Shown here: positions 1-40,664 of the stretch, one piece after another
Numbering within the stretch: the first letter of the stretch is position 1
How the letters are laid out: the number at the start of each line of letters is the position of its first letter
Origin: Oscillospiraceae bacterium
GTDB taxonomy: Bacteria > Bacillota > Clostridia > Oscillospirales > Ruminococcaceae
Length of the DNA stretch: 40,664 nucleotides
Reading direction: 5' to 3'
Assembly: GCA_024684395.1 (NCBI GenBank)
Contig: JAIKWY010000116.1
Coordinates: forward strand, 1 to 40,664
Notes under the pieces: model-generated
Seen by the model: only the letters and a program-made list of their open reading frames with translations
What the model was told of the DNA's origin: nothing
Databases searched by the model: none
Translations under genes and position numbers: made by a program

Positions 1-55
1 GCTGCCGTTCCGGTTTGCGCTGGATTAAAGCACAGGATGGTATCTTGATTTTTTT

Positions 56-140
56 GATCAAACTTTTTTTCTCCAAAAAAAGTTTGCAGGGGTCAAGGGG
101 ACAGAGTCCCCTTGTCGCCGTCCGCAGACGGCGAAATCCC
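56..140. repeat. Mosaic intergenic repeat, copy A (short form)
   Basis: This spacer starts with an A/T hairpin (AAACTTTTTT, then AAAAAAAGTTT) and ends in the palindrome GCCGTCCGCAGACGGC followed by GAAATC. The same edges recur at 3718-3914 and, inverted, at 11273-11402, where about 90 bp of extra sequence lies between them. It abuts the ribosome binding site of cbiET. No cobalamin riboswitch is visible in the 163 bases upstream of the gene, so any control element lies outside the window or the operon begins further upstream. Confidence 0.75.
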
Positions 141-163
141 CGCCAGAAAGGAGCCCCCACCCC

Positions 164-1348
164 ATGACCGTCACCATCACTGCCACCGGCATGGGCGGCA
201 CAGCCACGCTGACCCGTGAAGCCGCCGAAGCGATCGACAAGGCACAGCTCCTGATCGGTGCCGGACGAATGCTCGAGCCCTACCAATCGAGCGGCAAAGC
301 GCTGTTCATGAGCTATGATCCCGCCGCCATCGCCGAGCGTCTCCGCAGCGGCACCGAAGAGCGTGCAGCCGTGCTGATGTCCGGCGATACGGGCTTTTTC
401 AGCGGCACGAAGAAGCTCCTGCCTATGCTCGACGGCATAGAGACCCGTGTGCTCCCCGGCATTGCCTCGCCCATATACCTCTGCGCCCGCACCGGCGTCT
501 CGTGGGAGCAGATGCACTGCGTCAGCCTGCACGGCATCGAGAACAGCATCGCCGCCCATGTCCGCCGCAGCCCCCTGACCTGCTTCCTGCTCGGCGGCAG
601 CATCACCGCCGCAGCCCTCTGTGAGCGCCTGATCGACTACAGCCTCCCGGATACCACCGTCCACATCGGCTGCAAGCTCGGCTGCCCCGATGAGCAGATC
701 CTCTCCGGAAAACCCGCAGAGCTGCTCGACGCCCCGGCAGAAAAGCTCTGTACCGTTCTGGTCGAAAACCCGGCATACTGCCCCTATGTACCAAGCGGCA
801 TCCCCGACACCGCCTTCGAGCGTTCCGACATCCCGATGACAAAGGCAGAAGTACGCTGTTTAGCCGTTTCCGCATTGAATATCTCGCAGGATGATATATG
901 CTGTGACATCGGCTGCGGCACCGGCTCCGTCACCGTCGAAATGGCGCTCCGCTGCCCGGATGGCACAGTCTGTGCGATCGACAAAAACCCCGCAGCCGTC
1001 GCCCTGACCCAAGAAAACCTCCGCCGCTTCTCCTGCGACAACGTCACCGTGCAGGAGGGCAGCTTTCCCGATACCCCGCTCCCGCCGCCCGACAAGGTCT
1101 TTTTAGGCGGCACCGGCGGCAAACTCACGACCATTTTAGAGACGATCCACACGGCAAACCCCGCCGCCCGCATCGTCCTGACCGCCGTCACCCTCGAAAC
1201 GCTTGCCGCCGCCCAGACGGCCTTTGCCGCGCTCGGCCGTGACTGCACCTTCACCCAGATCGCCGTCACCCGCACCCGGCAGCTCGGCAGCCACAACCTC
1301 TTCCAGGCGGAAAACCCCGTCTGGATCATCCTTTCAGAAGGACGCTGA
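164..1348 (+). CDS. cbiET: Bifunctional precorrin-6Y C5,15-methyltransferase / decarboxylase (CbiE-CbiT fusion)
   Basis: This 394-residue protein joins two enzymes of corrin-ring synthesis. Residues 1 to about 205 are a CbiE-type tetrapyrrole methylase with the loop MSGDTGFFSG (72-81). Residues about 220-394 are a CbiT-type Rossmann methyltransferase with the SAM motif DIGCGTGSV (248-256). Together the family methylates the ring at C5 and C15 and removes the acetate side chain at C12. The length suits the fused CbiET/CobL form. The ATG follows AAAGGAG by about ten bases. It heads the visible cobalamin block, with cbiA 52 bases downstream. The partner genes cbiC, cbiD, cbiH, cbiJ, cbiL and cbiP are not in the window and must be elsewhere, perhaps just upstream. 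Confidence 0.95.
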   Translation: MTVTITATGMGGTATLTREAAEAIDKAQLLIGAGRMLEPYQSSGKALFMSYDPAAIAERLRSGTEERAAVLMSGDTGFFSGTKKLLPMLDGIETRVLPGIASPIYLCARTGVSWEQMHCVSLHGIENSIAAHVRRSPLTCFLLGGSITAAALCERLIDYSLPDTTVHIGCKLGCPDEQILSGKPAELLDAPAEKLCTVLVENPAYCPYVPSGIPDTAFERSDIPMTKAEVRCLAVSALNISQDDICCDIGCGTGSVTVEMALRCPDGTVCAIDKNPAAVALTQENLRRFSCDNVTVQEGSFPDTPLPPPDKVFLGGTGGKLTTILETIHTANPAARIVLTAVTLETLAAAQTAFAALGRDCTFTQIAVTRTRQLGSHNLFQAENPVWIILSEGR

Positions 1349-1400
1349 CCCCCGCCCATTCTGCACGCTTACTGCATGAACTACACCAAAGGAGACCGAT

Positions 1401-2732
1401 ATGCAGCGATTTCTCATCGCCGGGACAAACAGCGGCTGCGGCAAGACGACCGTAGTCTGCGCCATCCTGGCAGCACTGAAAAAAAGAGGGATACAGACCG
1501 CATCGTTCAAGTGCGGTCCCGACTACATCGACCCGATGTTCCACAGCACCGTCCTCGAAACGCCCACCCACAACCTCGACAGCTTCTTCTGCACCCCCGA
1601 AATGCTGCGCTTTCTGTTCGCTCGCTACAGCAGAACAGCCGCCGTTTCGGTGTTGGAAGGCGTCATGGGCTACTATGACGGCGGCGACGGCTCCGCCCAG
1701 ACGATCTCCGGCATCTTAGCGACCCCGACCGTCATCGTCATCGACTGCAAGGGCATGAGCGACTCCATCGGCGCCGTGATGCAGGGCTACCTGAACTACC
1801 GCAAGCCCAACCGCATCGCCGGCTTCCTCTTCAACCGTCTCCCGCTCTCCCTCGTGCCGCTCGTACAGCGCTTCTGCAAGGAGCTCGGCACGCAGTATTT
1901 CGGCTGTATGCCGGCGCATAACATCACCTTCGACAGCCGCCACCTCGGACTGATCACCGCCGCCGAGCTGCCCGATCTCCGGGAAAAGACCGAGCGTCTC
2001 GGCGCCCTTGCCGAACAGCATATTCTGCTCGATGCCCTGCTGAAACTCCCCTGCGAACAGCTCCCGCCGTTCCCGCCCGTCATCATCAAGCCCCTGTTCG
2101 ACGGCGATGCCCGACCCGTCATCGCCGTGGCAAAGGATGATGCCTTCAGCTTCTACTATGCCGAAAGCCTCGACCTCCTCGAACAGCTCGGCTGCCGCCT
2201 GACCTATTTTTCCCCCATGCGGAGCACAGCCTTCCCGGAAGCAGACGGCCTCCTCCTCGGCGGCGGCTACCCGGAGCTCTACACCGGCGAACTGGCAGCC
2301 AACCACGCCATCCTGTCCGCCGTCCGCCGCCGGATCCTCGAAGGGATGCCCGTCATTGCCGAATGCGGCGGTTTTCTCTATCTGCATAAGATGCTTATGG
2401 CAGATGACGGTCACCACTACCAGCTCGCCAATGTCATCAGCGGCGAGGGCTATAAGACCGACAAGCTCCAGCGCTTCGGCTATGTCACGCTGCAAGCCCC
2501 CGAGCAGAGCCTGCTCTGTGCCAAGGGCGGCACCCTCCGTGCGCATGAGTTCCACTACTGGGAAAGCAGCGCCCCCGGCAAGTGCCTGACCGCCGTCAAG
2601 CGCAGCGGCACCTCCTATCCCTGCTGCTATACGACGCCGACCATGTACGCCGGCTTCCCGCATCTCTATCTCTGGTCAGACCCGGATGTCGCAAGAAGAT
2701 TCGTCCTGAAATGCGGAGAAAAACGCCGATGA
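1401..2732 (+). CDS. cbiA: Cobyrinic acid a,c-diamide synthase CbiA
   Basis: CbiA amidates the a and c carboxylates of cobyrinic acid using glutamine and ATP. The 443-residue product has an N-terminal dethiobiotin-synthetase-like ATPase domain with a P-loop (GTNSGCGKTT, residues 8-17). Its C-terminal glutamine amidotransferase domain carries the nucleophile Cys322 in AECGGFLYL, and a GGGYPE segment lies before it. Length and order match the family. The start follows AAAGGAG. The stop overlaps the cbiB start as ATGA, which indicates translational coupling. CbiP is the other amidase of this fold, but the size and motif order here fit CbiA better. Confidence 0.95.
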   Translation: MQRFLIAGTNSGCGKTTVVCAILAALKKRGIQTASFKCGPDYIDPMFHSTVLETPTHNLDSFFCTPEMLRFLFARYSRTAAVSVLEGVMGYYDGGDGSAQTISGILATPTVIVIDCKGMSDSIGAVMQGYLNYRKPNRIAGFLFNRLPLSLVPLVQRFCKELGTQYFGCMPAHNITFDSRHLGLITAAELPDLREKTERLGALAEQHILLDALLKLPCEQLPPFPPVIIKPLFDGDARPVIAVAKDDAFSFYYAESLDLLEQLGCRLTYFSPMRSTAFPEADGLLLGGGYPELYTGELAANHAILSAVRRRILEGMPVIAECGGFLYLHKMLMADDGHHYQLANVISGEGYKTDKLQRFGYVTLQAPEQSLLCAKGGTLRAHEFHYWESSAPGKCLTAVKRSGTSYPCCYTTPTMYAGFPHLYLWSDPDVARRFVLKCGEKRR

Positions 2733-3691
2733 AGCTGCTCACCGCCGTCCTCCCGCTGCTGCTCGGCTTCCTGCTCGATGCACTCTTAGGCGACCCCTAC
2801 AACATGCCCCACCCCGTGCGCCTGATCGGCAAGCTGATCGCCGCCCTCGAAAACGCCACCCGGAAGCATTTCCGGGATCTGAAACTGGGCGGAGCGCTCC
2901 TCGTGCTGACCGTCCTGCTCCTCTCCGGCGGCATCCCCCTCGGCATCCTGCTCCTCTGCTACCGCCTGCACCCCATCGCCGGCATTGTTGTGGAAAGCAT
3001 TTTCTGCTATTATCTCCTTGCCGCCCGCTGCCTGCATGACGAGAGCATGAAGGTCTATGCTGCTGCAAAAAGCCACGACACCGAAGCCGCCCGCAAGGCA
3101 GTCTCCATGATCGTCGGCAGAGATACCGCCGTCCTCGATGAAGACGGCATCCTGCGGGCAGCCGTCGAGACCGTCGCCGAGAACACCTCCGACGGCGTGA
3201 CCGCCCCGCTCTTCTACATGGCATTCGGCGGCGCCGTCCTCGGCTTTGTCTATAAAGCCGCCAATACGATGGACTCCATGCTCGGCTACAAGAATGAACA
3301 ATACGCCGACCTCGGCTTTGCCGCTGCCAAAACGGATGACATCCTGAACTTCCTCCCGTCCCGCCTGACGGGGCTTCTGATGTGCATAGGCGCCGCTCTG
3401 GTCGGTCAGGACAGCCAGAACGCCCTGCGCATCTGGCGAAGGGACAGACGGAAGCACGCCAGCCCCAACTCCGCCCAGACCGAAGCCGCCTGTGCCGGCG
3501 CTCTGCACATCCGTCTTGCCGGCGATGCCGTCTATGGCGGTGTCCTGCATAAAAAGCCCTACATCGGCGACGACGACCGCCCCATCCGCCCCGGCGACAT
3601 CCCCGCCGCCAACCGCCTGATGTACGCCGCCTCGATTTTGATGCTCCTCCTGAGCTGCGGCGTCCGCGTCCTGCTCTATCTCTGTTTATAA
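2729..3691 (+). CDS. cbiB: Adenosylcobinamide-phosphate synthase CbiB
   Basis: CbiB is an integral membrane enzyme that attaches aminopropanol, or its phosphate, to adenosylcobyric acid. The 320-residue product begins with a hydrophobic segment leading into GDPYNMPHPVRLIG (residues 21-34), the family hallmark. It also contains ENTSDG and a stretch around NTMDSMLGYKNEQY that is typical of CbiB. Several further hydrophobic segments follow, and the protein ends in one. The start is set by the ATGA overlap with cbiA; a longer reading frame upstream is only overlap with cbiA. After it comes a 246-bp spacer filled by a repeat, so cobD may be transcribed by read-through. Confidence 0.95.
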   Translation: MKLLTAVLPLLLGFLLDALLGDPYNMPHPVRLIGKLIAALENATRKHFRDLKLGGALLVLTVLLLSGGIPLGILLLCYRLHPIAGIVVESIFCYYLLAARCLHDESMKVYAAAKSHDTEAARKAVSMIVGRDTAVLDEDGILRAAVETVAENTSDGVTAPLFYMAFGGAVLGFVYKAANTMDSMLGYKNEQYADLGFAAAKTDDILNFLPSRLTGLLMCIGAALVGQDSQNALRIWRRDRRKHASPNSAQTEAACAGALHIRLAGDAVYGGVLHKKPYIGDDDRPIRPGDIPAANRLMYAASILMLLLSCGVRVLLYLCL

Positions 3692-3717
3692 TGCATCGCT
3701 CCCACGAATCCAAAAGA

Positions 3718-3914
3718 TCGTTTTTTTGATCCAACTTTTTTCGTAAAAAAGTTTGCAGGGATCCAAGGGACAGGCGAACGCCCCGTCCCCTCTGTCTCGT
3801 TCCTCAACATCTCCCCACCCGTGGAGAGTCACCCCTTGGTCGCCGTCCGCATAAGCAGATGCCCAGCGAGGAACGAGCGCGGGCAGTCGCTTAGACAAAG
3901 TAGACGGCGAAATC
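3718..3914. repeat. Mosaic intergenic repeat, copy B, split by a palindromic insert
   Basis: This is the long form of the family: A/T hairpin, a segment containing GGCGAACGCCCCGTCCCC, the CATCTCCCCACC module, then the GCCGTC/GACGGC palindrome. Unlike copies A and C, the palindrome is interrupted at 3852-3902 by 51 bp that fold on themselves: TAAGC (3852-3856) with GCTTA (3889-3893), and TGCCC (3860-3864) with GGGCA (3881-3885). The spacer between cbiB and cobD holds nothing else. Confidence 0.8.
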
Positions 3915-3937
3915 TTCCAAAAAACAGGAGGCACCAC

Positions 3938-4963
3938 ATGCAAGACCCCCACGGCGGCAACATCTACACCCATAGCGTAAAGCTCGATCTCTCGGCAAAT
4001 ATCAACCCGCTCGGCACCCCGGACAGCGTGATCCGGGCGGTAACAGCATCTGCCGGACAATGGGCGCACTACCCCGATCCCTCTTGCCGAGTGCTGTCCG
4101 TAGCACTTTCAGAGAGGGAGGGGTACCCTGCGGAGCACATTGTCTGCGGCAGCGGTGCGGATGATCTGCTCTTCCGCATCGCCTATGCGTTCCGACCCAA
4201 AACAGCGCTGCTCGCAGAGCCCTGCTTCGGTGAATATCGTCGGGCACTCGAAGCATCAGGCTGCCGGGTGCTTTCACATAGGGGTCAAAAACCGGCATTT
4301 TTTGCCCTTTCGGAGGCAATTTTTTCCGAAATTGAGAAAAAACCGGACATGCTCCTCCTCTGCACCCCCAACAACCCGACAGGGCAGCTCATCCCCCCCG
4401 ATCTTTTGGATGCGATCGCCCGGAAATGCGAATCTATGGGCATTCTCTTCGTCCTCGACATCTGTTTTCTGTCTATGACAAAAGCACATGCCCAGTCCCT
4501 CCCCCGGACAGCCATCCTCGTGAATGCCTTCACGAAAAGCCATGCCATTCCGGGACTTCGCATCGGCTATGCCCTCTGCCCGGATGCACAGACCGCCCAA
4601 AGGATCCGGGAGCAGGGGCAGTTCTGGAGCGTCTCCGCCCCGGCACAAGCGGCAGGACTTGCGGCATTGCAGGAGGACGCCTATTTAGCGGAAGCCCGCA
4701 CACTCATCGCCGAAGAACGGCAGTATTTAGCCAAAAACCTGCAAGAGATGGGCTGTATCGTCTGCCCCTCCGATGCCAATTTCCTCCTGTTCCAAAGCGA
4801 ACCGGGGCTGGCTGACCGCCTGCTCGAACAGGGCATTCTGATCCGCTCCTGCGCCAATTTTGCGGAACTTGACGACACATGGTACCGCATCGCCGTCCGC
4901 ACCCGCCCCGAAAACCAAACCCTCCTCCAAGCCCTGCGCCGTGACATGGGGTGTGGGGCGTGA
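3938..4963 (+). CDS. cobD: Threonine-phosphate decarboxylase CobD (PLP enzyme, aminotransferase fold class I)
   Basis: CobD decarboxylates L-threonine O-3-phosphate to aminopropanol phosphate, the linker that CbiB uses. The 341-residue protein is a histidinol-phosphate-aminotransferase-like PLP enzyme. It opens with HGGN and LSANINPLG, which is typical of CobD, has a CTPNNPTGQL segment, and carries the presumed PLP lysine at Lys200 in FTKSHAIPGLRIGYA. The ATG at 3938 follows ACAGGAGG and begins the conserved part; upstream in-frame sequence belongs to the repeat. HisC has the same fold, but the cobalamin context and the opening motif favour CobD. This match of linker synthesis and linker attachment supports a complete lower pathway here. 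Confidence 0.92.
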   Translation: MQDPHGGNIYTHSVKLDLSANINPLGTPDSVIRAVTASAGQWAHYPDPSCRVLSVALSEREGYPAEHIVCGSGADDLLFRIAYAFRPKTALLAEPCFGEYRRALEASGCRVLSHRGQKPAFFALSEAIFSEIEKKPDMLLLCTPNNPTGQLIPPDLLDAIARKCESMGILFVLDICFLSMTKAHAQSLPRTAILVNAFTKSHAIPGLRIGYALCPDAQTAQRIREQGQFWSVSAPAQAAGLAALQEDAYLAEARTLIAEERQYLAKNLQEMGCIVCPSDANFLLFQSEPGLADRLLEQGILIRSCANFAELDDTWYRIAVRTRPENQTLLQALRRDMGCGA

Positions 4964-4980
4964 ACCCCACTCGGGGTGCA

Positions 4981-5038
4981 GGGGCCGAAGGCCCCGCAAA
5001 TAGCCCCCTCCCCTTTGGGGAGGGGGTTGGGGGTAGGG
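4981..5038. repeat. GC hairpins and G-quadruplex motif between cobD and the HAD gene
   Basis: Two perfect hairpins lie here: GGGGCC-GAA-GGCCCC (4981-4995) and CCCCCTCCCC (5004-5013) with GGGGAGGGGG (5017-5026). The plus strand from 5017 to 5038 is four G-runs separated by 1, 2 and 2 bases, a canonical intramolecular quadruplex pattern. The second hairpin and the quadruplex share the same guanines, so they are alternatives. No T-run follows, so this is not a standard terminator. Confidence 0.75.
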
Positions 5039-5108
5039 TAGCGGTTATCTGAAACTGTAGTCTTTGAATGCTGTTTCGGCAGGAAAATCTTTTTCGGAGG
5101 TTACTATC

Positions 5109-5675
5109 ATGAACGTCTTCGATTTCGACAACACCCTCTACCACGGTGAAAGTGTCGTAGATTTCGCCCTTTTCATGCTCCGCCACAACAAGCAGATCTA
5201 CACCTGGCTGCCTACCATTTTCTGGTATCTTATGATGTACAAGCTCTGCCTTGTGACGAAAGAGCAGATGGAGCGCAAGCTCAACGAATTTCTGAAAGTC
5301 CTGATCTCCGATGACTACGACCTCCACACGATGGTGAAAGCCTTCTGGAAGGAAAACGCCCACAAGCTCGATCCGGCGATGCTGCGCAGGATCCGACCGG
5401 AGGATGTCATCCTGACCGCCTCCCCGGACTTCATGATGAACGTCATCGGCAAGCGCCTCGGCACCACGCACATCCTCTGCTCCGTGGTCGATATACCGAC
5501 CAAGACCATCCTTTACCTGAACTTCGGCACAAATAAGGTCAAGCGCTTCCGCAAGCTCTACAGAAACACGCAGGTGCGCCGTTTCTACACCGATTCCTAC
5601 AACGACCAGGCGATGATCGACCTCGCCCAGACGGCCTACCTCGTGGAAAACGGAAAAGTCAAGCGCATCAAATAA
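5109..5675 (+). CDS. HAD-superfamily phosphatase (subfamily IB type) in the cobalamin cluster
   Basis: The 188-residue product has all four HAD motifs: DFDNTLY near the N-terminus (nucleophile Asp and acid/base Asp), ILTASP (motif II Thr/Ser), a lysine around TNKVKRF, and FYTDSYNDQAMIDLA (motif IV acids). A helical cap lies between motifs I and II, as in phosphoserine-phosphatase-like IB enzymes. The start at 5109 follows TCGGAGG. The gene lies between cobD and cbiF. No CobC-type histidine phosphatase is present in the window. It is therefore an inference, not shown by sequence, that this enzyme removes the phosphate from alpha-ribazole phosphate or from the cobalamin phosphate intermediate. 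A housekeeping phosphatase placed by chance remains possible. Confidence 0.85.
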   Translation: MNVFDFDNTLYHGESVVDFALFMLRHNKQIYTWLPTIFWYLMMYKLCLVTKEQMERKLNEFLKVLISDDYDLHTMVKAFWKENAHKLDPAMLRRIRPEDVILTASPDFMMNVIGKRLGTTHILCSVVDIPTKTILYLNFGTNKVKRFRKLYRNTQVRRFYTDSYNDQAMIDLAQTAYLVENGKVKRIK

Positions 5676-5704
5676 GCCCTTCATTTCGCCAGAAAGGACT
5701 CACT

Positions 5705-6460
5705 ATGGTACATTTCGTAGGCGCCGGCTGCGGCGCACCTGATCTCATCACCCTCCGGGGCAAAGCGCTCCTCGAAGCGGCGGATGTCATCATCTACGCC
5801 GGATCCCTCGTAAATCCGGCACTTCTGGACTACGCCAAGCCCGGCTGCGAGATCCACGACAGCGCCCGCCTGACCTTGCCGGAGGTCATCGCCCTGATCG
5901 AAGCCGCCGAGCAGAACGGCAAGACGACCGTCCGCCTGCATACCGGCGACCCCTGCGTCTATGGGGCGATCCGGGAGCAGATGGATGCCCTCGATGCCCG
6001 CCGCATCGCATACGATATATGCCCCGGCGTGAGTGCCTTCTGCGGCGCAGCTGCGTCACTTCGGGCGGAGTACACCCTCCCGGAGGTCTCCCAGACCGTC
6101 ATTCTCACCCGCATGGCAGGTCGCACCCCCGTCCCGGAGCGGGAGAGCATCCGCTCCCTTGCCGCCCACCGTTCCACGATGGTCATTTTCCTCAGCACCG
6201 GCATGTTGGAAGCCCTCTCGGCGGAGCTCATCGCCGGCGGCTACCCCCCGGAGACCCCCGCTGCCATCGTCTATAAGGCGTCCTGGCAGGATGAAAAAGT
6301 CCTGCGCTGCGCCGTTTCGGAGCTTGCAGAGACCGCCGCTGCCCACGGCATCACCAAGACCGCCCTCATCACCGTCGGGGATTTCCTCGGCGATGACTAT
6401 GCCCTGTCAAAGCTCTATGATGCGCAGTTTTCGACAGGTTTCCGGGAGGCAAAGCCGTGA
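5705..6460 (+). CDS. cbiF: Cobalt-precorrin-4 C11-methyltransferase CbiF
   Basis: CbiF transfers a methyl group from SAM to C11 of cobalt-precorrin-4. The 251-residue protein opens with VHFVGAGCGAPDLITLRG, the classic start of the tetrapyrrole methylase fold. It contains IYAGSLVNPALL, RLHTGDPCVYGAIREQ and a C-terminal ITVGDFLG, all in the expected order for CbiF/CobM. The start follows AGAAAGGA. The stop overlaps the start of cbiG as GTGA, and CbiG acts directly on the product of CbiF, so coupling makes biochemical sense. Other methylases of the family (CbiL, CbiH, CbiE) fit the opening less well. Confidence 0.95.
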   Translation: MVHFVGAGCGAPDLITLRGKALLEAADVIIYAGSLVNPALLDYAKPGCEIHDSARLTLPEVIALIEAAEQNGKTTVRLHTGDPCVYGAIREQMDALDARRIAYDICPGVSAFCGAAASLRAEYTLPEVSQTVILTRMAGRTPVPERESIRSLAAHRSTMVIFLSTGMLEALSAELIAGGYPPETPAAIVYKASWQDEKVLRCAVSELAETAAAHGITKTALITVGDFLGDDYALSKLYDAQFSTGFREAKP

Positions 6461-7482
6461 TCGCCGTCATCTCCTACACGGAACAAGGCCGCCTGCTCTC
6501 GGAAAAGATCGCCGCCGCCCTGCCGCCGCATACAGCGGAGCGCTACTGCTTCCATACACATACCGATGCTCATGCGAAGCCCTTTTCCAGCACATCCGAC
6601 CTGACGACACAGCTCTTTGACACAGCACAGGCGCTCATCTTCATCAGCGCCGCCGGCATCGCCGTCCGTGCCATAGCGCCGCACCTGCGTTCCAAGGCGA
6701 CCGACCCCGCCGTCCTCGTCCTCGATGACTGCGGAATCTACGTGATCCCGGTGCTTTCGGGGCATCTCGGAGGTGCCAACGCCCTCGCCCGGACGCTTGC
6801 CGCAGCCCTCGGCGCCGAGCCCGTCATCACCACGGCAACCGACGCAGGCAAGGCGTTTTCGCCCGATTGCTATGCGATGGCGCACGACCTTGTCATCGGC
6901 AGTCTGAGCGCCGCAAAAGCCCTTGCTGCCGCCGTTTTGGACGGTGAGTCGGTCGGATTTGTCAGCCGTCTGCATGGCTATGCCCTCCCGGAGGGTCTGA
7001 GCGCAGAACTGTCCTGCCGCACGGGCATCTGCATCACAGAAAGCACGCAGGACAGCCCTTTTCCCGTGACGCTGCAGCTCTACCCAAGAGACCTCGTCCT
7101 CGGCATCGGCTGCAAGAAAAACGCCCCCGCCGATGTGATAGATGCCCATGTACAGGTATTTTTAGCCGATAACAGCATCCCGTTCGGACGGCTCCGCGCC
7201 TGTGCGACCATCGACCTGAAAGCGGAGGAGCCGGGGCTTCTGGCATTCTGCAAGCAGCACAAGCTCCCGCTCACGACCTACTCCGCCGCAGAACTTATGG
7301 CGATAGACGGCGATTTTTCGGCATCGGCATTCGTGGAGAAGACCACCGGCGCCGACAATGTCTGCGAGCGCAGCGCCGTCCTGTGCAGCGGCGGCACCTT
7401 GCTCCTGCCCAAGACCGCCGCCAACGGCGTGACCGCTGCCATAGCGCAGGTTCCGCCAGAATCTCACGGAGGTGTAGAATGA
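6457..7482 (+). CDS. cbiG: Cobalt-precorrin-5A hydrolase CbiG
   Basis: CbiG opens the delta-lactone of cobalt-precorrin-5A and releases acetaldehyde in the anaerobic pathway; its presence points to the oxygen-independent route. The 341-residue product shows the family layout. The N-terminal part contains ALIFISAAGIAVRAIAPHL and VIPVLSGHLGGANALAR. A linker region follows, and the C-terminal CbiG domain contains LVLGIGCKKNAP. The start codon is GTG at 6457, four bases inside the end of cbiF, and the stop overlaps the next small gene as ATGA. The three genes cbiF, cbiG and the 80-residue gene are thus translationally coupled. Confidence 0.94.
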   Translation: MIAVISYTEQGRLLSEKIAAALPPHTAERYCFHTHTDAHAKPFSSTSDLTTQLFDTAQALIFISAAGIAVRAIAPHLRSKATDPAVLVLDDCGIYVIPVLSGHLGGANALARTLAAALGAEPVITTATDAGKAFSPDCYAMAHDLVIGSLSAAKALAAAVLDGESVGFVSRLHGYALPEGLSAELSCRTGICITESTQDSPFPVTLQLYPRDLVLGIGCKKNAPADVIDAHVQVFLADNSIPFGRLRACATIDLKAEEPGLLAFCKQHKLPLTTYSAAELMAIDGDFSASAFVEKTTGADNVCERSAVLCSGGTLLLPKTAANGVTAAIAQVPPESHGGVE

Positions 7483-7721
7483 TACCTGAAAACGAACTCT
7501 CCGCCATGCGCAAAAGGACCGAAGATGCTACCCCGGGTCCCTGGAAAGCCTTCGTAGAGGGCAGAGACATGGACTGCGGTTCGAGCTTTATCCGGACGCA
7601 GAACGGCGACATCGAGCTGATCGGTGCCGCCGAAGCCGACTATGATTTCATCGCCCATGCAAGGCAGGATATGCTCCGGCTCCTCGATGAGATCGAAGCG
7701 CTCCGGGCAGCCAAAAGCTGA
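7479..7721 (+). CDS. Small protein of unknown function, coupled to cbiG (ATPGPW / FIAHAR type)
   Basis: This 80-residue protein was not recognised as a cobalamin enzyme. Its pattern is an N-terminal ELSAMRKRTEDATPGPW, a central segment, then DYDFIAHARQDMLRLLDEIEAL. That arrangement resembles small proteins common in phages and their hosts, in which an R-x-ATPGPW stretch precedes a D-x-x-FIA-x-AR-x-D helix. This is a resemblance from memory, not a search result. The start is fixed by the ATGA overlap with cbiG, and HGGAGGTGT-type sequence (CACGGAGGTG) gives a good ribosome site. It lacks a signal peptide or membrane segment. Its coupling inside the operon suggests co-expression with the corrin enzymes, but no role can be assigned. 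Confidence 0.75.
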   Translation: MIPENELSAMRKRTEDATPGPWKAFVEGRDMDCGSSFIRTQNGDIELIGAAEADYDFIAHARQDMLRLLDEIEALRAAKS

Positions 7722-7758
7722 TGCCAGATAAAGCGGGGGTTCCCCGCAGGAGGAAAGT

Positions 7759-8811
7759 ATGACCCGTATCCAACAGATCACCCCGCCCGATGCCGCCGCT
7801 ATGGACGCCGCAAGGGCGCATTGGAACAGCATCGCCAAGCCCCTCGGCAGCTTCGGGCTGCTCGAGGACATGGTGACGAAGATCGCCGGGATCCAGGGAA
7901 CGCCCGACCCGGACATCTCCCGCCGGACGGCGGTCGTGCTCTGTGCCGACCACGGCGTCACGGCGCAGGGCGTCTCCCAGTGCGGGAGCGATGTGACCGC
8001 CGTCTGTGCCGCTGCGATCGCAGAGGGGCGCTCGAATGTCAACAGCCTTGCGCAGACCTTCGGGGCGGAGGTCATCGCCGTGGATATGGGCATGGTGCAG
8101 GAGATCGACTGTCCGAAGCTGCTGAAACGGCGTATTGCTGCGGGAACGGCGGACTTCTCCGTACAGCCCGCCATGACCCGTACACAGGCGGAGCAGGCGA
8201 TCCGCTGCGGCATCGACCTTGCCTTTATGGCAAAGGAACAGGGTGCGCAAATTGTGCTGACCGGCGAAATGGGCATCGGCAACACGACCTCCGCAAGCGC
8301 CGTTGCAGCCGTCCTCCTCGGGACAGATCCGGCGGAGGTCACGGGGCGTGGCGCCGGTCTTTCGGATGCCGGATTGCAGCGCAAGATCGCCGTGATCCGG
8401 AAGGCGCTCGATTTGCACGAGCCGGATGCATCCGACCCGGTCGGGGTGCTCTCGGCGGTCGGCGGCTTCGAGGTCGCCGGGATGACGGGGCTGTTTTTAG
8501 GCGGTGCCATTTGCCGGATGCCGGTCGTGATCGACGGTGTGATCTCGGCGGCAGCGGCGGCGCTCGCCTGTCAGATCGAGCCGCTGACGGCAGGCTACCT
8601 CCTGCCGAGCCACTGCTCCGGCGAACCGGCAGGCGAGGGCTTGCTCCGGAAGATGGGCTTGCAGGCGCCGATCCATGCGGGGCTGCGGCTCGGAGAAGGC
8701 ACCGGCGGGATGCTGCTGCTGCCGCTCCTCGACGGGACGCTCTCGCTCTACCGGACAGCGCATACCTTTGCGCAGGAGGAGATCCCGCAGTATGAGGATC
8801 TGGCACACTAA
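7759..8811 (+). CDS. cobT: Nicotinate-nucleotide--dimethylbenzimidazole phosphoribosyltransferase CobT
   Basis: CobT makes alpha-ribazole phosphate, the activated lower ligand of cobalamin, from nicotinate mononucleotide and dimethylbenzimidazole or another base. The 350-residue product has the family's usual length. It contains KPLGSFGLLEDMV, VVLCADHGVTAQGVSQ, LTGEMGIGNTTSASA and, near the C-terminus, LRLGEGTGGMLLLPLL with the presumed catalytic base Glu313. The ATG follows AGGAGGAAAGT. It ends the cobalamin block and a terminator follows 27 bases later. No gene for making dimethylbenzimidazole is visible, so the natural base may be imported or may be an adenine or phenolic analogue. Confidence 0.95.
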   Translation: MTRIQQITPPDAAAMDAARAHWNSIAKPLGSFGLLEDMVTKIAGIQGTPDPDISRRTAVVLCADHGVTAQGVSQCGSDVTAVCAAAIAEGRSNVNSLAQTFGAEVIAVDMGMVQEIDCPKLLKRRIAAGTADFSVQPAMTRTQAEQAIRCGIDLAFMAKEQGAQIVLTGEMGIGNTTSASAVAAVLLGTDPAEVTGRGAGLSDAGLQRKIAVIRKALDLHEPDASDPVGVLSAVGGFEVAGMTGLFLGGAICRMPVVIDGVISAAAAALACQIEPLTAGYLLPSHCSGEPAGEGLLRKMGLQAPIHAGLRLGEGTGGMLLLPLLDGTLSLYRTAHTFAQEEIPQYEDLAH

Positions 8812-8838
8812 GACCGCAACTACATGCACATGACAAGA

Positions 8839-8869
8839 CCCCTTAGCGATCAGCTAAGGGGCTGATTTT
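8839..8869 (+). terminator. Intrinsic terminator after cobT
   Basis: CCCCTTAGC (8839-8847) and GCTAAGGGG (8853-8861) form a perfect nine-pair stem with a five-base loop, followed by CTGATTTTAT. It lies between the convergent genes cobT and thpR and could serve both strands, although the T-run favours the plus strand. Confidence 0.85.
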
Positions 8870-8876
8870 ATGCATG

Positions 8877-9398
8877 TCACTGCGCCTGCACTGCGCCGAG
8901 CTCGGTATAGACGGCGCCGTGTCGGATAAATTCCGAACGCATCAGCGAGATGCGGCGGACGGTCATTTCTGCCGGCGTGACGACCACATCGGAGAAGCGG
9001 AACGTCGAGCCCCAGCTGATCTGTGACCGCCGCAGCAGTGTGATATGCGGGTTAAACTGCTTCCTGTCGAACGGGATCTGAGCATCTGCAAGGTAGTGGC
9101 GCAGCTGCTGCACAGCCTTTTCGAGCGGCTCGCTCTGCGCCATGCCTGCCCACAGCAGGTCGTCAAAATTCCCGATGCAGCCGCCCAGACGGATCGGGAA
9201 CGGCTCAAAACGCACCTGCTCCATCGTTTCGAGCACATGATCGGGGTCATTGTATTCGCCGATGAAAGCAAGCGTCAGATGCAGGCTCTCGGTGTCGGAA
9301 TAACGTCCCCGGTAGCCGCCCTCCCGCAATGCTGCCTGCGCATCGGTGAGGGCTTTCCTGACGTCCGGGTCAAGCTGAATGGCGATAAACAGTCTCAT
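8877..9398 (-). CDS. thpR: 2H phosphoesterase, RNA 2',3'-cyclic phosphodiesterase (2'-5' RNA ligase family, ThpR)
   Basis: The 173-residue product is a 2H phosphoesterase. Its two catalytic H-x-T/S-x motifs are visible as SLHLTLAFIGEY and NPHITLLRR, and it opens with MRLFIAIQL as typical members do. Family members hydrolyse 2',3'-cyclic phosphates on RNA ends, and were first described as tRNA 2'-5' ligases; the cellular substrate is often unclear. The start at 9398 follows CGGAGGTGTACC. A longer upstream frame is rejected because it lacks a ribosome site and reads through a G-rich spacer. It is a single-gene unit with its own promoter at 9499-9527. Confidence 0.9.
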   Translation of the reverse strand: MRLFIAIQLDPDVRKALTDAQAALREGGYRGRYSDTESLHLTLAFIGEYNDPDHVLETMEQVRFEPFPIRLGGCIGNFDDLLWAGMAQSEPLEKAVQQLRHYLADAQIPFDRKQFNPHITLLRRSQISWGSTFRFSDVVVTPAEMTVRRISLMRSEFIRHGAVYTELGAVQAQ

Positions 9399-9412
9399 GG
9401 TACACCTCCGTT

Positions 9413-9433
9413 GGGATCGGGTGGGGTCGGGGG
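9413..9433 (+). other. G-quadruplex motif in the thpR leader
   Basis: The plus strand carries GGG-ATC-GGG-T-GGGG-TC-GGGGG, four G-runs with loops of 3, 1 and 2 bases. It lies 15 bases upstream of the thpR start codon on the template strand, so the transcript itself would be C-rich. A folded template could slow transcription; this is inference. Confidence 0.6.
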
Positions 9434-9498
9434 ACAAAGCGCCGGGATGTTGTTCGCAGGGACGGCACACCATTCGGAGCCGCTTGTCCGATAGCTCA

Positions 9499-9527
9499 AT
9501 TATAGCACATCTATCAGCTTTCGTCAA
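9499..9527 (-). promoter_or_regulatory. Sigma-A promoter of thpR
   Basis: Read on the minus strand, TTGACG (9522-9527) and TATAAT (9499-9504) are separated by 17 bases, with the extended element TGTGC directly before the -10. The start site would lie near 9492, about 95 bases upstream of the thpR start codon. Confidence 0.8.
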
Positions 9528-9607
9528 TCCGCTGTATGTCCTGCCGGAGTGATGACACGTTATCCCATATCCGAAACATGAGCTCCATCCTGCGCTGTTT
9601 TTTCTTG

Positions 9608-9636
9608 TTGCTTTTTTTGTGATTTTATGCTATAAT
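9608..9636 (+). promoter_or_regulatory. Sigma-A promoter of the 9668-11109 gene pair
   Basis: TTGCTT (9608-9613) and TATAAT (9631-9636) are separated by 17 bases, with TGC just before the -10. The predicted start near 9643 gives a leader of about 25 bases that contains CGGAGG before the ATG at 9668. Confidence 0.75.
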
Positions 9637-9667
9637 AGACAAGAAGCCAAAAAACGGAGGTAATTTC

Positions 9668-10207
9668 ATGGATCAATTCGCAGAGCAGCTCGTCAAGAAG
9701 CATCCGAGCACCAAGGATGACCTGCGGCGGGGGCTCATCATCGCAGGCGCTGCCGTCATCACGCTCGGCTCCGTCGCTCTCATCTTCATCGGCTATCCCA
9801 TCGCCATCGTACTGCCGGTCTGTGCCATCTGGGCGGCGCTCTATCTGTTCAAACTGACCAATGTCGAGTATGAATATTCCGTCACCAACGGCTGTCTCGA
9901 CATCGACAAGATCCTCGGACAGAACAAGCGCAAGTCCATGCTCAGCGTCGAGGTCAGCGCCTTCACGGTCTATGGCAAGGTCGATGACGTCACAGAGTCC
10001 GATGCCGACATGACGACATTCCTTGCGACCGGCATCTCCCTCATGGGCGAGGATGACGATGCCGAGGACTACTACGCCGAGTTCGATCATCCGGATCACG
10101 GGAAATGCTGCCTGTATTTTACGCCGGATTCCCGTTTCCGGGAAGCACTGGAGCCGTTCCTGTCACGTTCGCTCAGACAGGATATCGCAAAAAGGAGAAG
10201 CCTATGA
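9668..10207 (+). CDS. Membrane-anchored protein of unknown function, possible PH-like domain
   Basis: This 179-residue protein was not recognised with certainty. A short polar N-terminus (about 1-22) is followed by two adjacent hydrophobic segments (about 23-42 and 45-62), and then a soluble domain starting VEYEYSVTNGCLDIDKI. That pattern of a membrane hairpin followed by a strand-rich domain with a Y-x-V-TNG-x-L-x-ID motif resembles small bacterial PH-like membrane proteins in Clostridia. The acidic stretch GEDDDAEDYYAEFD near residue 125 is followed by CLYFTPDSRFREALEPFL. The stop overlaps the next gene as ATGA, so it is coupled to the lipoprotein that follows. No function is assigned. Confidence 0.8.
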   Translation: MDQFAEQLVKKHPSTKDDLRRGLIIAGAAVITLGSVALIFIGYPIAIVLPVCAIWAALYLFKLTNVEYEYSVTNGCLDIDKILGQNKRKSMLSVEVSAFTVYGKVDDVTESDADMTTFLATGISLMGEDDDAEDYYAEFDHPDHGKCCLYFTPDSRFREALEPFLSRSLRQDIAKRRSL

Positions 10208-11109
10208 ACAAACGCATCATCGCCGTGACAGCTGCTTTTCTGCTGCTGTTGTGCGGCTGTAAAAAGAAGGAGGACAGCTCCTCGATAGCACCCGAGCCGC
10301 CGGAAACTCTGGCTGCCGAGACAGCCGAAACGGAAGAGGAGACGGCTGAGACCGAGGCAGAGACGGACACGCCGACCGAGGACACCACTGCTGCCACCGA
10401 AGAAGCGACCGGGGCGGCGGCTGCCACCGAGGCTGCGACGGAGTCCGGGAAGCCTGCCGGGTATCAGGGGGTGGAGCAGCCGAAGTCCTCGCTGCCTGAC
10501 CGTAATTCCGGCATGATCTACCGGGAGGCGCTTGAAAATCTGCGGGATCATGAGATCTTCCCGGACGGCTCCGGCTGTCATGTATCCGGCTTCATGGATG
10601 ACAATCGCTTTGCCGTGTATGACATCGACGGCGACGGCAAGGAGGAGCTCATCATCCGCTTTGACCAGGCGGAGGAGAAGGATCAGATCGAGCTGATCTA
10701 CGATGTCAACGACCGCAGCTCGCTCTTTGAGGAGCTGGTCTGCACGCCGAACGTGACCTATTATGAGGGCGGGCTCGTCAAGGTGGATGCCTTCCCGGAA
10801 AAGGGCTACCGGGGGGATTTCCGTCCGTATGCTGTGTATCAGTATGACAAGGAATCGGACACCTTCGGGCTGGTCGCCAATGTCGATGCGCTCAGTCTGG
10901 GCGCTCTGCTGGCGGCGGGGCTCGAAGATGAGGCGTACCCGGAGGATGTGGACAAGAGCGGCTCCGGGATGGTCTATTACATCGGCGATGAAAATCCGGT
11001 GGATGTGACGGAGTATGAAGCATGGTACCAGTCTCTGTTCGGCAATGCCGTGGAGATCGAGCTGCCGTTCTTCAATCTCGATGAGGATGCGGTCTCGGCG
11101 TTGGGATAA
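10204..11109 (+). CDS. Lipoprotein with Thr/Glu-rich linker and a calcium-binding-like loop
   Basis: The 301-residue product has a lipoprotein signal peptide: a basic start, a hydrophobic core and LLCGC with the lipid-bearing cysteine at residue 19. A linker rich in Glu, Thr and Ala (about 25-80) would hold the domain away from the membrane. The folded part contains YDIDGDGKEELIIRF, an EF-hand/FG-GAP-like DxDxDG loop that often binds calcium, followed by alternating strands. The start at 10204 is set by the ATGA overlap with the preceding membrane protein, implying that the two act together at the cell surface. The function is unknown. A long reverse-strand frame over this gene is a shadow. 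Confidence 0.85.
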   Translation: MNKRIIAVTAAFLLLLCGCKKKEDSSSIAPEPPETLAAETAETEEETAETEAETDTPTEDTTAATEEATGAAAATEAATESGKPAGYQGVEQPKSSLPDRNSGMIYREALENLRDHEIFPDGSGCHVSGFMDDNRFAVYDIDGDGKEELIIRFDQAEEKDQIELIYDVNDRSSLFEELVCTPNVTYYEGGLVKVDAFPEKGYRGDFRPYAVYQYDKESDTFGLVANVDALSLGALLAAGLEDEAYPEDVDKSGSGMVYYIGDENPVDVTEYEAWYQSLFGNAVEIELPFFNLDEDAVSALG

Positions 11110-11197
11110 ACAGTCTGTTTGCTGCCGCCGCTGAGCGGCGGGGAAAAGCATGTTCGGAGACCGGGGAGGGGACGGCTCTCTTGCAGGGCGTCCCCTC

Positions 11198-11402
11198 TTT
11201 CCCAAACAGTCCACTGGACTGTTTGGGAAATTCACCCCTTGCGGAGCGCCCTCCGGCACAGGAGATCTCGCCGTCTGCGGACGGCGACCAGAGGGTGACT
11301 CCCCACGGGGTGGGGAGATGTCGAGGAATGAGACAGAGGGGACGGGGCGTTCGCCTGCCCTCTGGACTCCCACAAACTTTTTTTGGAGAAAAAAAGTTTG
11401 AT
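11198..11402. repeat. Mosaic intergenic repeat, copy C (inverted) with a 15-bp perfect hairpin
   Basis: This fills most of the 380-base spacer before nnr. The segment 11273-11402 is copy B in reverse orientation: GCCGTCTGCGGACGGC (11271-11286), GACTCCCCACGGGGTGGG, GGGGCGTTCGCC, then the A/T hairpin AAACTTTTTTT/AAAAAAAGTTT. Next to it, 11198-11212 and 11216-11230 form a perfect 15-pair stem around ACT. No coding sequence is supported. Confidence 0.78.
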
Positions 11403-11451
11403 CATAAAAACCAGATTGGCTCCGCCTTATATAAACCCAATTATTGAAAAA

Positions 11452-11475
11452 GCTCCCTGAAAGGGGAGCCTTTCT
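11452..11475 (+). terminator. Hairpin just upstream of nnr, possible terminator
   Basis: GCTCCC (11452-11457) pairs with GGGAGC (11464-11469) around TGAAAAG, followed by CTTTCT. It could end transcription from upstream or act as a weak attenuator in the nnr leader. The T-run is short, so the call is tentative. Confidence 0.4.
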
Positions 11476-11494
11476 ATCACAGGAGGTAATGATG

Positions 11495-12985
11495 ATGATG
11501 TTCGTAACACCACAGCAAATGAAACAGCTCGAGGAGCTGACCGACCGGAGCGGTGTCTCCTATGGCGAGATGATGCGCCGTGCCGGAACTGCGCTTGCAG
11601 AGACGCTCATGCGGCGTTATCCTGAAAAGCAGTGCGTGCTGTTCCTCGCCGGAAACGGCAACAACGGCGGCGACTGCTATGTGGCAGCACGGGTGCTGAA
11701 ACAGGCGGGCTGGCGTCCGGAGGTGCTGGCACCGCTCGGAAAGCCGCACACTGACATCGCCAACAATGCCTATGAGCTGGCAAAGCAGGACGGTATCCCG
11801 ATCTATGAGGAGGCGTATGACTTTCTGTTCGGTGAGCCGGAGGTCGTCGTAGACGGGCTGTTCGGCACGGGGTTCCGGGGCGAGCTGAGCCGGAACATGC
11901 AGACGATCCTCTCCCGGACAGAGGGCAAGGTGCGTGTGGCATGTGATGTACCGAGCGGCGGCAATGCCCTGACCGGCAGCGTGAGCGAGGGGACTGTCCC
12001 GGCGGAGCTGACGGTGACATTCGGGGCGGTCAAGCTTGGCATGACGCAGTATCCGCTGCGGCAGTACTGCGGGGAGATCATCGTTGCGGACATCGGTGTG
12101 CCGGCGGATGCGATGGGCAGGCTCACGCCTGCTGCCATCCATGCGCTCGACAGGGAGTATCTGAGCGGACATCCGCTGCCTGCCTATCGTCCGGATGCCT
12201 ATAAGCAGCAGAACGGCGAGGTCCTGGCTGTGGTCGGGAGCGAGAACATGCGGGGCGCTGCTGTCCTTGCGGTCACGGCTGCCATGCGCAGCGGTGCGGG
12301 GATGGTGACATGCGCTGCGCCGGAGCCTGTGCTCTCGGCTGTCATCAACAGAATGCCGGAGGCGCTCACGCTGCACATCTCATGCAGCGAAAACACCATC
12401 CCGGCATTCCAGGTCAATGAGATGCGCAAGGCGCTTGACGGCAAGGATGCGGTGCTCGTCGGCTGCGGGCTCGGGCTGAATGAAGCCACGAAGGCGCTGG
12501 TGAAATTTGTGCTCAAAGAGAGCAAATGCCCGATCATTCTCGATGCGGATGGTCTGAATGCGGTCGCCGGCTGCATAGACTGTATACCGAAGGGACGGAC
12601 GATCCTGACCCCGCATCCCGGCGAGGCGGCAAGGCTGCTCGGCACGGATACGAAGACGGTGCAGGCTGACCGGCAGAATGCGGCGCTGACCTTGGCGGAG
12701 CGCACAGGCGCTGTTGTTGTCCTCAAGGGCGCCGGTACGATCGTGACGGACGGCAAGGAGATGGCTGTCTGCACGATGGGCAATCCGGGCATGGCAAAGG
12801 CGGGCAGCGGCGATGTGCTGGCGGGCATCACGGCGGGCATTGCGGCGGGCTCGGAGGCGAGCCTGTTCGAGATCGCCTGTCAGGCGGTGGCGATCCATGC
12901 GGCGGCGGGCGATGCGGCGGCGATGGTCTCCCAGCGCACCATGCTCCCGCAGGATCTGATCGAGGCGCTGCCGCAGATCATCTGA
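11495..12985 (+). CDS. nnr: Bifunctional NAD(P)H-hydrate epimerase / ADP-dependent NAD(P)H-hydrate dehydratase
   Basis: This repair enzyme restores NADH and NADPH from their damaged hydrated forms. The N-terminal YjeF domain (about residues 1-210) epimerises the R and S hydrates and shows AGNGNNGGDCYVAARVL and VDGLFGTGFRGEL. The C-terminal ribokinase-like domain (about 220-495) is the dehydratase, with LDADGLNAV, LTPHPGEAARLLG, VLKGAGTIVTDG and GNPGMAKAGSGDVLAG. The length of about 496 residues matches the fused form. Four ATG codons lie in a row from 11489 to 11500. With AGGAGG at 11481-11486, the third (11495) has the best spacing, eight bases, but the second is also possible. Some C-terminal members use ATP rather than ADP. 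Confidence 0.93.
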   Translation: MMFVTPQQMKQLEELTDRSGVSYGEMMRRAGTALAETLMRRYPEKQCVLFLAGNGNNGGDCYVAARVLKQAGWRPEVLAPLGKPHTDIANNAYELAKQDGIPIYEEAYDFLFGEPEVVVDGLFGTGFRGELSRNMQTILSRTEGKVRVACDVPSGGNALTGSVSEGTVPAELTVTFGAVKLGMTQYPLRQYCGEIIVADIGVPADAMGRLTPAAIHALDREYLSGHPLPAYRPDAYKQQNGEVLAVVGSENMRGAAVLAVTAAMRSGAGMVTCAAPEPVLSAVINRMPEALTLHISCSENTIPAFQVNEMRKALDGKDAVLVGCGLGLNEATKALVKFVLKESKCPIILDADGLNAVAGCIDCIPKGRTILTPHPGEAARLLGTDTKTVQADRQNAALTLAERTGAVVVLKGAGTIVTDGKEMAVCTMGNPGMAKAGSGDVLAGITAGIAAGSEASLFEIACQAVAIHAAAGDAAAMVSQRTMLPQDLIEALPQII

Positions 12986-13036
12986 GCGGTCAGGGAAACG
13001 GCAGCATACAGGATGTTTTGTCCCTTCACACAAGCT

Positions 13037-13138
13037 ATCTCTAAAAACTATGTTTTTAGAGCCGGGGTTTGGGGCTCCGCCCCAAAACTCAGCTGTTTTG
13101 CTTTTCTGTGAAAAGTAAAACGGAAAGTTTTTAGAGAT
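13037..13138. repeat. MITE-like palindromic element with 13-bp terminal inverted repeats
   Basis: ATCTCTAAAAACT (13037-13049) and AGTTTTTAGAGAT (13126-13138) are perfect inverted ends. Inside are three hairpins: CTCTAAAAAC/GTTTTTAGAG (13039-13061), TTTGGGGC/GCCCCAAA (13068-13086), and GTTTTGCTTTTC/GAAAAGTAAAAC (13095-13121). There is no open frame. It fills the space between nnr and the next lipoprotein gene and probably also terminates nnr transcription. Confidence 0.75.
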
Positions 13139-13164
13139 GCTCACAAATCTGATGAGGTGATGAG

Positions 13165-13758
13165 ATGAAACGTATCGTTGCAGTTTCTGCACTGGCGCTT
13201 GCGCTGCTGACAGGCTGTTCCATGCCGCAGACAGGCGGCGGGAAGACTGCCAACCGCATGACGGGGAGCTTTCTTGCCGAGGTCACGGTGACGAATGCCG
13301 ACTCGGAGACCAAGGGCTTGCTCACACGCTACGGCACGGATGCATGGCGGGTGGAATTTACCGAGCCGGCGGCGCTCTCGGGGGTGCAGCTCGATTTTCT
13401 GGACAATGAGGTGACGGCATCCTACAAGGGGCTGGAGTTTTCCGTTCCGCAGACGGCGCAGGCGATCCGGACGGAGATCGAGGGGCTGATGGAGGTCGTG
13501 GATACGATGGCGCTGACGCCTGAGATCGAAGGCACTGCCAAGGACGGCGCTGTGCTGTGTGAGGGTGAGCTCGAAACGGGAAGCTATACGCTGACGCTGA
13601 CGGAGGACGGCATTCCAGTGAGCTTTTCGCTGCCGTCCTATGGGGTGGTCATCACGTTTGATTCCTTCACGGAGCAGATGAATGCTGCGCCGACCGAGGA
13701 GACGACCATCGAGAGGACGTTTCCGGTGGGGGAGGAGGAGAGCAGTTCCGAAGAATAA
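13165..13758 (+). CDS. Small lipoprotein of unknown function
   Basis: The 197-residue product begins with a lipoprotein signal: basic start, hydrophobic core, then LLTGC with the lipid-bearing cysteine at about residue 18. The mature part is rich in beta-strand pattern: SFLAEVTVTNADSETKGLLTRYG, EFTEPAALSGVQLDF and YTLTLTEDGIPVSFSLP. This repeats a style seen in lipoproteins related to the LolA/LppX-type fold that measures or carries a lipid-like partner, but the match is only a general impression. It ends in a short Glu/Ser-rich tail. The start follows GATGAGGTGATGAG. The gene stands alone between a palindromic element and a terminator. No function is assigned. Confidence 0.85.
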   Translation: MKRIVAVSALALALLTGCSMPQTGGGKTANRMTGSFLAEVTVTNADSETKGLLTRYGTDAWRVEFTEPAALSGVQLDFLDNEVTASYKGLEFSVPQTAQAIRTEIEGLMEVVDTMALTPEIEGTAKDGAVLCEGELETGSYTLTLTEDGIPVSFSLPSYGVVITFDSFTEQMNAAPTEETTIERTFPVGEEESSSEE

Positions 13759-13765
13759 CAAAGCA

Positions 13766-13795
13766 AAGGCTCCCCCGCATGGAGGAGCCTTTTTC
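13766..13795. terminator. Terminator between convergent lipoprotein and permease genes
   Basis: GGCTCC (13768-13773) pairs with GGAGCC (13784-13789), with AAA before the stem and TTTTTCT after it. The symmetry A-stem-T suits both the plus-strand lipoprotein gene and the minus-strand ABC permease gene. Confidence 0.8.
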
Positions 13796-13801
13796 TATGG
13801 C

Positions 13802-16567
13802 TTATTCTACATTCTTCAAAGCCAGTGCCTTCGGGATCTTGCGGATGCGGAGGACGTCGAGGACGGTGATCAGCAGATACGCTGCAAACACCAGCAGAAA
13901 TTCCTTCACAAAGCCGCCCGGCGTCATGATGAAGGCAAAATAGCCGCCCAAGGACATCATCATGATCTTCCAGAAGAACACCATCAGCAGATACCCGAGA
14001 TAGATCGCAATGCCCTCGGAGAGCAGCACCACGACCGCTGTCGGGATCAGGTACAGCGAGGTGATCTCGCCGTTGCTGTAGCCGAGGATCTTTGCCATCG
14101 AGATCGAGCGCTCGTTCTTCTCGATGATGATCTTCGTCAGCAGATACAGGATGATCGCTGCCACGATCAGGCATACCACCTGGAAATATGCCATATAGCT
14201 GCCCATCGAGTGGTCAAGCTGCTTGGCGAGCTTGGTCATGTCATCCACCGTGATGGTCTTGGCGATATAGTCCTCCGGGATGTCGGTGATGTGCTCATTG
14301 GTGAGATAGCCGGTAAAGCTGCCTGCGTCCTGCTCAAAGATGCTGTTGAAGCGCTCGTTCGGCAGGAAGACTGCGATGCCCGCCGTGTACGGATAGATGC
14401 CGCAGACCGTCCAGGTATAGCTCTTGTTCTCGTACTTCTCGGACAGGACGATCGTGTCGCCCTCCTTGACGTTGTACTTCTTCGCATAGGCTTCGGAGAT
14501 GTAGACGGCATCGTCCGTCCGGTCATAATACGATGCATCGAGGGTGATATACCGGCTGTTCTCCACGATGCCGAAGATCGTGATCGCTTCGTTATAGACA
14601 TCCGATTTCCGTTCGAGGGAGGTCATGGAAAACCGCTCTGCGCCGGGGGCATCCGTGGTGATGGTGTTGCCGTCCTCATCCTCGCAGGAGGTCAGGAGCA
14701 CCTGCTCTTTGCAGAACATCATCTTCGGGAGCGAATCCTGATAATACGCCAGCGTGGCGGGGAGCCCCACTGCCATCGAGGTCATCAGCATGACGAACAC
14801 GATGCCGATGAACAGCATCAGATAGTTCGGGAGGTTCTGCAAGAAGACACGCATCCGGAAGCGGGACAGGAAGCCCACGCTCGGCAGACGGATCGCCTTG
14901 CTGCGCTTCTTCTGCTTGAGGTCATGGCGCAAGAACCGGAGCGGGGAGAGCCGCAGTGTCCGGATGATGACAAACAGGTTGATGACAAGCATCAGTACGA
15001 TGGGCACAACTGTGGTGCGGACGAAGGCATCCGGCGTCCAGAGGGTCACATAGCCCGGGAGGCTGTAGCTGTTGCGGTACATCGCCACGATGATGTTCTT
15101 GAACACCGTGTAGCCCAGCACATTCCCGACAACGGCGGCAAGCAGCACCACGATCAGCGGTGCGCTCATGTAATAGCGCAGGAGCTCGCCTTTGGTGAAG
15201 CCCGATGCACGGAGCGTGCCGATGACGGAGGCTTCCTGTTCGAGGGTCGTGCTGATGGTGACGGCGAAGATGAACGCCAGCACTGCCGTCAGGATGTACA
15301 GCAGGACACCGCCCATTGCCTTGTCGCTGCCCATGTCATCCTGTGCGAAGTTGATCGCCTGGTTCGCAAAGGCGGGGACATAGTCCTCGATCTCCGTTTC
15401 GTTTTCGGCGGCAGCGGTCTGGGTGATGAGGGCTTTCAGGAAGCTGTCCGATGCTGCCTTTTCGGCGATGAGGTCGGCGGGGGTGGTCTTGTAGAGGAAG
15501 GCGTAGTTGTAATGCGTCGCCGTCCCGATGCGGTCAAATCCCGCATCTGTCACCATAGCGACGTTGAAGGTCAGCGCATCGAACATCGTGTCGGTGTTCT
15601 TTTCATACAGGGTGGAATAGTCCACGAATGCTGCCAGTCCGCTGACGGTGAAGGTCACGCTGCCGACACGGATGGTGTCGCCTGTGCAGATCCCGGCGTT
15701 GTCGGCGTGCATCCGGTCGATGAGGATCTCGGTATCCGACTGCGGGGCATGTCCGTCCAGTATGTCATACAGGTCGATGTCCCGGCGCTCGCTGTAGACA
15801 CGGATCTTGCCGGCATAGTCATCCTTGCCGGGGAGCGTTTCGGCATCCTCCCGGTAGAACAGCGGATAGACATCCACCGGCACGGCGGGGGCATCGTCAT
15901 TGAGCTCATAGCGCTCGGCTAATTCGTCATAGGTCTCGCCGATCTCCTTGTCGATCTCCTTTCTGGCTTCGTCCATCGCATCGGAGAGGGCGGTTTTGTA
16001 GTCATCGGAAGCATAGGCGGCTTCGAGGGCTTCGTCATAGGCATCATCATACATCTCCCGCATTGCCTTGGAGAGGGCTTCGTCGAGGGTCGCCTGCTTT
16101 TCGGCGGCGGGGACTGCCATGCCCATTGCTGCCGCCTGCGCAAACTGCGCCTCGACCGCCTGTGTGACCTGCTGCCGGATGGCGTCTGTCACCTGCTTCT
16201 CCACTTCCCCGGCAACGGCATCCCGGACGGCTGTTTCGACCTCGGGTTCTGCTTCGGCATAGGCTCGCTCCCTGAACACGGCGACCACATCGGCACGTTC
16301 GCCGGATGCGATGCCGGTCAGGAGGGCTTCATCTGCTTCGGTATCGAGCTCGAAATGCCCGCTCTCCCGTTTCATGACGGTGATGTTCTCCGTCATGGAG
16401 TGGAGCGTGCTGTTGTTGGCGACATACATGCCGGAGACGAATGCGATCGTCACCACGAGAATGGCGAAGATCATCAGATAGCGTTTCCAGTCCCGCAGCA
16501 CATCCCGCCAGACGCGCTTGCGCAGGGGGTTGCCAGGGCGTTTGCCCAGTCTGATCTGTTCTTCCAT
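13802..16567 (-). CDS. FtsX/MacB-type ABC transporter permease
   Basis: The 921-residue protein is the membrane part of an exporter in the FtsX superfamily. It has an N-terminal membrane segment after a basic stretch (LMIFAILVVTIAFVSGMYV). A large outside domain follows, whose first part is Ala/Glu-rich and probably a long helix or coiled coil (about 75-205). A first set of three membrane helices comes at about 420-530, then another anchor near 575-600, a second outside domain, and a final set of three helices near the C-terminus. This is the usual double-FtsX layout. The ATPase gene lies upstream, nine bases away. The start at 16567 has GAGG at proper distance; an in-frame ATG at 16582 overlaps the ATPase and is less likely. 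The substrate is unknown: lipid, peptide or antibiotic. Confidence 0.88.
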   Translation of the reverse strand: MEEQIRLGKRPGNPLRKRVWRDVLRDWKRYLMIFAILVVTIAFVSGMYVANNSTLHSMTENITVMKRESGHFELDTEADEALLTGIASGERADVVAVFRERAYAEAEPEVETAVRDAVAGEVEKQVTDAIRQQVTQAVEAQFAQAAAMGMAVPAAEKQATLDEALSKAMREMYDDAYDEALEAAYASDDYKTALSDAMDEARKEIDKEIGETYDELAERYELNDDAPAVPVDVYPLFYREDAETLPGKDDYAGKIRVYSERRDIDLYDILDGHAPQSDTEILIDRMHADNAGICTGDTIRVGSVTFTVSGLAAFVDYSTLYEKNTDTMFDALTFNVAMVTDAGFDRIGTATHYNYAFLYKTTPADLIAEKAASDSFLKALITQTAAAENETEIEDYVPAFANQAINFAQDDMGSDKAMGGVLLYILTAVLAFIFAVTISTTLEQEASVIGTLRASGFTKGELLRYYMSAPLIVVLLAAVVGNVLGYTVFKNIIVAMYRNSYSLPGYVTLWTPDAFVRTTVVPIVLMLVINLFVIIRTLRLSPLRFLRHDLKQKKRSKAIRLPSVGFLSRFRMRVFLQNLPNYLMLFIGIVFVMLMTSMAVGLPATLAYYQDSLPKMMFCKEQVLLTSCEDEDGNTITTDAPGAERFSMTSLERKSDVYNEAITIFGIVENSRYITLDASYYDRTDDAVYISEAYAKKYNVKEGDTIVLSEKYENKSYTWTVCGIYPYTAGIAVFLPNERFNSIFEQDAGSFTGYLTNEHITDIPEDYIAKTITVDDMTKLAKQLDHSMGSYMAYFQVVCLIVAAIILYLLTKIIIEKNERSISMAKILGYSNGEITSLYLIPTAVVVLLSEGIAIYLGYLLMVFFWKIMMMSLGGYFAFIMTPGGFVKEFLLVFAAYLLITVLDVLRIRKIPKALALKNVE

Positions 16568-16575
16568 AGCGCACC

Positions 16576-17292
16576 TCACCATTCAAGCTCGGCGGCGGTG
16601 AGCTTTTCCGCATTGCGGTCGTCATGGCGGATCTTGCCGTCACGGAGCTTGATGACGTGATCTGCCATCAGGCGGATGGCTTCGTTATGCGTCACCATGA
16701 TGACGGTGTTGCCGTACTTGCGGTTGACCTCCTCGATGAGCTGCAAAATTTCCTTGGAGGTGGTATAGTCGAGGGCGCCGGTCGGCTCATCGCAGAGGAG
16801 GATGTCGGGGTTCTTGACGATGGCTCTGCCGATGGAGACACGCTGCTGCTGACCGCCGGAGAGCTGGTTCGGCAGCTTGTAGCGGTGGTCGAACAGCCCG
16901 AGGGTCTTCAGGAGCTCGTCAATGTCGAGGGGCTTGTCGGAGAGGTAGGCGCCGGTCTCGATGTTCTCCTTCACGTTCAGGTTCGGGATGAGGTTGTACA
17001 TCTGGAACACATAGCCGAGGTGCTTGCGGCGGTACTGCGTCAGGCTCTTTTCGCTCATGGAGCTGAGGGTGTCGCCGTTGATGGTGATCTCGCCGCCGTC
17101 GGCGCTGTCGATGCCGCCGAGGATGTTCAGCAGCGTGGACTTGCCCGAGCCGGAGGGTCCGAGCAGCACGCAGAACTCGCCCTTGCCTACGCTGAAATCA
17201 ATGCCTTTCAATACATCCTGCTTCGTCTCGCCGCTCCCGAAGCTCTTGGTCAGCCCGGTCACGGTCAGGAATTTCTTTTCTGCTTCACTCAT
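16576..17292 (-). CDS. ABC transporter ATP-binding protein (MacB/LolD type)
   Basis: The 238-residue ATPase powers the permease encoded just downstream. It has the Walker A loop GPSGSGKST (45-53), the signature LSGGQQQRVSIGRA (144-157), Walker B ILLCDEPTGALD (164-175) and a switch histidine in VTHN. The Q-loop lies in VFQMYNLIPNLNV. These features place it with the LolD/MacB/FtsE branch, which pairs with FtsX-type permeases. The start follows AAAGGAGGCTCACC. The unit has its own promoter (17463-17491) with a palindrome at the expected start of transcription, and a TetR-type regulator gene lies about 0.9 kb upstream, suggesting inducible export. Confidence 0.94.
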   Translation of the reverse strand: MSEAEKKFLTVTGLTKSFGSGETKQDVLKGIDFSVGKGEFCVLLGPSGSGKSTLLNILGGIDSADGGEITINGDTLSSMSEKSLTQYRRKHLGYVFQMYNLIPNLNVKENIETGAYLSDKPLDIDELLKTLGLFDHRYKLPNQLSGGQQQRVSIGRAIVKNPDILLCDEPTGALDYTTSKEILQLIEEVNRKYGNTVIMVTHNEAIRLMADHVIKLRDGKIRHDDRNAEKLTAAELEW

Positions 17293-17334
17293 GGTGAGCC
17301 TCCTTTTCTGGGGGATTTTTGTCAGCTTGCAGCC

Positions 17335-17425
17335 GACTTCGGGGGCGCTGCCCCCTGAACCCCTGCCAGAGGGCTCTGCCCTCTGGACTCCCGGCAGGAC
17401 GGTGACCGTCCTGCACCTGCATCTT
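17335..17425. repeat. Three GC-rich hairpins in the ABC operon leader
   Basis: GGGGGC-GCT-GCCCCC, CAGAGGGC-TCT-GCCCTCTG and CAGGACGG-TGA-CCGTCCTG follow one another, each with a three-base loop. The module CTGCCCTCTGGACTCCC also occurs in repeat copy C. Since transcription starts near 17456, all three hairpins lie in the mRNA leader of the exporter genes. Confidence 0.7.
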
Positions 17426-17436
17426 TTTGCCTTTAT

Positions 17437-17454
17437 GGTTAGCGATTGCTAATC
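17437..17454. promoter_or_regulatory. Palindromic operator of the ABC exporter operon, probable TetR-family site
   Basis: GGTTAGCGATTGCTAATC is an 18-bp palindrome with seven of nine positions matched (core TTAGC-GATT-GCTAA). It starts two bases past the predicted transcription start of the exporter operon, an ideal place for a repressor. The nearby TetR-type protein is the likely ligand-responsive binder. That link is inference: the site is not found in the regulator's own promoter. Confidence 0.65.
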
Positions 17455-17462
17455 ACAGATTT

Positions 17463-17491
17463 AGTATAGCACACAAATTCCGAAAAATCAA
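17463..17491 (-). promoter_or_regulatory. Sigma-A promoter of the ABC exporter operon
   Basis: On the minus strand TTGATT (17486-17491) and TATACT (17463-17468) are 17 bases apart, with TGTGC directly before the -10. The predicted start is near 17456, just beside the palindrome at 17437-17454. Confidence 0.78.
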
Positions 17492-17507
17492 GTCGTCAAC
17501 CTAACAA

Positions 17508-17532
17508 AACATCCCGGCATTACCGGGATGTT
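17508..17532 (-). terminator. Terminator of the tetR-gph unit
   Basis: AACATCCCGG (17508-17517) and CCGGGATGTT (17523-17532) form a perfect ten-pair stem with a five-base loop. On the minus strand it is followed by TTGTTAGG, where the stem's last Ts extend the run. It lies 15 bases after the stop of gph and just upstream of the exporter promoter. Confidence 0.82.
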
Positions 17533-17546
17533 ATCGTAAAATGTGA

Positions 17547-18197
17547 CTAATCGAGGAGAAGGGCTGCAAGCTGTGCCGCATCTTCTGCAATGACAGAGGC
17601 GCCGTGCTCCCGGAGAAATGCCTCGGAGCGGAAGCCGTAGCTTACGCTGATGCACGGCATACCGGCGTTGCGGGCGGTCTCGATGTCCACATCGGAGTCG
17701 CCGATATAGACGGCTTCCTCCCGTGGGATATGCAGTGCTGTCAGCACGGCTTCGACGGCATCGGGGGCGGGCTTGCGGCGGACGCCCTCTTTTTCGCCGG
17801 CGGCGGCATCGAACAGCCCCGGGAAGTACTGCGCACACAGTGCCTGCACGCCGTAGTCCGGCTTGTTGGAGACGACGGCTGTCCGGATGCCGGCTGCTTT
17901 CAGGTGCCGGAGCAGCTCCGGGATCCCGGGATAGGGCGCAGTCTGATCGGCGCAGTGCTCGGTATAATATGCGGTGAAGGCGTCATGCAGACGGGTGAGC
18001 TCCTCCTCCGTCGTGCCGGCGGGGACGGCTCGCTCCAGATACTTCCGGATGCCGTTGCCGACAAACTGCCGCACCTCGTCCACCGTCCGCTCCGGCATCC
18101 CGCAGGATGCAAGCGCATAATTCCCGGCGGCTGCCAAGTCTGCAAGGGTATCCAGGATCGTTCCGTCCAGGTCAAATATCGCAAGGCTGTAACGCAT
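17547..18197 (-). CDS. HAD-family hydrolase, phosphoglycolate-phosphatase-like
   Basis: The 216-residue protein is a subfamily-IA HAD phosphatase. Motif I is IFDLDGTILDT (7-17), motif II VVSNK, a lysine occurs around RRKPAPDAV, and motif IV is YIGDSDVDIETARNAG. The helical cap (about 15-85) and the total length match Gph/PpaX-like enzymes, which remove phosphate from 2-phosphoglycolate, pyrophosphate or sugar phosphates. The exact substrate cannot be read from sequence. It lies eight bases after the TetR-type gene and shares its promoter. PpaX and PgmB are alternatives. Confidence 0.88.
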   Translation of the reverse strand: MRYSLAIFDLDGTILDTLADLAAAGNYALASCGMPERTVDEVRQFVGNGIRKYLERAVPAGTTEEELTRLHDAFTAYYTEHCADQTAPYPGIPELLRHLKAAGIRTAVVSNKPDYGVQALCAQYFPGLFDAAAGEKEGVRRKPAPDAVEAVLTALHIPREEAVYIGDSDVDIETARNAGMPCISVSYGFRSEAFLREHGASVIAEDAAQLAALLLD

Positions 18198-18205
18198 AGG
18201 GCCTC

Positions 18206-18766
18206 CTATTCCATGATGGCGGAGAAGCCCTCAAACGCCGCATCGGTGGCGATGCGGCCGAGCTCCTCGATGTCGAATTTCAGCTGTCCCCGGATCCAGT
18301 CCCGGTAGATCGCATGGCTCCCTGCCAGCAGAAACCGGATGTAGATGCACAGCACATCCCTGCGCACGGTCACGCTGTCGGCATAGCGGTCGGCGATGAG
18401 CCCGGTCAGCTCGGCGGTCGCTTCTTCCCATGCGTCGGAGAGCCTGCTCTGGAACACGGTATGCTGGAACAGCGCCAGATGGGCTCCGATCAGGCGGTTG
18501 CATGACCGGAAGAAGCATCCGGCATCCGGGTTGCCGGCAAAAAAGCCTTCCTCATCCAGATACCCGAGCAGCTCCAAAGTGAGCTGACGGTTATAGTCCC
18601 GCTCCACGTCCTCGACCGTGTCATAGTGCAGATAGAAGGTCTTGCGGTCGATGTTGGCTTCCCGGGCGATCGCCGTGACGGTCAGGCGGGGAGCATGGCG
18701 GTCGAGAAGCAGCGTAATATAGGCGTTACGGATCGCCTGCCGGGTCTTTTGTGTTCTCTTATCCAT
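18206..18766 (-). CDS. TetR-family transcriptional regulator
   Basis: The 186-residue protein has a TetR-type N-terminal helix-turn-helix domain: RQAIRNAYITLLL, then LTVTAIAREANIDRKTFYLHY, the recognition helix and the hallmark aromatic residues at its end. The C-terminal all-helical part would bind a ligand and dimerise. Its promoter (18845-18873) is a perfect consensus. An imperfect 24-bp palindrome in its leader could be an autoregulatory site. The exporter operon with an 18-bp palindrome in its promoter lies downstream on the same strand and is the most likely target. It might also control the divergent HD-domain gene. Confidence 0.9.
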   Translation of the reverse strand: MDKRTQKTRQAIRNAYITLLLDRHAPRLTVTAIAREANIDRKTFYLHYDTVEDVERDYNRQLTLELLGYLDEEGFFAGNPDAGCFFRSCNRLIGAHLALFQHTVFQSRLSDAWEEATAELTGLIADRYADSVTVRRDVLCIYIRFLLAGSHAIYRDWIRGQLKFDIEELGRIATDAAFEGFSAIME

Positions 18767-18784
18767 TTATCCTCAATTCTATCG

Positions 18785-18808
18785 AAAATGTGGAATATTC
18801 ATCATTTT
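18785..18808. promoter_or_regulatory. Imperfect palindrome in the tetR leader
   Basis: The arms AAAATG (18785-18790) and CATTTT (18803-18808) flank the inner palindrome GAATATTC (18793-18800). It lies between the tetR promoter and its start codon. It does not resemble the exporter-operon palindrome, so if it is an operator it may bind another regulator. Confidence 0.4.
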
Positions 18809-18823
18809 TGTGTACTTTGGCTA

Positions 18824-18852
18824 TTGATTTTTTTAGTCATCTATATTATAAT
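18824..18852 (+). promoter_or_regulatory. Sigma-A promoter of the HD-domain / CmpB pair
   Basis: TTGATT (18824-18829) and TATAAT (18847-18852) are separated by 17 bases. The predicted start near 18859 leaves a leader of about 108 bases. This -10 overlaps the opposite-strand -10 of the tetR promoter by four bases, so the two promoters cannot be open at once. Confidence 0.65.
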
Positions 18853-18873
18853 ACAATTAAGTAGAAATGTCAA
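18845..18873 (-). promoter_or_regulatory. Sigma-A promoter of tetR-gph
   Basis: On the minus strand TTGACA (18868-18873) and TATAAT (18845-18850) are separated by 17 bases: a perfect consensus promoter. The predicted start near 18838 gives a leader of about 72 bases. Confidence 0.85.
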
Positions 18874-18966
18874 CAGCCAGTATTATGAAGAGATAGAAGT
18901 CACGCAGCACCGCAGAAAAATACCACGGTGTCTGCACGCAGTAGTATGTAAGGGGAATTGATCGCT

Positions 18967-19494
18967 ATGAAGCAAGCACTCGCAGCACCGAAGCTGCAGT
19001 CAGTGCCGATACTGCGAAACGGTGTGAAATACAGCAAGCGGCGCATCGTCGCTGCCATCCGCCATGAGGCGGAGATCCTTTGCCGGGAAGGGCAGCTCGA
19101 CCGGACAAAGAAATTTATCCAGCATTCTGACATGACGGTGTACCAGCATGTCTGCCATGTTGCCTATATGAGCTGTGTGCTCAGCATGGAGCTGGGTATT
19201 GACGTCAATTATCGGGAGCTGATCCGGGGCGCACTGCTGCACGATTATTTCCTGTATGACTGGCACAAGGGAAAGCATCCGGACTTCGGCCATGCATTCG
19301 GTCATCCGGGTCGTGCTCTGCGCAATGCGCTGCGGGATTACAAGCTCACAGAACGAGAAGTGCAGATCATCCGCCATCACATGTGGCCGCTGACGGTCAT
19401 CCCGCCGACCTGCCGGGAGGCGTGGCTGGTCATCGCAGCGGACAAGATCTGCACCTTCCTTGAGGTGATCCGAAAGGAGCGTGTGAGATTATGA
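18967..19494 (+). CDS. HD-domain phosphohydrolase-like protein
   Basis: The 175-residue soluble protein has the metal-binding pattern of the HD superfamily. A histidine in VYQHVCHVAY comes first, then the HD pair in LLHDYFLYDW, histidines in HAFGHPGRAL and HHMWPL, and a distal Asp in IAADKIC. Family members remove phosphate from nucleotides or related compounds; the substrate is unknown. An ATG at 18967 is preferred over an in-frame TTG at 18958, because AAGGGGA lies ten bases before the ATG and only one before the TTG. The stop overlaps the next gene as ATGA, a pairing of HD hydrolase and CmpB-type membrane protein that seems common in this group. Confidence 0.87.
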   Translation: MKQALAAPKLQSVPILRNGVKYSKRRIVAAIRHEAEILCREGQLDRTKKFIQHSDMTVYQHVCHVAYMSCVLSMELGIDVNYRELIRGALLHDYFLYDWHKGKHPDFGHAFGHPGRALRNALRDYKLTEREVQIIRHHMWPLTVIPPTCREAWLVIAADKICTFLEVIRKERVRL

Positions 19495-20276
19495 TGACGT
19501 ATTTAGATACCTTTGAGCGGTTCGCCAGCATGAGTCTCGACTATCTGTTCCTGAGCTTCATGCTCTACAGCTTTCTTGGATGGCTGTTTGAGACGACCGT
19601 CATTTCGCTCTGGGAATCCGGTCACTTCCTGAATCGTGGTTCCCTGCTCGGTCCGTATTGCCCGGTCTACGGCGGCGGTGCGGTGCTGGGCATCCTGATG
19701 GCATACTATATCCCGAATCCGCTGTTACAGTTCTTCGCATCGGCGTGCCTGTGCATCTGCTGCGAGTATCTGTGCGCCTCCATTCTGGAGGATATTTTCC
19801 ACGTCAAGCTGTGGGATTATTCCGGGATGCCGTTCAATTACAAGGGGCGCATCTGCCTGCTCGGATTTTTGTTCTTCGGAACGGCAACGACCTTCATCAG
19901 CCGCTTCGTGGAGCCGGTCGTGGTACGGATGTTCGATTCCGCGCCGCCTGCGCTGATCACAACGACGGCGATCTTGCTGGCGTTCGTGCTCGCTGCGGAC
20001 ACGATCCTGTCGAGCATCGCCTTTTCCCGCAAGAGCCGGAAGCTGCTGCGGTTCTACATCCGCTATCACAAGATGATGAACCGGGAGTTCCGCAACATCT
20101 CGTACTTTATCCAGCAGAAGACCCCCAAGCGCATCCGCACTGACCTCGCCGGTATGCAGGAACGTATCCTGCGGGCAAACAAGACGCTGAATGCCCGCCA
20201 TATCGAGCACAAGGAACAGATCGTGGACAAGGTCGAGGATAAGGTCACTTCCGCTAAGGAGCGGTTCAAGAAGTGA
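19491..20276 (+). CDS. CmpB-family membrane protein (putative ABC-transporter type IV)
   Basis: The 261-residue product is a multi-pass membrane protein of the family often labelled putative ABC transporter permease (CmpB). Typical family sequence is SFLGWLFETTVISLWESG and NRGSLLGPYCPVYGGGAV. About five to six hydrophobic segments span residues 15-180, followed by a basic, charged cytoplasmic tail that looks helical (about 185-261). The family's role is unknown despite its name, and no ATPase gene is beside it. It is coupled to the HD-domain gene by an ATGA overlap. The second codon is also ATG, so the start may be three bases later. Confidence 0.85.
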   Translation: MMTYLDTFERFASMSLDYLFLSFMLYSFLGWLFETTVISLWESGHFLNRGSLLGPYCPVYGGGAVLGILMAYYIPNPLLQFFASACLCICCEYLCASILEDIFHVKLWDYSGMPFNYKGRICLLGFLFFGTATTFISRFVEPVVVRMFDSAPPALITTTAILLAFVLAADTILSSIAFSRKSRKLLRFYIRYHKMMNREFRNISYFIQQKTPKRIRTDLAGMQERILRANKTLNARHIEHKEQIVDKVEDKVTSAKERFKK

Positions 20277-20301
20277 CGGGGCGCTGACAAATGTAACATT
20301 C

Positions 20302-20329
20302 AAAGGGAGCCTGTGAGGGCTCCCTTTCA
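20302..20329 (+). terminator. Terminator after the CmpB-like gene
   Basis: AAAGGGAGCC (20302-20311) pairs with GGCTCCCTTT (20318-20327) in a perfect ten-pair stem. The T-run is short because it forms part of the stem. It lies 25 bases past the stop codon. Confidence 0.75.
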
Positions 20330-20336
20330 GCTTGTC

Positions 20337-20460
20337 GAGAAACCCCGGTTTCTCGCTTCGAGTGCCCCCTCCGCCGCCGTTCGGCGGCACCCGCCTTACG
20401 GGCGGCGAGTCCCCTCTGTCCTTCGGACATCTCCCCACCCCGTGGGGAGTCACCCCCGCA
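20337..20460. repeat. Mosaic intergenic repeat, copy D (partial) with extra hairpins
   Basis: Hairpins GAGAAACC/GGTTTCTC (20337-20354), GCCGCCG/CGGCGGC and CCCGCC/GGCGGG precede the module GACATCTCCCCACCCC with GTGGGGAGTCACCC, which matches the middle of copies B and C. The A/T hairpin and the GCCGTC palindrome are absent. The element begins the 540-base region without a protein gene between 20277 and 20818. Confidence 0.7.
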
Positions 20461-20504
20461 TACCCATCCGGGCACAGGCGCGGGGGAGGGATTTTGGGCG
20501 GTGC

Positions 20505-20751
20505 TGCGACCGAGGATGAGGCAGGATGTTGCACGAAGACGAGTAGTGTCGGTCATAGATGAAAACCGACCGCACCGCAGCCGCTTTAGGGACTCCGACC
20601 GTGGATGAGGCAGGATGCTGATCGAAGACGAGTAGTGTCGGGAGCAGAGGTGAACCCGACCGCCCCTAAAAACCCCGTTTTGTGCCTTCGGCACTTTTTT
20701 GACAGACTGTAGGGAGGGCGAGCAGCCCTCCCTGAGTCGGCGCAAGCCGAC
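20505..20751 (+). other. Hairpin array with two related units; possible small RNA
   Basis: Two units of about 70 bp, starting near 20508 and 20597 (89 bases apart), share GGATGAGGCAGGATG, CGAAGACGAGTAGTGTCGG and a closing CGACCG. Each ends in a stem: GTCGGT/ACCGAC in the first and GTCGGG/CCCGAC in the second. A terminator (20682-20700) follows. Past it lie AGGGAGGGC/GCCCTCCCT (20711-20733) and GTCGGC-GCAA-GCCGAC (20736-20751). There is no coding signal. A promoter for this array is not evident. Confidence 0.55.
20682..20700 (+). terminator. Intrinsic terminator after the tandem units
   Basis: GTGCC (20682-20686) and GGCAC (20690-20694) form a stem around TTC, followed directly by six Ts. No protein gene ends nearby, so it must end either read-through from 20276 or an RNA made from the tandem units. 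Confidence 0.75.
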
Positions 20752-20759
20752 ATTCCCTA

Positions 20760-20789
20760 TTGACATCCTCCCTGTCAAAATGGTATAAT
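20760..20789 (+). promoter_or_regulatory. Sigma-A promoter of the beta-propeller-like gene
   Basis: TTGACA (20760-20765) and TATAAT (20784-20789) are separated by 18 bases. The -35 forms a palindrome with TGTCAA at 20773-20778. The predicted start near 20796 leaves a leader of about 22 bases with AGGAGG. Confidence 0.85.
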
Positions 20790-20818
20790 AAAACCAAACC
20801 ACCAGGAGGACGCTATCC

Positions 20819-21982
20819 ATGAAGATCCTTTACACCACCGGCGACAAGCTCTGGCTTGCGGAGAACGGCTCTGCCCGTGAGATCCCCTGCAAGCGGGTGC
20901 AGCAGTACCGGGATACCATACAGTCCATCCATGACAGCAAGCTCTGGAAAACCACCGGCACCGGTGCGCATTTTACCGGTGCGGCGGAGGATCCGGAGAT
21001 GGAGGAGATCTCCGCTCATTTCTGCGGGATCGCTCCGCATGGTACGGAATTTCTCTACACGCTCCAGCTCGATGCCAGCGGCGGCATGTACCGGCGGGAG
21101 CTGACCGCGGAGGCAGTTTTTGACGGGCATATCGTCTCGGGCAATGATGTCCGACTCGGTGCCATCGCAGCGCATGGGGACGATGTGGCGGCATGCATCC
21201 GCTATCCGGACGGGCGCTCGCACATCGGGCTGTATCATCTGCCGCAGAGCCGCTGCAACGAGATCACCGAGGGCGATTCCGTGGAGAATGCCCCGAGCTG
21301 GTCGCCGGACGGCAGAAAGCTCTACTTCTCCACCTGCGGCATCGGGCGCCGTGGCGAAGCCATCGCCCACTCCCCTGCCAGCGTGGCGGTCTATGATACC
21401 CAGACCCGGCAGATGGACATGCTCCTCGAAGATGAGCGCTATGACTATCTCTCCCCGCAGGTCAATGCAGCGGGCGACATGTTCGTTATCCGGCAGCCGT
21501 ATACACCGGAGGGAAATGCATCTGTTTCCATCGGACAGGTGTTTCTTGACGTGCTGCTGTTTCCCGTGCGCATCGTGAAGGCGATCGGCGGCTGGCTGAA
21601 TATCATGTCCATGCTCTACGGCGGCGAGCCGCTCCGTTCGGACAGTCCCCAGATGCACGAGAAATCAAAGCAGAAATCCCAGAAGGATCTGTTCTTCGAG
21701 GGAAATCTGATCCGTGCCAGGAAGAATCTCAAGGAGAACAGCCGCTCCGGCGAGGATTACCCCGGCATCCTCCCCCGCAGCCGTGTCCTGCTCTGCAAGA
21801 AAGCGGACGGCTCCGAGGAAGTCCTTGCCAAAGCCGTGCTCGACTACACCCTGACTGACGAGGGCATCGTCTTTTCCAACGGTGCGCATGTCCTGCTGCG
21901 CCGTCCGGACGGCAAGGTCGAAAAGCTCGCAAATGCGGAACTTGCTTCCAAAATTGTTGCGTTTTCTGACACGGATGCATAG
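20819..21982 (+). CDS. TolB/WD40-like beta-propeller protein of unknown function
   Basis: The 387-residue product has no signal peptide. Its middle has NAPSWSPDGRKLYFST, the typical blade motif of TolB-type propellers (S-P-D-G followed by a strand), and AVYDTQTRQMDMLL plus LSPQVNAAGDMFVI form the next blades. A hydrophobic stretch at about 238-262 (VFLDVLLFPVRIVKAIGGWL) may touch the membrane. A basic linker rich in Lys and Ser follows, then a last strand-rich part with VLLRRPDGKVEKLAN. This mix of propeller with an inserted amphipathic segment is unusual. The start has AGGAGG nine bases upstream. It is a single-gene unit just upstream of the putative large RNA. Confidence 0.85.
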   Translation: MKILYTTGDKLWLAENGSAREIPCKRVQQYRDTIQSIHDSKLWKTTGTGAHFTGAAEDPEMEEISAHFCGIAPHGTEFLYTLQLDASGGMYRRELTAEAVFDGHIVSGNDVRLGAIAAHGDDVAACIRYPDGRSHIGLYHLPQSRCNEITEGDSVENAPSWSPDGRKLYFSTCGIGRRGEAIAHSPASVAVYDTQTRQMDMLLEDERYDYLSPQVNAAGDMFVIRQPYTPEGNASVSIGQVFLDVLLFPVRIVKAIGGWLNIMSMLYGGEPLRSDSPQMHEKSKQKSQKDLFFEGNLIRARKNLKENSRSGEDYPGILPRSRVLLCKKADGSEEVLAKAVLDYTLTDEGIVFSNGAHVLLRRPDGKVEKLANAELASKIVAFSDTDA

Positions 21983-22071
21983 CCTGTCCGATGAAATGCA
22001 CAAAACCAATAGCCATCTGTTGCCAAATCTCACAAATCTCAAAAATACTTTCAAAAGTTTAAAGAAAACTA

Positions 22072-22100
22072 TTGACATTTCACAAGAAGTGTGCTATACT
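22072..22100 (+). promoter_or_regulatory. Sigma-A promoter of the putative large RNA
   Basis: TTGACA (22072-22077) and TATACT (22095-22100) are separated by 17 bases, with TGTGC directly before the -10. The predicted transcription start is near 22107. There is no ribosome site and open frame downstream that would explain such a strong promoter. Confidence 0.88.
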
Positions 22101-22106
22101 ATATAC

Positions 22107-22693
22107 AAGATAAAGATACTGCAGGACTTTATTGATAGACTTCCCGAAAGCGGAGGTCAAAAAATACAGGCGTATCTGCTTGCAGCCGGTGGGGTTGCTG
22201 AATATGCAGATCCCTGCAAGGGAGGGCGAAACCAATGGAGAAAATGGACGGATCACAGCAGCAGGCGGTTTCGCCGGTCGCAGTTAAGTGAATGAGGGTC
22301 AACTGATCTGACGGGATTGTCTCCCCGTCCGGTTCCCAGGGGCTTATGAGCCGTATCTCAATTCTGCGGTTAGTGATATTCGTCTGGTTCCGATAAGCTC
22401 GATTGTTTCAGTGCCGGCTTACCGGAAGAATGCTAAGGCAAAATTCCTGTGGCAGCGAAACTTTACATAGCAGGCATACAAGTTTTGAGTCTGGAGGTAC
22501 ACTCCAATGAGAAATTCTAAGTAGAAATCTCTGATGAAAGAGTTGTGATGCGTATGAAAAGCAACGCTATGAGGACTATCTTGAAAAATCCTTAGCAGAA
22601 AGGCGTGTGTGTCCAATGCACAACGTAAATAACTCCCGATCATGACAATTGAATAGCAAATTCGCTCCCGGATCCAATCTTCCGGGAGTTTTT
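22107..22693 (+). ncRNA. Putative large structured non-coding RNA of about 590 nt
   Basis: A strong promoter and a clear terminator bracket about 590 bases with no supported protein gene. Local helices are dense. A GNRA-capped hairpin GACTTCC/GGAGGTC (22138-22158) comes first. ATCTGC (22174-22179) with GCAGAT (22206-22211) encloses GCAGCC/GGTTGC (22182-22198). Then come TCCCT/AGGGA (22211-22223), and GGCGAAACC (22225-22233) with GGTTTCGCC (22267-22275), a perfect nine-pair stem. Further stems are CAGTT/AACTG, GACGGG/CCCGTC (22310-22329), CAATT/GATTG and TGGAG/CTCCA (22492-22506). The motif CCAATG appears three times, apparently mostly unpaired. Size and host type fit the large ornate RNAs ROOL and OLE, with ROOL the more likely guess; the class was not verified. 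RNase P RNA and tmRNA do not fit. Confidence 0.72.
22665..22693 (+). terminator. Terminator of the putative large RNA
   Basis: CTCCCGGA (22665-22672) and TCCGGGAG (22681-22688) form a perfect eight-pair stem with an eight-base loop, followed by five Ts and GCGC. Confidence 0.85.
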
Positions 22694-22912
22694 GCGCACG
22701 GAGCCCGTGCGGGCAGGTTGCTTCGCAGAGCGAAAATGCACTGCTTCGGTTATCGCTTGCCCCTTGCTTCGCAGAGGGGCAATGCTGTACATTCTAAGAC
22801 ATCGCATCCGTTCGGATGCTCTGATGCAGTTTTTCTGGGGTTTCAGACAATGATGCTGATGATCTATGTCTCCGGTTCCTCTTATTTCAGGAGGAACCGG
22901 AGACATTTTTTC
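22694..22912 (+). other. Hairpin-rich, non-coding tail region ending in a very strong terminator
   Basis: Between the first terminator and 22912 lie TTGCCCCT/AGGGGCAA (22757-22782), GCATCC-GTTC-GGATGC (22804-22819), and two copies of TTGCTTCGCAGAG (near 22719 and 22765). The region ends with ATGTCTCCGGTTCCTC (22866-22881) pairing perfectly with 22891-22906, 16 pairs, followed by six Ts. No protein gene is supported. It may be a 3' extension of the large RNA (about 805 nt in total) or a second small RNA. Confidence 0.55.
22866..22912 (+). terminator. Strong intrinsic terminator with a 16-pair stem
   Basis: A perfect 16-pair stem (22866-22881 with 22891-22906) around a nine-base loop is followed by a run of Ts. 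No plus-strand protein gene ends before it, so it most probably ends a non-coding transcript. Confidence 0.85.
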
Positions 22913-22972
22913 TGGTATTCAGGAGGAGAGAAACAGAAGCAGTATGCTGCGATGTGCTAAGAAAAAACAACG

Positions 22973-23002
22973 ATGCCCCCTTTGCGTAAGCATTGGGGGC
23001 AT
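22973..23002 (-). terminator. Terminator of the HD-GYP operon
   Basis: ATGCCCCC (22973-22980) pairs with GGGGGCAT (22995-23002). Read on the minus strand the stem is followed by CGTTGTTTTTTC. It lies 46 bases past the stop codon of the HD-GYP gene. Confidence 0.82.
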
Positions 23003-23048
23003 ACCGTTCTCCTCGAAGCAGGATGGGGGCAGCGTCACGCTGCCGGGC

Positions 23049-24434
23049 TCACTCATGAAGGGTGTAGGCGGTGTCTTCGTTGATGATGGCGATCATCATG
23101 CGGGCGACTTCGGGATCGAACTGGGTGCCGCTATTCTTTTCGATCTCCTCTTTGACCTTGTTCTGGGCGAGATAGTTTCTGTAGCTGCGGTTGGATGTCA
23201 TGGCGTCATAGCTGTCCGCAACGGCGATGATCCGTGCAAGCAGCGGGATCTCCTCGCCTGCCTTGCCGTCCGGGTAGCCCTTGCCGTCATAGCGCTCGTG
23301 GTGCCATCTTGCGCCGATCGCCAGGTCAGGACGGCTGTGTACTTCGGAGAGGATCTCATAACCGATCTCCGGATGTGTCCGGATGAGGCTGTATTCCTCG
23401 TCAGAGAGCTTGGTCGGGCTGTTGATGATCGAGCTGGGAACGCCGATCTTGCCGAGGTCATGCAGAAGACCATAGTAATACACATCCTCGCATTCCTTCT
23501 CAGAGAGCCCCATTTTCTCGGCGATCATCCGGGAATACTTCGCCACACGGACGGAATGGCCACGGGTATACTTGTCCTTCGCATCTATGGTGTGTGCCAG
23601 CGCTTCCATCATCTCCACGGCAAGCGTCTTGACCTCGTCATGCGCCCGCTTGGTCTCGTTCATGTACATGATATTCCGGGCGATGAGGGAAAAGGCGCCC
23701 AGCAGCACGATCAGGATAAACAGATCCGACACATACAGGATCAGCGGATCCAGCGAAAAATAGGATCGGTAGCTTATGAAGAGCTCTTTGAACTGATCTT
23801 CGGCTTCTTCACTGAGCTTATTCAGCGTCTTCAGGAATACAAAGGTCTCATCCACTGCCTCCAGTACGATCGCTGTCTGGTACATGCCAAAGAACAGACT
23901 GACCGTCTTATAGAGGAACACGATCACCGGCAGCGTGACAAACAGCTTGGGATTCGTAATCTGTTTTTCCCGGGCGATCCGGATCAGTTGGCGGACTGCC
24001 AGGAAATAGAATGCAATGCTCAGCAGGATGGTGCAGATGATGGGAACTGCGGGATAGTCAGTGCTGAACACCATCGTTATGCCCGGTACCAGCATGGTGC
24101 TGCACAGGTACAGAAACAGCGCAACAGAGCGGTTTATGGCATGAACGATCTTGATGTACAGGAGCAGGAACAGGATCTGGAAGGCGACCAGCAGCAAGGT
24201 GACTATGGTGCAGTACAGCAGCAAGCTTGAAACACTGTCGTCGGAACCGCAGACTGCCTCACCAATGATGGCTGAGAGCAGATGCGCCGTTGAAGGAGAT
24301 AGCAGCAGCAGCAGGATTGCTTTATAGAACGGGAGCTTTTCAAAGAAGCATTTCTTTGTCACAAACACAAAGAAACCTGCTTCTGCAACATACAGCATGA
24401 CCAGAATAATGTTGGTGATGTTGAAATCAATCAT
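23049..24434 (-). CDS. Membrane-bound HD-GYP domain protein (probable cyclic-di-GMP phosphodiesterase)
   Basis: The 461-residue protein has about seven membrane helices in its first 250 residues. A linker with an acidic-helix pattern follows, and then a C-terminal HD-GYP domain (about 270-445). Visible motifs are HTIDAKDKYTRGHSVRVAKY, LLHDLGKIGVPSSII with the HD pair, IRTHPEIGYEIL, and HHERYDGKGYPDG, which carries the GYP signature. Further on is RIIAVADSYDAMTSNRSYR. All metal ligands expected for the family are present, so it should be active on cyclic-di-GMP or a related dinucleotide. The start follows AGGAGGTATGCC. It ends a five-gene minus-strand run that contains rarA. No diguanylate cyclase (GGDEF) gene is in the window. 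Confidence 0.92.
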   Translation of the reverse strand: MIDFNITNIILVMLYVAEAGFFVFVTKKCFFEKLPFYKAILLLLLSPSTAHLLSAIIGEAVCGSDDSVSSLLLYCTIVTLLLVAFQILFLLLYIKIVHAINRSVALFLYLCSTMLVPGITMVFSTDYPAVPIICTILLSIAFYFLAVRQLIRIAREKQITNPKLFVTLPVIVFLYKTVSLFFGMYQTAIVLEAVDETFVFLKTLNKLSEEAEDQFKELFISYRSYFSLDPLILYVSDLFILIVLLGAFSLIARNIMYMNETKRAHDEVKTLAVEMMEALAHTIDAKDKYTRGHSVRVAKYSRMIAEKMGLSEKECEDVYYYGLLHDLGKIGVPSSIINSPTKLSDEEYSLIRTHPEIGYEILSEVHSRPDLAIGARWHHERYDGKGYPDGKAGEEIPLLARIIAVADSYDAMTSNRSYRNYLAQNKVKEEIEKNSGTQFDPEVARMMIAIINEDTAYTLHE

Positions 24435-24481
24435 GGCATACCTCCTAAGCCTGTATTTTTGTCATCTGGTGTATGGGGGCG

Positions 24482-25258
24482 TCAGCATCCGAACCATGTG
24501 ATGCCGCACGCAATATAGTTTCGGATCACCCCTCTGCGGATCTTCCATGTATTGTTGTATTCCTTCCCACACTCATGATCCGTGCGGGTAAAGGTCAGCA
24601 GCACATCGTCGGTATAGTGGAAGGTATGCGTCTGCATGACCGGCGGATTCATCCGCTTCGGCGGGCAGGCGGTATCCTCAAAGCCCGCAAATACCGGATC
24701 ATCGTACAGCACCATCTCCCGTCCGGGCTCGTATTCGTAAATGCTCTCCGCCCGGATGATGCGGTCATTTTCATAGGTATAGGCTATGCTGCGGAGGATC
24801 TGGTAATGCGCCGTGACAATCTCGGTCAGGTCATAGGACAGCGGTCTCCCCTGCTCGTCAAAGCACGTCCGTGCAAGCTGCTGGAGAGAATGCTTTGCCG
24901 TATCGAACTGGACTTCGATGCGCTGCCCGGGCGCATTGCAGTAGAATTTCTCCAGAAAGCGCTCGTTCTCTTTGCGGTAACAGACCGTATACAGCGGCTC
25001 TGCCCCGTGCAGATAGTGCTGCATGAGGTATTCGAGCTTCCGGGGGCGCTTCAGGAGCTTCCGGGGCTCGACAGTATTGTCAAACAGGTCGGTGATATAG
25101 TCCGCACAGAACGGCTCGGAATGCCCCTTGCTCCAGAGCATCACATCGGCGCTGTCGAGGTCAAGCTGCGCATTCAGGCGGTCATAATCCGCATACTGCG
25201 CCGTCAGGTCACGGAGCTGTGCGGTGATCTCCTGTAGTTTTTCGGCTGTGTAGATCAT
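24482..25258 (-). CDS. Conserved-looking protein of unknown function
   Basis: The 258-residue product was not recognised. It has no signal peptide or membrane segment. The first 30 residues are charged and probably helical (KLQEITAQLRDLTAQYADY). The rest is a mixed alpha/beta pattern with many aromatic residues and repeated strand pairs such as RSIAYTYENDRIIRAESIYEY and TFHYTDDVLLTFTRTDHE. It ends in a Cys- and aromatic-rich segment (YIACGITWFGC). Its start overlaps the stop of rarA as ATGA, so it is translated together with rarA, and the HD-GYP gene follows 47 bases later. A role in replication stress or in signalling is only a guess from position. Confidence 0.8.
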   Translation of the reverse strand: MIYTAEKLQEITAQLRDLTAQYADYDRLNAQLDLDSADVMLWSKGHSEPFCADYITDLFDNTVEPRKLLKRPRKLEYLMQHYLHGAEPLYTVCYRKENERFLEKFYCNAPGQRIEVQFDTAKHSLQQLARTCFDEQGRPLSYDLTEIVTAHYQILRSIAYTYENDRIIRAESIYEYEPGREMVLYDDPVFAGFEDTACPPKRMNPPVMQTHTFHYTDDVLLTFTRTDHECGKEYNNTWKIRRGVIRNYIACGITWFGC

Positions 25259-26532
25259 TGCTTTCCTGCCTCATCAAGTAGTTTCTTCCGGTATACCGCC
25301 GCCGCCTGCTCGGTCTTGTTCTCACCGAAATTGTAGTAGACATGGTCGGCAATGGCATCCGGGAGGTATTGCTGGCGGACGTAGTGGTTCGGATAATCAT
25401 GCGGATAGAGATAGTGCTGTCCGACAACAGCAGCGCCCTCGCCGTCATAGTGCTTGTTCTGGAGGTGGCGGGGGAAGTCGAGCGGACCGTACTTCCGGAC
25501 ATCCGCAATGGCGGCATCCATCGCAAGATAGGCGGAATTGGACTTCGGTGCCGTACACATCAGCACGATCGCCTCCGCAATGGGGATGCGTGCCTCCGGG
25601 AGCCCGAGGGCAAGCGCATTGTCCACACATGCCTTGACGATGACCGGTGCCATCGGGTAGGCAAGCCCCACATCCTCCGAGGCGATCACAAGCAGACGCC
25701 TTGTCAGAGAGATGAGGTCGCCCGCTTCAAGGAGCCTTGCCGCATAATGCAAAGCGGCATTCTCATCGCTGCCACGGATGGATTTTTGCAGCGCCGAAAG
25801 GATGTCATAATGCGCATCACCGTCCCGGTCATAGCGCATATTGCTCCGCTGGGTCAGCGCCTGCGCAAGCTGTAGGCTCACATGCAGCCCGTCCTCCGCC
25901 GGATCGGCTGACAGAGCGCAGAGCTCGGCGGCATTCATCGCCTTGCGGACATCGCCGCCGCTCCCGAGGGCAATGTGCGCTGTCACACCGTCCTCGATGT
26001 GCAGCTTCTGCCCCTGCATCTCCTCGATCTCCCGGAAGGCTCTCTGCACGGCACGTTCGAGCTCTCCGGCATCGACCGGCTTGAACTCAAAGACCGTGCT
26101 CCGGCTGATGACAGCGTTGTAGACGGCGAAGTAGGGGTTCTCGGTGGTGGAGGCGATCAGCGTGATGTCGCCCTTTTCGATATAGGACAGCAGGCTCTGC
26201 TGCTGCTTTTTGTTGAGGTACTGGATCTCGTCGAGGTAGAGCAGAATGCCGTTCATCGAGGCAAATGTCCCCACATCGGCAATGACCGTCTTGATGTCGG
26301 CAACGCCCGCCTGTGTGCCGTTGAGGATATGCAAGGTCATGTTCGTGCGGGCGGCGATGATGCTTGCCACGGTCGTTTTGCCCACGCCGGACGGACCGTA
26401 GAAGATCATATTCGGGATGGTGCCGCTCTCAATGATGCGGCGCAGCGGTTTTCCGGGGGCAAGCAGATGCTGCTGCCCGACCACATCGTCCAGCGACTGC
26501 GGCCGGATCCGCTCTGCAAGGGGTGAGGACAT
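25255..26532 (-). CDS. rarA: Replication-associated recombination protein A (RarA/MgsA), AAA+ ATPase
   Basis: RarA is a clamp-loader-like AAA+ ATPase that acts at stalled replication forks. The 425-residue protein opens with PLAERIRPQSLDDVVGQQHL, followed by Walker A GPSGVGKTT, the Walker B stretch LYLDEIQYL with NKKQQQSLL, sensor 1 in IASTTENPYFAVYNAVISR, and a GSGGDVRKAMNA sensor 2 region. The C-terminal tetramerisation domain includes a long stretch around LPEARIPIAEAIVLMCTAPKS and ends with HYVRQQYLPD. The length is typical. The start follows AAGGAGGAGAAAGT. It lies inside the run of membrane and signalling genes, coupled to the unknown gene downstream. Confidence 0.94.
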   Translation of the reverse strand: MSSPLAERIRPQSLDDVVGQQHLLAPGKPLRRIIESGTIPNMIFYGPSGVGKTTVASIIAARTNMTLHILNGTQAGVADIKTVIADVGTFASMNGILLYLDEIQYLNKKQQQSLLSYIEKGDITLIASTTENPYFAVYNAVISRSTVFEFKPVDAGELERAVQRAFREIEEMQGQKLHIEDGVTAHIALGSGGDVRKAMNAAELCALSADPAEDGLHVSLQLAQALTQRSNMRYDRDGDAHYDILSALQKSIRGSDENAALHYAARLLEAGDLISLTRRLLVIASEDVGLAYPMAPVIVKACVDNALALGLPEARIPIAEAIVLMCTAPKSNSAYLAMDAAIADVRKYGPLDFPRHLQNKHYDGEGAAVVGQHYLYPHDYPNHYVRQQYLPDAIADHVYYNFGENKTEQAAAVYRKKLLDEAGKQ

Positions 26533-26555
26533 ACTTTCTCCTCCTTAGAGATAGA

Positions 26556-27995
26556 TCATCTGCCGAAAAGCCCTCTTCTCCGAGGCTTTTCGGGATGGCG
26601 GGGCTTTCCGTGCTCGGCAAGCACCTGATTGAACAGCGCATCCACATCCACCGGCGGCTTTTCGGTCACAGGGGTGGGAACGGGTGCGGGTGCCGGCTCG
26701 GACAGCTCCGGAACGGGCTCAGGCTGCTCGGCGGCAGGCTCCGGCGCTTGGACAGGTGCTGCCGGATCGGGGCGCCATGTCGGATCCGGGAAGCCCTGTG
26801 CTGTCGGATCCGGGAAGGCGGACGGCTGCTCGCCAAAGCTCTGCGGCAGGCGCATCTTCGCCATGCTCTCCGGGGTCACTGTCACGGCGGGCTTGGGCTT
26901 CGGCTGCTCTGCGAAATCCTGCGGCAGGCGCATCTTCGCCATACTCTCCGGGGTGACATTCACAGCAGGCGCAGGCTTGGGCGCCTGTACGGGCTGCGCC
27001 AGCTCCTCCGGTTCGGGCGGGAGCGCCTCTGTGATGGGCTTTTCCTTGATCGCCTTGCCGTCGGACACATCCGGGATCTCCTCTGCGGGAAGCTCCGGGA
27101 TGTCCGTCATGTCCGTGATCTCTTTCAGCGCCGGAACGGATGCGGCGGTGACAACTGCCTTCTTCGGCGAGGAAGGATGACCGCCGCCGACACCAGCGGT
27201 GAAATTCGCCACAGAACTTTCGGAGACATTGTACTGCTGCATCATCTCCGCCAGGAACGAAGCGCCGGTGCCGCCGCTGCCGGCAGTTCTGGGATTCGGC
27301 ATATTTATGATCTCACCCATCCCCCGCATCCTGGGTTTGTACTTGGGAAGGCGGGGCGCATCTGCGAGGAGACTTTCGGCCAGCTTGGCGGCATCGAGCG
27401 GCATCTGGGTCTGCCCCGTATCGGGCGGACGCAGCCCCTGCGCCGGGTCACTCAGGAAGCGGGCGTACATGTCCAGATACCGGTGGAAGCTCTCCACGCC
27501 GCTGTCACCGAAGGAATAGCCCTGATCCCGGGCGTCATCGAACATCATAAAGGCACGCAGCATCACGCTGTGCTGTACGCCTGCTGCCGTGAAGTACAGC
27601 CGGTCATAGGTATGGATCAGACCTCGGTAGGAATGGCTCGTGTCCGTCCGGATCTCCGTGATCTCGGAGACGTGGAAACGGGTCGTGCCCTTGAAGAACG
27701 ACTGGATGCAGATCCAGCCCGTCTCGCCGTCAAAGGTGAGCTTCCAGCTCAGGACAGCCAGCAGACCGAGCGCTGTGGTCAGCAGGATCACGATGATGAG
27801 CAGCATCCCGAACAGTCCCGTCAGCCGGTTCATATACCGGAGCACCAGTGCGGCTAACGGGACCATCATCCCGAACAGCGGCAGCTTGATCCAGGCGCCC
27901 AGACGCACTGTGCCCTTGGCGTGCAAACAGACGCTCTTGGCGTAATCCTCGGCTTTTTTGGGGTCTACCGTGCTTAAAATGTCACCGATCTGCAT
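26556..27995 (-). CDS. Membrane protein with Pro/Glu-rich tail, paralogue of the 28090-28845 gene
   Basis: The 479-residue product has two membrane helices (about 37-53 and 60-83). A strand-rich domain follows (LTFDGETGWICIQ, TRFHVSEITEI) and ends in a helix, FHRYLDMYARFL. A long disordered tail rich in Pro, Glu and Ala comes next. The tail holds an internal duplication, VTPESMAKMRLPQ-x-F-x-EQP twice, and ends with VDALFNQVLAEHGK followed by a basic stretch. The membrane hairpin and domain resemble small PH-like membrane modules. The next gene upstream encodes a shorter relative with the same domain layout. The function is unknown. The start has AGAGGAG upstream, and rarA follows 23 bases after the stop. 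Confidence 0.85.
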   Translation of the reverse strand: MQIGDILSTVDPKKAEDYAKSVCLHAKGTVRLGAWIKLPLFGMMVPLAALVLRYMNRLTGLFGMLLIIVILLTTALGLLAVLSWKLTFDGETGWICIQSFFKGTTRFHVSEITEIRTDTSHSYRGLIHTYDRLYFTAAGVQHSVMLRAFMMFDDARDQGYSFGDSGVESFHRYLDMYARFLSDPAQGLRPPDTGQTQMPLDAAKLAESLLADAPRLPKYKPRMRGMGEIINMPNPRTAGSGGTGASFLAEMMQQYNVSESSVANFTAGVGGGHPSSPKKAVVTAASVPALKEITDMTDIPELPAEEIPDVSDGKAIKEKPITEALPPEPEELAQPVQAPKPAPAVNVTPESMAKMRLPQDFAEQPKPKPAVTVTPESMAKMRLPQSFGEQPSAFPDPTAQGFPDPTWRPDPAAPVQAPEPAAEQPEPVPELSEPAPAPVPTPVTEKPPVDVDALFNQVLAEHGKPRHPEKPRRRGLFGR

Positions 27996-28019
27996 AGACT
28001 TGCTCCTCTCTCTGTGCGA

Positions 28020-28117
28020 TCACCGTTTTTTCTTAGGATACCACACCTTACCGTGCTCTGTCAATACATTTCCGGACAGTTCATCCACGTCAGGCGTCTG
28101 CTTCTGTTCCGGCGGGG
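28020..28117 (-). pseudogene. Out-of-frame C-terminal tail of the preceding membrane protein
   Basis: Shifted one base from the frame of the 28090-28845 gene, this segment reads TPDVDELSGNVLTEHGK and ends in a basic stretch. It aligns with VDVDALFNQVLAEHGK at the end of the 26556-27995 product. The stop at 28020 lies 24 bases before the next gene. One extra base in the run of four Gs at 28114-28117 would explain the shift. Confidence 0.7.
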
Positions 28118-28845
28118 CTCTCCTCTGCAGGAGGTGCGGGCGCCGGATCGTTTTCTTTGCTGTAACAGTACCGCCGGTACATATCCAGATAGGTGTACAG
28201 CTTTTCTGCATCGACATAGCCGCCGATCCCGTGAGTCAGGCGGTCGGAATGCCAGGAGGATGCCAGAGGAATGATGATCAACTCTTTCCCGGTATGGATG
28301 CGGATGGACTCCGATGTCGAGATCGTCCGGACACGGCGGAACATTTCGCTGCGCAGTTTTCTGGGGCGTGTCTGCGCAAAGACGATCGGCGCATTGGTGA
28401 TACTGGAAAATTGCGTATCAAACGCCATCAGCTCGCTGACATGATAGGTCTTGGTCCCGCCGAACAGCGTATGATACTGTATAAAGCCCGTGCTGCCGTC
28501 AAATCGCAGTCTCCAGGCAAGCTTTGACCAGAAAAACAGGATCACGCTCAGCAGATAGGCGATGAGAAGCAGCGTATTCGCTATGTCGTCAAGCTTTATA
28601 GACAGCATTTTCAGCACCACACCAAGCAGGAAAAACAGCACGAACGGCACGCCGAGCGACAGCAGATTGACACGCACCGTGCCTTTGGTATTCTGAATGA
28701 AGGACTTGGAAAAGCGCTCCTCCGCATCGGGGGAAAGCCGGTACATGCCGGTGAGGGATCGCATGAACTCTCCGCCGGTCTGCGACTCTTTCCGGGAACT
28801 GCGCTTTCCGCCCGTCATCGCATCAAATTTTTCCTCCGGTGTCAA
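28090..28845 (-). CDS. Membrane protein, shorter paralogue with a frameshifted C-terminus
   Basis: The 251-residue product has a charged start, two membrane helices (about 63-82 and 89-109), a strand-rich domain with LRFDGSTGFIQYHTLF and KTYHVSELM, and the helix KLYTYLDMYRRYC. This matches the layout and key words of the 26556-27995 protein (LTFDGETGWICIQ, TRFHVSEIT, YLDMYARF). It then ends after a short Pro/Glu tail. The conserved ending VD-x-L-x-x-x-VL-x-EHGK lies just beyond in another frame, so the tail seems lost through a one-base shift. The TTG at 28845 is chosen as start because AAGGAG lies eight bases upstream; a GTG at 28854 overlaps that site. Confidence 0.8.
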   Translation of the reverse strand: MTPEEKFDAMTGGKRSSRKESQTGGEFMRSLTGMYRLSPDAEERFSKSFIQNTKGTVRVNLLSLGVPFVLFFLLGVVLKMLSIKLDDIANTLLLIAYLLSVILFFWSKLAWRLRFDGSTGFIQYHTLFGGTKTYHVSELMAFDTQFSSITNAPIVFAQTRPRKLRSEMFRRVRTISTSESIRIHTGKELIIIPLASSWHSDRLTHGIGGYVDAEKLYTYLDMYRRYCYSKENDPAPAPPAEESPAGTEADA

Positions 28846-28877
28846 GCTGCTCACTCCTTCCGGGATACTTGCAGAAA

Positions 28878-28901
28878 AGGCGAACCCGGACAGGTTCGCC
28901 T
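28878..28901 (-). terminator. Terminator after the phosphatase-like gene
   Basis: AGGCGAACC (28878-28886) and GGTTCGCCT (28893-28901) form a perfect nine-pair stem. On the minus strand it is followed by TTTCTGC, with Ts from the stem adding to the run. It begins five bases after the stop of the phosphatase-like gene. Confidence 0.8.
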
Positions 28902-28905
28902 CACC

Positions 28906-29358
28906 TTAATTACGTTCAGCCAGCCACAAAGCATTATAGACCTTGTGGAATACCATCTGGTTCGGCGCATAGCGATAGTCGGCAAAGACAAACACTCCAT
29001 CGCCGAACAAATACTCATGGATCGCTGCTGCACAGCCTGCGCTCAGACTGCGGCCGTCCTCACATTGACAGATGATGTCCCTGCCCTCACGGGCAGCATC
29101 CAGCACAAAGCTCGCAAGCGCATCGGCTTCCTGGAAATAGGAGCCGTAATTGACTTTATGCTCTGCGGTCGCATCGAAACTGATGTCCTCAAGCGGCACC
29201 TGAAACACCTTCAGCTTGGACCACTCCGAAAAACGGATCTGCCTCGGACGTTCCCCTTCCTCGGGCGGGTCATAGAAACTGATGATGACCGTATCGGCAG
29301 GAGGATTTGTCCGCAGGAGTTTTTCAAGAGATTTGCGGGAATGTATCGTAATATTCAT
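28906..29358 (-). CDS. Tyrosine-phosphatase-like protein with an altered active-site loop
   Basis: The 150-residue protein has the layout of small phage-type dual-specificity phosphatases: MNITIHSRKSLEKLL, TVIISFYDPPEEG, EADALASFVLDAAREG, then the presumed P-loop at residues 97-108. The rule for these enzymes is a Cys followed six residues later by Arg (C-x5-R). Here Cys99 is followed at 105 by Leu, while an Arg stands at 103. In relatives recalled from memory the loop reads C-E-x-G-x-S-R-S-A-G. The protein may thus be inactive and bind a phosphorylated partner instead, or use Arg103. The C-terminal FADYRYAPNQMVFHKV is intact. It has its own promoter and a structured leader. Confidence 0.75.
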   Translation of the reverse strand: MNITIHSRKSLEKLLRTNPPADTVIISFYDPPEEGERPRQIRFSEWSKLKVFQVPLEDISFDATAEHKVNYGSYFQEADALASFVLDAAREGRDIICQCEDGRSLSAGCAAAIHEYLFGDGVFVFADYRYAPNQMVFHKVYNALWLAERN

Positions 29359-29436
29359 CGTATTGTCTCCACAGGGGCGGGGAGCCCCCGTTGGTATCTA
29401 TTTCTTATGATCAATAGGCTTGGTTTATGCGCCCAT

Positions 29437-29467
29437 ACAAGCCCTGTGGCAATGCCAGAGGGCTTGT
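29437..29467 (-). promoter_or_regulatory. Structured 5' leader of the phosphatase-like gene
   Basis: ACAAGCCCT (29437-29445) and AGGGCTTGT (29459-29467) form a perfect nine-pair stem that contains a second small palindrome, GGCAATGCC (29448-29456). Further upstream is GCCGC-ACAAA-GCGGC (29491-29505). No known riboswitch class was recognised. It lies within an mRNA leader of about 150 bases. Confidence 0.5.
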
Positions 29468-29513
29468 ACTGTTGCATTGTGTTAGCGTCCGCCGCACAAA
29501 GCGGCTTTAAGCG

Positions 29514-29542
29514 ATCTTACAGCGCATGAACTACGCTGTCAA
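29514..29542 (-). promoter_or_regulatory. Probable promoter of the phosphatase-like gene
   Basis: On the minus strand TTGACA (29537-29542) and TAAGAT (29514-29519) are 17 bases apart. The spacer contains the inverted repeat CAGCG/CGCTG, which could bind a regulator. Confidence 0.6.
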
Positions 29543-29588
29543 TTTACACTGAACCGGGGCGTGCGCCTGCCCTGTGCGGGCACGCACC

Positions 29589-30845
29589 TTATTCGTAGAG
29601 CGGGAACTTCTTGCAGATCTCGGTCACGCCTGCACGGATCTCGTCTGCCTTGTTCTCGAAGTCGGTCGCACAGAGATAGATATACTCTGCGATCTTCTCC
29701 ATCTCCTCCACGCCCAGGCCTCTGGTGGTGACTGCCGGGGTACCGATACGGATACCGCTGGTCACGAACGGGCTCTGCGGATCGTTGTGGATGGCGTTCT
29801 TGTTGACGGTGATATAGACCTCATCCAGTCTGTGCTCGAGCTCCTTGCCGGTGATGTTGAACGGACGAAGGTCAACGAGCATCAGGTGGTTGTCTGTGCC
29901 GCCGGATACGAGGTTGAAGCCACGCTTTACCAGACCGTCAGCGAGTGCCTTGGCATTCTCGACGATGCGTCTCTGATAATCCTTGAACTCCGGCTTGAGT
30001 GCTTCGCCGAAGCAGACAGCCTTGGCTGCGATGACATGCATCAGCGGGCCGCCCTGTGTGCCCGGGAAGATGGCAGAATTGATCTTCTTGGCGAGGTACT
30101 CGTTGTTGGTCAGGATCAGACCGCCTCTCGGACCACGGAGGGTCTTGTGGGTGGTGGTGGTCACGATGTCGGCATACGGTACCGGGGACTCGTGCTGACC
30201 GGCAGCAACAAGACCTGCGATGTGTGCCATATCGACCATCAGCAGAGCGCCGACAGCTCTTGCGATCTCAGCCAGACGCTTGAAGTCGAGTGCTCTCGGA
30301 TATGCAGATGCACCGGCAACGATCAGCTTCGGCTTGTGCTTGTTTGCCAGCTTGTAGACCTCGTTGTAGTCGATGACCTCGGTCTCGTCATTCAGACCGT
30401 AAGCCACGAAGTTGAAGTACTTACCGGACAGGTTGGCAGGAGAACCGTGGGTCAGATGACCGCCGTCTGCAAGGCTCATGCCCATAACGGTATCACCGGG
30501 CTGGAGCACTGCAACATACACGGCAGTATTTGCCTGCGCACCGGAATGCGGCTGTACATTGGCATACTTGGCACCGAACAGCTCGCAGGCACGGTCAATG
30601 GCGATCTGCTCCACGATGTCCACACACTCGCAGCCGCCGTAGTAGCGCTTGCCCGGATAGCCCTCTGCATACTTGTTGGTGAGCACGCTGCCCATAGCAG
30701 CCATCACTGCCGGGGAAACGATATTCTCAGAGGCAATGAGTTCGAGGTTGCGCTTCTGGCGAGCCAGCTCCTTCTGCATGGCATCACCGACTGCCGGATC
30801 CACATTCTGTAAATAGCCGATGGTATCGATCAGATCTTTGTACAT
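29589..30845 (-). CDS. glyA: Serine hydroxymethyltransferase GlyA
   Basis: GlyA interconverts serine and glycine with tetrahydrofolate as one-carbon carrier, in the cytoplasm with PLP. The 418-residue product has [16 protein letters not shown], the nucleotide-like loop SGAQAN, and the PLP lysine Lys234 in [15 protein letters not shown]. It also has [13 protein letters not shown] and a normal length. The start at 30845 has AAAGGAG before it; in-frame sequence further upstream contains the promoter and is not coding. It forms a single-gene unit. No glycine riboswitch or other leader motif is recognised in its short leader. Confidence 0.97.
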
Positions 30846-30910
30846 GGGAAAAACTCCTTTGTCACGTATTTTTCGCTCCCGGAAGTGCCCCTCCGGAACC
30901 ATACACTTCT

Positions 30911-30939
30911 ATTATACATGATTTTTCGACAGAATGCAA
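30911..30939 (-). promoter_or_regulatory. Sigma-A promoter of glyA
   Basis: On the minus strand TTGCAT (30934-30939) and TATAAT (30911-30916) are separated by 17 bases, with ATG before the -10. The predicted start near 30904 leaves a leader of about 60 bases. Confidence 0.82.
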
Positions 30940-30985
30940 GAGGTTTTTCATATTTTTTAGAAGAATCGCAGAAAGGGGTAAAAAA

Positions 30986-31016
30986 CGGCACCCTCCGCCG
31001 CTTGCAGAGGGTGCCG
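30986..31016 (-). terminator. Terminator of the leucine-rich-repeat protein / peptide unit
   Basis: CGGCACCCTC (30986-30995) pairs perfectly with GAGGGTGCCG (31007-31016). On the minus strand it is followed by a run of six Ts. The stem core GCACCCTC/GAGGGTGC is the same as in the terminator at 33411-33436. Confidence 0.88.
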
Positions 31017-31029
31017 CTTTCATACTGTT

Positions 31030-31164
31030 TCACTGGATATAGATATCGCCCTTGCCACTCGGGTTGCCGGGATCCTCGCCCTTGGTGAGAGGAGAAGCGG
31101 TGATGACGTCCTCGGTGTCAAATGTGATGATCTCCAGTGCGGGAGATCTGTACTGTTCTTTCAT
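31030..31164 (-). CDS. Short peptide gene, 44 residues (YxSPxLE type)
   Basis: A 44-residue frame starts with ATG at 31164 after GGAGGGAACATAC and stops at 31030. The peptide opens MKEQYRSPALEIITFD, continues with EDVITAS, and ends in a Gly/Pro/Asp-rich tail. It lies 14 bases after the leucine-rich-repeat protein gene and before a strong terminator, so both share one transcript. Short peptides with a Y-x-SP-x-LE start and EDVI-x-x-S are, from memory, common in gut Clostridia, usually unannotated. The layout of a conserved leader part and a variable Gly-rich end resembles precursors of modified peptides, but no modifying enzyme gene is in the window. It has no clear signal peptide. Confidence 0.8.
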   Translation of the reverse strand: MKEQYRSPALEIITFDTEDVITASPLTKGEDPGNPSGKGDIYIQ

Positions 31165-31178
31165 GTATGTTCCCTCCA

Positions 31179-33323
31179 TCAATCAAACGCAAGCGTGCAG
31201 GTCAGCTGATCGCTGATGTCCGAGCCGCTCGAAACGGTCACGACGAACAGTGCACTGCCGTCTTCCGGGGTATAGTGAACGTTGTTGGTCGTCATGCCGG
31301 TGTAGTAATACGTCGAAGTGAACGTGTATTCCTTCCCGTTTCTGCCGTCGGTCACGGTATAGAGAACGCTGTCTGCGTCCTTGAATCCCTCCTCAGGCAC
31401 GGCGAAAACAAATCTTGTGTAGAAGGTGCCGTCATTCTCAGCCGTCTGTCTGTAACACTGCGAAATGCCGGTATCCGGGATCTTCGATGCAAGCTGCATA
31501 TCCTTCCAGCCGTCAGCCTGCTGGTACTTGCCGACGCTTTCAAACGGGACGACGATCTCTGCATCGAGCGGGATAATCTCATCCGATTCGTTTCTGTACG
31601 AGAGCGCACGATCGCCAAGTTCCGGCGGTTCAGCTGCATTTACTGTGACTGTTTGCAGGCCGGTACATCCAAAGAGCGCCTGGTCTCCGATGCTGTTTAC
31701 GTTTTCCGGGATGCTGAGGGACTCCAGCTCCGTGCAAAAACCGAAGGCGTAAGGACCGATGCTGGTCACACTTTCCGGGATGCTGACCGACTGCAGATTT
31801 GTGCAATTATTGAAGGTCATGCTGTCGATGCTTGTCACGCCCTTCGGGATGCTGACAGACTTCAGATTCTTGCATTCCATGAAGGCGGCCTGGCCGATGC
31901 TTGTCACGCCCTCCGGGATGCTGACAGACTTCAGATTCTTGCATTGTATGAAGGCGGCCGGGCCGATGGTTTCCAGACCCTTCTGGATGCTGACCGACTT
32001 CAGATTCCCGCAATAGCCGAAAGCGCTGTCACCGATGCTTGTCACGCCCTCCGGGATGCTGACAGACTGCAGATTCCCACAGTTGTAGAAGGCACACATG
32101 CCGATACTATTCACGCCCTTCGGGATGATGACAGACCGCAGCATTTGGCAGTTATAGAGGGCAAAGTCACTGATACTGTCCAGGGTCGAAGGAAAGACGA
32201 CGGTTTCCAGAGCATTGTAGCCCTGGAAGGCGCTGCTGAAGCCTGTCAAGCCTTCTTTGATCACGACTTTTTTGATTTCGGACGAAGTCATCAAAACTGG
32301 ATTAAAAGTGCCTTCGCCGCTGAACGTGAGCGTGCCTGCAACGTTCAGGACAGCCTTGCATTTCATAAGGGTGTTACCTGAGCCGCAGGGCCATTCATCG
32401 ACTTTGCTTGACCGTATTGCATCTTTATAATAGATGCTCCAGCTTTCAGCGTTTTTATAGTCCTCGACCAGTTCATCAGGGACGTAGATCGCCAGATCAG
32501 TCTCTGCATCATAAGTAGTACCAATAATGCCGCTAAATGTAGATTGATCAACAGCTACAACTGAAGCGTTCTCAATGACAACGGAACGCAGGTTTTTACA
32601 GCTGTAGAACATGGTTCGTGAAAGCGCTGACACCCCATCCTGAATGATCACAAGCTCCAGATCCGCACACTCTGCAAAGGCATAAGCCCCCGGGTTCTGA
32701 ACGCTGCCGGGGATCGTAACGGAGGTCAGTCCGGCACCATAAAACGCATATTGTCCGATGCTTGTCACGCTTTCCGGGATGCTGACAGATCGAAGCGCTG
32801 AACAATTTTGGAAGGCACAATCCCCGATGCTTGTCACGCCCGTCGGGATACTGACAGACTGCAGTGCTGAACAATCATAGAAAGCATTTTTTCCGATGCT
32901 TTCCAGGCCTTCTTTCATGCTGACCTCTGTCAGAAAGGAACACTCCTGAAAAGCATAATCTCCGATCTGCTTCACGCTTTCCGGGATGCTGACAGACTGC
33001 AGCGCCTTACACCTATCGAAGGCTACGGCTCCGATGCTCGTCACGCCGTTTTCGATCACGATCTTTTTGACCTGGGATGCGATCGCGCTATGCCCCCAGT
33101 AGTCCTGCATAGCACCCTCGCCGCTGATGGTGAGCGTGCCTTCGTCATCCAGCGTCCACGTTACATTCTCCCCGCATTCACCGGAAGCGACCGCCTCGAC
33201 TGCGTGTGCAGTCAGTACAGCACCGTTCAGCAGATCCTGTGCCGGTGCGATCGAAGGCGCAGCGCCCGTGAGCATCGTCAGTGCCAGCAGAGCCGCCGCC
33301 GCTTTTTTCCATGTGTGTTTCAT
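31179..33323 (-). CDS. Secreted BspA-type leucine-rich-repeat protein
   Basis: The 714-residue product starts with a signal peptide (KKAAAALLALTMLTGAAPS). A short domain with TWTLDDEGTLTISGEGAM follows, then some fifteen repeats of the BspA/LRR_5 type with the word LxSVSIPEGVTSIGxxAFxxC. The lead-in motif recurs once in mid-protein as AGTLTFSGEGTF, dividing the repeats into two blocks (about 80-265 and 335-570). The last 130 residues form a strand-rich domain without an anchor such as LPxTG. Such proteins bind host or bacterial surfaces. Its promoter is a perfect consensus, indicating strong expression. A long opposite-strand frame is an echo of the repeat structure. Confidence 0.92.
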   Translation of the reverse strand: MKHTWKKAAAALLALTMLTGAAPSIAPAQDLLNGAVLTAHAVEAVASGECGENVTWTLDDEGTLTISGEGAMQDYWGHSAIASQVKKIVIENGVTSIGAVAFDRCKALQSVSIPESVKQIGDYAFQECSFLTEVSMKEGLESIGKNAFYDCSALQSVSIPTGVTSIGDCAFQNCSALRSVSIPESVTSIGQYAFYGAGLTSVTIPGSVQNPGAYAFAECADLELVIIQDGVSALSRTMFYSCKNLRSVVIENASVVAVDQSTFSGIIGTTYDAETDLAIYVPDELVEDYKNAESWSIYYKDAIRSSKVDEWPCGSGNTLMKCKAVLNVAGTLTFSGEGTFNPVLMTSSEIKKVVIKEGLTGFSSAFQGYNALETVVFPSTLDSISDFALYNCQMLRSVIIPKGVNSIGMCAFYNCGNLQSVSIPEGVTSIGDSAFGYCGNLKSVSIQKGLETIGPAAFIQCKNLKSVSIPEGVTSIGQAAFMECKNLKSVSIPKGVTSIDSMTFNNCTNLQSVSIPESVTSIGPYAFGFCTELESLSIPENVNSIGDQALFGCTGLQTVTVNAAEPPELGDRALSYRNESDEIIPLDAEIVVPFESVGKYQQADGWKDMQLASKIPDTGISQCYRQTAENDGTFYTRFVFAVPEEGFKDADSVLYTVTDGRNGKEYTFTSTYYYTGMTTNNVHYTPEDGSALFVVTVSSGSDISDQLTCTLAFD

Positions 33324-33363
33324 CCTTTTTCCTCCCTTATATTAGAATTAAAAAGCCATTTTC

Positions 33364-33392
33364 ATTATACCATGGCCGCCGGGAAATGTCAA
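33364..33392 (-). promoter_or_regulatory. Perfect-consensus promoter of the leucine-rich-repeat protein gene
   Basis: On the minus strand TTGACA (33387-33392) and TATAAT (33364-33369) are exactly 17 bases apart. The predicted start near 33357 leaves a leader of about 34 bases with GGGAGG. Confidence 0.88.
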
Positions 33393-33410
33393 TGCATTAT
33401 GTGCGCAAAA

Positions 33411-33436
33411 GCACCCTCCGCAGACGCAGAGGGTGC
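33411..33436 (-). terminator. Terminator of the small alarmone synthetase gene
   Basis: GCACCCTC (33411-33418) pairs with GAGGGTGC (33429-33436). On the minus strand TTTTGCGC follows. It lies six bases past the stop codon. Its stem is the same as that of the terminator at 30986-31016. Confidence 0.85.
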
Positions 33437-33441
33437 AAAGA

Positions 33442-34113
33442 TCACAGATCATTGATCTGGTCATAAATATCCTGCATCCGCAGGTCGGTCTCCGCGATCG
33501 TGTCCGCCAGCTCCCGCAGTTCGTCCTTGAGCGCGGGCGGAACGGAGGCCTTGGTCTTGTAGTGGAGCTGGTGCTCAAGCGCCGCCCAGAAATCCATTGC
33601 GATCGTGCGGATCTGGATCTCCACCGGCACTTCCCGGCGGCTCGTGGAAAGATGTACAGGCACCATGATGATCATATGATAGCTCCGGTAGCCGGAGGGC
33701 TTCGGGTTGATGATGTAGTCCTTCACTTTCAGCACCCGGATGTCCGACCGCAGCGAGAGCATCTCCGCCAGGGCGTAAATATCCTCCACATAGTAGCACA
33801 CCACCCGGATCCCGGCGATGTCCATCAGGTGCTCCTGCGCCGATTTGGCGCTGATCGGGAAGCCCTTGCGCTGGAGCTTTTCCACGATGCTCTGCGGCGA
33901 CTTGATGCGGCTCTCAATGCCGTGGATGGGGTTGCGCTGGAACTTCATGCCAAATTCGCTGTCATAGATATTCAGTTGGGTCTTGACCGTCTCGGCGGCG
34001 GATTCATAGAGGTGTTCGAGTTCGAGAAATTCATAGAAAGCCGCCATGACTTCCTCATGCCGGTGCGGCACGACCTGTTCGATGGTGTTGAGATAGAAGC
34101 TCTGTTCATCCAT
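33442..34113 (-). CDS. Small alarmone synthetase (RelA/SpoT-domain GTP pyrophosphokinase)
   Basis: The 223-residue protein has only the synthetase domain of RelA/SpoT enzymes and should make (p)ppGpp from ATP and GDP or GTP. Conserved parts are ESRIKSPQSIVEKLQRKGFP (ATP-binding basic residues), DIAGIRVVCYYVEDIY, DYIINPKPSGYRSYHMI (GTP-binding Tyr and the Y-R-S-x-H motif), and VEIQIRTIAMDFWAALEHQL. There is no hydrolase or ACT domain. Size and C-terminal helices fit the YjbM (RelQ) type rather than YwaC (RelP), but the distinction is not certain. The start at 34113 follows AAAGGAGACCCGCT. It has its own promoter and terminator. Confidence 0.93.
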   Translation of the reverse strand: MDEQSFYLNTIEQVVPHRHEEVMAAFYEFLELEHLYESAAETVKTQLNIYDSEFGMKFQRNPIHGIESRIKSPQSIVEKLQRKGFPISAKSAQEHLMDIAGIRVVCYYVEDIYALAEMLSLRSDIRVLKVKDYIINPKPSGYRSYHMIIMVPVHLSTSRREVPVEIQIRTIAMDFWAALEHQLHYKTKASVPPALKDELRELADTIAETDLRMQDIYDQINDL

Positions 34114-34160
34114 AGCGGGTCTCCTTTCCGGAAAACATGGAAATATATCGGTTACTGCAT

Positions 34161-34189
34161 AGTATAGCACATTCTCAGTAAAAATGCAA
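34161..34189 (-). promoter_or_regulatory. Promoter of the small alarmone synthetase gene
   Basis: On the minus strand TTGCAT (34184-34189) and TATACT (34161-34166) are 17 bases apart, with TGTGC directly before the -10. Confidence 0.82.
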
Positions 34190-34232
34190 GCCAAAGCCGG
34201 GAGATTTCATAGAAGTTTCATCTATTCACAAC

Positions 34233-34997
34233 TTATTTTTCGGTGCGGAGCTTTGCCTTCTGGACGTTGTAGACGATGGCGGCAGCGATCGGCTCCGGAC
34301 AGAGCATCATGCCGACCATAGCGAGCTTGATCGGGATCGTCGGCAGAATGATGCCGATGCCGGCAAGGGCGCATTCCACGCCGTATCTTGCCACATAGCT
34401 CGGGCTTGCGGGCTTGGCGGAGAAGGTCACGCCGGCACGGTTGTTGAAGTTCGTGTCCACAGGTCCCGGACACAGCACGCAGACCTTGACATGGGAACCC
34501 TTGCGGCGCAGCTCCTCCCGGATGGCTGTCGTCAGGCGGACGACATAGTTCTTGGAGGCATAATAGCTCGACAGCAGCGGTCCGGACGTGAAGCCCGCCA
34601 CGGAACCGACATTCAGGATGACGCCCTCGTCACGCTTCACGAAATCCTGCAAGAAGAGCTTCGTCAGGATGTGGAGCGCCCGGATGTTCACGTCGATCAG
34701 CTCCAGCTCCTGGTCGAGCGGGCTCTCCGTGAAGCTGCCGAATACACCGAATCCGGCGTTGTTGATGAGAAAGTCGATCTTCGTCCCCTTGCAGAAGGCA
34801 TAGAGCTTTTCCGCAGCCCCACGCTCGGCAAGATCAAGGGCGATATACTTCGTCCCGGGGCCGAACTTCTTCGCCATCTTTTTGAGGACAGTTTCATTCC
34901 GACCGGACAGCACGAGCTGCCAGCCCTTTCTGTGGAGATAAAAAGCCATTTCACGCCCGATGCCGGAAGTGGCGCCTGTGATGAGTGCTCGTTTCAT
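34233..34997 (-). CDS. Short-chain dehydrogenase/reductase (SDR)
   Basis: The 254-residue protein is a classical SDR. It has the cofactor loop TGATSGIG (7-14), NNAG (79-82), a catalytic Ser in GSVAG (132), and the Y-x-x-x-K pair Tyr145/Lys149 in SSYYASKNYV. The Arg at 33 after the second strand (SGRN) suggests NADP(H). The segment CPGPVDTNF follows as usual. The C-terminal end is hydrophobic (GIGIILPTIPIKLAMVGMML) and might touch the membrane, as in SDRs of the DltE/YqjQ type. The substrate is unknown. The start at 34997 has GGGAGG upstream. It has its own promoter. Confidence 0.92.
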   Translation of the reverse strand: MKRALITGATSGIGREMAFYLHRKGWQLVLSGRNETVLKKMAKKFGPGTKYIALDLAERGAAEKLYAFCKGTKIDFLINNAGFGVFGSFTESPLDQELELIDVNIRALHILTKLFLQDFVKRDEGVILNVGSVAGFTSGPLLSSYYASKNYVVRLTTAIREELRRKGSHVKVCVLCPGPVDTNFNNRAGVTFSAKPASPSYVARYGVECALAGIGIILPTIPIKLAMVGMMLCPEPIAAAIVYNVQKAKLRTEK

Positions 34998-35062
34998 GTG
35001 AATACCTCCCAAATGATCAGATCACCGGATGTATTCCGGTGCACAATTCTGCTTCTATTGAT

Positions 35063-35092
35063 AGTATAGCACAAATCTACAAAGGATTGCAA
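35063..35092 (-). promoter_or_regulatory. Promoter of the SDR gene
   Basis: On the minus strand TTGCAA (35087-35092) and TATACT (35063-35068) are 18 bases apart, with TGTGC directly before the -10. Confidence 0.78.
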
Positions 35093-35141
35093 GCGGATTC
35101 TGAAAATTATGTGAAAAAACAGAATTTTTATGCAAAAGCTA

Positions 35142-35170
35142 TGGACTTCTTCTGAAATATGTAGTATAAT
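35142..35170 (+). promoter_or_regulatory. Promoter of the repeat-rich lipoprotein gene
   Basis: TGGACT (35142-35147) and TATAAT (35165-35170) are 17 bases apart. The predicted start is near 35177, about 58 bases before the ATG, with CGGAGG in the leader. Confidence 0.7.
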
Positions 35171-35234
35171 AGACAAGGATGCCCTCTGGACGGCAGAGTG
35201 GCACAGAACACGATTCTTTACGGAGGTTAGGACT

Positions 35235-36815
35235 ATGTCACTTTTCAAGAAGGCGACCGCCTTTCTGACAGCGCTCGGCATCACAGCAACGATGGCGGGC
35301 TGCGGCTATAACACGAGAGATGCGCTCGAAGTCAACGGCTACAGCGTACCGGCGGGCGTTTACATCTATTTTGCAAATAACGCCTATAGTCAGGCGCTCT
35401 CCCAGCTGAAAGAGGAGAACGAAGACCTTGACACCGAGGATAAAAAGGCTGTTCAGGCTCTGACCCTCGAAGGCAAGGATGTACGCACCTGGGTCGAGGA
35501 CAAGGCGACTGAGATGTGCGTGGACTTTGCAGCCACGGAGCTGAAATTCGACGAGCTGGGTCTTGAACTGAGCGAGGAGGACAAGCTCAACCTCGACAGC
35601 ATGATGGAATACTACTGGGGCAACAACCAGGAGGTCATGGAGAAGAACGGCATCGGCGAATCTTCCTTCAAGAAGGTCATTACTTCGAGCTACAAGAGCG
35701 ATGCCATCTTTGAGCATTACTATGGCATCGGCGGTGAGCTCGGCGTGACCGAGCAGGATCTCTATGATTATTATGTAGAGAACAACATGCGTGTACAGTA
35801 TACCAGCTTCAAGCTGACCGATACCGAGGGCAACCTGATGAAGTCCGAGGAAAAGGCAGAGATGAAGAAGCGCGTCGAGGGCTATCAGAAGCGCATCGAG
35901 GATGCCTATGCTGCCGGCGGCGCAGATGCTGCCGAGGCGGAGATGAACGCCATCACCAGTGAATATAACGAGTACCTCGACTCCCTGACTGCGGTGGATA
36001 CCGAGGATGAGACCACCGAAGCTGATACCGAGGAAGAGACCACCGAGGCTGCTGCTGAGGAAACGACCGAGACTGCCGCTGAGGAGACAACTGAAGCTGC
36101 TGCGGAGGAAACGACTGAGGCTGCTGCTGAGGAGACCACTGAGGCTGCTGCTGAGGAGACCACCGAGGCTGCTGCTGAGGAGACCACCGAGGCTGCTGCG
36201 GAAGCAGAGGAAGCTGATGCAGAGGAGACCACAGAAGCTGCTGAGGGCGAGACCGCTGAGACCGTAGAGGAGACCACCGAGGAAGCTGAGACCACGGAAG
36301 CTGCTGAGGAGACGACCGAGGCTGTTGAGGAGACCACCGAAGCCGCTGCAGAGGAGACCACGGAAGCATCTGAGGAAGAGACCACCGAGGGCGATGGCAA
36401 AGAGACCACCGAGGCTCCCACCGAGGACGAGGAGACCGAGGAGGAATCTGACCTGCATGAAAGTGAGCAGATCATCAGCGTGATCCATAAGGAAGATTAC
36501 GACGACGAGAACGACATCTACTACAATCCGAGCGAGAAGGCCTATAACATGCTCCTCGGCATTGATCCTTCCGACTATGGCAAGCCCTTCTTTGTAGAAG
36601 AGGACGAGGAATACTACCTCGTGATCCGCTATGACATCACCGAGCGCATGACCGAGGATGACCTCTGGACGGAGAGCACGATGTCCAGCACCAACTACTC
36701 CATGCACACCAAGGATTTCGAGGATCTGCTCGATACCTGGACGGATACCATGGATGTCAAGCGCAACGAAGCCGCTTACAAGCGCTACGATCCCTTCAAG
36801 TTTGACTTCACCTGA
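35235..36815 (+). CDS. Lipoprotein with SurA/PrsA-like N-terminus and a Glu/Thr/Ala repeat linker
   Basis: The 526-residue product has a lipoprotein signal ending in TMAGC (lipid-bearing cysteine at residue 22). The part that follows, GYSVPAGVYIYFANNAYSQAL and a set of acidic helices up to about 255, resembles the SurA/PrsA-type chaperone N-domain of foldases. A long acidic linker (about 256-410) contains seven exact-length units of the pattern ETTEAAAE. The C-terminal part (IISVIHKEDYDDENDIYYNPSEKAYNML and on) could be the other half of the chaperone fold; no clear parvulin isomerase motif is seen. It probably helps fold exported proteins. The start at 35235 follows ACGGAGG. Confidence 0.82.
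   Translation: MSLFKKATAFLTALGITATMAGCGYNTRDALEVNGYSVPAGVYIYFANNAYSQALSQLKEENEDLDTEDKKAVQALTLEGKDVRTWVEDKATEMCVDFAATELKFDELGLELSEEDKLNLDSMMEYYWGNNQEVMEKNGIGESSFKKVITSSYKSDAIFEHYYGIGGELGVTEQDLYDYYVENNMRVQYTSFKLTDTEGNLMKSEEKAEMKKRVEGYQKRIEDAYAAGGADAAEAEMNAITSEYNEYLDSLTAVDTEDETTEADTEEETTEAAAEETTETAAEETTEAAAEETTEAAAEETTEAAAEETTEAAAEETTEAAAEAEEADAEETTEAAEGETAETVEETTEEAETTEAAEETTEAVEETTEAAAEETTEASEEETTEGDGKETTEAPTEDEETEEESDLHESEQIISVIHKEDYDDENDIYYNPSEKAYNMLLGIDPSDYGKPFFVEEDEEYYLVIRYDITERMTEDDLWTESTMSSTNYSMHTKDFEDLLDTWTDTMDVKRNEAAYKRYDPFKFDFT
36036..36203 (+). repeat. Coding tandem repeat, seven 24-bp units
   Basis: Seven consecutive 24-bp units encode ETTEAAAE or a one-residue variant of it, within the linker of the lipoprotein. 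Units 4 to 7 are nearly identical at DNA level, so copy number could change by slippage without breaking the frame. Less regular units continue to about 36430. Confidence 0.85.
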
Positions 36816-36828
36816 TGCAACAAATACA

Positions 36829-36862
36829 GAACATCCCCCGGAAGCGATTCCGGGGGATGTTT
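36829..36862. terminator. Terminator between convergent lipoprotein and flavin reductase genes
   Basis: A near-perfect 14-pair stem runs from AACATCCCCC (from 36830) to GGGGGATGTT (ending 36861), with the loop GCGA and Ts after it. It lies 14 bases after the lipoprotein stop and could serve both strands. Confidence 0.88.
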
Positions 36863-36878
36863 TTATCATGATGCATTT

Positions 36879-37448
36879 TCAGCGGCGGGGCTTCTTCCGT
36901 ACCGAGAAGCCGAAATCCCCGCATTTTCGTCCGAGTGCGAAGTATTCGCCGTGCGCATAGGCAAGCAGCCCTGCCTGCTGGAGATTGAGCTTGCCCTTGC
37001 TGTCCACAAGACGCTCCTCCACCTGCACAGCGGTGATCTCCGCCAAGAACATCGTATGCGACCCGAGCGGGCGCATCTCCGTGACCTTGCATTCGAGGCT
37101 CACGGGGCATTCGGCGATCAGCGGCGCTGCGACCGTCTCCGCCGGGACGGGAGTCAGGCGGCATTTTGCCAGCTTATCGAGCTTGGCGCCCGTGCGCATC
37201 CCGCAGAAATCCACTGCCTTCGCCATAGAGGAAGTCGGCAGGTTGATGACGAACTCCCCGCTCTTCTCGATGATCCCGTAGGAATGCCGGGTCGGGCGCA
37301 CGGAGATATAGGTCATCGCCGGATGTGTACACACGATGCCCGTCCAGCCGATGGTCAGGACATTGGGCTGTTCCATCGTGCCGCAGGTCACGAGCGCCGG
37401 CGGCACGGGGGCAAGCAGTGCGCCTGCCTTCCATGTGAGCTTTGCCAT
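36879..37448 (-). CDS. Flavin reductase-like FMN-binding protein
   Basis: The 189-residue protein matches the flavin reductase-like (split-barrel FMN-binding) family. It has the N-terminal PVPPALVTCGTMEQPNVLTIGW, the FMN-contacting segment around GIVCTHPAMTYISVRPTRHS, EFVINLPTSSMAKAVDFCG, and the late GSHTMFLAEITAVQVEE. Members reduce FMN or carry it in redox reactions; the partner is unknown. It begins one base after the gpsA stop on the same strand, so the two genes are co-transcribed. No other oxidoreductase is beside it. Confidence 0.9.
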   Translation of the reverse strand: MAKLTWKAGALLAPVPPALVTCGTMEQPNVLTIGWTGIVCTHPAMTYISVRPTRHSYGIIEKSGEFVINLPTSSMAKAVDFCGMRTGAKLDKLAKCRLTPVPAETVAAPLIAECPVSLECKVTEMRPLGSHTMFLAEITAVQVEERLVDSKGKLNLQQAGLLAYAHGEYFALGRKCGDFGFSVRKKPRR

Positions 37449-37449
37449 A

Positions 37450-38493
37450 TCAATAGTGATCGCCGGGAGCAGTGTGCATACTGTTCAGCTGCTCCAGCGT
37501 TGTGTAGTGCTCGCATTCATGGCGGTTCGGTCTGCCCATGAGCTTGTGCAGGGACTCCCGGACATCGCCATGCTCATACAGGATATGATTGAGCTCCTCG
37601 GTGATGGGCATACTTACGCCCAGCTTCTTTGCCAGCGCCGCAGCGACCTCACAGCAGAAATAGCCCTCGACCGTGCCGACCTGGCGGACAGCTTCCTCCG
37701 GGGAAACGCCCTGCCCGATGAGCATACCGGCACGGCGGTTACGGCTGTGGACGCTCGTACAGGTCACGATCAGGTCGCCGATGCCGGTCAGACCGCCGAA
37801 CGTGTCTACCTCTGCACCCATTGCCATGCCGAGCATGGTGATCTCGTGGATGCCACGGGTCATGAGCGCCGCCTTGGTGTTGTCGCCGTAGCCCAGACCG
37901 TCGCTGACGCCGCAGGCCAGAGCGATGATGTTCTTCATCGCACCGCCCAGCTCACAGCCGATCACATCGGTGTTGACGTACAGGCGGAAGGTCGAGGTCG
38001 TGAAAATATCCTGGATATATTCCGCATACTGCACATCCTTGCAGGCGACCGCCACGGTCGTGGGGATGCCGAGGGAGAGCTCCTCCGCATGGGAGGGACC
38101 GGTCAGCGCCACAACAGGATTGTTCGGGCACTCCTCCTCAACGACCTCGCTCATGCGCTTGAAGGTCTTCGCCTCGATGCCCTTGGAGGTGTCCACAAGG
38201 ACGGTCTTTTTGTTCAGATAGGGCGAGATCTGCTTTGCCACACTGCGGACAAAGGAGGACGGGATGCCGATGATCGCCACATCCGTATCATCGAGACAAT
38301 GCAGATCATCCGAGAGTACGATCTGCTCCGAGATCTTCACGCCCGGGAGCTTGGAGGATTCGTGCTTCGTGCGCAGCTCCTCGAGTTCGGGCGCAAATGC
38401 TGACCAGACGGTCACGTCATGCCCCGCATCCACACATGTATTTGCCAGTGCCAGACCAAAAGCGCCGGCACCGATGACTGTGATCTTTGCCAT
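37450..38493 (-). CDS. gpsA: Glycerol-3-phosphate dehydrogenase [NAD(P)+] GpsA
   Basis: GpsA makes sn-glycerol 3-phosphate for phospholipids from dihydroxyacetone phosphate. The 347-residue product has the N-terminal cofactor loop VIGAGAFGLALA, LVDTSKGIE, ALTGPSHAEEL, the lysine-bearing GGAMKNIIALACGVSDG, and RGIHEITMLG. It ends with the helical domain containing FGGLTGIGDLIVTCTSVHSRNRR. All fit the family. The start at 38493 follows GAAGGAGATGTTTTCT. The flavin reductase gene follows one base after its stop. No PlsY gene lies beside it. Confidence 0.96.
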   Translation of the reverse strand: MAKITVIGAGAFGLALANTCVDAGHDVTVWSAFAPELEELRTKHESSKLPGVKISEQIVLSDDLHCLDDTDVAIIGIPSSFVRSVAKQISPYLNKKTVLVDTSKGIEAKTFKRMSEVVEEECPNNPVVALTGPSHAEELSLGIPTTVAVACKDVQYAEYIQDIFTTSTFRLYVNTDVIGCELGGAMKNIIALACGVSDGLGYGDNTKAALMTRGIHEITMLGMAMGAEVDTFGGLTGIGDLIVTCTSVHSRNRRAGMLIGQGVSPEEAVRQVGTVEGYFCCEVAAALAKKLGVSMPITEELNHILYEHGDVRESLHKLMGRPNRHECEHYTTLEQLNSMHTAPGDHY

Positions 38494-38603
38494 AGAAAAC
38501 ATCTCCTTCTCCGCCCCGCAAGTCCGGGGACTTTTTGCATTCATATAGTTAGTACCTATTACATGGAAAATGTTACAAGACGGACCCGGCATTTTTCCGA
38601 CAA

Positions 38604-38633
38604 AGATCCCCTGCTCCGTGGAACAGGGGATCT
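38604..38633 (-). terminator. Terminator of the pnt operon
   Basis: AGATCCCCTG (38604-38613) and CAGGGGATCT (38624-38633) form a perfect ten-pair stem. On the minus strand TTG follows. It lies beyond the palindromic element that follows the pntB stop. Confidence 0.75.
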
Positions 38634-38640
38634 ATTAGAG

Positions 38641-38794
38641 TTTCTCGGAAGCTGGAGAAGTGCCGGATCGCGCAGGATCTTTGTTCTGTGCGAAGTGGCT
38701 TGACCGCAGCGATACTTGCTGTATTGCAAGGTCGAGACGCAAAGCACAGGGCAAAAGGAACAAGCAAGACGGTGCTTTGGAAGGTTCCGAGAAA
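38641..38794. repeat. MITE-like element with 10-bp terminal inverted repeats
   Basis: TTTCTCGGAA (38641-38650) and TTCCGAGAAA (38785-38794) are perfect inverted ends of a 154-bp element. Their match goes on imperfectly for about 20 more bases. Inside are TTGTTCTGTGC with GCACAG...GAACAA and CTTGACC with GGTCGAG. No frame is open. The element sits five bases after the pntB stop, between the gene and its terminator. Together with the terminator it accounts for the 306 bases between gpsA and pntB. Confidence 0.7.
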
Positions 38795-38799
38795 GTCAG

Positions 38800-40233
38800 T
38801 TATTCATCCGCAAACTCACTAACCAGCGCCGATACAGTCTGTTTCGCATCGCCGTAGAGCATGACGGTGTTGTCGTTGGTGAAGAGCGGGTTCTCAACAC
38901 CGGAGAAGCCTGCGCCCTTACCACGCTTGAGCACGAATACCGTTCTTGCCTCGAAGGCGTTGATGATCGGCATACCGTACAACGGAGAGGATTCGTCCTC
39001 CAGAGCAGACGGGTTCACGACGTCGTTCGCACCGATGACGATGGCAACGTCCGTGTTCGGCATCTGCGGGTTCATCTCGTCAGCCGTTTTCAGCTGCTCA
39101 TACGGCACATTCGCCTCGGCAAGCAGCACGTTCATGTGACCGGGCATACGGCCTGCAACCGGATGGATCGCAAAGCTGACCTCTGCGCCGTTCTCTTCGA
39201 GCTTGTCACAAAGCTCCTTCACAGCGTGCTGCGCCTGCGCAACCGCCATACCGTAGCCGGGGATGAATACCACGGAGCTTGCGGCTTCGAGGATGAGGTA
39301 GGCATCCTCAACACTCATGGACTTGGGCTCCTTCGCAGGACCGTCGCCCTTCTTGGACTTGGATGCGGAGGTACTGCCGAAGAGGAGGGCGTACAGCGTG
39401 CGGTTCATCGCCTTGCACATGATGAGCGTCAGGATCAGACCGGAGGTGCCGACCAGACAGCCGGAAACGACCAGTACGGAATTGCTCAGTGCAAGACCTG
39501 CAAACGCCGCAGCCAAGCCGGAAAAGGCATTCAGCAGAGAGATGATGACGGGCATATCGCCGCCGCCGATGGCAACGACCATCGTGAAGCCGAGGATCAG
39601 GAACGCTGCGGTCGTGATGATGATGCCGATCTGTCCGAGCTGCACATCACCCGTTGCAATGCTCACTGCGTAGAGCACAACGCCCACCAGACCAGCCAGT
39701 GCGAGCAGCGCATTGATGAAGTTTTTGCCCGGGATATTGACATTTTTCTTGAAGAGCTTGCCGGAGAGCTTGCCCCATGCTACTACGGAACCGGTGAACG
39801 CGATCGCACCGATGGCAACGGTCAGACCGAGGGTCACGGCGGAGAACACATTCACATTCGGGTCAGTCATGTACTGGGTCAGCGCTACGAGCAGAGAGGA
39901 GAGACCGCCGAAGCCGTTGAACAGCGCAACGAGCTGCGGCATTCCCGTCATTTCGACCTTTTTCGCCCATACGGCACCGATGATGCCGCCGAGCACGACA
40001 GCCGCTGCCGTCCAGATATAGGCATTCTGGAGGGGCGGTGCGGTCAGGGTGTCAGTTACTTCTTTTTCAAGCAGCACCGTCACCACGGCGATGAGCATAC
40101 CGACGGAAGAGAGCAGATTGCCCTTTCTTGCGGTGTCTGCCTTTCCGAGCAGCTTGATGCCACGGATGAACAGGATGGCCGAAACCATGTATAAGATCGT
40201 CGTGAGGACGACGCTGAGATTCTCAAAACTCAC
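38800..40233 (-). CDS. pntB: NAD(P) transhydrogenase subunit beta PntB
   Basis: PntB forms the membrane channel and the NADP(H)-binding part of proton-translocating transhydrogenase, which links the proton gradient to NADPH formation. The 477-residue product has about nine membrane helices in its first 270 residues, including IAFTGSVVAWGKLSG. The soluble NADP domain includes VVFIPGYGMAVAQAQHAVKEL (the GYGMAVAQAQ motif), IHPVAGRMPGHMNVLLAEA, VIGANDVVNPSA and VFVLKRGKGAGFSG. All are intact. The start codon is GTG at 40233, overlapping the end of pntA2 as GTGA. Confidence 0.96.
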   Translation of the reverse strand: MSFENLSVVLTTILYMVSAILFIRGIKLLGKADTARKGNLLSSVGMLIAVVTVLLEKEVTDTLTAPPLQNAYIWTAAAVVLGGIIGAVWAKKVEMTGMPQLVALFNGFGGLSSLLVALTQYMTDPNVNVFSAVTLGLTVAIGAIAFTGSVVAWGKLSGKLFKKNVNIPGKNFINALLALAGLVGVVLYAVSIATGDVQLGQIGIIITTAAFLILGFTMVVAIGGGDMPVIISLLNAFSGLAAAFAGLALSNSVLVVSGCLVGTSGLILTLIMCKAMNRTLYALLFGSTSASKSKKGDGPAKEPKSMSVEDAYLILEAASSVVFIPGYGMAVAQAQHAVKELCDKLEENGAEVSFAIHPVAGRMPGHMNVLLAEANVPYEQLKTADEMNPQMPNTDVAIVIGANDVVNPSALEDESSPLYGMPIINAFEARTVFVLKRGKGAGFSGVENPLFTNDNTVMLYGDAKQTVSALVSEFADE

Positions 40234-40538
40234 TTCTTGTCATCCCCCTTTTTCTTGAACATACCGAGCATTCTGTCAGTTACCAGATAACCGCCGACCA
40301 CGTTGATGGTCGCCAGCACGATGGCAACAAAGCCCATAATATTGCTGATAAGCCCATCCGTATGCAGTGCCACGGCGGTCGCTGCGATAGCGCCGACGAT
40401 GGTGATGCCGGAGATGGCGTTGGTACCGGACATGAGGGGCGTGTGGAGCTGCGAAGGGACCTTCGAGATCAGCTCAACGCCGAGAAATCCGGCGATCACG
40501 AATACAAATACAAGCAGTAAGATCTCACCGATCATCAT
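40230..40538 (-). CDS. NAD(P) transhydrogenase subunit alpha, membrane part (PntA2/PntAB)
   Basis: The 102-residue product is the separate membrane half of the alpha subunit in the three-gene form of transhydrogenase. It has three helices and the motif SKVPSQLHTPLMSGTNAISG, which lines the proton path, then NVVGGYLVTDRMLGMF. The start at 40538 follows AAGGAGGACTAAGCC; a second ATG three bases later is possible. It is coupled to pntB by a GTGA overlap. Confidence 0.95.
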   Translation of the reverse strand: MMIGEILLLVFVFVIAGFLGVELISKVPSQLHTPLMSGTNAISGITIVGAIAATAVALHTDGLISNIMGFVAIVLATINVVGGYLVTDRMLGMFKKKGDDKK

Positions 40539-40541
40539 GGC

Positions 40542-40664
40542 TTAGTCCTCCTTAAAGCGCTCGTGGATGATCTTGCCGCCCTGCGTCAGCAGGCAGCCAC
40601 GCATGATCTCATCCTCGAGGTTGACCTGAAATTCCTTGGCTTCCTTGTTGTAAAAATGCGTCAG
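40542..40664 (-). CDS. NAD(P) transhydrogenase subunit alpha, NAD-binding part (partial, 3' end)
   Basis: The last 40 residues of a protein run off the window edge. They read HFYNKEAKEFQVNLEDEIM and end GGKIIHERFKED. Position directly before pntA2, three bases away, and the ending fit the soluble PntA1 (PntAA) subunit, a relative of alanine dehydrogenase. The call rests mainly on operon order, since the cofactor-binding part lies outside the window. Confidence 0.8.
   Translation of the reverse strand: MTHFYNKEAKEFQVNLEDEIMRGCLLTQGGKIIHERFKED

Follow-up and report, generated by a model that had tools for sequence, protein, structure and literature searches.

A candidate new class of structured bacterial RNA carrying a series of Shine-Dalgarno-supported short reading frames

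Introduction

What is encoded in the gap of about 1 kb that separates a gene with a PD40 match (20819-21982) from an HD-domain gene on the minus strand (23049-24434)? The gap lies in a 40,664-nt stretch of DNA from an Oscillospiraceae bacterium (contig JAIKWY010000116.1), the whole of which is called the window below. An earlier note, made from the letters alone, had proposed that it holds a large structured non-coding RNA, comparable in size to ROOL or OLE or possibly of a new class. Large structured RNA classes are few in bacteria, and several have no known function. The proposal of a large stand-alone structured RNA gene proved sound: the RNA is conserved in relatives, has covarying helices and is bounded by a promoter and a terminator (Table 1).

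Results

Promoter and terminator of the RNA gene

The consensus promoter named in the earlier note scores 11 out of 12 and has a TG ahead of the -10 box. A scan of the 2-kb region returned 2 promoter-like sites versus 1.4 +- 1.1 in shuffled sequences; the count being near chance in a single sequence, it is conservation alone that makes the promoter convincing, both the -35 and the -10 boxes being kept in position in all 30 loci excised from genomes of the window's genus. Transcription would start near 22107. The promoter motif (TTGACAT..CACAA..TGTGCTATACT) also precedes another open frame of the same genome (G000:C22:27186-27223, locus L003), and short matches to it are scattered in the genomes of relatives; the RNA's promoter may therefore be of a shared, strong type.

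The terminator, likewise foreseen, consists of a stem (22665-22672 with 22681-22688) followed by a T-run. The stem is found in 25/25 aligned RNAs, and its loop-side pairs covary. A consensus terminator scanner listed only the interval 22866-22906 and not this stem. The listed interval, which separates the RNA gene from the HD-domain gene, forms a terminator-like hairpin of 18 pairs and is perhaps the terminator of the latter gene or of both strands. A segment that begins at the T-run (22689-22720, 32 bases) is repeated with 91% identity at G000:C212:29412-29443 and looks by eye like a piece of a GC-rich palindromic repeat.

No tRNA was found within the window. Some of the genus loci have the PD40 gene and a rarA/MgsA-type ATPase gene as recurring neighbours of the RNA, and the downstream genes differ among the loci read.

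Table 1. Coordinates of the RNA gene and of its features in the window.
Feature	Position	Strand	Description	Basis
Promoter	22072-22100	+	Sigma-70 type, TTGACA-17-TATACT, extended -10	Promoter scan; in place in 30/30 genus loci
RNA gene	22101-22693	+	About 590 nt	25-sequence alignment A4; covariation
Helix P1	22139-22157	+	Hairpin, 22139-22144 with 22152-22157	All six pairs with double-sided changes
Module 1	22219-22291	+	SD AGGGAGG 22219-22225; ORF1 22235-22291, MEKMDGSQQQAVSPVAVK	SD duplex -12.3 kcal/mol
Helix H1	22225-22275	+	22225-22233 with 22267-22275; encloses ORF1 start	100% of cells paired
Helix H2	22278-22369	+	22278-22283 with 22364-22369	98.7% paired; two pairs with double-sided changes
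Hairpin inside H2	22310-22329	+	GACGGG/CCCGTC	Read by eye
Helix H3	22388-22427	+	22388-22392 with 22423-22427; 22395-22398 with 22417-22420	8/9 pairs with double-sided changes
Proposed pseudoknot	22405-22461	+	GUUUC 22405-22409 with GAAAC 22457-22461; GCC 22413-22415 with GGC 22451-22453	
Module 2	22493-22524	+	GGAGG-UACA-CUCC hairpin; 5-codon ORF 22507-22524, MRNSK	Covariation; SD scan
Module 3	22536-22595	+	GAAAG..GUGAUGC; ORF2 22554-22595, MKSNAMRTILKNP	SD duplex -10.4 kcal/mol
Module 4	22597-22645	+	AGAAAGG..GUCCAAUG; ORF3 22616-22645, MHNVNNSRS	SD duplex -11.2 kcal/mol
Conserved 3' element	22645-22655	+	ACAATTGAATA	Degenerate form in 25/25 genus and 9/17 outside RNAs
Terminator	22665-22693	+	Intrinsic	97.3% of cells paired; two pairs changed on both sides

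Distribution in the genus of the window

A blastn-type search (E <= 0.001) gave matches in 37 of 61 genomes, some of them to promoter or terminator stretches only; two of the 37 genomes, G045 and G060, lie outside the genus and have short promoter matches. R1, a covariance model of the ORF1 domain, had a single match per genome (E <= 0.01) in 33 of the 38 genus genomes, the weakest (G022) at E 0.005. All 12 genus genomes with >=90% completeness and <=5% contamination have the match; the five genomes without it are 72-84% complete.

Scanning genome contigs with an ORF1 pattern yielded 31 stretches, 25 of which are labelled, for example, Ruminococcus sp., Oscillospiraceae, Clostridia or Clostridiales; ruminant rumen and gut are the source of several of these 25 records. 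The other six (L039, L041, L050, L051, L052 and L063, from Streptomyces, Methylobacterium, Sulfotelmatobacter, Lysobacteraceae, Thiocystis and a Betaproteobacterium) were taken as chance, judged by organism alone. The gap limit of the pattern was one base short of the window's own ORF1, so that the window's genome was missed and the scans of genome and viral contigs undercount.

Alignment A4, used below, holds 25 RNAs from the 33 genomes with a match. It omits L005, L020, L024, L031 and L032, which are partial, unusually long or carry an insertion, as well as the RNAs of G022, G031 and G255. In L032 (genome G014) a RAGATH-18 RNA (RF03064; 74.4 bits, E 1e-13; L032:1826-1897) is inserted inside the RNA gene, a short distance ahead of the ORF1 start.

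A covarying fold

The single-sequence fold of the window RNA surpasses shuffles only mildly, with a z-score of -2.08 and 2 of 100 shuffles folding equally well. RNAalifold, applied to the 25-sequence alignment, proposed 41 pairs, 12 of them with double-sided changes. Two three-pair helices were dropped from this set (columns 23-25/615-617 and 387-389/410-412, the latter in conflict with the preferred pairing), and hairpin P1 and the pseudoknot were added, so that 49 pairs in nine helices were scored. Across the 25 RNAs, 94.8% of the cells are paired, and 18 pairs and 84 cells are changed on both sides, versus 89.3%, 11.1 pairs and 29.1 +- 5.7 cells in shuffled alignments; none of 500 shuffles was as high on all five measures, a contrast that kinship of the sequences inflates. 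Sliding the partners by 1-3 columns lowered pairing to 32-52%, in a test that favours structures derived, as here, from the same alignment. Covariation strongly supports H2, H3, the terminator and, in the sequences that have it, P1.

Several of the stems that the note had listed are present. The hairpin at 22138-22158 (P1) is conserved in the genus, only in part of the relatives; 78.3% of its cells are paired, and 5/25 sequences have no letters there. The nine-pair stem (H1) is conserved throughout the genus, where its changes are on one side only. At GACGGG/CCCGTC relatives carry other letters that pair (CTGCCG/CGGCAG in L027, CAGCCG/CGGCTG in L028), as judged by eye because the aligner left this hairpin out of register. 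The pseudoknot can pair in 25/25 sequences but is nearly invariant, and is therefore without covariation support and unproved. Finally, a degenerate form of ACAATTGAATA, near the 3' end, is present in 25/25 genus RNAs and in 9/17 RNAs from other genera (see below).

GCGAAAC does occur twice and CCAATG three times, as the earlier note stated. Its suggestion that the two GCGAAAC copies exchange a partner in a switch is not supported: in the pairings scored, GGUUUCG is the partner of the first copy and GUUUC 22405-22409 that of the second (as GAAAC), each in 25/25 RNAs, and H1 differs in other genera. The second pairing is the nearly invariant one just described.

Serial start modules

The gap had been described as free of protein genes. 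Ordinary genes are indeed absent; inside the RNA, however, are four short ORFs with good Shine-Dalgarno (SD) sites. These came from a scan for ATG or GTG behind an anti-SD duplex of <= -8 kcal/mol, in which a generic anti-SD sequence was used because the 16S 3' end was not found in this genome. The window RNA has exactly four SD-supported starts, with ORFs of 18, 5, 13 and 9 codons (Table 1), and the three CCAATG repeats are start contexts of short ORFs behind SD sequences. Four starts, versus 1.55 +- 1.35 in shuffles (maximum 6 in 60), are unremarkable for the window RNA alone; only pooled sets stand out. When the scan, which at first took 10 of the 25 genus RNAs, was pooled over all 25, it found 110 SD-supported starts versus 30.5 +- 4.7 (maximum 40) in 40 dinucleotide shuffles, overlapping starts being counted in RNAs and shuffles alike. 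ORFs longer than 25 codons follow 3 of the 110 starts, versus 20% in shuffles. The second ORF (module 2) has 3-9 codons in 25/25 RNAs and its peptide is not conserved; ORF3 (module 4) has 2-13 codons in 25/25 and keeps its start context, not its peptide.

Coding tests on ORF1 and ORF2

ORF2 measures 36, 39 or 42 nt, and nothing else, in 25/25 RNAs (for L026 by a hand-set stop rule), versus single-base variation in most neighbouring intervals. With indel events placed on a tree built without the ORF columns, 6 of the 7 events that fall in ORF1 and ORF2 have lengths divisible by three, versus 34 of 117 in ten control intervals (p about 0.003, calculated by hand from the control rate). ORF1 was measured here from its start to its CGGTTTCG, which leaves outside a single base inserted at the stop in L016; with that event the count is 6 of 8. 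A shift of 2 nt puts the ORF1 of L010 out of frame. L020 (genome G019) has an ORF1 four or five codons longer (MESYSFILADQQVSAVSPVAVK, 22 codons) that keeps the C-terminus of the family.

Start and stop codons turn over: 26 ATG and 3 GTG starts, and 24 TGA, 3 TAG and 2 TAA stops, among 29 ORF1 sequences; 24 ATG and 1 GTG starts, and 20 TAG and 5 TAA stops, among 25 ORF2 sequences. The predicted net charge is -2 to 0 for ORF1 in 29/29 and +1 to +5 for ORF2 in 25/25. Clear purifying selection at the amino-acid level is not seen in the dN/dS of either frame: 1.16 for ORF1 (27 of the 29 sequences, L010 and L020 being omitted), a value as low in 148 of 200 column shuffles, and 0.57 for ORF2, as low in 28 of 200. 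ORF1 is heavily constrained as RNA, so that dN/dS has little power there; the coding case is not helped by it. From CCAATG as start contexts, the enrichment of starts over shuffles and the frame-keeping indels, the label "non-coding" given to this RNA is probably wrong.

Diverged relatives in other genera

Of 396 genomes of the family, 37 matched model R1 at E <= 0.1, and the window's genus accounts for 8 of the 37; in the order R1 matched 22 of 295 genomes. A further model, R3, matched 57 of 394 genomes of the order at E <= 0.05; its closing bracket was three columns off, so that it relied mainly on sequence, and the H1 stem was scored separately afterwards. Outside the genus the matches to R1 and R3 were largely noise and were sorted by eye. 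Among 391 genomes of the class, R3 gave 4 matches at E <= 0.001, all inside the order and two of them gene starts (L141, L142); the lack of R3 matches in the class beyond the order is a weak absence, because several accepted relatives score only 1e-4 to 6e-4. Model R2, of the middle domain, matched the window's genus only (3 genomes) among 197 genomes of the family.

From these weak matches 19 likely relatives in eight further genera and two families were accepted by eye on three features: the hairpin-bearing ORF1 module, a first ORF that is short and not a gene, and a promoter-like stretch upstream. They belong to six genera of the same family (L101 and L103; L104 and L109; L112; L128; L131; and a large group in one genus, L106, L114, L126, L129, L130, L133, L134, L136 and L139) and to two genera of another family (L113 and L127; L138). 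Having been found with ORF1-domain models, all have the ORF1 module by construction. Judged by eye to be ordinary gene starts or unrelated were L102, L105, L107, L108, L110, L111, L115, L117, L118, L120, L125, L132, L137, L140-L142, L144, L145 and L147. L143 (G664) and L135 (G722) come from other families of the order, and in both a module-like start opens an ORF of 30 codons; they are doubtful and uncounted. The count also leaves out L116, L119, L146, L148-L150 and entries without a locus.

The 16 outside RNAs whose two ends could be placed are 345-1049 nt long (L131, L136 and L130 are excluded, the last lacking its 5' end and starting downstream of the promoter). A 6S RNA lies nearby at or above the gathering score in nine of the 19 loci (L101, L103, L112, L113, L126, L127, L129, L133 and L138, in two families); six more have weaker matches, and four loci, of 2.5-3.1 kb, have none. 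A small acidic gene faces the RNA in 14 of the 16 loci listed, being absent among the ORFs listed for L113 and L138, and it is of the DUF1292 type in 5/5 cases tested. In most of the nine loci with a gathering-score 6S match, the DUF1292-type gene stands between 6S and the RNA. This place is not common to the window's genus. Place and module thus tie the outside RNAs to one another; the ORF1 module, the 3' element (9/17) and the layout tie them to the window RNA.

Of the 19 outside RNAs 17 were scanned for starts, L131 (masked bases) and L136 (no clear end) being omitted. They hold 76 SD-supported starts versus 23.7 +- 5.5 in shuffles (maximum 39). None of the 76 ORFs exceeds 25 codons, versus 16% in shuffles, and one has no stop before the end of the RNA; 20 have three codons or fewer, and start-stop, M-A-stop and M-K-stop ORFs are among those found. 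GAGTCC occurs 34 times in the 17 RNAs, versus 1.8 +- 1.2 expected; in 27 of these modules it is directly followed by ATG or GTG, and the other seven have no start codon yet are complementary to the anti-SD. The genus RNAs have no GAGTCC (0 versus 3.1 +- 1.8 expected), so that the two sets of modules are alike in kind and not in letters. L113 and L138 have one SD-supported start each, in the first module, no more than shuffles. Across genera the length of the first ORF stays within 15-23 codons, though the sequence after its start has diverged, and a basic short ORF of about 9-15 codons can be picked by eye in most outside RNAs.

In the other genera H1, the stem of the first GCGAAAC copy, reads GCGAG/CUCGU. 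In a cross-genus alignment of 8 outside and 10 genus sequences, five H1 pairs are 97.8% paired, and one of them is G-C in 8/8 outside sequences and A-U in 9/10 genus sequences. The number of double-change cells exceeds that of all 500 shuffles, and the number of such pairs (1) was matched in 341 of 500. This change tracks the split between the genera and may be one event.

Tests against known RNA classes

Rfam release 15 gave no match in the window at the gathering score. Membership in ROOL, OLE or GOLLD, considered in the earlier note, finds no support in the searches: 16 matches over 21980-23050 at E <= 10 and 8 matches over 10 homologous loci at E <= 1 include none of the three. The low-threshold matches are mainly animal or plant microRNAs on the hairpin at 22866-22906; a match to rliB (E 0.13) lies on the opposite strand. 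Neither 50,697 phage records nor viral contigs gave a match, the latter being searched with the ORF1 pattern, which also misses the window's own copy. ARAGORN found no tmRNA in the window or in nine homologous loci. 6S RNA (RF00013) has no match in the window and is a separate, neighbouring gene in relatives. A hammerhead ribozyme, a CsrB-type GGA sponge and a type I toxin-antitoxin system were considered and set aside on general grounds.

The RNA is not described in the open-licence literature searched, and no RNA is known to us in which start modules are strung along a conserved scaffold. On these comparisons, which yielded no Rfam match to a large-RNA class and no phage, viral or literature counterpart, the RNA would form a new class.

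Discussion

In the reading that we hold to be somewhat better than even, the RNA, which is chromosomal and stands alone, represents a new structured class and doubles as a message, with ribosomes acting at serial mini-ORFs and two probable micropeptides. Its conservation, structure, module enrichment and frame keeping have computational support; transcription, ribosome binding, translation and any function we infer. A strong promoter of its own would yield an RNA of 0.35-1.05 kb whose fold presents serial ribosome-binding modules, each a complement of the 16S 3' end with an AUG or GUG close behind it that opens a very short ORF. The ORF1 module would probably yield a micropeptide of 15-23 residues, which in the window's genus is neutral or slightly acidic, and the later, basic ORF2 one of 11-13 residues in the genus. 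The other ORFs, often of 1-9 codons and not conserved in sequence, would more likely bring ribosomes to set places, where these could set the stability or the folding of the RNA; alternatively, initiating ribosomes could be held.

ORF1 is conserved largely at the nucleotide level and within stem H1, and its dN/dS carries no purifying signal. Together with the modules that have no start codon, this would suit a structured non-coding RNA whose short ORFs are by-products of motifs combining SD-like purines with AUG. We consider this unlikely, though a serious contender, in view of the module enrichment, the frame-keeping indels, the turnover of ATG/GTG starts and of stops, the constant sign of the charges, and a first ORF of 15-23 codons in all genera despite diverged sequence after the start. 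The modules lacking a start codon, and those in which a stop follows the start, would equally suit a ribosome decoy, in which many 16S-complementary sites capture 30S subunits or initiating ribosomes and the peptides are immaterial. The repeated modules, with anti-SD duplexes of about -8 to -17 kcal/mol, and the unconserved peptides of the second and fourth ORFs in the genus point the same way. Against a decoy, the frame and charge of ORF1 and ORF2 are kept, and L113 and L138, with one module each by the scan, would make poor decoys; we rate it as improbable as the by-product explanation.

That all four window modules combine an SD sequence and a start, between a promoter and a terminator, would be expected of an ordinary polycistronic messenger for small peptides in which structure serves only translation or stability. 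Beyond the ORFs, however, there are conserved blocks and helices with covariation (most of H2, H3 and ACAATTGAATA). They exceed what such a messenger needs, which makes this account rather more doubtful still. Size and complexity resemble those of prophage RNAs such as ROOL and GOLLD, and short ORFs are typical of attenuators. Yet a leader or attenuator of a neighbouring gene would hardly have an intrinsic terminator stem in 25/25 RNAs and downstream genes that differ among the loci read; a prophage RNA is at odds with the searches of Rfam, phages and viral contigs, and both are at odds with the chromosomal neighbours common to loci in other genera. A leader or prophage RNA is accordingly very improbable. 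The combined message and structured RNA described above is the reading retained here.

Covariation, a single copy per genome, presence in 12/12 high-quality genus genomes and likely orthologues elsewhere indicate that the RNA probably matters to the cell. Serial mini-ORFs, start-stop ones included, blur the line between message and structured RNA; if translation is confirmed, the RNA adds micropeptides so small, at roughly 10-20 residues, that ordinary annotation overlooks them. For some gut and rumen bacteria, the RNA is suggested to be a structured molecule as well as a source of tiny peptides or a dock for ribosomes. A bolder and quite doubtful extension is that of a ribosome-docking array, present across at least two families of one order, in which serial start-stop modules complementary to 16S rRNA would sit on a folded scaffold and hold or count initiating ribosomes, two of them releasing micropeptides that report on translation or act on it. 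6S RNA is a regulator of RNA polymerase. Were the docking array true, its place beside 6S in most of the other genera would make it a translation counterpart of 6S.

Several known systems share some of these properties. In dual-function RNAs, the regulatory activity of the RNA itself is usually base pairing with targets, and RNAIII carries one small ORF. ROOL, GOLLD and OLE form homo-oligomeric RNA-only complexes. To our knowledge, no mini-ORF array is known for the raiA-motif RNA. The window RNA would work somewhat in the manner of a dual-function RNA. Staphylococcus RNAIII and Vibrio VcdRP, described as dual-function RNAs (PMC11237564, PMC8672173), resemble it in joining a regulatory-size RNA gene to a small ORF; VcdRP has one small ORF and both have targets, whereas the window RNA has four modules and its relatives up to eight SD-supported starts, with ORFs down to start-stop. 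ROOL and GOLLD are prophage and phage RNAs often near tRNA islands; with OLE, they share with the window RNA a length of several hundred nt to about 1 kb, an elaborate fold and a probable pseudoknot (PMC12286853). Unlike them, the window RNA is without an Rfam match, is chromosomal and carries a mini-ORF array. The raiA-motif RNA (ModT), reported from >2,500 species (PMC11706538), is likewise a structured RNA of Bacillota; the window RNA differs in having no Rfam match.

Upstream-ORF motifs such as odc1 also place a conserved short-peptide start inside a structured RNA; odc1 precedes a main ORF that it may control (PMC8632094), whereas the window RNA has its own terminator. Comparable with the smallest ORFs is a two-codon minigene of the axe-txe operon, which is reported to act in cis, possibly via mRNA stability (PMC8708949). 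It shares with them the layout of a start, one or two codons and a stop, but is single and inside an operon where the present ones form a series on a stand-alone RNA. The minigene case suggests that elements of this kind can be active even when the peptide they encode is of no use (PMC8708949).
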